A DNA stretch of 44,707 bases, taken from the NCBI GenBank assembly GCA_937930535.1, contig CALGKJ010000188.1, forward strand, positions 1 to 44,707, given 5' to 3'. Source of the stretch: an uncultured Clostridia bacterium. Its GTDB lineage: Bacteria; Bacillota; Clostridia; Lutisporales; Lutisporaceae. The notes under the pieces are model-generated. The model saw only the letters and a list, made by a program, of their open reading frames with translations. It did no database searches and had not been told where the DNA came from. The translations under genes and the position numbers were made by a program. Below are positions 1 to 44,707 of this stretch, piece by piece. Numbering within the stretch: the first letter of the stretch is position 1; every line of letters begins with the position of its first letter.

Positions 1-720
1 TATATGTTTAATACAAGTGATATGTCACTAGCTTATACAAAGAAGTATGATTACTCAAAGGGCATTGAATCAGCAGAAATCAAGCTTGCGTATATTCTTG
101 AAAACTTTAATGGCATGATAGATGCAAACACTGGTGAATTAATAGGTTATGACGGCAAGCCATATAAAGAGCCTGCAGGTAAAACTGAATTTAGTGATAT
201 CTCTGGACACGAAGCTGAAGAAAATATTAATCTTCTAATAGAAATTGGAGTAATTCAAACTGAGGAAACAGAATTCCAGCCTAATACTGAAATACTTCAA
301 AAAGACTTTATAAAAATGCTGGTTAAATCTATGGAGCCATATTCATACTATCCTATACGTGATAATTCAAGCAATGAAGATGAATATGAGCACTACTATA
401 GAACAGCTATTCAAAAGAAGCTGATAACTGAAAAAGAAAAGAATCCAGATGGTTACATCAACAAACAGGAAGCCTCCAAAATGTTTATAAGAGCTTTAGG
501 CTATGGATATATAGCAGAAAAATCCAATTTGTTTGTAATGCCTTTTGACGATTCAAAGTATGTATTAAAAGCTTATAAGGGTTATATTGTTTTAGCCGAA
601 GATCTAGGCATATTCAGTGCTAAGGATAATAAGTTCAACCCTAAGGCACTACTTTCAAAGGGAGACGCTGCAACTTCCATAATTAACTTCCTAAAGGTTG
701 ATACAACCCTTTATAACTAA
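1..720 (+). CDS. SLH-domain YcdB/PepSY-like surface protein, C-terminal part (5' end outside window)
   Basis: The frame is open to the left edge, so this is the last 239 codons of a longer gene; the ATG at base 4 is internal, because it aligns with the middle of the downstream paralogue (MFNTSDMSLAY against MYENSNLVLNY). What is visible is the end of a PepSY/YcdB-type repeat (FNGMIDANTGE), then about 180 residues of SLH-like repeats (SDISGHEAEENINLLIEIGVI and the EASKMFIRALGYG block). SLH repeats normally anchor proteins to pyruvylated secondary cell wall polymer, so a surface location is inferred. No enzymatic function is visible. It is a tandem duplicate of the next gene and is closed by a strong hairpin terminator. 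Confidence is high for the family, nil for a specific role. Confidence 0.85.
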   Translation, partial: YMFNTSDMSLAYTKKYDYSKGIESAEIKLAYILENFNGMIDANTGELIGYDGKPYKEPAGKTEFSDISGHEAEENINLLIEIGVIQTEETEFQPNTEILQKDFIKMLVKSMEPYSYYPIRDNSSNEDEYEHYYRTAIQKKLITEKEKNPDGYINKQEASKMFIRALGYGYIAEKSNLFVMPFDDSKYVLKAYKGYIVLAEDLGIFSAKDNKFNPKALLSKGDAATSIINFLKVDTTLYN

Positions 721-732
721 CTGCCTTAATCA

Positions 733-772
733 CAGCAATGTAGTCATGCACTACATTGCTGTTTTATTTTTT
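733..772 (+). terminator. Rho-independent terminator of the first SLH gene
   Basis: A perfect 12-bp inverted repeat, CAGCAATGTAGT (733-744) and ACTACATTGCTG (750-761), has a 5-nt loop and is followed by a T-rich run (TTTTATTTTTT). It starts 13 bases after the stop codon, so the two tandem paralogues are probably transcribed separately. Confidence 0.9.
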
Positions 773-805
773 AAACTGTAAAAACCTTATATTTATCTGG
801 AACTT

Positions 806-836
806 TTGTACAATATATAAGTCTAACAATTATAAT
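806..836 (+). promoter_or_regulatory. Candidate SigA promoter of the second SLH gene
   Basis: TTGTAC (806-811) and a consensus TATAAT (831-836) are separated by 19 bases, slightly longer than ideal. The pair sits between the terminator of the previous gene and the ribosome binding site AGAAGGGAGA at 864-873. The -10 is convincing; the -35 is less so. Confidence 0.45.
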
Positions 837-878
837 GATTAAATAAGCATCAGCTTATTATTTAGAAGGGAGATTTAT

Positions 879-3023
879 ATGAGAAGAGTAATATCAATAA
901 TCACTATTGTTGCTTTGCTTTTTGCATTTACAATAGTACCTGTAAATGCGGCAGGTGCTAAGTATGATTTAAAGCAAGCAATTCAAATCGCTAAGGAAAA
1001 GCTAGAGTTAATAACCGAGGGCTATGAGTTCAACAGCAGCTACAGCGAAAATTATATTAATGGAAGAAGTGTATGGGAGCTTTACTGGTATAATAAATCA
1101 GGCAATGGCGAAAGCATTTCAGTAATTGTTGATGCTTCTACTGGAGAAATAGTCAGCTATAACAATTGGGAAGCATCCAGTGAAACCTATAGTAAGCTTG
1201 CAAAGTATTCAAAAGATGAGGCCTTAAAGGCAGCAGAAGAATTTATCAATAAAATATGTCCTGAAAAGCTTCAAGAATCAAAGCTTAAGGAAAATATCTA
1301 TGATAAAATGAACTATCTTTACAATGATCATTACAACTTCAACTACATCAGAGTAGTAAATGGAATAGATTTTGACGGTAACAGTATTAATGTAGGTATT
1401 GACAAAAACACTCTCAAAGTCAAATTCTTCTATACAGCTTGGGACTCAGTTACGTTTCCTGGTGCAGAATCTATCCTGAGTATTGACGATGTTAAGAAGG
1501 TTTTTGCTGAAAAACAAGGGCTTAAGCTTACCTATCAATTAGTTTATCCTAAGGATAGCGATAAACCTGCGGTAAAGTTAGTTTATATACTTAATAGTAA
1601 TTTCCCCATAGATGCTATTACTGGTGAACTCATTCACAACTTATATTACCATCCCTTCCATGCTAATGAAAAAATGGCTATGGATAGCGGACTAGGTTTC
1701 TCTGGTTCAATGACTGAGCAAGAGCAAAAGGAAATAGATGATACTAGCAAATATATAGCTAAGGATAAAGCAATAGCGGCTTCAAAGGTTTATTTGCCAG
1801 AGATTGAAAAGCTTACTTTATCAAGCGCAAACTTATATGCTGGCTATGGTACTGAAAATGCAAGCTGGTATCTTTCATGGAATTCTAGTGATGCAAAGAC
1901 AGGCAAATACACATATATAAGTGTAACAGTGGATGCTGTTACTGCAGAGGTTAAAAGCTTTTATAAGAGTGGCAGTGATGACTATAACACAACAGGTAAA
2001 GAACAAAAGTATACCGAGGAGCAAGGAAAGAAAATAGCTGCTGAATTTTTAAATAAAATACAGCCAGATAAATTTAAACAAACAGCATACCAAAAAAATG
2101 ATTACCCAATGCTGCCTGAAGGATATGTAAATCCAGTTTATAACTACAGCTTTGTAGGAGTAAAAAATGATATTTATTGTCCTTTCAATTCCCTTAATGT
2201 TGGTGTTAACTTATTTACTGGTGAGATTGTAAACTATAGCTACTGGTGGGTTGATATCGAGCTCCCATCCTCGGATAATATTATTAGCCTTGAAAAAGCC
2301 TATGAATCCATGTATGAAAACAGTAATCTTGTTCTTAACTATATTAAGAAGTTTGAATATTTAAGAGGAATGGAGAAATCAGAGGTAAAGCTTGCATATG
2401 TGCTTAATAACTTCAACGGTATGATAGATGCAAATACAGGTGATATAATCGGTTATGACGGTACACCCTATGAAGAAAACTCAGGAGTAACCAAGTTTAC
2501 TGATATAGAGGGCCATGAAGCAGAAAATGATATTAATACACTTATAAGTGCCGGCATTATACAGACTGATAATACTGAATTTAATCCAGATAGTGAAATC
2601 TTGCAAAAAGATTTTGTTAAATATCTGATAAAAGCAGCAGAACCTTATTACTATCCAGCATATGATAAATCAAAGTATTCCACTGAATATGACTACTACT
2701 ATGAATTAGCTGCACAAAAAAAGCTGATAACTGAAAACGAGATAAATCCAGATGGCTTTGTCAGCAGGCAAGAAGCGTCTAAAATGCTGGTAAGAGCTTT
2801 AGGTTATGGATTTATAGCAGAAAAATCTAAGCTTTTCGTTTCACCTTTTAGCGATTCTGCAAGCATCTCAAAATCTTATAGGGGTTACGTAGTTATCGCT
2901 AATGAGCTTGGAATTTTTGAAACTAATAATAAAAAATTTAACCCTAAAGTACTGCTTACAAATGGAAAGGCTGCTACAGCTTTAGTTAACTTCTTAAAGG
3001 TTGAAACAACTTTATCAGAATAA
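879..3023 (+). CDS. Secreted YcdB/PepSY-like repeat protein with C-terminal SLH domains
   Basis: This 714-residue protein begins with a signal peptide (charged MRR, hydrophobic core, cleavage probably near VNA-AGA at residue 25). Residues about 28-260 and 290-510 are two copies of a YcdB/YcdC-like region made of PepSY-type segments, recognisable from the recurring VDASTGEIVSY, VDAVTAEVKSF and VNLFTGEIVNY turns. Residues about 520-714 carry SLH-like repeats (FTDIEGHEAENDINTLISAG, then RQEASKMLVRALGYG). The ATG is preceded by AGAAGGGAGA at good spacing. PepSY-type modules are usually regarded as protease-inhibitory or chaperone-like, but no substrate can be assigned. The last 240 residues closely match the truncated upstream gene, so the pair arose by tandem duplication. 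A cell-wall-attached location is inferred from signal peptide plus SLH. Confidence 0.85.
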   Translation: MRRVISIITIVALLFAFTIVPVNAAGAKYDLKQAIQIAKEKLELITEGYEFNSSYSENYINGRSVWELYWYNKSGNGESISVIVDASTGEIVSYNNWEASSETYSKLAKYSKDEALKAAEEFINKICPEKLQESKLKENIYDKMNYLYNDHYNFNYIRVVNGIDFDGNSINVGIDKNTLKVKFFYTAWDSVTFPGAESILSIDDVKKVFAEKQGLKLTYQLVYPKDSDKPAVKLVYILNSNFPIDAITGELIHNLYYHPFHANEKMAMDSGLGFSGSMTEQEQKEIDDTSKYIAKDKAIAASKVYLPEIEKLTLSSANLYAGYGTENASWYLSWNSSDAKTGKYTYISVTVDAVTAEVKSFYKSGSDDYNTTGKEQKYTEEQGKKIAAEFLNKIQPDKFKQTAYQKNDYPMLPEGYVNPVYNYSFVGVKNDIYCPFNSLNVGVNLFTGEIVNYSYWWVDIELPSSDNIISLEKAYESMYENSNLVLNYIKKFEYLRGMEKSEVKLAYVLNNFNGMIDANTGDIIGYDGTPYEENSGVTKFTDIEGHEAENDINTLISAGIIQTDNTEFNPDSEILQKDFVKYLIKAAEPYYYPAYDKSKYSTEYDYYYELAAQKKLITENEINPDGFVSRQEASKMLVRALGYGFIAEKSKLFVSPFSDSASISKSYRGYVVIANELGIFETNNKKFNPKVLLTNGKAATALVNFLKVETTLSE

Positions 3024-3030
3024 ATATAAA

Positions 3031-3055
3031 ACGGACCTATTCAGGTCCGTTTTTC
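3031..3055. terminator. Bidirectional terminator between convergent genes
   Basis: ACGGACCT (3031-3038) and AGGTCCGT (3043-3050) form an 8-bp stem with a 4-nt loop. A T run follows on the plus strand, and TTTTATATTTA follows on the minus strand, so it can end both the SLH gene and the converging thiolase gene, whose stop codon begins at 3055. Confidence 0.85.
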
Positions 3056-4230
3056 TATCTTTCAACAACTACAGCAGTCCCCATTCCTCCGCCAATGCAG
3101 AGTGTGGCCAGTCCTAGCTTGCTGTCTCTTCTATTCATTTCATACAGCAATGTTGCCAGTATTCTTGCACCGCTTGCCCCTACAGGATGCCCAAGGGCTA
3201 TTGCTCCCCCATTAACATTTACCTTATCCATACTCAGCCCTAATTCTTTCGCAACGGCAATTGCCTGTGCTGCAAAAGCTTCATTGGCTTCTACCAAATC
3301 TATATTCTCAAGCTTAACCCCTGCTCTATCTAATGCCCTTTTAACTGCTGGAACAGGTCCGATACCCATTATACTAGGATCAACTCCTGCTGAAGCATAG
3401 CCTATAAGCTTCCCGAGAGGCTTTATGCCAAGCTCCTTTGCTTTTTCTGCTGACATTACAACAAGTACAGCTGCACCATCGTTAATACCCGATGCATTTC
3501 CAGCTGTTACAGTTCCATCTTTTTTGAAGGCAGGTCTAAGCTTTGAAAGCATCTCTACTGTGGTTCCCGCTCTGGGATACTCATCTACATCAACAATGAC
3601 ATCACCTTTTTTATTTGAAACAACTACTGGAACTATCTCTTCCTTGAATCGTCCTTCCTTTATTGCCGCTTCAGCTTTATTTTGACTGGAAGCTGCGAAG
3701 GCATCCTGTTCTCCACGTGTTATGTCATATTTTTCTGCCAGATTTTCAGCAGTTACACCCATATGATAATTATTGAATACATCAGTAAGTGCATCATGTA
3801 TCATTGTATCTACTATCTCACCATGTCCCATTCGATATCCTGTTCTCGCATTCTTTAGCAGATAAGGAGCCTGGCTCATGTTTTCTGTACCGCCTGCTAC
3901 TACTATATCACATTCACCGCTTATTATTGATTGAGCTGCAAGCTGCACTGTCTTTAAACCAGAGCCACATATCATATTTATTGTCATAGCAGGCTTTTCT
4001 ACCGGTATCCCTGCTTTAACTGCTACCTGCCTTGCAACGCCCTGTCCCTGACCTGCCTGCAATATACAGCCCAGTATTGTTTCATCTACCATTTCAGGCG
4101 TGATTCCGGCTCTTTTAATTGCCTCCTTAACTGCTATAACTCCTAACTCAACAGCTGATACTCCTGATAGGCTTCCGTTAAAGCTTCCCACAGGAGTCCT
4201 TGCTGCACTTGCAATTACCACTTCTCTCAT
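3055..4230 (-). CDS. thlA: Acetyl-CoA acetyltransferase (thiolase)
   Basis: Thiolases of this class condense two acetyl-CoA to acetoacetyl-CoA in the cytoplasm, the entry to butyrate/butanol-type C4 metabolism in clostridia; the reverse reaction degrades acetoacetyl-CoA. The 391-residue product has the usual family length and all signatures: acyl-accepting Cys88 in NMICGSGLK, the NEAFAAQ motif, the [11 protein letters not shown] histidine and the C-terminal CIGGGMGTA cysteine. The start is ATG at 4230 because it gives the canonical N-terminus [15 protein letters not shown] and follows GGAGG by 9 bases; a longer in-frame extension upstream has no family counterpart. The gene stands alone, without hbd/crt/bcd neighbours, so its pathway cannot be deduced from context. 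The symbol thlA rather than atoB or phaA is a choice by taxon. Confidence 0.93.
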
Positions 4231-4633
4231 CAATAATTCCTCCGTGTATTTCATATTTAAAAGTATAATTTTAATCATACTAATACTGTTATAAGCAAAT
4301 CCCATGCCACCAGTATTATTCGATCCATAACAGTATATTTTACTCCTTTTTTACCAAATATGGATAGTATTTTTGTATTCTGACTTTAAAAGCGTATTGT
4401 TTAACTTTATTATATACTCCCTGGTTAATTTTCTATTCAAAGCATTTCATTTGAATGCCCATTATTGGGCGTTATACTTAATTCAGGACAATATCTTTAT
4501 CAATTACTACAAACATATTCCAAGTCCATACCTTTCTTATAAGTCTAAGGAAATTGCCAAATTTCCGGCAGCCACCTTATTAGTGGCAGAATGGATCTAT
4601 AGCATGGTTTTATATAGCACTGGTTATTTTACA

Positions 4634-4676
4634 TTTAAACATCTGAGAGTGTACTCCAAATTCTCAGATGTTTAAA
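4634..4676. repeat. Perfect 15-bp inverted repeat with 13-nt loop
   Basis: TTTAAACATCTGAGA (4634-4648) is the exact reverse complement of TCTCAGATGTTTAAA (4662-4676). Neither side has a good uninterrupted T tract, so it is not a typical terminator. It lies next to the IS-leader-like segment and may be an end or target of a lost mobile element; that link is inference. Confidence 0.75.
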
Positions 4677-4681
4677 ATTTA

Positions 4682-4763
4682 CTTCTTTCTCCCATAAAAA
4701 TATGCTCCTCCTTGTAGTAAACAGCTTTCTATATTTGAACCGTCTACCATAAAGGGAGCATAT
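4682..4763 (-). mobile_element. Possible remnant of an insertion-sequence leader with sequestered SD
   Basis: Read on the minus strand, ATATGCTCC at 4755-4763/4700-4708 forms a 9-bp inverted repeat whose downstream arm overlaps a strong Shine-Dalgarno (AAGGAGGAGC). An ATG follows (MGERSKF, then stop). A strong SD buried in a hairpin in front of a very short broken frame is what remains of many transposase leaders, where it limits translation from read-through transcripts. No transposase similarity is left, and no family can be named. This is a low-confidence interpretation. Confidence 0.25.
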
Positions 4764-4803
4764 CAAACCGACGTTTTTTATTAAAGTTGTAAGCTTGCTT
4801 CGG

Positions 4804-5466
4804 CTACTTAACCAAAGCTGCCGTTTCAAATACCAATCGCGTCAGTCCGTGGAGCTGGCTCTGACGCTCGGCAGGAGCTATACATTCGCCGTAACGCTCC
4901 GATACAGCCAATAGTGACAACGCTGCAACACCGTGCCTTTTGGCATATTCATACAGAGTATAGGTGGCAAAATCAACAATACAGGCCCGCTGGCAGCAAG
5001 GCTCCAATTCCTGCGTTTTGTAGCGGTCATCTGTGTGTACCATGTTGGTTCGCACAGAGAGATCGCATCGTCTGGCGGCCAGTGTCGCATTTTGCAAAAG
5101 CCTGACATCAGCCTCCGACGCATCTGCACCGGTGTAAGCCTTTGAAGCTATCACCAAATCGCGCAGTAAGACCGATGACTCCCGGGATACACATTCCCCC
5201 GCATAAACAACCGTACGCACTTTGTACAGAGACACCATTTCGTGCAAATAGGCCACCAGGGAGGCTCCTCCGTATCCAACTGCCTGCACAGCCACAGGCG
5301 TGCCTGCATAGCTTCCTATGTAGCCTGTCATGCCGCGCTGCCGGGTATAGAGCTTTGCCTGCTCCAAATAGTGAGCTGCAAACATTTCAACCCGCATTGG
5401 ATCATCTGTGAGAATGGCGCATGATGGCAATGTGCCTCCCTCTGGTATATCAAGAAAACTGCTCAT
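4804..5466 (-). CDS. Divergent DeoD-like purine nucleoside phosphorylase family protein
   Basis: The 220-residue product aligns along its length with hexameric DeoD-type purine nucleoside phosphorylases: CAILTDDPMRVEM matches VVLMPGDPLRAKY, RGMTGYIGSYAG matches RGMLGFTGTYKG, LLRDLVIA matches KLRDVVIG, and PAERQ matches AAERQ. Several residues that bind phosphate or drive catalysis in the E. coli enzyme differ: the GD of PGDP is DD, RVGSCGA is YAGECVS (loss of Arg87 and Ser90 equivalents), EMEAA is IVDFA, and Asp204 of the SDHI motif is Glu in SERY. The fold is therefore well supported, but classical phosphorolysis is not. It starts 6 bases after the YibE/F gene, so the two are probably co-transcribed. 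Base composition is richer in G+C than the core genes (53% in the 60 bases from 5041). A nucleosidase-like or binding role is possible. Confidence 0.7.
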   Translation of the reverse strand: MSSFLDIPEGGTLPSCAILTDDPMRVEMFAAHYLEQAKLYTRQRGMTGYIGSYAGTPVAVQAVGYGGASLVAYLHEMVSLYKVRTVVYAGECVSRESSVLLRDLVIASKAYTGADASEADVRLLQNATLAARRCDLSVRTNMVHTDDRYKTQELEPCCQRACIVDFATYTLYEYAKRHGVAALSLLAVSERYGECIAPAERQSQLHGLTRLVFETAALVK

Positions 5467-5472
5467 GGAGAC

Positions 5473-6633
5473 TTAACCCTCCTTTTTTCGCGTTGCCAAA
5501 AAAGCAGCACAAAAGGCTGTAATCGGTACAGTGAGAATGATACCTATGCTGCCTGCAATTCCCTGAATCAGCTCTACACTGACCAGATCCAGATTAATCA
5601 GACGTATATAGGGCAATTTATAAAGTACGATGATGATCAAGGTGTTTAACGAACTTCCGGCGAATGCAAGGATTAATGTGTTGGACATAGTGCCTATAAC
5701 ATCTCTGCCTACATTCATACCGCTTTTGTATAGGTTTGTCAATCCAAGCTTGTCATCGACAGAATACACTTCAAATACAGAAGATGCTATGGAAATGCCC
5801 ACGTCCATCACAGCACCCAGTGAAGCAATAATAACCCCGGCAAACAAAAGCTCGGGCACACGAATCCCAATTTCTTGAGAAAGGTAGATCATCTCACTTG
5901 CATATTGGGTTTGGAGCCCGGAAATACGGGCAATTTGCCCAGCCGCCAAGCTGATTGCACCAGCCGCAGCTACACCCAGTACAATGCCGATCACGGCAGC
6001 CAAGCTCTTTACATTCACGCCGCTCACCGTGGTAATCGTCACCGCCGTGGTAATCGCTGCTGTAAGAACAGCTGCCAAAATTGGACTATGTCCTGCTATA
6101 ATCTGGGGAATCATAAAGTAAATAATTATAATAGCGGTAAAAACCAGAGAAAGAACCGCATAAATTCCTTTTTTACGACCAATGATGACGAGTATGGTAA
6201 AAAACAGGGCAATCAGCATATACACAAATCTTTCACGGCTGTACCCATACATCTCTACCCGGTAGTTTCCTCCCTCCTCGACTCTGACTGTAAAAAGCAT
6301 ATCCATACCTACTTCTGCATGATAATTAAAGAAACGACTCATACTGTTTTGTACTTCAAAAACATTACCTTTATATGCGCCGCTTGTCATCTCTACTTGC
6401 AGGTACTGCCGTCCGATATCCATTCCTTTGATATAAGGGTCTTTGGAAAGCTGTTCATCTTCAATGGAAAGGATTTTTCCATGCACTACGTCATAGTTCT
6501 GAGTGGGAGCATTCCTATAGGTAAGCCCTGATGCAGCAATGACTACAATCGCTATCAATACCCCAATCAGTATGACCATCCAGCGACCTTCATTAGGCAC
6601 AAACTTTTTCAGTTTTTCAACTATCTTAATCAA
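5473..6633 (-). CDS. YibE/F family multi-pass membrane protein
   Basis: The 386-residue protein has one N-terminal membrane helix (about residues 18-37), an extracytoplasmic beta-rich segment of about 90 residues (HGKILSIEDEQLSKDPY and GAYKGNVFEVQN), then seven or so hydrophobic helices from residue 132 to near the C-terminus (ending ATRKKEG). This layout is that of YibE/F-like proteins, whose function is not established; a transport or channel role is often supposed. The start is uncertain: the frame opens with TTG at 6633, but AGGAG lies directly against it, so initiation a few codons downstream may be used. It is followed at once by the DeoD-like gene, a pairing that suggests a nucleoside- or phosphate-related function, which is inference. 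A repeat element lies in its leader, at 6651-6720. Confidence 0.8.
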   Translation of the reverse strand: MIKIVEKLKKFVPNEGRWMVILIGVLIAIVVIAASGLTYRNAPTQNYDVVHGKILSIEDEQLSKDPYIKGMDIGRQYLQVEMTSGAYKGNVFEVQNSMSRFFNYHAEVGMDMLFTVRVEEGGNYRVEMYGYSRERFVYMLIALFFTILVIIGRKKGIYAVLSLVFTAIIIIYFMIPQIIAGHSPILAAVLTAAITTAVTITTVSGVNVKSLAAVIGIVLGVAAAGAISLAAGQIARISGLQTQYASEMIYLSQEIGIRVPELLFAGVIIASLGAVMDVGISIASSVFEVYSVDDKLGLTNLYKSGMNVGRDVIGTMSNTLILAFAGSSLNTLIIIVLYKLPYIRLINLDLVSVELIQGIAGSIGIILTVPITAFCAAFLATRKKEG

Positions 6634-6650
6634 CTCCTAACCTGTATTTA

Positions 6651-6720
6651 AAGTTGGAAAGTTTTAATTTTGAAGTTGTTTCTCTATATAGATAACCAAC
6701 TCTAAAACTCAAAAGAATTT
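6651..6720. repeat. RUP-like MITE, copy B: right end fused to left end
   Basis: TTAATTTTGAAGTTG...CTCTATA (right end, as at 14519-14542) runs directly into TATAGATAACCAACTC...CTCAAAA (left end, as at 14439-14466), sharing the central TA. At least 28 bases of the left end are identical to copy A. The order is the reverse of a normal element, so this is a junction of two neighbouring copies or the product of a recombination. It lies in the 5' leader of the YibE/F gene. Confidence 0.7.
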
Positions 6721-6774
6721 TCTCATATAAATATATCATGTTTGTGTCATTTTGCCAAAGCTATTTTAAAGCAG

Positions 6775-6797
6775 AAACGAGGGAAAATTTCCCTCGC
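6775..6797 (-). terminator. Terminator of the giant PHP/SLH gene
   Basis: CGAGGGAAA (6778-6786) and TTTCCCTCG (6788-6796) form a stem downstream of the stop codon on the minus strand, followed by TTTCTGCTTT. The T tract is interrupted, so efficiency is uncertain. Confidence 0.6.
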
Positions 6798-6831
6798 TCC
6801 TGTTTTGTACATTGCTGTATATTTAGTTTTC

Positions 6832-9800
6832 TTATTTCATAAGATTATAAATGATTTGTGCTGCAGTTGCACGGTCACAAACCGACAACGGACTGAGCAT
6901 GTTATCTCCAGTACCTGCACATATTCCAGATTCGACCATCAGAGTCATAGCTGGAAGTGCCCAGTTTGCTACATCTGAAAGATCAACGTAACCGCCGATA
7001 AGGAGGTTCTCTTTAGCCTCAGGCAGTTCGCCAATAACCTTCAATGCATTATACAGCATGACGAACATTTCCTGTCTTGAAATCTCTTTAGTTGGGGCAA
7101 ATTTGTTTTCTCCAACGCCTGTAACTATGCCGAGATGCTTAGCAGCGGAAATATAAGGTGCTGCATAGTTGTCGCTCACATCATCAAAGCTCTTGACAGC
7201 ATTGGCGTCTGGTGCAATGTTGTATGCCCTCATCAGCATAACTAAGAATTGTTCCCTAGTCAGCTTTTGTGAAGGAGCAAAGTTTCCATTGCCGATGCCG
7301 TTAGTAATTCCACGGGCAGCGATGAAACCTACGGCTTCTGCATACCAAGCATCGGATGGTACATCGTTAAAGGTCACCTTGCTATAGGCTACAGCATACT
7401 CGGAGAAATGATTGAGCACTGCTTCGATGCATTTTGTCTCGGTATTGTATACACTACGAACGGATTCCAATCTACCCTCGCTGTTGATATAGAACAATAC
7501 CACAGAATCAGCATCTTCGTCTGGCTGCAGCGTGTAAGAGATTTTGACAAAGGCTTTTCCGCCCTCAAAATCATGTACTTGTTTATCACCGCTGGCAACG
7601 GTGAAATCATAAACAGGACGGTCGCCTACAATTGCTCTGACTTCTGATGAAAGCTCATCTGGATTTACCGTAGCAATTGAAAGTTTTACATCTCCTTGGC
7701 TGTTTGATTTACCGATTGCAGCCAAAGCTTTTTCATTAAAGGTAATTGATACTATTCCAGTATTAATCATAACGCTCATTTTATCGGTTTCTACAATGGA
7801 TTGAATCGCACTTGTTGGAATAACCACAGAAACGACTTCTGCACCTGTAGGGGCTATCGCTGTAATTTCAATGGTAGCCTTAGTCAAGGATGCAGCATTA
7901 TTAATAAGCGTATCTATCTCTCCAGTTGAAATAGAAGCCTCTGCAACACCATTTGTGCTTAGTACTGGTGTCAATTCTATTTTAGTTCCAACTATAGAAG
8001 ACACTGGTACTGATGGAGTCGTAGGAGACTCATCTACTATGCTGCTATCAGTATCATCGTCTATATCATCCTCACTGTCATCAACTTGAATCTCTGACCA
8101 CTTTGCATAAACTGTCATATCAGAGTTAACGACTGTACTAGCTGTGAATGCCGTGCCTAAACCATTCTTATTTGTAAACCATCCGCCAAAGATATAACCT
8201 GACTTTGTAGGTGCTGATGGAAGTGTTATGGTTCTACCTGACTGGATACCTGTCACATCTGCTACTGTTGTACCGCCATCTGAATCAAACTGCACTTTAT
8301 AAGTTACTACTGGTGCAACTGGAGTAACAAGCTCAATTTCTCCTCTGTCACGTACGCGTATACGCGGCAAGAAATCTGTTGTTGAAGTAAAGTTTTCTCC
8401 GATTGAGCCCAATCCTATTACGGATATGGTCACACCGTTTCTTACAAAGGAAAGATTCTTACTTGGAGTAATATAAGCATTGATATATACAATAGCAGGA
8501 CCGCTTCCGTCATCTATAGTAATTTCGTTGACAATTCCATTTGGTTCAGCCACAACACGGGTTACAACTCCTGTCGTCTTTATAAGCTTGCCTGTATTTA
8601 GAGCTGACATGGCATCTCTAGTAGAAACAGCTGTCGGTGTTACAGGTACAATCGTATTGTCCAAAATCCTAACACTACTTACAGCAAGCTGTTTCTCTCC
8701 CTGATAAGCACTAAGAACACCGGTTACACGTATTTTCTGGCCTGCCTGCACATCGTTTGCAACAGGGAAGAGGTTAATGCCGCCTGAAGAATCCTGAACA
8801 TAGATCGAATCAAAGAAGCCTGTATTGTTAAGGCTGTTTCCGTCATAAACACTCACCGTTGCAATACCCTCTATTGTAAACTCTGTTCCTTCCGCTGCCG
8901 CCTTTACGCCAGCGATAGGTGTAATAGTGATATTCTCAATCAACCCCAGCAAATTTCTCACAATAACTTCATTGCTATATGCATCAGCAGGGTTATCAAG
9001 GGCTGTATTTTTAATTTCAAAGTCGCTCAAGAAAGCACCGCCTGCTACGACTACCATGGAAGTAACACCATTACCATGATTAACCGTTTCCGAAGCAGCC
9101 AACAGTACTTTTCCGACTCCTTTTCCAGCATCAGGACTATTGCCGTACCTAGGAATCATGATTGTCGGGTCTTCAAAACCATATCCGTCATGGTCATCAT
9201 CAACTGAATAAGTTGTGCTATGACCGCTGACAATTGGAGTTACGCTGCTTGGCAGAGTAGTGGCAGGAGTACCGTCTGGATTAATTGCATATATTGTGGA
9301 ACCGCCATACTGGCTAAACTTTTGCCCATCCAACATTCCTTTTAATAAAGGGCTCACCCTGTTATTATGGTCATCAAGGTATAATCTTGGGGATTGACCT
9401 CCGTTATTCACATCATCCTTTGCTTCATCATCCCCAATACGAAGAGCTGATCCTATAGCAGCCAAAAGCTTATTCTGTTGTCCTGCCATATGATTTTCCA
9501 ATCCCTGCGTAACATAAGCATAGCTTTCGTAGAAGTCGCCCCATCCTGTTATAACTACAGGCTTGCCTTGCTTTGCAAAGTTAGCTATGGCAGTCAACTC
9601 TTCATTACTATAGTACTTATGAGTGATGCCTGAGGCTGGATCCAATCTCCTTGTAGGAGCAGTAATTATGAACATCTGATATTTTGGATCGGCTGCTGCA
9701 GCGATAAACTCCGCACTTGTATTCAGAATCACAGTACGAAGGCCGTATTGCATAGCGATTGTACTAAAGTTCTTCATGCCGTCCTTATAGTTTCCAGCTA

Positions 9801-12800
9801 CATACTCATTAAGGTGAGATGCATCGATAGCAATAAACTTTAATTTTGTAATATCCCTTACATTCAACTCAATTTCTTTGGTGTAGGTCTTGTCTACTCC
9901 GTTTACCTTTACACTTGCAGTTACAATGATGGTGGTTTTCATAGCCTCTGTTGGAGTAAAGCTTTGGGTATTCTTTACTGTAGAAGAAGCTGCAATGGAG
10001 GTGTTGAGTATATTGTCAGCAATAATAGCTCCGCCCTTTATCTGGTACTTGACTGAGTTCAGTGTTATTATGCTGGCTTCATTATTAAATACCTCTGTAG
10101 TCAAGGTCAGTGCTTCTGTAGTTACAGGTGTAGAGCTGCTGGAGGTAAACCCACTGATACCCACGTTATCCGCTTTACCAAGCCAAACTGGAGCAGTCAC
10201 AGCAATTCGTCCATCTTCCTGTACTACTTTAATATAGTAGTATCCTGCCTTGGGAGCTGTCATAGTATAATTCAAGGCTGCGTCTTTTGTACCGAAGTTC
10301 TGCTTGTAAGCTTCGACACCGCCGTTTGTTATTATTGCGATAGACTTGACCTTGTTGCTGCCTGCTACATTTTTTGCATCTACCTTAAAGGTAGCTGTAG
10401 CAGGTACAGAATCCAAAATGGTTCCAAGTTGTTCGTCATTGAGAGTATAAATTATATCGAGGTTGACATCTTCAGTTGCATAAACACGCATGTCCTTCAT
10501 AGCTTGGTATATACCTTCTGTAGTAAAGTCGTTGGTGTAAATAACAGTACGAGCCGTGTTGGAATTGCCCCACAAAGCTTTATGGTTGTCTTGATTGTTT
10601 GTAGGTGCTACGTGCCAGCCTTTGTCAAGTGCCATGTCATACTGCTCATAGGATGGGAAATAGCCGCCGCTTCCGATAGCACCTTCACCGTTTCCGACTT
10701 CAATGAGGGTAATCCTCTCGTCAATAACTGGATCATAATATCCAAAGCTGCTAAAGTTACCAAAGGTTGTTCCGGGATGATTAAACTGCGATATGGATTC
10801 GGGATGCAGCTTCAATAAATCATAGTAAGCTCTTAATCCGGCATCATTGGTCTTGCTATTAAGTTCTGTATTATTTCTGCTGACAAAGCCTTCCGTGTTA
10901 AAGGTATTCATATGGCCAGGCCCGCCAGACCATGTCATTTCAAAGCCATAGAAGGCGACATATTTTCCTGCATAACCTGCAACTGCATCAGCTGCAGCTG
11001 TTATGCCAGCTTGCCATCTTACGTTATTTTTATTATATGCACCCAAGTTATAGGTACCGGCTTTATCGCCTGCAGGTGCTGTGTCGAAGGAGTTACTGTG
11101 GTCAGTTACTGCGAAAAAGTCAAGCTTCGCATTATCACGAGCCCACGCAAAGGCTTCAGCTAAAGTTCCAGCACCATCAGAATTTGTTGTGTGGGAGTGA
11201 AGCTGTCCAAAATAATTTTTCTCACCGCCGGTTGGTTTTTGGGCTGTATAATTAAAGCTTATAAGGTCGCTGTCAATGTAATTCTCCTTTGAAGCCATTG
11301 CAGTAATCCTAAGGGGAAACATATCCTCAGTCAGTGCAATAGGTGCTGTATAGTCCGCTTCCGGCAAAACAGTCTCTTCTGCAGTTCCTGCTTTTTGGAT
11401 TATAGTATATTTGATAGCAGCATCTGCAGGTTCTGTCGTCAAAGTAATCGTTCCATTGGAAGGAACAGCTCCTGCCTTGGGAGAAGTGCTTACCGAAGCA
11501 ACCTTAGCCTGAGTAAAGCTGAAGGTTTTAACACGGCTGTCATCCATACTGTCTTTTACTGCCTTGACATGCAGTGTGATCGGAAGTACTGCCAGCGTAA
11601 CCTGCTTGTTATCCGCTGTTGTATATGTATTACCGCCGTCAGTGCTGTATTTTATGTCGGCGTCAGATGTCCTTGAGGAGAAGGTCACAACAGAACCCAA
11701 AGGAACCTTATGGTCCGCTATGTCGGCTGTTGCAGCATAAGCCTGATTATCTCCTACCAAATATGCGCCAGTTATAGCAATATTGTTGAACTGATGGGTG
11801 CCTCCGCTGCCGACATTATTGATTCCTCCGGTAGATATGTTAGAGGTCATTATCCATCTTAAGTGTATGGTATCTTTATTGAAAGTAGCATTTGGAAGAG
11901 CTACCGAGAACAGATTTGCAGCATCAAAGAGGCTGCCTGCATTGGGAACTTTAATAACTGAATCAGGAACATCAATCCACGTATTTCTATTATCAGTACT
12001 GTATTGAACTTTAAAGTCTCTTGGACCAGTACTAGAAGAACGCATACGCCATGAAAGATTCAGATCTGCCATACTCTTAGTAGAAATCTGTACCATCCAG
12101 TATTTAGTATTCATGCCGTCGTTCCAGCCACTGCAATTGGCTCCATTTGAACCGAAGGTTAAAGTAGGCTGTGCAGCTCCAAACCAGCAGGTCAAATTTG
12201 ATCCGCTTTTCAGATCTCCTCCTGTGGCAGCGATAGGCTGTATTAAGCTGCTTCCAGAGGATAATGCCCACTCTACGGCTGTGCCGTTTTCGCCGTCAGG
12301 ACTGTAGCTTTGCTGTGATGCAGCAGTATATGAGAAAGTAGCAGTATTGCTGTTCACGTAGCCGTTTTTCACAGCAATGGCTTTTATTGTATACGGAAGC
12401 GAGGATATAGTTATTTCACCTGTATATTCTGAACTGCTTATACTTGGTGTATCCCCATTTGTTGTATAGTATATGGTTGCACCTGCAGCAGCATTTAATG
12501 TAACAGATGTACCTGCTGTAACTTCACCGCCAGCAGGTGCTGCAGTAACATTGTCCAACTTTGCCTGTGTAAAAGTCCAGCTTGTTTCTGCACTGTCATC
12601 CATATCCGCAGCCGAAGCGTAAGCTTTTATGGTTATCGGGTCAGCAAATTCATTGAAGTTCAGTGTGATGGGAGCTGAATAAATACCGCTATCCACTAAA
12701 GTCGGATATGGGCTGTATATTGAATAATGTATATCGGCACCGACAGTAGAGGTTTCAAGAGTTATAGGGGTACCGCCGACAACTGCGCCGCTATTCAGAT

Positions 12801-13590
12801 TAGCGGTGACAATGCTTACAGCAGGTATACCGCCACTGCTTTCAGCCGTTATCAATACATTGGTTATCCCCAAACCCTGCGCAAAAGAAGTTGTTGTACC
12901 GCTTGTAACAGAATAGTTCCATGCAAAGTAAACCGGTTGCCCGTTTGGTAAAGAAATGTTTAGTTTTTGGTTGTTAATACTTTGAGTTGAAATCGGGACA
13001 TCAGCTGCACCGTTGGTATCAGCATCTGCATTAAAGCTGATTTTGAGGTTGTCTCCGGCATTTGTCCAAGTATCTCCATCAAGAGAATAATATAGCACTA
13101 TAGAGAAGCCTTGTGCATTTGAGCCGTTTCTAAACTTTTCAACATCGTAACTGATATCGAAGCTGCCTATATTGCTTCCGGTATCATTTGTCCACTTATA
13201 ATACAAGTTACCACTTTTTGTAGCACTGCCGGAGGATATAAATCCAACTGCACGATGTGTATAACCTGTATCCACTCCAAAATTATAAATACCATTTGAA
13301 GCACTACTTGTTAAATTGGAACCGCCAAGTCTTTCAGTTTTATCAACTGCAGTAACTGCGTTATAACTTCCAACTGTAGTAACAGTAATCTCTTTGCTCG
13401 CCTTCCAATTAGTTGGAAGGGTTGCAGTCGCATTATTTCCCAAAGAATAAAAATTCTCATTCGCCACAGGATATGTAGTTATATCTGCGTACGCTTTTAA
13501 TGCTCCGGCAATTCCCGTTGGAAGTAAATTTGTGAATAACAACATTACCGCAACAAGAACCGCAACAATTTTTCTTATTGATGCTTTCAA
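6832..13590 (-). CDS. 2,252-residue secreted PHP-domain metallohydrolase with SLH anchor
   Basis: Order of parts: signal peptide (1-36, AYA-DIT); carbohydrate-binding-like beta domain (about 40-255); two chitobiase C-terminal-like repeats (about 256-430, IYYTTNGDTPSIS type); another beta sandwich (430-610); two more chitobiase-like repeats (615-785); a CehA/McbA-type PHP domain from about 790 with the metal-ligand motifs FGQLHSHTTNSDG and FFAVTDHSNSF, then FYGFEMTW and SQFNHPGT; Ig-like linkers; a GATase/DUF4350-like region (about 1260-1500, KFIAIDASHLNEY, VVITGWGDFY); OB-fold domains of YhcR type (1570-1750); one InlB/Flg_new repeat (1760-1830, FDSDGGTTV, FGGWFTNK, VYAKW); an acidic linker; and three SLH repeats (about 2070-2252). 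PHP proteins of this group hydrolyse phosphoesters, so a cell-surface phosphodiesterase or nuclease is likely. The start is TTG at 13590, six bases after AAGGGGGT. Base composition is higher in G+C than the core genes. Confidence 0.85.
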   Translation of the reverse strand: MKASIRKIVAVLVAVMLLFTNLLPTGIAGALKAYADITTYPVANENFYSLGNNATATLPTNWKASKEITVTTVGSYNAVTAVDKTERLGGSNLTSSASNGIYNFGVDTGYTHRAVGFISSGSATKSGNLYYKWTNDTGSNIGSFDISYDVEKFRNGSNAQGFSIVLYYSLDGDTWTNAGDNLKISFNADADTNGAADVPISTQSINNQKLNISLPNGQPVYFAWNYSVTSGTTTSFAQGLGITNVLITAESSGGIPAVSIVTANLNSGAVVGGTPITLETSTVGADIHYSIYSPYPTLVDSGIYSAPITLNFNEFADPITIKAYASAADMDDSAETSWTFTQAKLDNVTAAPAGGEVTAGTSVTLNAAAGATIYYTTNGDTPSISSSEYTGEITISSLPYTIKAIAVKNGYVNSNTATFSYTAASQQSYSPDGENGTAVEWALSSGSSLIQPIAATGGDLKSGSNLTCWFGAAQPTLTFGSNGANCSGWNDGMNTKYWMVQISTKSMADLNLSWRMRSSSTGPRDFKVQYSTDNRNTWIDVPDSVIKVPNAGSLFDAANLFSVALPNATFNKDTIHLRWIMTSNISTGGINNVGSGGTHQFNNIAITGAYLVGDNQAYAATADIADHKVPLGSVVTFSSRTSDADIKYSTDGGNTYTTADNKQVTLAVLPITLHVKAVKDSMDDSRVKTFSFTQAKVASVSTSPKAGAVPSNGTITLTTEPADAAIKYTIIQKAGTAEETVLPEADYTAPIALTEDMFPLRITAMASKENYIDSDLISFNYTAQKPTGGEKNYFGQLHSHTTNSDGAGTLAEAFAWARDNAKLDFFAVTDHSNSFDTAPAGDKAGTYNLGAYNKNNVRWQAGITAAADAVAGYAGKYVAFYGFEMTWSGGPGHMNTFNTEGFVSRNNTELNSKTNDAGLRAYYDLLKLHPESISQFNHPGTTFGNFSSFGYYDPVIDERITLIEVGNGEGAIGSGGYFPSYEQYDMALDKGWHVAPTNNQDNHKALWGNSNTARTVIYTNDFTTEGIYQAMKDMRVYATEDVNLDIIYTLNDEQLGTILDSVPATATFKVDAKNVAGSNKVKSIAIITNGGVEAYKQNFGTKDAALNYTMTAPKAGYYYIKVVQEDGRIAVTAPVWLGKADNVGISGFTSSSSTPVTTEALTLTTEVFNNEASIITLNSVKYQIKGGAIIADNILNTSIAASSTVKNTQSFTPTEAMKTTIIVTASVKVNGVDKTYTKEIELNVRDITKLKFIAIDASHLNEYVAGNYKDGMKNFSTIAMQYGLRTVILNTSAEFIAAAADPKYQMFIITAPTRRLDPASGITHKYYSNEELTAIANFAKQGKPVVITGWGDFYESYAYVTQGLENHMAGQQNKLLAAIGSALRIGDDEAKDDVNNGGQSPRLYLDDHNNRVSPLLKGMLDGQKFSQYGGSTIYAINPDGTPATTLPSSVTPIVSGHSTTYSVDDDHDGYGFEDPTIMIPRYGNSPDAGKGVGKVLLAASETVNHGNGVTSMVVVAGGAFLSDFEIKNTALDNPADAYSNEVIVRNLLGLIENITITPIAGVKAAAEGTEFTIEGIATVSVYDGNSLNNTGFFDSIYVQDSSGGINLFPVANDVQAGQKIRVTGVLSAYQGEKQLAVSSVRILDNTIVPVTPTAVSTRDAMSALNTGKLIKTTGVVTRVVAEPNGIVNEITIDDGSGPAIVYINAYITPSKNLSFVRNGVTISVIGLGSIGENFTSTTDFLPRIRVRDRGEIELVTPVAPVVTYKVQFDSDGGTTVADVTGIQSGRTITLPSAPTKSGYIFGGWFTNKNGLGTAFTASTVVNSDMTVYAKWSEIQVDDSEDDIDDDTDSSIVDESPTTPSVPVSSIVGTKIELTPVLSTNGVAEASISTGEIDTLINNAASLTKATIEITAIAPTGAEVVSVVIPTSAIQSIVETDKMSVMINTGIVSITFNEKALAAIGKSNSQGDVKLSIATVNPDELSSEVRAIVGDRPVYDFTVASGDKQVHDFEGGKAFVKISYTLQPDEDADSVVLFYINSEGRLESVRSVYNTETKCIEAVLNHFSEYAVAYSKVTFNDVPSDAWYAEAVGFIAARGITNGIGNGNFAPSQKLTREQFLVMLMRAYNIAPDANAVKSFDDVSDNYAAPYISAAKHLGIVTGVGENKFAPTKEISRQEMFVMLYNALKVIGELPEAKENLLIGGYVDLSDVANWALPAMTLMVESGICAGTGDNMLSPLSVCDRATAAQIIYNLMK

Positions 13591-13656
13591 TAAAATACCC
13601 CCTTATCAATACTCTCATAGTGATACTATGCATACTTAATACATAACCAATTGTAT

Positions 13657-13734
13657 TCAAATAGTCTCAATAGCAAGCTTTACATGTGGTAAAACGTGGA
13701 CTGTTCTGCTGAACCTGTATGCAGTCTTATGCAA
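13657..13734 (-). CDS. Possible 25-residue leader peptide upstream of the PHP/SLH gene
   Basis: A near-consensus Shine-Dalgarno GAAAGGAG lies six bases before a TTG that opens a 25-codon frame (MHKTAYRFSRTVHVLPHVKL and so on) ending in TGA, 66 bases before the start of the giant gene. TTG is common as a start in this window and the SD is as strong as for known genes. No similarity is recognised. It could be a regulatory leader peptide, the relic of a longer gene, or a chance SD. Confidence 0.35.
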   Translation of the reverse strand: MHKTAYRFSRTVHVLPHVKLAIETI

Positions 13735-13925
13735 TGTATCTCCTTTCTTTTCTAAATATTGTTTGGTTTCATCTACCCCCTTACCGATTTACTGATTATG
13801 TTCTATCTTAATTGTCAGCTGATGACTGTTCCTGTTGCAATATCCGTGACAATTGTGCAGATGCCTACCGCTAATCGTGCTATAAATAATCCGGTGAATA
13901 ACAGATTTATTTCATCCAGCAGAAA

Positions 13926-13941
13926 TGTGATAAAGATCACA
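13926..13941. promoter_or_regulatory. Crp/Fnr-type operator candidate
   Basis: TGTGATAAAGATCACA has perfect 6-bp arms around a 4-bp centre, matching the TGTGA-N6-TCACA consensus of Crp/Fnr-family regulators. It lies about 335 bases upstream of the giant PHP/SLH gene. No recognised -35/-10 pair fixes whether it would activate or repress. Confidence 0.5.
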
Positions 13942-14438
13942 AAAAAACAGGTTATCCTTTTACAAATTTTTATTGTCTTTATACAGAAACGTATATAGTT
14001 GAGTAATAATATGACATTCGAATTCAGTTGTGTTAAGAACTGAAACTTGTTCGGATAAGTTGAGTCGAATATAATTATATCAACGTAGAAATTCTTATAC
14101 AAACCTTTTTTTGTTATTTCGAGCTTTTTTGCGTTTTTTGTTTATATTTACTAACTTATACACAAATATTGCCCCAGCTTTAAGGATATTCTGTAGAATA
14201 TTAACAAAACATTTACTCTTGTCCCATAACTGATAAACATTTTAGGTCTACATCAATATGGAATCAAATATATGCATTTCTCCATCATTATCGAAAGTCG
14301 TTTGTAATTATTTGACACAAATTCTAAGTGTAGGAATTAAAGAAATATATTAGAGGTGAAAACTCAAATAGTATTAGTTTCTACATATTATATACAGTTT
14401 CATTTTTCTTAATGTTATAATAATTATACCAGATTAAC

Positions 14439-14542
14439 TATAGATAACCAACTCTAAAACTCAAAATACTTTTCTTTAAGACTTGCTAATCTATTTGTGA
14501 GAAATAACTGGATAAATTTAATTTTGAAGTTGTTTCTCTATA
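14439..14542. repeat. RUP-like MITE, copy A (104 bp, best full-length copy)
   Basis: The element runs from TATAGATAACCAACTC to AAGTTGTTTCTCTATA. Its ends are imperfect inverted repeats (TATAGATAACCAACT against TATAGAGAAACAACT), and both begin or end with TATA, as expected of elements that insert at TA. An internal GAGAAATAACT can pair with the right end. Related copies are at 6651, 28586, 28992, 34172 and 35975. Confidence 0.75.
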
Positions 14543-14594
14543 ATATAGTACATGTTATGTCGGATAAAATTTCAATAATTTATGCTATAAATAC

Positions 14595-14631
14595 AATAAA
14601 GTCCAACAGCAGTGAACTGTTGGACTTTATT
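14595..14631 (-). terminator. Terminator of the ccpN-ppdK operon
   Basis: AATAAAGTCCAACAG (14595-14609) and CTGTTGGACTTTATT (14617-14631) are perfect 15-bp arms with a 7-nt loop. It starts 6 bases beyond the ppdK stop; the end of the stem is itself T-rich on the minus strand. Confidence 0.9.
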
Positions 14632-14637
14632 ATTATA

Positions 14638-17283
14638 TTACTTCTGGCTGTAACCGCCGCCTAATTTTTCTTTAAGTGTTGCTTGTGCAGCAGCAAGTCT
14701 TGCTATTGGTACTCTAAATGGTGAGCAGGATACATAGCTTAATCCTACCTTATGGCAGAATTCTATGGAAGCTGGATCTCCGCCGTGTTCGCCGCAGATA
14801 CCAAGTTTAATGTCTGGTCTTGTTGCTCTTCCAAGATCAGCAGCCATTTGTACAAGCTTGCCCACGCCGTTTTGGTCAAGAGTTTGGAATGGATCTTGCT
14901 CAAATACACCTTTTTCTAAGTAGTCTTTTATGAACTTACCAGCATCGTCTCTTGAGAAACCGTATGTCATTTGTGTAAGGTCATTTGTTCCGAAAGAGAA
15001 GAACTGTGCATCTTTAGCTATTTCGTCTGCTGTTACTGCTCCTCTTGGAACTTCTATCATTGTTCCATACATGTAGTTAAGCTCTATGCCTGATTCAGCT
15101 ATTATGCTGTCAGCAAGCTTAGTAACGATTTCTTTCAGGAATGAAAGCTCTTTTACATCCCCTACTAATGGTATCATTATTTCTGGATGAACATCTATAC
15201 CTTTGTTCTTCTTAACATCTATAGCTGCTTCAATTATTGCTCTTGTTTGCATTTCTGCTATTTCTGGATATGTAACTGCTAGACGGCAGCCTCTATGTCC
15301 AAGCATTGGGTTGAACTCATGCAAGCTGTCAACTCTTACTTTTAACTCTTCGAAAGTAACGCCCATAGTCTTAGCAAGTTCAGCTATATCTTCATCAGCG
15401 TGTGGTAAGAACTCATGTAGTGGTGGGTCAAGAAGTCTTACTGTTACTGGTCTGTCTTCCATAGCTTCAAATATTCCTATGAAGTCTTGTCTTTGATATG
15501 GAATCAGTTTTTCAAGAGCAACCTTTCTTTCTTCAAGTGTATCAGCAAGTATCATTTCTCTAACTGCTGCTATTCTGTCTTCCTCGAAGAACATATGCTC
15601 TGTTCTGCAAAGACCGATACCTTCTGCACCAAATTTGATTGCTTGTGCAGCATCTCTTGGTGTGTCAGCATTAGTTCTTACTTTAAGTCTTCTTACTTCG
15701 TCAGCCCAAGCCATAAGTGTTCCAAAGTGTCCTGAAAGCTCAGGTATAGCTGTTGCTAAAGTACCTTCGTATACATTGCCTGTGCTTCCGTCAAGGGATA
15801 TGTAATCGCCTTCTTTATATTCCTTGCCAGCTATTACGAATTTCTTTTGCTCTTCGTATACTTTTAGTTCTTCACAGCCTGCTACGCAGCACTTACCCAT
15901 ACCTCTTGCAACAACTGCTGCGTGGGAAGTTCTTCCTCCTCTAGCTGTTAATATACCTTGTGCTTCTATCATACCTTCCAAGTCTTCTGGTGAAGTTTCC
16001 AATCTTACAAGTATAACCTTTTCACCCTTCTTAGCAGCATGTACTGCATCTTCTGCTGTAAAGTAAACTGCACCTGAAGCTGCTCCTGGTGAAGCTGGAA
16101 GACCTTTAGCTATGGATTTAGCATTCTTTAATGCTGTTGCTTCAAAAGTTGGATGCAGTAGCTGATCAAGCTGAGCTGGCTCTACTCTCATTACTGCTTC
16201 TTCCTTTGAAATCTTGCCTTCTTCAACGAACTCAACGGCTGTTCTTAAAGCTGCTGCTGCTGTTCTCTTACCATTTCTAGTTTGAAGCATGAAAAGCTTG
16301 CCTTTTTCAATTGTGAACTCGATGTCCTGCATATCTCTGTAGTGGTTTTCAAGAAGTGTTGAAACTTCCATAAATTGGTCATAAACTTCTTTGTTTATTT
16401 CCATTAGCTTATCTATTGTAAGTGGTGTTCTGATACCTGCAACAACGTCTTCACCTTGTGCATTCATCAGGAATTCACCAAGCATTTTTGCTTCGCCTGT
16501 TCCAGGGTCTCTTGTAAATGCAACACCTGTACCGCAGTCATCGCCCATGTTTCCAAATACCATTGATTGTATATTTACTGCTGTTCCAAGGCTTCCGGGA
16601 ATGTTATTAAGCTGTCTGTAAATTATTGCTCTTTCATTATTCCAGGATCTGAAAACTGCTGTTACAGCGTGTAAAAGCTGAGCTTTAGAATCTTGTGGGA
16701 AGTCTTCGCCTTTTACTTCTTTGTAAAGAGCTTTGAACTTTGCAACTACTTCTTCCAAGTCTTCTGCTGTTAAGTCAGTATCAAATTTTGCGCCTTTTTC
16801 TTCTTTTACTTCATCAAGCACTCTTTCGAATTTTGATTTTGGTATTTCCATAACAACATCAGAGAACATTTGTATGAATCTTCTGTAGCTGTCCATAGCA
16901 AATCTCTTGTTGTTAGTAACTTTTACAACAGTTTTAACTGTTTCATCGTTTAAACCAAGGTTAAGAATTGTATCCATCATACCAGGCATTGAGAATTTTG
17001 CACCTGATCTTACTGATACTAAAAGTGGGTTTTCTCCGCCGCCAAAAGTTTTGCCAGTTAATTTTTCAAGTCCTGCTAACTGCTCATGGATTTGATCATT
17101 TAGCTCTGACCATAATTGTCTGCCCTTTTCATAGTACTCGTTGCATGCTTCTGTAGTAATAGTGAATCCTGGAGGTACTGGCAAACCTATATTAGTCATT
17201 TCTGCTAAGTTTGCACCCTTACCGCCTAAAAGGTCCTTCATATTCACTTTACCTTCTTTAAAACTATAAACGTATTTCTTCAC
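14638..17283 (-). CDS. ppdK: Pyruvate, phosphate dikinase
   Basis: This cytoplasmic enzyme interconverts pyruvate + ATP + Pi and PEP + AMP + PPi; in clostridia it often serves glycolysis in place of, or beside, pyruvate kinase. The 881-residue length is normal. The N-terminal ATP-grasp half carries GGKGANLAEM, the swivelling domain has the catalytic histidine near residue 455 in GGRTSHAAVVARG with the adjacent regulatory threonine, and the C-terminal PEP/pyruvate barrel has GLCRTEHMFF and the catalytic cysteine near 830 in GICGEHGGDP. The start is GTG at 17283, sharing one base with the stop codon of the preceding regulator gene (TAGTG), after AAGGAGG. Co-transcription with its bifunctional regulator and a CcpN-like repressor predicts tight control by ADP, Pi and carbon status. 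Confidence 0.97.
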   Translation of the reverse strand: MKKYVYSFKEGKVNMKDLLGGKGANLAEMTNIGLPVPPGFTITTEACNEYYEKGRQLWSELNDQIHEQLAGLEKLTGKTFGGGENPLLVSVRSGAKFSMPGMMDTILNLGLNDETVKTVVKVTNNKRFAMDSYRRFIQMFSDVVMEIPKSKFERVLDEVKEEKGAKFDTDLTAEDLEEVVAKFKALYKEVKGEDFPQDSKAQLLHAVTAVFRSWNNERAIIYRQLNNIPGSLGTAVNIQSMVFGNMGDDCGTGVAFTRDPGTGEAKMLGEFLMNAQGEDVVAGIRTPLTIDKLMEINKEVYDQFMEVSTLLENHYRDMQDIEFTIEKGKLFMLQTRNGKRTAAAALRTAVEFVEEGKISKEEAVMRVEPAQLDQLLHPTFEATALKNAKSIAKGLPASPGAASGAVYFTAEDAVHAAKKGEKVILVRLETSPEDLEGMIEAQGILTARGGRTSHAAVVARGMGKCCVAGCEELKVYEEQKKFVIAGKEYKEGDYISLDGSTGNVYEGTLATAIPELSGHFGTLMAWADEVRRLKVRTNADTPRDAAQAIKFGAEGIGLCRTEHMFFEEDRIAAVREMILADTLEERKVALEKLIPYQRQDFIGIFEAMEDRPVTVRLLDPPLHEFLPHADEDIAELAKTMGVTFEELKVRVDSLHEFNPMLGHRGCRLAVTYPEIAEMQTRAIIEAAIDVKKNKGIDVHPEIMIPLVGDVKELSFLKEIVTKLADSIIAESGIELNYMYGTMIEVPRGAVTADEIAKDAQFFSFGTNDLTQMTYGFSRDDAGKFIKDYLEKGVFEQDPFQTLDQNGVGKLVQMAADLGRATRPDIKLGICGEHGGDPASIEFCHKVGLSYVSCSPFRVPIARLAAAQATLKEKLGGGYSQK

Positions 17284-18092
17284 TATTTGTTTACCTCCTT
17301 TAGTGTTTGAAGTATAATGCTTGCAGTTTCTTCAATAGCTTTATCGGTTACATCTATAACATTGCAACCGATACGATTCATGATTTCTTCTGCATATTTT
17401 AACTCATAAGCTATTCGCTCTATACTTGCATAGTTTGCTCCGCTACTAAGCCCATGAGCTTTTAACCTTTCCATTCTTATGGCATTCAGTTTTTCAGGGT
17501 TGTTTATCAGTCCAACAATCTTTTGTGGTGGTATCTCGAATAGTTCCTTTGGGGGAGATACCTCAGGTAATAATGGTATATTTGTTACCTTCACATTCTT
17601 GCTGGCTAAATACATACTAAGCGGGGTCTTTGAAGTTCTTGATACCCCTATTAAAACCAAATCAGCCTTCTTTATTCCTCTTGGATCCTTGCAGTCATCA
17701 TATTGAACCGCAAATTCAATAGCCTCAACCATATTAAAGTATTCATCATCAAGCTTTCTCAGCATCCCTACAGTAAATGTAGGAGGCTGTTTAACGATAC
17801 CTGATATTGCATCAATTGCAGATCCAATAATATCAACACAAATAATATCATATTTTGAGGCTTCGCACAATAAGTATTCCTTTAAACCCGGAAGTACAAG
17901 AGTATACATTATTATACAATTCAGATCCTTTGCATGCATTACTACCTCATGCAAGGTTTCAATTTCAGTTGCATATGGTATTCTTTTTATTTCAATATCG
18001 CATTGAGTAAATTGTGCAGAAGCAGCCTTTGCCACCTGTTCTGCTGTTTCGCCTATAGAGTCTGATACTACATATATAATAGCTTTTTCCAT
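17283..18092 (-). CDS. yqfL: Pyruvate, phosphate dikinase regulatory protein (kinase/pyrophosphorylase)
   Basis: Members of this family (DUF299, PpsR/PDRP) phosphorylate a threonine next to the catalytic histidine of PPDK using ADP and remove it by Pi-dependent pyrophosphorolysis. The 269-residue protein has the family N-terminus IIYVVSDSIGETAEQVA and the P-loop-like GVSRTSKTPLSMYLA. The start is ATG at 18092: it follows GAGGGAGG by five bases and gives the usual N-terminus, while an in-frame ATG eleven codons upstream has no such support. Its stop codon overlaps the GTG of ppdK, which makes the kinase-target relationship almost certain. In B. subtilis the homologue is next to ccpN, as here. 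Confidence 0.93.
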   Translation of the reverse strand: MEKAIIYVVSDSIGETAEQVAKAASAQFTQCDIEIKRIPYATEIETLHEVVMHAKDLNCIIMYTLVLPGLKEYLLCEASKYDIICVDIIGSAIDAISGIVKQPPTFTVGMLRKLDDEYFNMVEAIEFAVQYDDCKDPRGIKKADLVLIGVSRTSKTPLSMYLASKNVKVTNIPLLPEVSPPKELFEIPPQKIVGLINNPEKLNAIRMERLKAHGLSSGANYASIERIAYELKYAEEIMNRIGCNVIDVTDKAIEETASIILQTLKEVNK

Positions 18093-18108
18093 AATTGCCT
18101 CCCTCATA

Positions 18109-18747
18109 TTACTTACATAGATCATAAAGGAGCTTGGTGATATTGGTTTTTGATAGCTTCCCAGTTATTTTAAGAATATTCTTTCCCTCTTCATTTTTAA
18201 GGCTTTCCACTACCGGCAAGCTGTCTACTTCATGTAGTATAAGCTTTCCAGCAGCTTCAAAGGCATTTTCCTCATCAGTAGTGTAAATTACATTAGGCAT
18301 TCTGGTCATAATCATTCCTACCGGAACCTTATTAACATCTATATTGCCTATTGCATTTTTTATGAAGTCTTTTCTTGATACCACCCCTGCAAGAGTACCT
18401 TTGCTCTGAACATATAGTGTACCTACATTTTCCAGGAATAACGTTACAATGGCATCATACACCATTGTATCCTCTGAAACAACTGTCGGAATAGACTTTA
18501 TGTCCTTTACCTTAATGCTTTTAATGAAGTTGGAAGCTACACTGTCAATAAATTTACCTGAATAAAAGTATCCAACCTTTGGCCTTGCCTCTAGGATATC
18601 TGACATAGTTAGTATAGTCAAATCAGGCCTTAGTGCAGCTCTGGTCATATTAAGCATTTCTGCAAGCTGCTCACTAGTAATCGGCTGATGCTTCTTTACA
18701 AGTTCTATTATTAATTTTTGACGGCTTGTAAATTCTATCGCAATCAC
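18109..18747 (-). CDS. ccpN: CcpN-like transcriptional repressor (HTH plus CBS pair)
   Basis: Residues about 8-60 are a winged helix-turn-helix (TSEQLAEMLNMTRAALRPDL), closely resembling B. subtilis CcpN (GEQIAETLNLTRATLRPDL), followed by KVGYFYSG and two CBS domains (residues about 80-210) that in this family sense adenine nucleotides. CcpN represses gluconeogenic genes in the presence of glucose. Position directly upstream of the PPDK regulator and ppdK suggests it controls PEP/pyruvate interconversion, probably including its own operon. The start is GTG at 18747; the SD (AGAG) is weak, so the exact start is less certain than the family. Confidence 0.85.
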   Translation of the reverse strand: MIAIEFTSRQKLIIELVKKHQPITSEQLAEMLNMTRAALRPDLTILTMSDILEARPKVGYFYSGKFIDSVASNFIKSIKVKDIKSIPTVVSEDTMVYDAIVTLFLENVGTLYVQSKGTLAGVVSRKDFIKNAIGNIDVNKVPVGMIMTRMPNVIYTTDEENAFEAAGKLILHEVDSLPVVESLKNEEGKNILKITGKLSKTNITKLLYDLCK

Positions 18748-18773
18748 CTACTCTACCATTACTTTCAGATATC

Positions 18774-18803
18774 ATTATACCATTTGTGCTATTGAATTAC
18801 CAA
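18774..18803 (-). promoter_or_regulatory. SigA-type promoter of the ccpN-ppdK operon
   Basis: On the minus strand TTGGTA (18803-18798) and TATAAT (18779-18774) are 18 bases apart, 27 bases before the ccpN start. Just upstream lie two direct copies of TGTAGAT (at 18839-18833 and 18824-18818), which could be binding sites for CcpN itself or another regulator; that part is speculative. Confidence 0.65.
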
Positions 18804-18953
18804 TATCTTTGTAAAAATCTACAATGTGTATTATCTACACTATAATAACTTATATACCATATAAAATACTAACACAAAAAATTTGATATCTGCAATATTT
18901 TTATTAAATTTCTCATGATTTACTAGGTTTTTCAATTAAATTTTGTAAAAAGA

Positions 18954-18988
18954 CACAAAAAAGCCCCTTCCTTAGCAGGAATAGGGCA
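18954..18988 (-). terminator. Terminator of the era-recO-DUF4342 run
   Basis: On the minus strand GCCCTATTCCT pairs with AGGAAGGGGC across a 4-nt loop (18963-18988, one small internal bulge) and is followed by TTTTTTGTGTC. It lies 16 bases after the stop of the DUF4342 gene. Confidence 0.85.
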
Positions 18989-19003
18989 TTACTGTTGATC
19001 CTT

Positions 19004-19609
19004 TTATTGTCTGTAAGTGTCTGGCGTAGCATCTGTTGTATTATTACAGGTGCTGCATGTGTCTGTTGCAAATGTAAGATTTTCTATAGTTATATCTTCG
19101 TTGTGAGCATCGGCAGTATTATTTTGTCTGTTTCCAAATCTAGATGTCATATTTCTCATTTCATCTGTTGCTGTTTTTATTTTGTTAACTACATCCTCTG
19201 CTGCTGTTGAAATTGCATTGCTTACGTTTATCAGCTCTTTATTTGGTTTTTCGACTTCTATAACGCATTTTGACAACAATGCAACTGCTGCTCCCACCGC
19301 AGTAATCTGTGGAATAACTACAGCACCTATAGCTCCAGCAGTAATAGGTATATCAAGTATTACATATTCATCCTTCTTTACTCTGATTCTGCTTACATTG
19401 CCTTTGTTCAAAATTCCTTTTAATCTATCTAGTGCTTCATTACCTCTTACTGTGATAGACTCAGTCCATTTTTTATTGTCTGTTTCCTCCAAGCTTATTA
19501 AGGCATCTACTACGTTTCCTCCTGATGTTTCAAGTGCCTCCTTTGCCTGCTTATAGCTAACACCTGTACGATCCCTTATGATGTCAATTTTTTCTAAAGT
19601 AATATCCAT
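19004..19609 (-). CDS. DUF4342 protein with N-terminal UBA-like domain
   Basis: The 201-residue protein starts with a UBA/EF-Ts-N-like three-helix domain (residues about 2-42; IRDRTGVSYKQAKEAL, GGNVVDAL), followed by a DUF4342 domain (about 55-125) with a hydrophobic, glycine/alanine-rich segment (ITAGAIGAVVIPQITAVGAA) that may touch or cross the membrane. The C-terminal 70 residues are polar and Thr/Asn/Asp-rich with a CSTC motif near the end. The ATG at 19609 is chosen over a TTG seven codons earlier because that TTG would overlap the SD AAAGGAG. Function of the family is unknown. It lies last in the run with recO and era, with a terminator behind it. Confidence 0.75.
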   Translation of the reverse strand: MDITLEKIDIIRDRTGVSYKQAKEALETSGGNVVDALISLEETDNKKWTESITVRGNEALDRLKGILNKGNVSRIRVKKDEYVILDIPITAGAIGAVVIPQITAVGAAVALLSKCVIEVEKPNKELINVSNAISTAAEDVVNKIKTATDEMRNMTSRFGNRQNNTADAHNEDITIENLTFATDTCSTCNNTTDATPDTYRQ

Positions 19610-19653
19610 AACAATTGTTTCTCCTTTCAAATTCTATTAATACTCATATTAAG

Positions 19654-20409
19654 TTAACTTTGTGTTTCTTTGATTTCATCAAGAAATTCAAGGGTTCTGA
19701 ACTCTTTTTCAAGATGATCTCTAACAAATTCCCTAATTATTCTATCTAATTCATTAAAAATAGTATTATCAATTTTTAGGTTATTTAGTCTAGAAATTTG
19801 AGTATTTAATAAAATTTTTATAAACTCAATTGTACCTGAACTTACTTTCATGGCCTTAGCATCATATCCATGACATTTTTTACATAAAACACCGCCAAGA
19901 CTTATACTGAATTTTTCATATTGATCAGATGTGTCGCCGCAGCTGACACATTTTGCAGTATTCGGTCTAAATCCGCTTATATCCATCACCTTAAGCTGAT
20001 ATGCCAGGCTTAATATCCCCAATGGTATTTCGCCAATTGACAAATAGTATAATGTATTTGCTAAAAGAAGGAATAATCTTTCACTTGGAATATCTTCATC
20101 TGATACAAAATCAGCCATCTCCGTAAAAAAAACACCATAGGATAATCTCAACAAGTCTTTTCGGATGTTATAGAAGCTCTCCCTAGTCTCCGCTTGGGTA
20201 ATATGAAAAAAGTTTGTACCCTTAAACAGTACAAACTCACTGAATGTGAAAATCTCACTAGACGCAAGAAGGCTGCTTTTAGGTTTTCGGCAGCCCTTCG
20301 CGATAGCTTTTATCTTACCCTTATTTCTTGTTAACAATGTTAGTATTTTATCTGCTTCCCCAAGGTTTGTATGCTTCAATACTATGCCCTCGGTCTTTGA
20401 TATTCCCAT
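19654..20409 (-). CDS. recO: DNA repair protein RecO
   Basis: RecO helps load RecA onto SSB-coated single-stranded DNA in the RecFOR pathway. The 251-residue protein has the N-terminal OB-fold (TEGIVLKHTNLGEADKILTLLT), a helical middle and a four-cysteine zinc site (CVSCG and CKKCHG, residues about 150-177). It is the usual length. It starts ten bases after era, the same pairing as in B. subtilis. ATG at 20409 follows AGGGG at suitable spacing. Confidence 0.95.
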   Translation of the reverse strand: MGISKTEGIVLKHTNLGEADKILTLLTRNKGKIKAIAKGCRKPKSSLLASSEIFTFSEFVLFKGTNFFHITQAETRESFYNIRKDLLRLSYGVFFTEMADFVSDEDIPSERLFLLLANTLYYLSIGEIPLGILSLAYQLKVMDISGFRPNTAKCVSCGDTSDQYEKFSISLGGVLCKKCHGYDAKAMKVSSGTIEFIKILLNTQISRLNNLKIDNTIFNELDRIIREFVRDHLEKEFRTLEFLDEIKETQS

Positions 20410-20419
20410 TATACTACCC

Positions 20420-21316
20420 CTACTTATATCCTAAGTTTTTAAGAGTTGAGTTATTATCTCTCCAATTCTTTCTTACCTTTACCCATAATTGAAGATTTGT
20501 TTGGCAGTTTAAAAGATTTTCTATGTCAGCTCTTGCCTTTACACCAATTTCCTTTAACATTTTTCCTTGCTTGCCTATAATTATTCCCTTATGTGAATCC
20601 TTTTCACAATAAATCGTTGCCTCAATATCAATTATGTTCTTTTGTTCCCTTTCCTTCATTGATGTTATTTCGACAGCAGTTCCATGAGGAACCTCATCGG
20701 AGGTAAGCTCAAGTATTTTTTCCCTAACAAGCTCGGATACTATAAACTTTTCAGGTACATCTGTGTAGATATCATCTGGGAAGTAAAGAGGACCTACCGG
20801 AAGATTTTTAATCAGCTCTTTAATCAGCTCATCTATATTTTCGCCTTCTGCCGCAGAAATTGGTATGATACTATCAAAATAATCTTCATGAACACTTAGC
20901 TCTGCAACAATACTTTGAAGTTTAGCCTTGCTTATCTTATCAATTTTGTTTAAAACTAATATTACAGGCGACTTTATATCTCTTGTTGCATCCACTATCT
21001 CCATATCTTCCACGCCTATTTCGTCAGCACAATCCAAAACTACAACTATAACATCTACTCCTTTTAAGGATTGTGTTGCACTGCTGACCATAAACTCGCC
21101 CAGCTTGTGCCTTGGTTTATGTATTCCCGGAGTATCTATGAAAACAATTTGCACTTCATTGGTTGTATAGATACATCTGATAGAGTTTCTTGTTGTTTGA
21201 GGCTTACTAGAAATTATTGTTACTCTCTCACCTACTAATCTATTAATTAGAGTAGATTTCCCTACATTAGGTCTTCCAATTATTGTTACAAAGCCTGATT
21301 TAAAGTTGTTACCCAA
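20420..21316 (-). CDS. era: GTPase Era
   Basis: Era is an essential GTPase that binds 16S rRNA near the 3' end and assists 30S maturation. The 298-residue protein shows G1 GRPNVGKS, G3 DTPG, G4 NKID and SAAEGE near G5, then a C-terminal KH domain (residues about 210-290; IIGKQGKMLKEIG). The start is TTG at 21316, five bases after GAGGTG; the next ATG candidates would remove the G1 region. Neighbours cdd and recO keep the conserved Bacillota order. Confidence 0.96.
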   Translation of the reverse strand: MGNNFKSGFVTIIGRPNVGKSTLINRLVGERVTIISSKPQTTRNSIRCIYTTNEVQIVFIDTPGIHKPRHKLGEFMVSSATQSLKGVDVIVVVLDCADEIGVEDMEIVDATRDIKSPVILVLNKIDKISKAKLQSIVAELSVHEDYFDSIIPISAAEGENIDELIKELIKNLPVGPLYFPDDIYTDVPEKFIVSELVREKILELTSDEVPHGTAVEITSMKEREQKNIIDIEATIYCEKDSHKGIIIGKQGKMLKEIGVKARADIENLLNCQTNLQLWVKVRKNWRDNNSTLKNLGYK

Positions 21317-21357
21317 TTTTGCACCTCGCCTTTTCTTATGTATGTATTGTAAATATA

Positions 21358-21741
21358 TTAAGGAATAGAAACAAATGCTTCTGGAAGAAGCTCTCCTAAA
21401 GTATAAGTCTTTATTTCCCTGCCATTTTCAAAAATTAGCTTTAAGTCTAATCCAAATTCTGACATAAATTGCCTGCATATTCCGCAGGGGTATGTAAAAT
21501 CTCCGCTGCTGCCTACTATAGCAATTGCTTCAAATTCTCTTTCTCCCTCTGAAATAGCTTTTGTAAATGCAACTCTTTCAGCACATATTGTGGCACCATA
21601 GGAGGAGTTCTCTACATTACAGCCAGTAAACACCTTACCTGACTTTGTAATAAGTGCTGCCCCGACTCTGAAATTTGAGTACTTTACATAGGCATTTTTC
21701 ATAGCATCCTTAGCTTTTTCAATTAATAAATTTTTATCCAC
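21358..21741 (-). CDS. cdd: Cytidine deaminase
   Basis: It deaminates cytidine and deoxycytidine to uridines in pyrimidine salvage. The zinc site is complete: C-A-E in ATICAERVAF and the PCGICRQF pair of cysteines, with substrate-binding NVENSSYG. The frame opens with a GTG that overlaps the stop of the lipoprotein gene, but AAGGAG sits directly on it. I prefer the GTG at 21741, eight bases after that SD, giving MDKNLLIEKAKDAM and 127 residues, as for tetrameric bacterial enzymes. It lies between the lipoprotein gene and era. Confidence 0.94.
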   Translation of the reverse strand: MDKNLLIEKAKDAMKNAYVKYSNFRVGAALITKSGKVFTGCNVENSSYGATICAERVAFTKAISEGEREFEAIAIVGSSGDFTYPCGICRQFMSEFGLDLKLIFENGREIKTYTLGELLPEAFVSIP

Positions 21742-21746
21742 AATCT

Positions 21747-22805
21747 TCACTCCTTAATCTCAATTGATGCATATTCAGGAACTATCTGTATCCATACGTT
21801 CCCTTTATTTAGCTTAATTTCATTACCTTTCAGGTCTTTGTAGGTTGTCTTGCCTTGTCTGCTGTTTTTGCTCCACTCAATTTCAACCAACCTGCCGCCG
21901 GTCATGAAAAAACCGCTCCCTTTTCCAATATTACTTATTTCCAGTCTTCCCACATCATCAATAACCTTGGCTTTAACCTTTTCAATTATTATGTTGTCTA
22001 CCTTTATTTCTTTTCCTGTTTCTTTATCCTTCTGCTTTTCATCATTTATTAATCTATAATACCTTTTATCATTTTCATCATATTTATATCCAGCTTTATA
22101 GCTTTTTTGATATGTAATATAAATCTGACTTGTTTTTTTACCATCAACTTCAGTGAACTCCTCAGAGAAATTAAAATACTCTGGAGCTGATTTATTTTCC
22201 AGCTTGCTGTTTGCCATTACCTCTCTCATCAGCTTGGTGCTGGTGTATAGATTGTGAGGTGCACTTCTGTCTACTGCTCTCCAAAAACATGGATCATTTT
22301 TCAAATCGTTTAATGCTGCAATTTTAAGATTCTTTATATCATCAAGTGCCTGGGGGCTGCCGCCGCAATGTACAAACACAGCATTGCTTTCCATGGCCTT
22401 ATCAATAAAGTAGGGTCTGGCACTTCTTACAGGTCCTATTTTATCTGCCTCAATATGGTGAAATATTGCTAGATACCGAGTAATACTTCCTTCAACAGGC
22501 ATTTCATAAACAATTTCTGCACTTGTCAAACCCGATTGCGGTCTGGCAGAAGCTTGATTGTCTATAACAACAGCAATAGGTCTTAGCTTACTGGTATATT
22601 CATCAACAATACCCATACCAGTCAATCCGCATTTATATAAGCTAGGAGTCGGTGTAGCCTCTTCTGCGGGGGTAATTGCGGCTGTTGGCTCCTCTGAAGG
22701 CACTTCAACAGTTTCTGAAGTCTTTGCTTTTTTACTGCAACCTGATATTATTATTCCGGCTATGATTAGAATAATAAGAATACCTGCTATTTTCTTTTTA
22801 TACAT
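21747..22805 (-). CDS. DUF3048 (YerB-like) lipoprotein
   Basis: The ATG at 22805 follows AGAGGGG and gives a lipoprotein signal (MYKKKIAG, hydrophobic core, IIISGC with the lipid-modified cysteine near residue 23), then a Thr/Pro/Glu-rich spacer. The rest is a DUF3048 two-part domain (VVIDNQASARPQSGL, MPVEGSITRYLAIF and the GPVRSARPYFID motif). Function is not established; the family resembles outer-surface proteins linked to cell wall processes. The 352-residue length is typical. It lies directly upstream of cdd, not a position it occupies in B. subtilis. Confidence 0.87.
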   Translation of the reverse strand: MYKKKIAGILIILIIAGIIISGCSKKAKTSETVEVPSEEPTAAITPAEEATPTPSLYKCGLTGMGIVDEYTSKLRPIAVVIDNQASARPQSGLTSAEIVYEMPVEGSITRYLAIFHHIEADKIGPVRSARPYFIDKAMESNAVFVHCGGSPQALDDIKNLKIAALNDLKNDPCFWRAVDRSAPHNLYTSTKLMREVMANSKLENKSAPEYFNFSEEFTEVDGKKTSQIYITYQKSYKAGYKYDENDKRYYRLINDEKQKDKETGKEIKVDNIIIEKVKAKVIDDVGRLEISNIGKGSGFFMTGGRLVEIEWSKNSRQGKTTYKDLKGNEIKLNKGNVWIQIVPEYASIEIKE

Positions 22806-22863
22806 ATGCAACCCCTCTTTCAAACATACTTATAAGGCTGTAAAAGCTCTCTACTCTTCTTTT

Positions 22864-23571
22864 TTATAATGCTAACAGCATAAATATGCTGTAGGTTATT
22901 AAAGCTCCTAAAACAGCTCCTACAGAAACCTCTGCAATACTATGTATTCCGGCCTCTACTCTGCTTTGCAGTACCAGCATGCCTAGAGCAAGAGCCAATA
23001 TACATATATATATATTATCAGTGGACATAAGTACTATGGTGACTAATGAAAAGGCTATCGCAGCATGTCCGCTGGGCATTCCTCCCTGTACAATTTTTTT
23101 TGAATTGAGATAATACTTAAGTGCTACAATTAGTATCAATACTATAGCAACACTAATAAATGCTTTATACATACTGAATTGCTTTATACTATCTATAACT
23201 CTTCTTATATATGGCGGAAACTTCCTTACAAATACTAAGTAACCTATAAAGATGGAACTCAGGGCAGATATTAGTACAGCACCTGCGGATACATCCTTTG
23301 CAATCTTAGCCACAGGATGATATTTCTCGCTGTATAGGTCTACCATTTTCTCAATGGCAGTATTTACCATCTCGCATACAATAACAACTGTAATTATTAT
23401 AAAAAGTATGCATATATCCAATCTGGTCAAAGGGAGAAAAAGACTGCCCAATATAACTAATAGGGCAGCTAGTAAATGTATACGCATATTTCTCTGTGTT
23501 TTAATGCAGTATACTACACCTTCAACTGCATTCTTAAAACTCTGAACAGTTTTGCTTTTTTTAGGCTTCAT
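22864..23571 (-). CDS. dgkA: Diacylglycerol/undecaprenol kinase fused to PAP2 phosphatase
   Basis: Residues 1 to about 115 are a DgkA-type integral membrane kinase (SFKNAVEGVVYCIKTQRN, the family signature EMVNTAIEKMVDL with the catalytic Glu). In Gram-positives it phosphorylates undecaprenol. Residues about 120-235 form a PAP2 phosphatase with GGMPSGHAAIAFS and SRVEAGIHSIAEV motifs, missing the long N-terminal KXXXXXXRP consensus in clear form (KYYLNSKKIVQGGMPSG is the equivalent zone). Kinase and phosphatase in one membrane protein could balance undecaprenol and its phosphate for peptidoglycan lipid carriers. It starts 6 bases after ybeY, as dgkA does in B. subtilis. Confidence 0.9.
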   Translation of the reverse strand: MKPKKSKTVQSFKNAVEGVVYCIKTQRNMRIHLLAALLVILGSLFLPLTRLDICILFIIITVVIVCEMVNTAIEKMVDLYSEKYHPVAKIAKDVSAGAVLISALSSIFIGYLVFVRKFPPYIRRVIDSIKQFSMYKAFISVAIVLILIVALKYYLNSKKIVQGGMPSGHAAIAFSLVTIVLMSTDNIYICILALALGMLVLQSRVEAGIHSIAEVSVGAVLGALITYSIFMLLAL

Positions 23572-23577
23572 CGTGTA

Positions 23578-24075
23578 TTACCTATTAATATTCAACATTT
23601 TAAGCACATTTTCCTGTTTATCAAACATAATCTTTTCATCTTTTTCATTTTCATGGTCATAGCCCAGCAAATGCAGCATACCGTGCACAAGCAGAAAAGC
23701 AAGCTCCCTTTCAAAGCTATGCTCATATTCCTTTGCCTGACTTATGGCTTTTTCTACAGAAATTACAATATCACCCAAAGGCAGCTCCTCATCTATAAAC
23801 TGCTCTTGAAACTCCTCCTGACTTAAGCCCTCCAATTCTTCCTCCTCTACAAATTCAAGCATTGGAAAGGACAATACATCAGTAGGAGAATCAATATGTC
23901 TGTACTCTTTATTTAAGTCCTTTATTTCAGCATTATCTACAAAGGATATACTTACCTCGTATTCTTCTGTGCACTCCTCATATCTTAACACTCCATTAAC
24001 TACATCTTCTACAAAGCATTCAAGCTTTTCATCAATATTAACAATTGTCTGTCTATTATCTATAAAAACTGACAA
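23578..24075 (-). CDS. ybeY: Endoribonuclease YbeY (rRNA maturation factor)
   Basis: YbeY is a zinc-dependent factor for 16S rRNA 3'-end maturation and 70S quality control. The 165-residue protein has the H-x3-H-x5-H signature in LLVHGMLHLLGYDHE, and the DVLSFPM segment. The start is TTG at 24075, seven bases after GAGGAGG. An acidic insertion rich in Glu (EFVEEEELEGLSQEEF) precedes the catalytic region, as in other clostridia. It lies between pgpH and dgkA, the standard order. Confidence 0.95.
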   Translation of the reverse strand: MSVFIDNRQTIVNIDEKLECFVEDVVNGVLRYEECTEEYEVSISFVDNAEIKDLNKEYRHIDSPTDVLSFPMLEFVEEEELEGLSQEEFQEQFIDEELPLGDIVISVEKAISQAKEYEHSFERELAFLLVHGMLHLLGYDHENEKDEKIMFDKQENVLKMLNINR

Positions 24076-24106
24076 ATAAATTCCTCCTCATTTGTTGTAA
24101 TTCAAG

Positions 24107-26212
24107 CTACTTATATTCTTTATCAGTGCTTGCATATATATCCTTCGGGGTTTCTGGATACTCAATTCTTTCATGAAAAATACCAGCCAGCACCTTTACA
24201 AAAGCTCTGCCTATATTATCTAAATCCTTTAATGTCAAATCACATTGCTCTAGCTGTCCATCCTGAAGCTTATCTCTGATTATTTTTTTCACTCCAAGCT
24301 CTACCTGCTCCTGGGTCGGCTCTGTCAAGGATCTTATATATGCCTCGGCGGAGTCGGCAAGCATTACTATAGCAGCTTCCTTGGTCTGAGGCTTGGAAAA
24401 CTGATATCTGAACTTATCCTCTGTAACCTGCTCGCCGCCATCTAAGTTTAATGCCTTATGATAGAAATATGCAACAAGCGTATTACCATGATGCTGACGT
24501 ATTATACTTATTACTAATGATGGTAGTTTATACTTTTTAGCCATTTCTATTCCATCAGTTACATGTGAAGTTATTATAAGCGCACTTAAATTTGGAGCGA
24601 TTTTATCATGGGGATTATCCTTGGTTATTTGATTTTCCTTAAAAAAGTATGGTCTTTTCAGTTTTCCAATATCATGGTAATACGCTCCTATTCTGCATAG
24701 CAGGGAGTTAGCACCGACTTCCTCAGCAGCAGCCTCTGATAAATTGCCCACTAAAATAGAATGGTAGTATGTTCCAGGCGCTTCAATAAGCAGCCGTCTG
24801 AGCAGGGGCTGATTTGGATTTGACAGCTCCAGTAGCTTTATAGGTGTCAGAATATCAAAGGTTGCTTCCAGAAAAGGAAGAATTCCTATAGTAAGAACAG
24901 CAGATAATACACCGCCGACTAATCCATATATTGAGCCTATTAAAAGTCCCTTCAAATCAATCTGATGAAGCAAACCAAAGCTAAGAATCAGCATAACACT
25001 TGTTAAACCTATACAAATTCCAGCATATACGATTGTACTTCTATGATAGGTTTTGTATACCATAATAGAACCCAAAATGCCTGTCAAGAGCATTATTGTT
25101 ATTACGCCATTATCAAATCCTGTTATATATCCTATATAGACTGTCATTATTATATTAGTCAGTAATGCTATTCTTGGATTAAGCATTATTGATATTATCA
25201 TAACAAAGGCAGGAAGTATTATAAGATAGTCAGATATTGCACGTATAGTTATGGAAATTGCCAGAAATATTATCATAATAATGCTTATCAAAAGAATATT
25301 ACTGTTATTATTCCATATCTTCTTATCAAATTTATATAAATACAGCCAAATCATCAGCAGCCCTGTAAGAATGATAATTATATAGCCTATATAAATTCTA
25401 AGGTTAAATCTATCAGCCCCATTGCTTAACAATCCATATGCCTCTACAAGCTTAATCTGCTGAGGAGTTATTTCCTGACCCTTATTAACTATTCTTGTAC
25501 CTCTTTTTATTATTACGTCCTCTACATTGCTTCTTGCTTCCGCCTTCTTCGCTAATGTGTTTTCTTCATCATAAAACATATTAGGGCGGATGACCATTAC
25601 TGCTATATCAGAACCTACGACGTTTAAACTGCTTTCCTCTGTTATTTTAGAAAAAAAGCTTCTAATAGTCTCTCTCTTTTCTTCCAGTTGATCCTCAGTA
25701 ATTCTCTGTCCTAGAATTTGGTTGATTATATAGCTGATATTTATTTTAAGCTTATCAAGCTCAGAGTTTTTTGCCCTTATCAATAATAAGTACTTGTCCC
25801 TGCTTAAGTTGATATTAGACTGCTGCTCTAAATAATTTATTTTTTGTTCTAAGTTCAAGTCCTCACTATTTTTTGCAGTAATCAATAAATCAAAAAAACT
25901 TTCTATCTTTTCAGTAAGTTCAATTTGTACATTCAAATCGTGCTTGTATATGGGCTGTACACTTCTGTCCGCTTCTAACATCCGCTGCTCAGTAGTCACC
26001 TTGTCTACTATATCATTAGGAGCATAGATATCCTCTGTAGCAATTTCCCCCACTACTAAATTGTACTTCTGCGGGGCGGCTCCGACTCCAAATATAGTAA
26101 ATAAAGCAACTAAAAGCCCTATAAATATTAAGGTCTTTATAAATGCGTCACTTTTCGTCACTACTTTAATATTTTCAACTGGCTGTTTAAATGCTTTTTT
26201 TAGCTTTGCCAT
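24107..26212 (-). CDS. pgpH: Cyclic-di-AMP phosphodiesterase PgpH (7TM-HD)
   Basis: The 701-residue membrane protein has an N-terminal helix (about 28-46), a large extracytoplasmic 7TMR-HDED domain (about 50-270, NKGQEITPQQIKLVEAYG at its end), seven hydrophobic helices (about 275-465) and a cytoplasmic HD domain (about 480-670) with the metal motif IGAYYHDIGKLKRP and later TSHVTDGIEM and RQHHG. PgpH proteins degrade c-di-AMP to pApA, affecting potassium and osmotic balance and cell wall stress. It is adjacent to phoH, as in B. subtilis (yqfF). Confidence 0.94.
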   Translation of the reverse strand: MAKLKKAFKQPVENIKVVTKSDAFIKTLIFIGLLVALFTIFGVGAAPQKYNLVVGEIATEDIYAPNDIVDKVTTEQRMLEADRSVQPIYKHDLNVQIELTEKIESFFDLLITAKNSEDLNLEQKINYLEQQSNINLSRDKYLLLIRAKNSELDKLKINISYIINQILGQRITEDQLEEKRETIRSFFSKITEESSLNVVGSDIAVMVIRPNMFYDEENTLAKKAEARSNVEDVIIKRGTRIVNKGQEITPQQIKLVEAYGLLSNGADRFNLRIYIGYIIIILTGLLMIWLYLYKFDKKIWNNNSNILLISIIMIIFLAISITIRAISDYLIILPAFVMIISIMLNPRIALLTNIIMTVYIGYITGFDNGVITIMLLTGILGSIMVYKTYHRSTIVYAGICIGLTSVMLILSFGLLHQIDLKGLLIGSIYGLVGGVLSAVLTIGILPFLEATFDILTPIKLLELSNPNQPLLRRLLIEAPGTYYHSILVGNLSEAAAEEVGANSLLCRIGAYYHDIGKLKRPYFFKENQITKDNPHDKIAPNLSALIITSHVTDGIEMAKKYKLPSLVISIIRQHHGNTLVAYFYHKALNLDGGEQVTEDKFRYQFSKPQTKEAAIVMLADSAEAYIRSLTEPTQEQVELGVKKIIRDKLQDGQLEQCDLTLKDLDNIGRAFVKVLAGIFHERIEYPETPKDIYASTDKEYK

Positions 26213-26226
26213 TTATATCACCTTCT

Positions 26227-27219
26227 TTATCTTGGAAAGCCTGTACTCTCCTGTTCTTTAATGATTTCGTATTTTTCATATGCTTTTATTATATTCTGTA
26301 CCAGCTTATGTCTAACTACATCTTTTTCTGTAAGGTATACAAATTCTATACCCTTTATATTCTCCAATACATTGGCAACTTCCTTTAAGCCTGAAAATTT
26401 TCCTCTTGGAAGGTCTATCTGAGTTATATCCCCTGTAATAATTGCCTTTGAGCCAAAGCCCAGCCTTGTCAGAAACATTTTCATTTGCTCTGGTGTAGTA
26501 TTTTGAGCCTCATCCAAAATAATATAAGCGTCATTTAAGGTTCTTCCTCTCATATACGCCAAGGGTGCTACTTCTATCAGTCCGCGCTCAAAATTTTTCA
26601 GATAGGTGTCTGCCCCCATTATATCGTATAATGCATCATAAATAGGTCTTAAATATGGATCCACCTTCTCTTGAAGATCTCCCGGCAAAAAGCCTAGCTT
26701 CTCACCAGCTTCAACAGCGGGACGTGTCAGTATAATTTTACTTACTTCTCTGTTTTTAAATGCCTTTACTGCCGCTGCCATCGCCAGATAAGTTTTTCCA
26801 GTACCAGCAGGACCAATGCCAAATACAATTTCATTGTTGGCTATTGCATCCATATATTTTTTCTGACCTAGAGTCTTGCATCTTATAGCGTTTCCTCTTG
26901 CATTGGTTATTATTGCATCCTTAAGCTCCTCTAGACTATCTTCTTTACCTTCCTTTACCATTTGTATAACAATACCAACTGTCTGCTCACTAATCAATTC
27001 ACCTTCATCCAGCTTATTCAGCAGAAGCTGTATAGTGCTCTTAGCCATATCTATGTCGGCTTCATATCCGAGAAGCTTAAGCTCCCCCTCCCTGACTATC
27101 ACATCTACGTTTAGTTCCTTTTCAATTATTTTGAGGTTTTGATCAAAGCTGCCAAACAGCCCTTTAGTTTTTTCATTATCATTAATTTGAATTCTTGCTT
27201 CAACTATGATGTTATCCAA
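26227..27219 (-). CDS. phoH: PhoH-like ATPase
   Basis: PhoH family members are P-loop ATPases, some with RNA helicase or RNA-binding features; the physiological role in Bacillota is poorly defined. The 330-residue protein has an N-terminal KH-like region (about 1-100), Walker A in GIGPAGTGKTYLAMA, Walker B in AYIILDEAQNTTPEQM and the conserved MFLTRLGFGSKAIITGD. The start is TTG at 27219, eight bases after GGGAGG. It lies between yqfD and pgpH. Confidence 0.94.
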   Translation of the reverse strand: MDNIIVEARIQINDNEKTKGLFGSFDQNLKIIEKELNVDVIVREGELKLLGYEADIDMAKSTIQLLLNKLDEGELISEQTVGIVIQMVKEGKEDSLEELKDAIITNARGNAIRCKTLGQKKYMDAIANNEIVFGIGPAGTGKTYLAMAAAVKAFKNREVSKIILTRPAVEAGEKLGFLPGDLQEKVDPYLRPIYDALYDIMGADTYLKNFERGLIEVAPLAYMRGRTLNDAYIILDEAQNTTPEQMKMFLTRLGFGSKAIITGDITQIDLPRGKFSGLKEVANVLENIKGIEFVYLTEKDVVRHKLVQNIIKAYEKYEIIKEQESTGFPR

Positions 27220-27260
27220 AGTATTTTCCTCCCTATTTCAACTTGAAGTTAATCGTATCT

Positions 27261-27317
27261 TATATAAATAGTGATAAAGATTTTACATAACCGCAAAACC
27301 GATACACTATTTATATA
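27261..27317. repeat. 13-bp inverted repeat with 31-nt loop between phoH and yqfD
   Basis: TATATAAATAGTG (27261-27273) and CACTATTTATATA (27305-27317) are perfect arms. No T tract follows in either direction, so it is not a standard terminator. It fills most of the 141-bp gap. A mobile palindromic element or an mRNA processing structure are both possible. Confidence 0.65.
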
Positions 27318-27360
27318 GTTTAGGCTTTATCCAACTGTTATTATTGTGAGTTATAGGGTT

Positions 27361-28542
27361 TTATGTACCGATTTTTTGTTTTATGCCTATATCCTCTAAT
27401 ATCTCTACTGTCATTTTTGCCTTAACTGATTTATTATCCACATAAAAATCAATCCTTTTATCTAATATAACAGAGTTTTCAGGAATCTGCAGCTTTATTT
27501 TTGCATTTAGCCGCTCAGTACACCGGTTTTTTGCATCTTCCTCTGTTAACTTCTTTTCCACTGCCTTTAGCTCCACATATCTAGTTTTAATTATTTTTAT
27601 AGGAAATATATAATCACCAAAGCTAAGGATATTTTTTTCTTCTACATATTCATTATACTCCTCAAAGGATATCTTATCCTTTTTCCCAAAATCTTTTCCC
27701 AACACCCTAAGCTTATACTGTATTGCTTCGTTTTCCGTCAGCTTATATTCAATTTGGTTTAATAGGATTTCTTCAGCTTCTTCATACCATGTACGGGCAG
27801 TAACCTGTGCCATGGAGTGTACATATCTAGGTTCCATACCCTCTCTTAGAATCGTGCCTGAAACCAGCTTCTGACCTGTTTTAACAGTATCTCCATCCTT
27901 TACAAGTCCATCTCCATTCAGCACAAGCATTTTTGCAATAACAGCATTCTTTGAGGCTACTATATCACAATAATCTGTTTTGCTTATTATGGGTGGGGCT
28001 TCCTTCTTTTCTACAATTTCAACCATTGCCTTCGTACCTTTAATTTGGATACCGATCCATGAAAGCTCATTCATCTTTATCAGCATTTTGTTTTCAATAT
28101 TTCTTTTATCTATAGAGGACTTTTTTGCCCCTTCCCTAAGCCCCTCCATGTACAGGTTCTTAAGCAGCAGGCTTTTATCTATGGTTTTTTCACCTATTAT
28201 TTCAATCATCCAAATATGAGCACTGACATAATATATAAATACAAAAAGAAGTATTACCCCAAGGCATAGCAGCTTTCTACGCTTTAATCCCTTTAATAAA
28301 AATGGGAAGCCTCGTTTATCTACAATTGATATGCTGCTATCTGTTTTTCTTACTATTTCTCTTAGCTTGGTAAAATTCTCAAGACCTATTTTGGCACGTA
28401 TTGTCGTGTAGTTTTGCCTTTTAATATCCCATATATAAATACCATTAATAATCGCCAGATTTATAAACCTTTCAATCTTTAAGCCTTCTACAATAATAAT
28501 AGCATATCCCCTTAAATAATTCCATATTCGTATAATAAACAC
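27361..28542 (-). CDS. yqfD: Sporulation protein YqfD
   Basis: YqfD is a membrane protein made in the mother cell during sporulation, required for normal spore formation; its biochemical role is unknown. The 393-residue product has the family N-terminus (about 1-90, RIWNYLRGYAIIIVEGLKIERF), one membrane helix (about 85-105) and an extracellular part with KAMVEIVEKKEAP and the conserved GDGLVKDGDTVKTGQKLVSG turn. The start is GTG at 28542, after GGGGGGAT; the frame runs eight codons further upstream without an SD. It follows yqfC as in all spore formers. Confidence 0.92.
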   Translation of the reverse strand: MFIIRIWNYLRGYAIIIVEGLKIERFINLAIINGIYIWDIKRQNYTTIRAKIGLENFTKLREIVRKTDSSISIVDKRGFPFLLKGLKRRKLLCLGVILLFVFIYYVSAHIWMIEIIGEKTIDKSLLLKNLYMEGLREGAKKSSIDKRNIENKMLIKMNELSWIGIQIKGTKAMVEIVEKKEAPPIISKTDYCDIVASKNAVIAKMLVLNGDGLVKDGDTVKTGQKLVSGTILREGMEPRYVHSMAQVTARTWYEEAEEILLNQIEYKLTENEAIQYKLRVLGKDFGKKDKISFEEYNEYVEEKNILSFGDYIFPIKIIKTRYVELKAVEKKLTEEDAKNRCTERLNAKIKLQIPENSVILDKRIDFYVDNKSVKAKMTVEILEDIGIKQKIGT

Positions 28543-28585
28543 ATTTATCCCCCCAATGTTATGCATACATTTGTAACTGCTTACT

Positions 28586-28690
28586 TATAGCTAAGACACT
28601 TTAAAGTTGAAATTATTTTTCAACTAAAATTCTCTAAGCTATTTGTGAGAAACAACTTGAAATATTAAATTATGCAGTTGTTTCTCTTTA
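28586..28690. repeat. RUP-like MITE, copy C (105 bp, diverged)
   Basis: It begins TATAGCTAAGACAC and ends AGTTGTTTCTCTTTA, collinear with copy A: CTATTTGTGAGAAA lies 52-53 bases from the left end in both. A perfect internal stem GAGAAACAACT (28647-28657) with AGTTGTTTCTC (28676-28686) is present. The last three bases are the stop codon of yqfC. Confidence 0.7.
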
Positions 28691-28960
28691 AAAGCTCACA
28701 CCATTTATTTCACCTTCAATAACGATTTCCTCTTGAAGTATAGTCTTTATATTTAAGTTGCTGCCACTAACCTTTATAATTCCATTTCCTGAATTTACTC
28801 TTATCTGCTCCTCACTATACTCTATAATACCCTTGTGATTTTCAATGGCAACCTGACTTGTTCCAATCATTGTTACCTTGGATATATCCATAATGATGTC
28901 TTTAGGAAGATCGAATACATCAGATATAGTTTCTCTGATTTTTTTTGTTTTGCCGCTCAT
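28688..28960 (-). CDS. yqfC: Sporulation protein YqfC
   Basis: YqfC is a small sporulation protein encoded beside yqfD and, in B. subtilis, transcribed by SigE in the mother cell. The 90-residue product resembles YabP/YqfC proteins: FDLPKDIIMDISKVTMIG, then VAIENHKGIIEYSEE and the C-terminal LNIKTILQEEIVIEG. The ATG at 28960 is preferred over a GTG three codons earlier because that GTG is part of the SD GAGGTG. The stop codon falls inside the terminal bases of a repeat element, so the original C-terminus may have been altered by the insertion. Confidence 0.9.
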   Translation of the reverse strand: MSGKTKKIRETISDVFDLPKDIIMDISKVTMIGTSQVAIENHKGIIEYSEEQIRVNSGNGIIKVSGSNLNIKTILQEEIVIEGEINGVSF

Positions 28961-28991
28961 ATATTTCACCTCAATATCGGAATGCTAATGA

Positions 28992-29088
28992 TTTTTTAGC
29001 TTAAAACTTAAATTATTCCAAGCTAATAGCCTAGAAGGGAAGAAATAACTAGCCTATGAATAAATTAGTTTTTGGTTGCTTCCCTATA
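28992..29088. repeat. RUP-like MITE, copy F (diverged)
   Basis: GAAATAACT, AATAAATTA and a right end GGTTGCTTCCCTATA match copies A and C in order. The stem outer six pairs are GGGAAG (29037-29042) with CTTCCC (29079-29084), where copy C has GAGAAA with TTTCTC. Two paired positions changed together. The left end is poorly conserved, so its border is approximate. Confidence 0.55.
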
Positions 29089-29127
29089 AATCTATGCTCA
29101 TTTCATCCTTTGAAGAACTTATTTTGT

Positions 29128-29208
29128 AAAATAGAAAAGCATGTATACCATTTCCAATATTACAGCTAATAAAACTCCAACTGTAATACTTGATAGGTTA
29201 TACATGCT
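29128..29208 (-). terminator. Long-stem terminator downstream of the floA-associated gene
   Basis: Two 28-nt arms (29138-29165 and 29181-29208) match perfectly over the outer ten (AGCATGTATA) and inner eight (TATTACAG) pairs, with mismatches between, around a 15-nt loop. On the minus strand the stem is followed by TTTTCTATTTT. It lies 12 bases after the gene at 29221 and upstream of yqfC, so the envelope genes and the sporulation genes are probably separately transcribed. Confidence 0.7.
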
Positions 29209-29220
29209 AACTTTAAAATT

Positions 29221-29727
29221 TTATCTTATATTTTTCCTTATGGCTCTCGGTGGCCCTAATATTTCCACGGCAATAATGCTTTTTTGCAAATCCTCTGTAA
29301 TGTCAAACCTTACCTCTTCAACTCTGTTTATACTATAATTATCCGAGGTTCTTATTTCTGAATTTGCCCTATCATCAGACCCTTCCATTGGTACAGCCTC
29401 TCTGCTGTAATACTCAGTGTCTTCATCGTCATGGATATTGGCATTAATTTTGTTGGCTTTAGCTGACGCCTTTTGAGGATTAGCTATTGATTTGCCGCCC
29501 TCCGCTCTCACTTTATATAAATTCCCTTGTTTAGCTGTCTCTGTTTTCTTATTAATTTCCCTGACACCATGCTGTGTTTGGTATCTGCGACTGTCATGGC
29601 TTTGATTGTTTACAGCATTAGGATTATTAGGTCTTTTGGAGCCTGTTTGCTTATTATTCTTCTGACTAATAGATTTCAAAATAACAGGTATTATAAAAAT
29701 TATAAAATATAGTATTAGCCTCTCCAC
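29221..29727 (-). CDS. Unknown protein with N-terminal membrane helix, beside floA
   Basis: The 168-residue product begins with a membrane helix (about residues 4-18) and continues with a long polar, Asn/Lys/Arg-rich, probably disordered region. It ends in a conserved-looking amphipathic stretch, LQKSIIAVEILGPPRAIRKN. Short motifs of this sort (an ILGPP-type tail after a disordered linker) occur in proteins encoded next to flotillin genes in related bacteria, but I cannot name a family. The start is GTG at 29727, seven bases after GAGAGGAG. It follows floA by 31 bases, the position occupied by yqfB in B. subtilis, though it is longer than YqfB. A role with FloA at membrane microdomains is inference only. 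Confidence 0.65.
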   Translation of the reverse strand: MERLILYFIIFIIPVILKSISQKNNKQTGSKRPNNPNAVNNQSHDSRRYQTQHGVREINKKTETAKQGNLYKVRAEGGKSIANPQKASAKANKINANIHDDEDTEYYSREAVPMEGSDDRANSEIRTSDNYSINRVEEVRFDITEDLQKSIIAVEILGPPRAIRKNIR

Positions 29728-29758
29728 AGCATCACTCCTCTCGAAGAAGCACTAAAAA

Positions 29759-30745
29759 CTATTTCTTAGATTTATCTATTGAGTCATTTTTAGTATTTCT
29801 TGATATAGAATCTCTCATTTGTGTATCAGCCTGTAAATTCTCAAGCTGGTAGTAATCCATAACTCCCATTTTTCCTGTTCTTAAAGCTTCTGCTAGTGCT
29901 TTTGGCACTTCCGCTTCTGCCTCAACAACCTTAGCTCTCATTTCCTGTACCGATGCCTTCATTTCCTGTTCCTTCGCCACAGCCATGGCACGTCTTTCTT
30001 CTGCTTTTGCCTGAGCTATTCTCTTATCAGCTTCAGCCTGATCTGTTTGAAGCTGTGCTCCTATATTTCTACCTACATCAACATCAGCTATGTCTATGGA
30101 AAGAATCTCAAAGGCTGTACCTGAATCAAGTCCTTTTGCTAATACTGTTCTGGAAATAAGGTCAGGATTTTCAAGTACTACCTTATGGCTTTCTGCACTA
30201 CCAACAGTAGTTACAATACCTTCACCTACTCTTGCGATTATAGTTTCTTCGCCAGCTCCCCCTACAAGTCTCTCTATATTTGCTCTAACAGTTACTCTAG
30301 CTTTTGCCCTAACCTCAATACCATCCTTTGCAACAGCGGCAACTACAGGTGTTTCAATCACCTTGGGGTTTACACTCATTTGTACAGCGTTTAGTACGTC
30401 TCTTCCTGCAAGATCGATAGCTGCTGCTCTTTCAAAGCTTAAGTCAATATCAGCTCTTTGTGCAGCGATCAATGCATTAACCACTCTATCTATATTTCCT
30501 CCTGCCAGATAATGTGCTTCCAACTGATTTACAGTTACACTTAAGCCAGCCTTTCTAGCTTTTATTAATGGATTTACAATTCTGCTTGGTATTACTCTTC
30601 TGAGCCTCATACCTATCAAATTGAAAATACCTACATTAACACCTGCTGATATTGAAGATATCCACAATCCTAATGGAACAAAACTTAAGAATACTGTTAC
30701 TCCTAGAAAAATCAAAAATATTACGATTAATATCTCTATTGGCAT
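29759..30745 (-). CDS. floA: Flotillin-like protein FloA
   Basis: FloA organises membrane microdomains and influences membrane fluidity and cell shape. The 328-residue protein has an N-terminal membrane hairpin (about 3-40), the family core [18 protein letters not shown], an SPFH-like region, and a C-terminal coiled coil rich in Ala/Glu ([17 protein letters not shown]) with the [15 protein letters not shown] end. The length is normal for YqfA. It is downstream of nfeD by 19 bases, the usual nfeD-floA pairing. Confidence 0.95.
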
Positions 30746-30764
30746 AATAATCCTCCCTTAAATA

Positions 30765-31250
30765 TTATTTTACTTCTCTTACTACGATTCTTCTTCCCTC
30801 TACCCTAATAACCTCTACAGCAGCATTCTTGTCTATATAATCGCCTTCCGAGACTGCGTCAAGCTTATCAGCTCCTATTAATATGGAGCCGGAAGATCTT
30901 AACGGAGTAATAGCGATACCTCTCATACCTATGTATTTGCCATTACTTTGGTTACTAGAATAACCCTCTTCATTTTTTTGTTCAGTACTTAATATAAATT
31001 TTTTAAGTACCCTTTTCCCTATACCAAGCTTATAAAGCACTATAGCAGCAAGGGCTATTATAGCTATAGTAGCAACAATCATAAGTATTGCTCCATAAAC
31101 GCTGTTTGTTATCATAATTATACTGATAACAATACAAACTGTGCCGCCTATTCCAGCAATACCGAAGCCTGGTACAACCGCCTCTATTATAAACAACAGT
31201 AATCCTACTACATATAAGAAAACTGTAAATAGAGTTAAATTTTCTATCAA
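30765..31250 (-). CDS. NfeD family membrane protein
   Basis: The 161-residue protein is the short NfeD form lacking the ClpP-like protease domain. It has three to four hydrophobic helices (residues about 8-30, 32-48, 52-72) and a C-terminal OB-fold (about 100-160; YIGMRGIAITPLRSSGSI and EVIRVEGRRIVVREV). NfeD proteins work with flotillins or stomatins; here floA follows. The start is TTG at 31250 after GGAGG. A stable hairpin sits in its leader. Confidence 0.9.
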   Translation of the reverse strand: MIENLTLFTVFLYVVGLLLFIIEAVVPGFGIAGIGGTVCIVISIIMITNSVYGAILMIVATIAIIALAAIVLYKLGIGKRVLKKFILSTEQKNEEGYSSNQSNGKYIGMRGIAITPLRSSGSILIGADKLDAVSEGDYIDKNAAVEVIRVEGRRIVVREVK

Positions 31251-31278
31251 TCTAACCTCCCTCCTTTCTTTAATGGAT

Positions 31279-31314
31279 AACAGTTCTTTGCAATGCTTCG
31301 CATTTAAGACTGTT
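31279..31314 (-). promoter_or_regulatory. Stem-loop in the nfeD-floA leader
   Basis: On the minus strand AACAGTCTT and AATGC pair with AAGAACTGTT and GCATT around a GAA triloop. The structure ends about 30 bases before the nfeD start, just upstream of the SD AAAGGAGGGAGG. It lacks a T tract. It may influence mRNA stability or translation. Confidence 0.5.
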
Positions 31315-31542
31315 CTCTATGATTAACATTAATATATTTACATACTGCCATTTCTATAACAGCTTAATAATATTTTATAAGCCTTTTTTTAAAATCATTA
31401 TCTGACTTATTTTTTCAGTAATATGTTATGTATTTGTCAAATCATTGATTCTCTTTGAAAATATTATTGTATATTAATTTCTTAGAATATAATTCTACAC
31501 TTTTCATTAATTCCCTTTATTAACTTAAAAATATAAATTCTC
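31315..31542. other. AT-rich gap between yqeY terminator and nfeD leader
   Basis: No protein or RNA gene is apparent. The nfeD-floA promoter must be here; no -35/-10 pair is good enough to name. Runs of T and short AT-rich words dominate. Confidence 0.5.
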
Positions 31543-31582
31543 AAAAAAATTAAACGGAAATCCTAAATTAGGATTTCCGTTT
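31543..31582 (-). terminator. Terminator after yqeY
   Basis: AAACGGAAATCCTA (31552-31565) and TAGGATTTCCGTTT (31569-31582) form a 14-bp perfect stem with a 3-nt loop. AATTTTTTTGA follows on the minus strand. It lies immediately after the yqeY stop codon. Confidence 0.92.
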
Positions 31583-31586
31583 GGAT

Positions 31587-32030
31587 TTATTGTAAATGCT
31601 GTCTTACAATGCTATTTACAAGTTTTCCATCTGCTCTACCCTTTACTCTAGGCATTAGAGCATTCATAACCTTTCCAATATCACGAGCGCTTTGAGCGCC
31701 AACCTGTAGTATTGCATCGGCTATAATTAGACTTAGTTCATCTTCACTAAGCTGCTCAGGCAAATAGCCCATAAGCAATTCTATTTCCCTGTTAACAACT
31801 TCAACAAGGTCTGGTCTATTGCCCTTCTCAAACTCTGGCAATGAATCTTTCCTTTGTTTTACTTGCTTTGCAATGACCTCTATGACACCCTCATCATCTA
31901 ATTCTATTTTGTTATCTTTCTCAATCTGCAAAATAGCTGCTCTTGCCATAGTAATGACGTTTTTCTTTATGGTATCCTTCTCTTTCATCGCAGACTTAAG
32001 ATCTTCTTGCAATACTGTTTTGAGGGACAT
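31587..32030 (-). CDS. yqeY: YqeY/GatB-like protein
   Basis: This 147-residue helical protein has the YqeY layout: SLKTVLQEDLKSAMKEKD at the N-terminus, IEVIAKQVKQRKDSLPEFEKG in the middle, and a C-terminal domain like that of GatB (GKVMNALMPRVKGRADG). The domain binds tRNA in GatB; the free-standing protein has no settled function. It follows rpsU by 14 bases, as in B. subtilis, so it is probably in the same transcript. Confidence 0.95.
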   Translation of the reverse strand: MSLKTVLQEDLKSAMKEKDTIKKNVITMARAAILQIEKDNKIELDDEGVIEVIAKQVKQRKDSLPEFEKGNRPDLVEVVNREIELLMGYLPEQLSEDELSLIIADAILQVGAQSARDIGKVMNALMPRVKGRADGKLVNSIVRQHLQ

Positions 32031-32044
32031 TTTATCAACCTTCT

Positions 32045-32221
32045 TTATTTTGTTTTTCTTTTTCTTGCAGCTTCAGATTTCTTCCTTCTTTTTACACTTG
32101 GGCTTTCGTAATGCTCTCTCTTTCTTACTTCAGCCAAAACCCCAGCTCTAGCACATTTTTTCTTAAACCTTCTTAATGCACTCTCAAGAGATTCATTTTC
32201 ACCAACTCTGATTTCTGACAT
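32045..32221 (-). CDS. rpsU: Small ribosomal subunit protein bS21
   Basis: The 58-residue, very basic product ([19 protein letters not shown] at the N-terminus, [12 protein letters not shown] at the end) is a standard bS21, which helps mRNA binding on the 30S platform. The ATG at 32221 follows GGAGGGAAATAG. It has its own SigA promoter and runs into yqeY. Confidence 0.97.
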
Positions 32222-32253
32222 CTATTTCCCTCCCTCCGCTGGTAACAATCCTT

Positions 32254-32274
32254 ACAGTATATATTAAATACTGT
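32254..32274. promoter_or_regulatory. Imperfect palindrome in the rpsU leader
   Basis: ACAGTATATATTAAATACTGT has perfect 7-bp arms (ACAGTAT and ATACTGT) around a 7-bp AT centre. It lies between the rpsU promoter and the SD, so it could be an RNA hairpin that regulates translation or an operator. No regulator is identified. Confidence 0.45.
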
Positions 32275-32308
32275 GTTACAAAGTGGGACTAATTAAAACA
32301 CATAGTTA

Positions 32309-32338
32309 ATTATACATTAATAGATTATTTTGTGTCAA
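32309..32338 (-). promoter_or_regulatory. SigA promoter of rpsU-yqeY
   Basis: Consensus TTGACA (32338-32333) and TATAAT (32314-32309) on the minus strand are 18 bases apart. The predicted transcript starts about 80 bases before the rpsU ATG. Confidence 0.85.
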
Positions 32339-32398
32339 TATAGTTTTCTCATTATAAATTTAAATATCACAGCAACAAAGACTGACTTATTCATTTTT

Positions 32399-32743
32399 TT
32401 AGCCCGGAGGCCATTGCAGATTTCTTCCGCCTAACAAATGATAGTGAAGATGCAATACGGTTTGCCCTCCATCTTCTCCTATGTTTGTCACTACACGGAA
32501 TCCAGTTTCATCAATTCCTAATTCTTTTGCAATAATATTTGCGGCATTGAAAATATGCGTAACTACATTTATATTTTCATCGTTTAAATCCCTCACCGAT
32601 TGTATATGTCTCTTTGGTATTATCAAAACATGCACTGGGGCAACAGGATTAATATCTCTAAATGCTAGAACATTTTCATCTTGATATACAATATTGCAAG
32701 GAATATCACCATTAACTATCTTACAAAATAAACACTCTGCCAT
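32399..32743 (-). CDS. HIT-family nucleotide hydrolase
   Basis: A 114-residue histidine-triad protein of the HinT branch, which cleaves adenosine 5'-phosphoramidates and related nucleotides. N-terminal CLFCKIVNGDIPC carries a possible metal-binding cysteine pair, HVLIIPKRHI is typical, and the triad is HLHYHLLGG near the C-terminus. ATG at 32743 follows AGGAGGTGAGTGA. It lies between mtaB and rpsU, a place it takes in many clostridia. Confidence 0.95.
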   Translation of the reverse strand: MAECLFCKIVNGDIPCNIVYQDENVLAFRDINPVAPVHVLIIPKRHIQSVRDLNDENINVVTHIFNAANIIAKELGIDETGFRVVTNIGEDGGQTVLHLHYHLLGGRNLQWPPG

Positions 32744-32840
32744 TCACTCACCTCCTGATATAACACTAAAATTTATATTCAACATCAATTGAATAAAATC
32801 CTTCTTGTGAACAAAAATGTCTGCTGCATTCATCTTTATT

Positions 32841-34154
32841 TTAAATCCGTTCGGTATTCAGTATCCCTGTAACATAATCCTCTTCATGCTTTATAAGCTT
32901 AGTTGATAATATTTTCCCTTTAATATCGTCTCTGGATTCTGTTACAATTTTTATATAGTTATCTGTTAAACCTTCAAAAAGGTTTGCATTATCATCTACT
33001 TTTCTTTCATATAGCACCTTCATGCTCTTACCTAGAAATTTTTCCTTAAAGGCCTGCTCATGTAAAGCGGCAATTTCAGATACTATTTTACTTCGCACAT
33101 CTTTTATTTTAGGTTCAACCTGATTTTTATATTTTGCAGCAGGAGTTCCCTCACGAGGTGAGTATTTGAATATATGCATAGAGCTAAATTGAATTTCATT
33201 AATAAACTCCTTTGTTTTTTCAAATTCCTCTTCTGTTTCTCCTGGGAAGCCTACTATAAGATCAGTTGTTATGGCTACATCATTAAAGGTATTTCTTAGT
33301 TTATTTACTACCTCTTTATATTCCTCAGTAGTGTATTTTCTATTCATCCTCTTTAAGGTTTCATTGCAGCCGCTTTGCAATGACAAATGAAAGTGTCTGC
33401 AAATCTTATCAAGCCTGCTTAATCTATCTATAAAATCCTCGGTTAGTATATTAGGTTCTATAGAACTCATTCTGATTCTCTCTATACCATCTACAGCATG
33501 CACCATCTCTATTATGTCTATCAGCTTGATTTCTCCTATGTCTCTTCCATAGGAAGCTACATGTATTCCTGTAAGCACCACTTCTTTGAAGCCATTTTTT
33601 GCAAGCAGCTCAACCTCATTTATTATGCTTTCCGGCTTTCTGCTCCTAATATGACCTCTTGCATATGGAATTATACAGTATGTACAATATTGGTCACAGC
33701 CTTCCTGTATTTTCATAAATGCCCTTGTTCTGCTTTTATAGTTTTTTATGGACATTTCTTCAAAATCATGAACCTGCATAATGTCGGCAACAGCATTGGT
33801 TTTTTCATCTTTTTTTATTGCCTGCTCTACCAGCTCTACTATCTTTGCTCTTTCATTAGTGCCTACTACAAGCTTCACTCCGGGTATTTCCATTACCTTA
33901 TCAGGAGCAATCTGAGAGTAGCAGCCCACCACAGCAATAAAAGCTTCAGGGTTTATTTCTAAAGCCCTTCTCGTAATCTGTCTGGATTTTTTGTCTCCAA
34001 CATTAGTTACAGTACATGTATTTATTATGTATATATCTGCAAAATCCTCATATTCTACGATCTGGTAATGTGCCGTTTCAAAAGCCTCTATCATTGCTTC
34101 TGTTTCGTATTGATTAACTTTACAACCAAGTGTATAAAATGCAACTCTTTTCAA
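32841..34154 (-). CDS. mtaB: tRNA t6A37 methylthiotransferase MtaB
   Basis: MtaB is a radical SAM enzyme that converts t6A to ms2t6A at position 37 of tRNAs reading ANN codons. The 437-residue protein has an N-terminal UPF0004 domain with three Fe-S cysteines (FYTLGCKVNQYETEAM, NTCTVTN, GCYSQ), the radical SAM motif in EGCDQYCTYCIIPYARG, and a C-terminal TRAM domain. The start is TTG at 34154, seven bases after GGAGG. The motifs and the position after rsmE match B. subtilis yqeV rather than MiaB. A partial repeat lies just upstream of its SD. Confidence 0.94.
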   Translation of the reverse strand: MKRVAFYTLGCKVNQYETEAMIEAFETAHYQIVEYEDFADIYIINTCTVTNVGDKKSRQITRRALEINPEAFIAVVGCYSQIAPDKVMEIPGVKLVVGTNERAKIVELVEQAIKKDEKTNAVADIMQVHDFEEMSIKNYKSRTRAFMKIQEGCDQYCTYCIIPYARGHIRSRKPESIINEVELLAKNGFKEVVLTGIHVASYGRDIGEIKLIDIIEMVHAVDGIERIRMSSIEPNILTEDFIDRLSRLDKICRHFHLSLQSGCNETLKRMNRKYTTEEYKEVVNKLRNTFNDVAITTDLIVGFPGETEEEFEKTKEFINEIQFSSMHIFKYSPREGTPAAKYKNQVEPKIKDVRSKIVSEIAALHEQAFKEKFLGKSMKVLYERKVDDNANLFEGLTDNYIKIVTESRDDIKGKILSTKLIKHEEDYVTGILNTERI

Positions 34155-34171
34155 GTAAATTCCTCCAAGAA

Positions 34172-34199
34172 TATTAAATTATGAAGTTGTTTCTCTATA
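34172..34199. repeat. RUP-like MITE, copy D: right end only
   Basis: TATTAAATTATGAAG and GTTGTTTCTCTATA match the right end of copies A-C. The rest of the element is absent. Its CTCTATA contains, on the minus strand, the TAG stop of rsmE, and its other side touches the leader of mtaB. Confidence 0.65.
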
Positions 34200-34932
34200 A
34201 CTCTTCAAATTCGTACATTACACAAGTTAAGGCTGCAACACCTGCGGTCTCGGTTCTGAGAATTCTGCTGCCAAGGGTTACTGGTATAACATTATTTCTC
34301 GTTGCTTCTGTTACCTCTGATGCATCAAAGCCGCCCTCAGGTCCGATAAAAATCGCAATACTTTTAGCAGCTTGAGATTTTATTGCCTTTTTTATATTTG
34401 TATTCTGTTCCAGTTCATAGGGCATTATTATAATATCTGAGTTTTGTGCATCAATAAGTGCTTCACTTAATGACATTGGCATACTAATAATAGGTATTAC
34501 ACCTCGTCTGCTTTGTTTGGATGCTTCCTCAGCAATTTTACTCCAACGCTCAACCTTCTTTCGCTCATCCTTCTCAGTTTCCAGCTTCACAACTGTTCTG
34601 GATGTAACAACAGGCACTACTTTATTAATGCCCAGCTCTGTACATTTTTGTATTATATCATCCATTTTCGTTGATTTAGGTATTCCTTGATATAAAACTG
34701 TTTGTATAATTGCTTCACCTTTAGATTTATAGCTGTTTATTATTGTAGTTATTACACTTTCCTTAGATATACTTTCTATCTTAACCTGATAGTCCATACC
34801 TTTCTGGTCGCATAAGGTTATTTCATCACCATTTCTCAATCTCAGTACCTTTGATATGTGCTGAACATCCTCGCCCGTAATCGTGATGCTGTTATTACTA
34901 AAGCTATTACTATCAATAAAAAATCTATGCAT
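34195..34932 (-). CDS. rsmE: 16S rRNA m3U1498 methyltransferase RsmE
   Basis: RsmE methylates N3 of U1498 in 16S rRNA in the assembled 30S subunit. The 245-residue protein begins MHRFFIDSN, with a PUA-like N-terminal region (GEDVQHISKVLRLRNGD) and a SPOUT knot with FIGPEGGFDASEV and LGSRILRTETAGVAAL. ATG at 34932 overlaps the prmA stop by 8 bases; the frame continues 26 codons further but gives no family match there. Its last residues are YEFEEL and the stop TAG lies in a repeat end. Confidence 0.95.
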   Translation of the reverse strand: MHRFFIDSNSFSNNSITITGEDVQHISKVLRLRNGDEITLCDQKGMDYQVKIESISKESVITTIINSYKSKGEAIIQTVLYQGIPKSTKMDDIIQKCTELGINKVVPVVTSRTVVKLETEKDERKKVERWSKIAEEASKQSRRGVIPIISMPMSLSEALIDAQNSDIIIMPYELEQNTNIKKAIKSQAAKSIAIFIGPEGGFDASEVTEATRNNVIPVTLGSRILRTETAGVAALTCVMYEFEEL

Positions 34933-35872
34933 TGATACCCTTTCCAGAAGCAATAGCACACCATTCGCCCATCTCCAGCAACTCATATATGCTAAAGCCC
35001 TCTTTAACAAGCTTTTCTATTACCTCGTCTCTTCTGTCCTTTATGATTCCTGAGGATATAAAAATACCGCCTTCTAAAAGGAATTTGTCTACGTCTTCAC
35101 TAAAACCAATAATAACGTCTGCGATAATATTGGCTATTATCATATCAGCCTTTTCCTTTACTACATCTAAAAGATTTCCGCATCTTACTTCAACTTTGTT
35201 CTCTACATTGTTCATTTGTATATTTTCTCTTGAAACCTTGCAGGATACTTCTTCAATATCTACACAAATCACCTTTTCTGCATCTAATTTAGCAGCAGCG
35301 ATTCCTAAAATGCCCGAGCCGCAGCCTACATCAAATACTACGTTGTCAGGCTTTATATACTTTTCTATAAGCTTTATACACATAACTGTAGTCTCATGAG
35401 TACCAGTACCAAACGCCATACCGGGGTCAAGCTCTATGATTACATCTTCTTCGCTTGCTTCATAGCTTTCCCAGGTTGGCTTTATTACTATCTTTTCGCC
35501 GACTTTAACAGGCTTATAGTACTGCTTCCACGCAGTTGCCCAATCCTCTTCATGCACTTCACCTAAGCTTATTTCCGCCTTACCTTTGTCAAGACCAAAG
35601 CTATCCAGCTCAGCTAGGCGGGACTTCAGCTCATTTAATACCACTTCACTAAAATCAAGCTCTGAAAAATACCCCTTAACCTTTGCATCCTCTCCTAGAG
35701 ATTGGATCAATTCGTCCTCTATATAATCCCAGCTTTTTTCATCCTGATTGAGCATTTTAAAGTCATTGGGATCTTCTATTACAACGCCTGCCGCTCCTAA
35801 ATCATACATCATATATGACACTGCGTCTGATGCCTCTGTTGTTGTAAGTACCTTAACTTCTATATACTTCAT
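34925..35872 (-). CDS. prmA: Ribosomal protein L11 methyltransferase
   Basis: PrmA trimethylates ribosomal protein uL11 using SAM. The 315-residue protein has the N-terminal recognition domain (MKYIEVKVLTTTEASDAV), the SAM motif VVFDVGCGSGILGIAAAKL and the conserved NIIADVIIG. The start is ATG at 35872, after AAGGAG; an upstream extension of 19 codons in frame is not part of the family. It follows dnaJ in the standard order, but a terminator lies between them. Confidence 0.95.
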   Translation of the reverse strand: MKYIEVKVLTTTEASDAVSYMMYDLGAAGVVIEDPNDFKMLNQDEKSWDYIEDELIQSLGEDAKVKGYFSELDFSEVVLNELKSRLAELDSFGLDKGKAEISLGEVHEEDWATAWKQYYKPVKVGEKIVIKPTWESYEASEEDVIIELDPGMAFGTGTHETTVMCIKLIEKYIKPDNVVFDVGCGSGILGIAAAKLDAEKVICVDIEEVSCKVSRENIQMNNVENKVEVRCGNLLDVVKEKADMIIANIIADVIIGFSEDVDKFLLEGGIFISSGIIKDRRDEVIEKLVKEGFSIYELLEMGEWCAIASGKGINA

Positions 35873-35974
35873 TTGTTGTCCACTCCTTATTACATTTATA
35901 TGTACATGTATACTTTTTGTGAGTATCATATTTGGGGAATTTATGTTTGTATTTATATATCAAATTTTAATTAT

Positions 35975-36000
35975 TATAGCCAACAACTCTAAAACTCAAT
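35975..36000. repeat. RUP-like MITE, copy E: left end only
   Basis: TATAGCCAACAACTCTAAA and ACTCAAT match the left end of copies A and B (TATAGATAACCAACTCTAAA). The sequence then runs into the dnaJ terminator, whose arms also contain AAAACTCAA. The remaining part of the element is missing. Confidence 0.6.
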
Positions 36001-36004
36001 CTAC

Positions 36005-36040
36005 AAAATAAAACTCAACAATCCCGTTGAGTTTTATTTT
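36005..36040 (-). terminator. Terminator of the hrcA-grpE-dnaK-dnaJ operon
   Basis: AAAATAAAACTCAAC (36005-36019) and GTTGAGTTTTATTTT (36026-36040) are perfect 15-bp arms around a 6-nt loop. On the minus strand the second arm ends in GTTTTATTTT, giving a T-rich end. It lies after the dnaJ stop and separates the heat-shock operon from prmA. Confidence 0.85.
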
Positions 36041-36077
36041 ATAGTACCTATAGTTATTGTTAATTTAAAGGCTCACT

Positions 36078-37229
36078 TTATTTAAAAGCACCTTTAACCT
36101 TGTCAAAAAAAGTCTTACTATTGTCTCCTGAATTTTCACCCACTGCATCAGCAAAGCTGCGTAGTATTTCTTTTTGTTTGTCACTTAGTTTTTTAGGCAC
36201 TTCAACCTTAACTGTAAAGAACAGATCCCCCCGCACTTTGCTTCTAAGGCTTGGAATTCCCTTGCCCTTTATCTTGAAGGTACTGTTTGTCTGCGTCCCC
36301 TCTGGTATCTCAAATTCCTCATTTCCTTCCAGTGTGGGAATGAGGATTTCTGCTCCAAGTGCTGCTTGTACAAAGGATATAGGTATATCGCAGAATATAT
36401 TTGTACCCTCACGTTTAAATATCTTATGAGGTCTTACTCTAATATAGATATATAAATCACCATTTGGTCCGCCCTTTTGTCCTGGTTCGCCCTCTCCTCT
36501 TAGCGGCATTACTGAGCCTGTTTCAACTCCTGCTGGAATATCTATGGTTATTTTGCGGCTCTTTCTTACGCTTCCTCTTCCAAGACACTTGCTGCAAGGT
36601 GTTTTTATAATCTTGCCTTCCCCATGACAATCGTCACAGGGCTTTACATTAACAACTCTTCCGAAGACTGTGTTTTGTGCAAATTTTACTTCTCCTGTAC
36701 CGCCGCACTTTTTACAGGTCGTTACCTCTGTACCTGGCTTCGCACCGCTTCCCTTGCAATCTTCACAGGTTTCATTTCTATTTACATGAATCTCCTTCTT
36801 AACACCGAAGGCTGCATCATTAAACTCAATCTCCAGCTCATACTTTAAGTCAGCTCCTTTTGAAGGTCCATTACGCTTTTTAGATGACCCAAAGCCAGAT
36901 CCATCAAAAAACATATTGAAAATGTCACCTAAGTCGCTGAAGCCTCCGTCAAAGCCGCCGAAGCCGCTAAAGCCGCCGCCACCGCCTCCAAAGCCGTTAG
37001 GATCTACTCCCGCATGTCCGAACTGATCGTATTTTGCCTTTTTATCCTTGTCACTTAATACTTCATATGCTTCATTTATCTCTTTAAATTTTGCTTCTGC
37101 ATCCTTATTACCCGGATTAACGTCAGGATGATATTGCTTGGCAAGCTTTCTATAGGCTTTCTTTATTTCATCTGCATCTCCTGTTTTGCTTATGCCAAGC
37201 ACCTCATAATAATCCCTCTTTGCCGCCAT
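36078..37229 (-). CDS. dnaJ: Chaperone DnaJ
   Basis: The 383-residue co-chaperone stimulates DnaK ATPase and delivers substrates. J domain (residues 1-70) with the HPD motif in YHPDVNPG, Gly/Phe-rich linker (about 75-110), four zinc-binding repeats (CEDCKGSG, CKKCGGTG, CDDCHGEG, CSKCLGRG; about 150-215) and the C-terminal substrate domains. All type I features are present. ATG at 37229 follows GGTGGTGAGG. Confidence 0.97.
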   Translation of the reverse strand: MAAKRDYYEVLGISKTGDADEIKKAYRKLAKQYHPDVNPGNKDAEAKFKEINEAYEVLSDKDKKAKYDQFGHAGVDPNGFGGGGGGFSGFGGFDGGFSDLGDIFNMFFDGSGFGSSKKRNGPSKGADLKYELEIEFNDAAFGVKKEIHVNRNETCEDCKGSGAKPGTEVTTCKKCGGTGEVKFAQNTVFGRVVNVKPCDDCHGEGKIIKTPCSKCLGRGSVRKSRKITIDIPAGVETGSVMPLRGEGEPGQKGGPNGDLYIYIRVRPHKIFKREGTNIFCDIPISFVQAALGAEILIPTLEGNEEFEIPEGTQTNSTFKIKGKGIPSLRSKVRGDLFFTVKVEVPKKLSDKQKEILRSFADAVGENSGDNSKTFFDKVKGAFK

Positions 37230-37295
37230 TACCTCACCACCTAAAAATTATATACGTTACTTGTTTGCATCATAAATTGACAATGAGCAGCAGTG

Positions 37296-37330
37296 ATAAG
37301 ATAAATGCTTATCGCCTACTGCCTATTGCC
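37296..37330. repeat. Hairpin and degenerate heptamer repeat between dnaK and dnaJ
   Basis: TATCGCC, TACTGCC and TATTGCC lie head to tail (37310-37330), three units of the pattern TAyyGCC. Just before them GATAAG and CTTATC form a short stem (37296-37313). On the minus strand the repeats read GGCAATA GGCAGTA GGCGATA, like STRR heptamers described in other bacteria. Confidence 0.5.
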
Positions 37331-37364
37331 AATTTGTTTAACAATTATACTTTCTTATGCTTTA

Positions 37365-39197
37365 CTATTTGTCGTCTTCAACCTTGTATTCGGGATTTAT
37401 TGTATTATCGTCCTGGGCTCCGCCAAATCCTTCTTGTTCTGCGCCTGGTGCTCCCGGCTGACCTGCACCTGCTTGGTATACCTTAGCTGATATTTCGTAG
37501 AACACCTTTGTAAGCTCTTCTGTAGAAGCTTTAATTGCTTCTATATCTGTACCCTTTAATGTTTCTTTAAGCTTATTAAGTTCTGCCTCAATTCTGGACT
37601 TATCTTCCTCACTTAGCTTGTCGCCAAGCTCTTTCATGGACTTTTCTGTTTGATAAACAAGACTGTCTGCTTGATTTCTTGCTTCTACTTCTTCTTTTCT
37701 TTGCTTATCTTCTGCTGCATACATTTCTGCATCTCTAACTGCTTTTTGTATATCTTCATCTGAAAGATTTGTGCTTGCAGTTATTGTAACCTTCTGTTCA
37801 TTTCCTGTTCCAAGATCCTTTGCAGAAACATGCACTATACCATTTGCGTCTATATCAAAGGTTACTTCGATTTGCGGTACTCCTCTTGGTGCTGGTGGTA
37901 TTCCAGTAAGCTGGAATCTTCCTAATGTCTTGTTATATGCTGCCATTTCTCTTTCACCTTGAAGCACGTGTATTTCAACGCTGGTCTGTCCGTCAGCAGC
38001 AGTAGAGAATATCTGGCTCTTCTTTGAAGGTATTGTAGTATTTCTTTCAATAAGCTTTGTTGATACTCCGCCTAGCGTTTCAATACCCAAGGAAAGAGGA
38101 GTTACATCAAGCAGTAGAACGTCCTTTACTTCACCAGTTAATACTGCTGCTTGTATAGCTGCTCCTACTGCAACGCACTCATCTGGGTTTACTCCCTTGT
38201 AGGGTTCTTTTCCAGTAAGCTTTTTAACTGCGTCCTGTACTGCTGGGATTCTTGTTGAACCACCAACAAGCATAATTTTATTTAATTTATCCACTGAAAG
38301 ACCTGCATCAGAAAGAGCCTTTCTTGTTGGCTCCATTGTCATTTCAACAAGGTCATGTGTCAATTCATCAAATTTCGCTCTTGTAAGTGTTATGTCAAGG
38401 TGCTTTGGACCGCTTGCATCAGCAGTTATAAACGGAAGATTAATGTTCGTTTGAAGTACGCCTGAAAGCTCTATTTTTGCCTTTTCAGCGGCTTCCTTTA
38501 ATCTTTGTAAAGCCATCTTGTCATTTTTCAAGTCTATTCCGCTTTCTTTTCTAAACTCATCAGCTAGGTAGTTTATTACTCTTTGGTCAAAGTCATCTCC
38601 GCCTAGTCTGTTATTACCGCTGGTTGCCAATACTTCAAATACTCCGTCGCCAAGCTCTAGTATTGATACGTCAAAAGTACCGCCGCCAAGGTCGAATACA
38701 AGAATCTTCTGGTTTTCTTCCTTGTCCATACCATATGCTAAAGATGCAGCAGTAGGCTCGTTGATAATTCTAAGAACTTCAAGTCCCGCAATCTTACCTG
38801 CATCCTTTGTTGCCTGTCTTTGGCTGTCACTGAAATATGCTGGTACAGTTATTACTGCTTGAGTTACCTTTTCACCTAGGTAAGCTTCTGCATCCTGCTT
38901 CAGTTTAGTTAATATCATAGCAGATATTTCTTGTGGTGTATATGCAGTTCCGTCAATATTGACCTTGTAATTTGTTCCCATTTCTCTTTTTATTGAAATT
39001 ACAGTTCTATCAGGGTTTGTAATTGCTTGTCTTTTCGCAACCTGACCTACTAATCTTTCACCATTTTTTGAAAAACCTACAACTGATGGAGTAGTTCTGT
39101 TACCTTCTGCGTTTGCAATAACTACTGGTTCTCCACCCTCCATAACAGCAACACATGAGTTAGTTGTACCTAAGTCTATACCTATTACTTTAGCCAT
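37365..39197 (-). CDS. dnaK: Chaperone DnaK (Hsp70)
   Basis: The 610-residue Hsp70 has the nucleotide-binding signatures [28 protein letters not shown] and [13 protein letters not shown], a substrate-binding domain with [16 protein letters not shown], and a short Gly/Ala/Gln-rich tail ([17 protein letters not shown]) with acidic C-terminus. It folds nascent and stressed proteins with GrpE and DnaJ. It starts after AAGGAGGAAGACTGATAAA. The lack of the Gram-negative insertion after the N-terminal segment is normal for Bacillota. Confidence 0.98.
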
Positions 39198-39239
39198 TTT
39201 ATCAGTCTTCCTCCTTATAATTAAATCAATATATTTAAT

Positions 39240-39334
39240 ACGAAAATAAAACTGCGTCTGTCTTGGGTCACTGCCTTAGATTTGCTTTATTTTCGTTGAT
39301 TGCCGATGAAAATCCGGGTAGACCGTCTTTTCAT
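39240..39334 (-). promoter_or_regulatory. Two stem-loops between grpE and dnaK
   Basis: In mRNA sense, ATGAAAA (39334-39328) pairs with TTTTCAT (39312-39306), then ACGAAAATAAA (39296-39286) pairs with TTTATTTTCGT (39250-39240). Both stems are perfect. Neither is followed by a strong T tract. They sit in an unusually long 160-base gap within the operon and may control processing or relative dnaK expression. Confidence 0.5.
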
Positions 39335-39357
39335 TCAGGTTATATAAATTTTAAAAG

Positions 39358-39978
39358 CTAGCTGTTTTTTACTGAAACCTTTACTAGTGATGGTCTTATA
39401 ACCTTAGAACCTAAAGTATATCCCTTCTGGAATACCTCTTTTATTTTATTTTCCTCGTCATCCTCGCCTTCTGTTTGCATAACAGCATGATGTACGTTAG
39501 GATCAAAATCCTTGTCTTGTGCTTCGATTTCCTTTAGCCCATTTTTTTGCAGTGTATTCAGCAATTGCTTTGATATCATATCTACGCCGTCTATATACTT
39601 GTTATCCAAATTATCAGCTTTAAAGGCAGCTAATGCCCTTTCCATGTTATCAATAACAGGCAGCAGCTCTTTTACTATGCCCTCTAGCGAAGAATAATAA
39701 AGCTCCTCACGCTCCCTTGCTATACGCCTTTTATAGTTTTCAAAATCAGCCTGCATTCTTAGAAATCTATTGTAGTTTTCTTCTGATTCCTTTGATTTTT
39801 CTTCCAGAGATTTTTTTAGCTGCTCTAATTCACCTTGTTCACAATTATTCTGCTCTGCTTCGTTATCAGCTTGGCAGCAGCATTGGCTTTGCTCACAGCC
39901 TGCTTCACAGTCATTGATATTATCAATATTTTCATTTAAAATCTCTTCCTTTTGTCCCTTTTGCTTTTTTCCCTTCAT
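39358..39978 (-). CDS. grpE: Nucleotide exchange factor GrpE
   Basis: The 206-residue GrpE releases ADP from DnaK. The N-terminal 60 residues are polar and unusually rich in Cys (NDCEAGCEQSQCCCQ), followed by a long coiled coil (about 55-110; ENYNRFLRMQADFENYKRRI) and the beta domain (about 140-206; FDPNVHHAVM, VFQKGYTLGSKVIRPSLVKV). The cysteine cluster is not usual in GrpE and could bind metal or form disulfides; this is an observation only. Confidence 0.97.
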   Translation of the reverse strand: MKGKKQKGQKEEILNENIDNINDCEAGCEQSQCCCQADNEAEQNNCEQGELEQLKKSLEEKSKESEENYNRFLRMQADFENYKRRIAREREELYYSSLEGIVKELLPVIDNMERALAAFKADNLDNKYIDGVDMISKQLLNTLQKNGLKEIEAQDKDFDPNVHHAVMQTEGEDDEENKIKEVFQKGYTLGSKVIRPSLVKVSVKNS

Positions 39979-40030
39979 TAATCAGCCCACCTTTACTGTT
40001 TTATACATCTTTTATTATATAAAAACTTTA

Positions 40031-41062
40031 TCAACCCTTAAGTATTTTAGTTAATATCTCACTAAGATTATGAGTCATGCAGTCAACTATTGATATTACC
40101 TTGGAATATTCCATCCTTGTAGGTCCTATTACTCCGACAGAACCAATTGTTTTTCCGTTAATCTTGTAAGTAGCTGTGATTAAACTGCAATTGTGGAATT
40201 GCTCATATTGATTTTCAGTTCCTATGCTTACATTCATGTCGCTGTCCGACTTACTCAAAACGTTAAATAGCAGTTCTTTCTCTTCCAGTACATTCAAAAA
40301 ACTTTTTGCCTTTTGTATATCACAATATTCTGGCAGATTCAATATATTGGCTGCTCCATCAAGGTGAATATCTACTGTATCAGAATATATCAGAGTCTGT
40401 ATTAATTCTGGAAGAAGCTGTTCAATTATTTCCCCATGGGGCATAGTATTACGAGCTATATCGTCCAAACTTAGACTTTGCAAATCTTCCATGCATAAGC
40501 CCACAAGCTTGCTGTTCAACATGTTATTAAGCTTCTCTAATAATTCACTGGATACATCGCTCATAACTCTCAAAACACAATTTTTTACAATCCCTGCATC
40601 TGTAACAATAACTGCAAGCACAGTCTTATTATTAATGCTTAGAAGTTGTATTTGTTTCACGCTGGTTCTTTTTAATTGTGGTGTCAGTATAATAGATGTA
40701 TATTGGGTCATTTGAGAAAGCAGCTTAGATGCATTTTTAACTAAACGGTCAATTTCTCCCAATGTGTCAAGAAACTGCTTTTTAATCAAATCTGTTTGAA
40801 CGTCATTTAGCCTTTTTTGCTCCATAATCTCATCTACATACAGCCTATAGCCCTTATCGGACGGTACCCTTCCCGCTGAGGTGTGCGGTTGTTCTATGTA
40901 CCCCATTTCCTCAAGGTCAGCCATTTCATTTCTTATTGTAGCAGGACTGGTTCCTGTAAGATATTTCTTTGAAATGGTTCTCGACCCTACTGGCTCAGCA
41001 GTATTAATATAGTCCTCTATAATTGCCTGTAGTATAAGCTTTTTTCTATCACCCAGATTCAC
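40031..41062 (-). CDS. hrcA: Heat-inducible transcription repressor HrcA
   Basis: HrcA binds CIRCE and represses the class I heat-shock genes; GroEL keeps it active. The 343-residue protein has an N-terminal winged HTH (DRKKLILQAIIEDYINTAEP, then ATIRNEMADLEEMGYIEQPH) and the GRVPSDKGYRLYVD linker, followed by a GAF-like and dimerisation domain. Two GTG codons lie four and three codons earlier, but AAGGTGG sits over them; the GTG at 41062, eight bases after that SD, gives MNLGDRKKLIL, the family N-terminus. Operon leader carries CIRCE and a SigA promoter. Confidence 0.95.
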   Translation of the reverse strand: MNLGDRKKLILQAIIEDYINTAEPVGSRTISKKYLTGTSPATIRNEMADLEEMGYIEQPHTSAGRVPSDKGYRLYVDEIMEQKRLNDVQTDLIKKQFLDTLGEIDRLVKNASKLLSQMTQYTSIILTPQLKRTSVKQIQLLSINNKTVLAVIVTDAGIVKNCVLRVMSDVSSELLEKLNNMLNSKLVGLCMEDLQSLSLDDIARNTMPHGEIIEQLLPELIQTLIYSDTVDIHLDGAANILNLPEYCDIQKAKSFLNVLEEKELLFNVLSKSDSDMNVSIGTENQYEQFHNCSLITATYKINGKTIGSVGVIGPTRMEYSKVISIVDCMTHNLSEILTKILKG

Positions 41063-41078
41063 CTTGTTCACCACCTTG

Positions 41079-41105
41079 TTAGCACTCGTGTTTATCGAGT
41101 GCTAA
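41079..41105. promoter_or_regulatory. CIRCE operator
   Basis: TTAGCACTC-N9-GAGTGCTAA is the exact CIRCE consensus, centred between the promoter and the hrcA SD. HrcA binding here represses hrcA-grpE-dnaK-dnaJ at normal temperature. On mRNA it would also form a hairpin beside the SD. Confidence 0.98.
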
Positions 41106-41115
41106 TTCTGTCTTT

Positions 41116-41144
41116 AAAATATCACTCCTATAAAAATTTGTCAA
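41116..41144 (-). promoter_or_regulatory. SigA promoter of the hrcA operon
   Basis: TTGACA (41144-41139) and TATTTT (41121-41116) on the minus strand with a 17-base spacer, about ten bases upstream of CIRCE and 25 bases after the hemW stop. Confidence 0.85.
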
Positions 41145-41169
41145 TAGTTTTTTTGAAGAAATTTTAAAA

Positions 41170-42291
41170 TTATATAAACTCCATAAAAACCTGATTACTC
41201 AAATCCATACCTAAAGCTGTCAGCTTTATATTTTCTTTGCTTACTATAATAAGCTTTTTTTCCACAAGCTTATTTAGTATCTTTGAATATTTTTCTGTAA
41301 ATTTAATGTTATACCTTTTATTAAAGCTCGGTATATCAATGCCCTTATTTAGCCTTAGGGATAAAAATATACTCTCCCAAAGCTCCTCTTCCTTGTCAAT
41401 AGCTTCGTAGTTTTCTACAGGGGTAATACCTTTTGAAACAGCATCAATATACTGTTGGATATCTCTGTAGTTCCAGAAACGTTTATTACCCAGTTTTGAA
41501 TGACTGCCAGCACCTATGCCAAGGTATTCTTGGTTATTCCAATAAACTAAATTATGCTTACATTCCTTACTAGGCTGTGAAAAGTTCGATATTTCATATT
41601 GTTCATATCCCCTGCTTCTCAACAGCTCAATTGCTGTATGGTACATCAGTCTGTCTTCCTCATCTCCAGCCAGCTTTACGTGACCCCTATCATACATATT
41701 ACTTAATACAGTTCCATCCTCAAGCTTCAGGCTGTAGCAGGATATATGTTCTGGCTTTAAGCTGCAAATATTTTGCAGTGTTTCTTTCCACTGATTTTGA
41801 CTTTGCTCAGGCAGTGAAAACATTAAGTCTACACTTATATTCTCAAAACCTGCTTTTCTTGCTGAATCATAGGTGCTCAAAAACTCTTCAATATTGTGAA
41901 TCCTCCCAATTTTTTGTAAAAGCTCATTTTGCCATGCTTGCAGTCCTATACTGATTCTATTGATTCCAATTTCCCTATAATAAGAAAGGCTCTCCAAGGA
42001 AGCTGTTCCTGGATTACATTCTATGCTGATTTCTACATCCTTTACTGTCTTTGGGAGTATTTTTTTCATGATATTTCCTATATGTGTATAATGAATAAAG
42101 GTGGGAGTACCCCCACCCAAAAACACTGTTTTATATTTAAAATCATTTTCATTGTACAGCTCTATTTCCTGCATCAATGTCTCTATATACATATCTACCA
42201 TTGAAGCTTTGTCTGAATATGAATTAAAGTCACAATACAAGCACCTGCTTTTACAAAAATGAATGTGAATATATAAACCTATTTCCTTCAT
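41170..42291 (-). CDS. hemW: Radical SAM heme chaperone HemW
   Basis: HemW resembles HemN (coproporphyrinogen III dehydrogenase) but binds heme and has no demonstrated oxidase activity in related bacteria. The 373-residue protein has the Fe-S motif HFCKSRCLYCDFNSYS near its N-terminus, FLGGGTPTFI, and the C-terminal HemN-type domain. It lacks the N-terminal extension of true HemN. ATG at 42291 follows AGGAG by six bases. It is downstream of lepA as in B. subtilis. Confidence 0.95.
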   Translation of the reverse strand: MKEIGLYIHIHFCKSRCLYCDFNSYSDKASMVDMYIETLMQEIELYNENDFKYKTVFLGGGTPTFIHYTHIGNIMKKILPKTVKDVEISIECNPGTASLESLSYYREIGINRISIGLQAWQNELLQKIGRIHNIEEFLSTYDSARKAGFENISVDLMFSLPEQSQNQWKETLQNICSLKPEHISCYSLKLEDGTVLSNMYDRGHVKLAGDEEDRLMYHTAIELLRSRGYEQYEISNFSQPSKECKHNLVYWNNQEYLGIGAGSHSKLGNKRFWNYRDIQQYIDAVSKGITPVENYEAIDKEEELWESIFLSLRLNKGIDIPSFNKRYNIKFTEKYSKILNKLVEKKLIIVSKENIKLTALGMDLSNQVFMEFI

Positions 42292-42317
42292 TTTAGACTC
42301 CTATCCAGCTTTTTGTA

Positions 42318-44126
42318 TTAATCGTTTAATTTTAATACTGACATAAAGGCTTCCTGAGGCAGCTCTACAGTTCCCACCTGTCTCATACGCTTCTTTCCTT
42401 CTTTTTGCTTTTCAAGAAGCTTTTTCTTTCTTGTGATGTCCCCGCCATAGCATTTTGCCAAAACGTCTTTTCTTAGAGCTCTGACAGTTTCTCTTGCTAT
42501 AACCTTTTGACCAATTGCTGCCTGTATGGGTATTTCAAACATTTGTCTTGGTATTACATCCTTTAGCTTCTCTGCCATTGCCCTTCCTCTGCCGTAGGCT
42601 TTATCCTTGTGTACTATAAAAGAAAGAGCATCCACTATATCACTGTTCAGCAGTATATCAAGCTTCACAAGCTCTGATTTTTCATAGCCCTTAAGCTCAT
42701 AATCAAAGGAAGCATATCCCTTTGTTCTTGACTTTAGCGCATCAAAGAAGTCATATATTATCTCATTTAATGGTAAATCATAATGCAAAATTGCACGGGT
42801 TGACTCCATGTATTCCATATCCTTGTAGATGCCTCTTCTGTTCTGGCAAAGCTCCATTATTGAGCCTACATACTCCGTTGGAGTCATTATTGATGCCTTT
42901 ACAATAGGCTCTTCCATATAGTCCACCTCTTGTAAAGGAGGTAGATTCGTAGGATTGGATACCTCAATAAGCTCTCCGTCAGTTTTTATAACATGATAAA
43001 TAACGCTTGGAGCTGTTGTTACCAAGTCCATGTCATATTCTCGTTCTAATCTTTCCTGTACTATTTCCATATGCAGAAGACCAAGGAATCCGCATCTGAA
43101 GCCAAAGCCGAGTGCAGCAGAGGTTTCAGGTTCAAATAACAGTGCCGCATCATTAAGCTGAAGCTTTTCCAGTGCATCTCTCAGGTTTTCATAGTCAGCT
43201 CCGTCAGCAGGATATATTCCGCAGTAAACCATGGGAGTAGCCTTCCTATAGCCGGGAAGGGGCTCTGCACATGGATTATTTGCATCTGTTATAGTATCAC
43301 CTACATGTACATCTCTGACTGTCTTTATGCTTGCAGTAACGTAGCCGACATCTCCAGCCATCAATATATCGCAAGGTGTCAAATGAGGTCGGAAGGTTCC
43401 TACCTCTATTATCTCGTATTCTTTATTTACACTCATCATTCTCATTTTTGTACCTGGCTTTATTACACCGTCAACTACTCTGATAAAGGGTATAACGCCT
43501 TTGTAGGTATCATAAAATGAGTCGAATATTAACGCCTTTAAAGGATTGTTTTCATCGCCTCTTGGAGGCGGCACGAATTTTACAATACCCTCAAGCACTT
43601 CATCTATTCCTATGCCTTCCTTTGCAGATATAAGTGCTGCATTGGAGGCATCCAGTCCTATTACATCCTCTATTTCCTTTTTTGCAAATTCAGGATCCGC
43701 ACTGGGCAGGTCAATCTTATTTATTACAGGGTACAGCTCCAGATTGTTGTCCAAGGCTAGGTATGTATTAGCTAAAGTTTGTGCTTCAATACCCTGAGTA
43801 GCATCTACTATCAGTATAGCACCCTCACATGCCGCCAGACTTCTGGAAACCTCGTATGTGAAGTCAACATGTCCTGGGGTATCAATAAGATTAAATGTAT
43901 ACTCATTGCCATCCTGTGCCTTATAATTTAATCTGACTGATTGGAGCTTTATAGTAATGCCCCTTTCTCTTTCTAAATCCATATTATCTAATATTTGCTC
44001 TTCCATTTCTCTTTTAGAAATAACACCTGTATTTTCTATGAGTCTATCAGCCAATGTGGATTTTCCGTGGTCAATATGCGCTATAATACAAAAGTTTCTA
44101 ATATTTTTTTGTCTATCACTTGCCAT
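42318..44126 (-). CDS. lepA: Elongation factor 4 (LepA)
   Basis: LepA is a ribosome-bound GTPase that affects translocation and 30S biogenesis. The 602-residue protein has G1 [15 protein letters not shown]3 DTPGHVDF, G4 NKID, EF-G-like domains and the LepA-specific C-terminal domain ([40 protein letters not shown]). Length is standard. ATG at 44126 follows AAAGGAGGAAAGCC. Its own extended -10 promoter is upstream. Confidence 0.98.
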
Positions 44127-44196
44127 ATATGGCTTTCCTCCTTTGGAAATCTATATAATATATTTGTTTATTACTTATTGATAAATAACCTTATAA

Positions 44197-44205
44197 ATTA
44201 TAGCA
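44197..44205 (-). promoter_or_regulatory. Extended -10 promoter of lepA
   Basis: On the minus strand TGCTATAAT (44205-44197) is an extended -10 element about 70 bases before the lepA start. No clear -35 is found at 17 bases, consistent with the extended type. Confidence 0.5.
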
Positions 44206-44270
44206 TATAACATCTTATCCTTAAATATCAAGCTTTATAAAATAAAAAATTTTTTTATACTGCATTATCA

Positions 44271-44301
44271 AAAAAGCATTAGTGCGGAACTAATGCTTTT
44301 T
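44271..44301 (-). terminator. Terminator of the spoIIP operon
   Basis: AAAAAGCATTAGT (44271-44283) and ACTAATGCTTTTT (44289-44301) form a perfect 13-bp stem with a 5-nt loop, T-rich on the minus strand. The stop codon of the gene at 44300 lies on its first arm, so translation and termination compete for the same bases. Confidence 0.88.
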
Positions 44302-44623
44302 ATCTGTAAAAAATATAATTTATTTTTGTTTTGAGATTTGTTATGCCCTCACCTATACTATTGATTATATTGATTAAGCCATCAGCTTTAAGATTATACT
44401 TTTCACCTGCAATATCTATATGCAAGCTTTTATCAACCGATAAGTATATTCCTAGTGCACTCTTATCCTCCTTGGAGTTCATGATTTTGTTGGTGGAAGT
44501 GTCCACTGCATATATGGCTGTTCCAGTGAATAATATAAAAATCATGAATATCAATATTTTTTTTATCGCTAATATTTTCGTTTCCTGCTTTTCCTGTCGT
44601 TTATTATCACTGCGTTTTTGCAT
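44300..44623 (-). CDS. Small membrane-anchored protein between spoIIP and lepA
   Basis: The 107-residue product has a charged N-terminus (MQKRSDNKRQEKQETKILAI), one membrane helix (about 22-40) and a short extracytoplasmic part with SALGIYLSVDKSLHIDIAG and a C-terminal helix. ATG at 44623 follows AGGTGA, 8 bases after the spoIIP stop. It holds the position and approximate size of B. subtilis yqxA; weak similarity in the segment after the helix (STNKIMNS) is not enough to call it a homologue. Role unknown; a sporulation link is suggested by co-transcription with spoIIP. Confidence 0.65.
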   Translation of the reverse strand: MQKRSDNKRQEKQETKILAIKKILIFMIFILFTGTAIYAVDTSTNKIMNSKEDKSALGIYLSVDKSLHIDIAGEKYNLKADGLINIINSIGEGITNLKTKINYIFYR

Positions 44624-44631
44624 TTGCTCAC

Positions 44632-44707
44632 CTATTCCTCTAGGTCTTTTAATACCTCACCTATTACGCTGCCTACCAATTGTGCAGTATAATTTGCTTC
44701 TTCTATG
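44632..44707 (-). CDS. spoIIP: Stage II sporulation protein P, C-terminal end (partial)
   Basis: Only the last 24 codons are in the window (IEEANYTAQLVGSVIGEVLK, then DLEE and stop). They match the end of the SpoIIP amidase domain, where an EVGG-type motif is followed by LEEA and a helix. SpoIIP cleaves peptidoglycan stem peptides during engulfment with SpoIID. The assignment depends also on position: gpr-spoIIP-yqxA-lepA is a conserved order. The gene begins outside the window. Confidence 0.6.
   Translation of the reverse strand, partial: IEEANYTAQLVGSVIGEVLKDLEE

Follow-up and report, generated by a model that had tools for sequence, protein, structure and literature searches.

A mobile 104-bp repeat of a Clostridia genome that looks like two hairpin elements joined at a shared TA

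The 44,707-nucleotide stretch of Lutisporaceae DNA analysed here (the window) carries, at positions 14439 to 14542, a short repeat that an initial annotation took for a mobile element. The locus raises the question of whether the repeat is mobile and, if so, how it came to be built as it is and what kind of enzyme might have moved it.

Copies in the window and the genome

The repeat at this locus, copy A, lies exactly at the coordinates first given for it and is 104 bp long; it opens with TATAGATAACC and closes with GTTTCTCTATA, and 11 to 12 of the 14 end bases match, in keeping with the imperfect inverted repeats starting in TATA that had been described. The related features of the window are these:

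14439 to 14542, plus strand: copy A, a full-length 104-bp element (A-type L hairpin plus R hairpin) with TATA at both ends
14439 to 14495, plus strand: L hairpin module of copy A, about 57 bp, delimited by the fold and also found alone at L078, L079 and L075
14498 to 14542, plus strand: R hairpin module of copy A (the 48-bp class when solo), delimited by the fold and also found alone at L067, L081 and L102
28586 to 28690, plus strand: copy C, full-length, with another L hairpin (TATAGCTAAGACAC...) and the same R hairpin
6654 to 6722, plus strand: B, a truncated R part and a truncated L part at a common TA, the remnant of a head-to-tail array
34171 to 34200, plus strand: D, a fragment of the right end (E=6e-7 to copy A)
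35975 to 35999, plus strand: E, a probable fragment of the left end, weak (E=0.004)
28992 to 29088, minus strand: F, of a second paired-hairpin family (TATAGGGAAGCAACC...AAAAACCCTATA), with one end decayed

Copy C, which has a yqfD gene (by Pfam) immediately downstream, is collinear with copy A as first proposed: in a blastn comparison within the window the two align over their full length (75% identity, E=1e-15). F had been placed in the same collinear group; it gave no blastn match to copy A and represents a separate family. A and C are one family whose members differ in their left halves, and F is a second family of like design. B, D and E are indeed junctions or fragments, B consisting of an R part (6654 to 6688) and an L part (6687 to 6722) that match copy A with E=1e-8 and 7e-12. 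D and E were also considered as the paired ends of one large element, an idea that was rejected when the intervening genes proved to encode ordinary methyltransferases. On the minus strand, positions 6832 to 13590 of the window encode a predicted protein of 2,252 aa with S-layer homology, chitobiase-type C-terminal and Listeria-Bacteroides repeat domains.

The expectation of many copies genome-wide was borne out. When up to two mismatches are allowed, the genome contains 543 occurrences of the 15-bp end, compared with 26 for a reversed-pattern control, and a search of the genome with the 104-mer gave at least 81 matches from the 40 of 408 first-look candidates that were scored. Copy counts rest on whole-genome searches of this capped kind and on a 1.22-Mb sample of stretches picked partly because they hold copies; the sample contains 80 full copies of the A/C family, which average 92% identity to their own consensus, together with 57 partial ones, and scaling up gives an estimate of about 300 to 450 insertions. 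Copy A is one among several hundred, and the repeat is real and mobile. The elements form an abundant, lineage-specific set of miniature inverted-repeat transposable elements (MITEs) that makes up, as a rough estimate, some 1% of the genome. With the form TATAG...CTATA, the 104-mer is short (<200 bp), lacks a transposase or long open reading frame and has no protein-coding capacity. It is almost always intergenic: only 4 of 142 copies lie mostly within open reading frames of at least 100 aa, where 82% of the sequence is coding, and the gene-orientation contexts of the copies agree with expectation. Viral, plasmid and phage collections held no match to it.

In nearly all of the 80 full copies each end is TATA or differs from it by one base, so the TA-type ends claimed for the element hold for the family at large. 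The target of the A/C family is itself palindromic around the TA (TNYTARNA), with left and right flanks alike. The base adjoining the TA is a purine in 100 of 140 flanks and C in only 2 of 140 (p=2e-7), and 57% have A as the third base (p=7e-8); element boundaries were snapped to TATA, which may bias the first flank base and, to a lesser degree, the third. At L098 (position 6834) a terminator-like stem holds an element in its loop, and the stem becomes whole again once that element and one TA are taken away; this was the sole good case of terminator targeting, and there was no general trend. A search for insertions into genes whose reading frame is restored on removal gave no convincing case, and no MITE was found inserted into the interior of another.

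Comparison with a metagenome-assembled genome of the same genus (CALJSV01, here G001, the only genus relative compared) showed that the insertion sites are not common to the two, against the possibility of positions fixed in all relatives. The two genomes are about 75% identical, so the polymorphism is between species. G001 carries one copy of the 104-bp element, and the alignable orthologous loci in G001 lack the elements found in the window's genome. One left junction is conserved in G001; its intergenic DNA is too diverged to yield a base-exact orthologous empty site for the 104-mer. The cysK locus offers a reciprocal case, in which the one 104-bp copy in G001 stands against a different element in the window's genome. 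In a GTDB-wide scan that left out the window's own genome, the R-hairpin pattern matched in G001 only, with no match in Streptococcus, and the exact fused middle of the element, described below, matched nowhere. The family is a lineage-specific, TA-type MITE that has moved since the two lineages of the genus parted.

Two hairpins and their junctions

The A/C-family consensus, TATAGATAACCAACTCTAAAACTCAAAATACTTTTCGTTAAGAGTTGCTAATCTCTTTGTGAGAAACAACTGGAAAAATTTAATTTTGAAGTTGTTTCTCTATA, folds into two serial hairpins, L of about 57 bp and R of 48 bp. The R stem (GAGAAACAACT/AGTTGTTTCTC) is preserved in nearly all of 30 aligned copies, and in the L hairpin four pairs vary on both sides with pairing kept, mostly as a difference between the A and C types. 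C-type copies (copy C in the window and several more) combine another L hairpin, TATAGCTAAGACACTTTAAAG..., with the same R hairpin. The left hairpin is interchangeable, one R hairpin being joined to different L hairpins.

Each hairpin also occurs alone, with TATA on each side. Solo R hairpins of 48 bp lie at L067 (14810 to 14857), L081 (15258 to 15305) and L102 (7603 to 7650), and solo L hairpins of 57 to 61 bp at L079 (7555 to 7611), L075 (13298 to 13354) and L078 (13216 to 13276); the tally is 15 R-only and 9 L-only elements against 80 full copies. In the middle of the 104-mer the sequence is CTCTTTGTGAG or CTATTTGTGAG, a fused form. At L124 (5242 to 5346) it reads CTATATAGAG, two intact ends meeting at one common TA, and the unfused CTATATAG junction is kept in some copies of both families. 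These unfused junctions and the solo modules make the 104-mer look like two elements joined at a shared TA.

The second family reproduces this design with a different sequence, similarity to copy A being confined to the ends. Its consensus is close to TATAGGGAAGCAACCATAAAACTTAACTTATTCATAGGCTAGTTATTGCTTCCCTTCTAGGTTTTTAGCTTGGAATAATTTAAGTTTTAAGCTAAAAACCCTATA, and it gave 43 matches in the 1.22 Mb and 230 first-look candidates genome-wide, with no match in 21 further genomes of the order; with 34 flanks, no target preference was discernible for it. Most copies have CCCTTCTAGG in the middle, and three (L093 at 6414, L092 at 5219 and L101 at 14248) retain CTATATAGG or ATATATAGGG there, so that unfused and fused junctions are seen independently of the A/C family. 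At L101 (14262 to 14311), the F family's second hairpin is a near-perfect palindrome with TATAG...CTATA ends. Similar palindromes with the same ends at L077 (5859 to 5886) and L091 (5126 to 5174) may be further modules or chance.

Whole elements also follow one another in series. All 12 of 12 adjacent pairs are head-to-tail, nearly all sharing one TA or a one-base variant, and the arrays have a 102-bp period. Two tandem pairs are identical, which suits local duplication; the others are no closer to each other than random pairs. Everything from solo modules through unfused junctions to fused dimers, trimers and arrays can be seen in one genome, as apparent intermediates. To our knowledge, the origin and growth of MITEs are usually inferred without such intermediates.

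Origin and mobilisation

We consider it probable that the 104-mer is a non-autonomous TA MITE, built by a two-step fusion of hairpins, and that its movement depends on a DDE transposase acting in trans, one of the IS630/Tc1-mariner group. Such an enzyme would recognise ends of the type TATAG(A/G)NAA(A/C)CAACT. In the first step, small palindromic hairpins would insert side by side with a shared TA: an R hairpin of 48 bp and L hairpins of about 57 bp, the latter in two or more sequence types. In the second, the inner pair of ends would decay, CTATATAGAG becoming CTCTTTGTGAG, and the pair would behave as a single unit, the dead inner ends presumably being the reason that the dimer moves as one. 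The fused unit could then spread to hundreds of intergenic sites, sometimes as head-to-tail arrays. In favour of this scheme, a solo 48-bp element that hosts a nested insertion returns to exactly 48 bp on its removal; the abundance, the TATA ends and palindromic target, the shared-TA arrays, the solo modules, the unfused junctions, the swapped L hairpins, the restored terminator stem and the empty alignable loci in G001 support it too. Against it count the searches for a transposase gene with matching ends, which found none, the divergence of G001 that left the 104-mer with no base-exact empty site, the two identical tandem pairs, and the direct orientation of all the arrays, for which insertion in random orientation alone does not account; inverted pairs may have been lost as long palindromes.

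Insertion at TA with duplication of the TA is the hallmark of IS630/Tc1-mariner transposases, as described for ISY100 (PMC2170065). The TA target, the empty sites and the lineage restriction fit a transposase of this type, and the 104-bp family would itself duplicate TA. The IS630/Tc1 transposase with matching ends that the initial annotation had anticipated did not appear in the genome or, for IS630, in the order. The PF13358 loci found in the window's own genome (two of IS630 type) and in the order have other ends. A genome search for the end pattern around a non-MITE interior gave four matches, none autonomous, and an end-pair scan of the 1.22 Mb gave no autonomous candidate. A 1,069-bp inverted pair (C45:3683-4751) was rejected as two solo 48-bp elements around a regulator-like gene. 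The assembly consists of 252 contigs, and some of them start inside copies, so an identical multi-copy insertion sequence could have been lost from it. With no matching-end element found, we infer IS630-type mobilisation from behaviour and not from membership.

The same MITE might owe its movement to a TA-duplicating transposase of another class, such as an IS427-like enzyme of the IS5 family, or to one now gone. TA duplications are also made by other transposase families, and IS630 is present in this genome as two remnants with other ends. However, the sole two DDE_Tnp_1 loci in the genome likewise have other ends, and TA-exclusive insertion with duplication is what marks the IS630/Tc1-mariner group (ISY100, PMC2170065). 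We regard a different class as unlikely, though the best placed of the alternatives.

A reversal of the proposed order of events is a little less likely again. On this view the MITE began as the 104-mer, and internal deletion, by recombination between its related arms AACCAACT / AAACAACT, would have given the solo hairpins of 48 and 57 bp. We retain this deletion model as a rival on account of solo R copies, several of which start with an L-type end, TATAGATAACCAACTGG..., the product expected if the stretch from the left end to the R arm were deleted; full copies also exceed solos, by 80 to 24, and L142 is a 71-bp partial deletion. Deletion does not, however, predict the intact middle junctions in both families, and it is at odds with the pairing of the same R hairpin with different L hairpins and with solo L copies that have a TATA end of their own (L078 at 13216, L079 at 7555).

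Far less probable is a family of structured regulatory RNAs or terminators multiplied by functional selection rather than transposition. Stable hairpins with two-sided pair changes and intergenic placement would suit such a family, but copy A has no Rfam match at E up to 1 (the window as a whole has none at the gathering threshold), the gene-orientation context is unbiased, and the stems are not followed by a T-run. The sharp TA boundaries, the target preference extending beyond the element and the orthologous sites without it also speak against selection. Least credible of all is movement as REP/BIME-like palindromes by a RAYT (Y1) or IS200/IS605-type enzyme acting on single-stranded hairpins: like BIMEs (PMC2817692) the repeat is palindromic, high-copy, intergenic and a two-hairpin composite that forms arrays, but Y1_Tnp (PF01797), found by the same search in five control genomes, is missing from this one, which removes the RAYT route, symmetric TATA ends and a palindromic TA target are ill-suited to that chemistry, and BIME units alternate in orientation whereas the arrays here are all direct.

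A fused TA MITE has close relatives in kind. RUP of Streptococcus pneumoniae, due to Oggioni and Claverys and described in PMC2229807 and PMC3049150, resembles the 104-mer in size (about 107 against 104 bp), in being A+T-rich, non-coding and intergenic with more than 100 copies, and in its TA termini, TA targets and stem-loop folding; the likeness claimed is one of kind. RUP ends match those of IS630-Spn1, whereas for the 104-mer no matching insertion sequence was found; the proposed resemblance to RUP and other IS630-linked MITEs stands for size and TA ends and draws no support from the IS630-type loci found, which have other ends. The 104-mer also departs from RUP in having two separable hairpins, left halves that can be exchanged and a copy number of several hundred. 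BOX, also of S. pneumoniae (PMC3049150), is similarly modular, with modules that may be absent, single or repeated, but its A, B and C modules are not described there as TA-flanked or as complete solo units, and, as far as tested, its sequence is not related. Correia/NEMIS and ERIC (PMC2229807) share the non-coding character, a length of 100 to 160 bp, TA termini and target duplication; unlike the present host, theirs are proteobacterial, and in Correia a single terminal repeat of about 24 bp takes the place of the two serial hairpins of the 104-mer. The kind of element is thus known (RUP, Correia, ERIC: PMC2229807, PMC3049150), and what looks unusual is that its apparent assembly out of two independent hairpins is visible in both families. 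The papers searched, which cover part of the literature, held no earlier description of it.

A companion 107-nt element

A further structured element came to light beside these MITEs, in the window between two minus-strand genes (37365 to 39197 and 39358 to 39978) that we take to be dnaK and grpE from their place beside dnaJ:

39236 to 39342, plus strand: 107-nt structured element

It has the form TAATAYGAAAA...CAGGTTA; this genome gave 54 matches and G001 gave 5, against none in 20 further genomes of the order. Its fold is conserved (30 predicted pairs, 7 of them changing on both sides), and it has no Rfam match. At L073 (17381 to 17533) a 153-bp composite holds the 107-nt element within a solo 48-bp R hairpin; removal of the element with one TA leaves exactly 48 bp, identical to other solos at 42 and 41 of 48 positions. 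The 107-nt element could therefore, in principle, travel as a passenger of the MITE. At cysK in the window's genome it lies immediately 5' of GGAGG, and the G001 orthologue (81% amino acid identity) has an intact ...GATTTTAGGAGG, a clean empty site for it. Tandem 107-nt copies overlap by two bases. Together, the restoration at L073, the empty site at cysK and the two-base overlap indicate that the 107-nt element duplicates TA and is polymorphic.

The element is possibly a mobile cis-regulatory RNA. Tentatively, and with considerable doubt, the lineage may be running a set of TA-inserting structured DNAs, in which hairpins fuse at shared TAs and a 107-nt cis-regulatory RNA transposes to sites before Shine-Dalgarno sequences, perhaps by means of the same transposase. 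If the element truly prefers such sites, this would provide a route by which a regulatory RNA could spread through a genome; in 21 of the 25 copies inspected by eye, a purine-rich, Shine-Dalgarno-like run directly follows it in the sense orientation.
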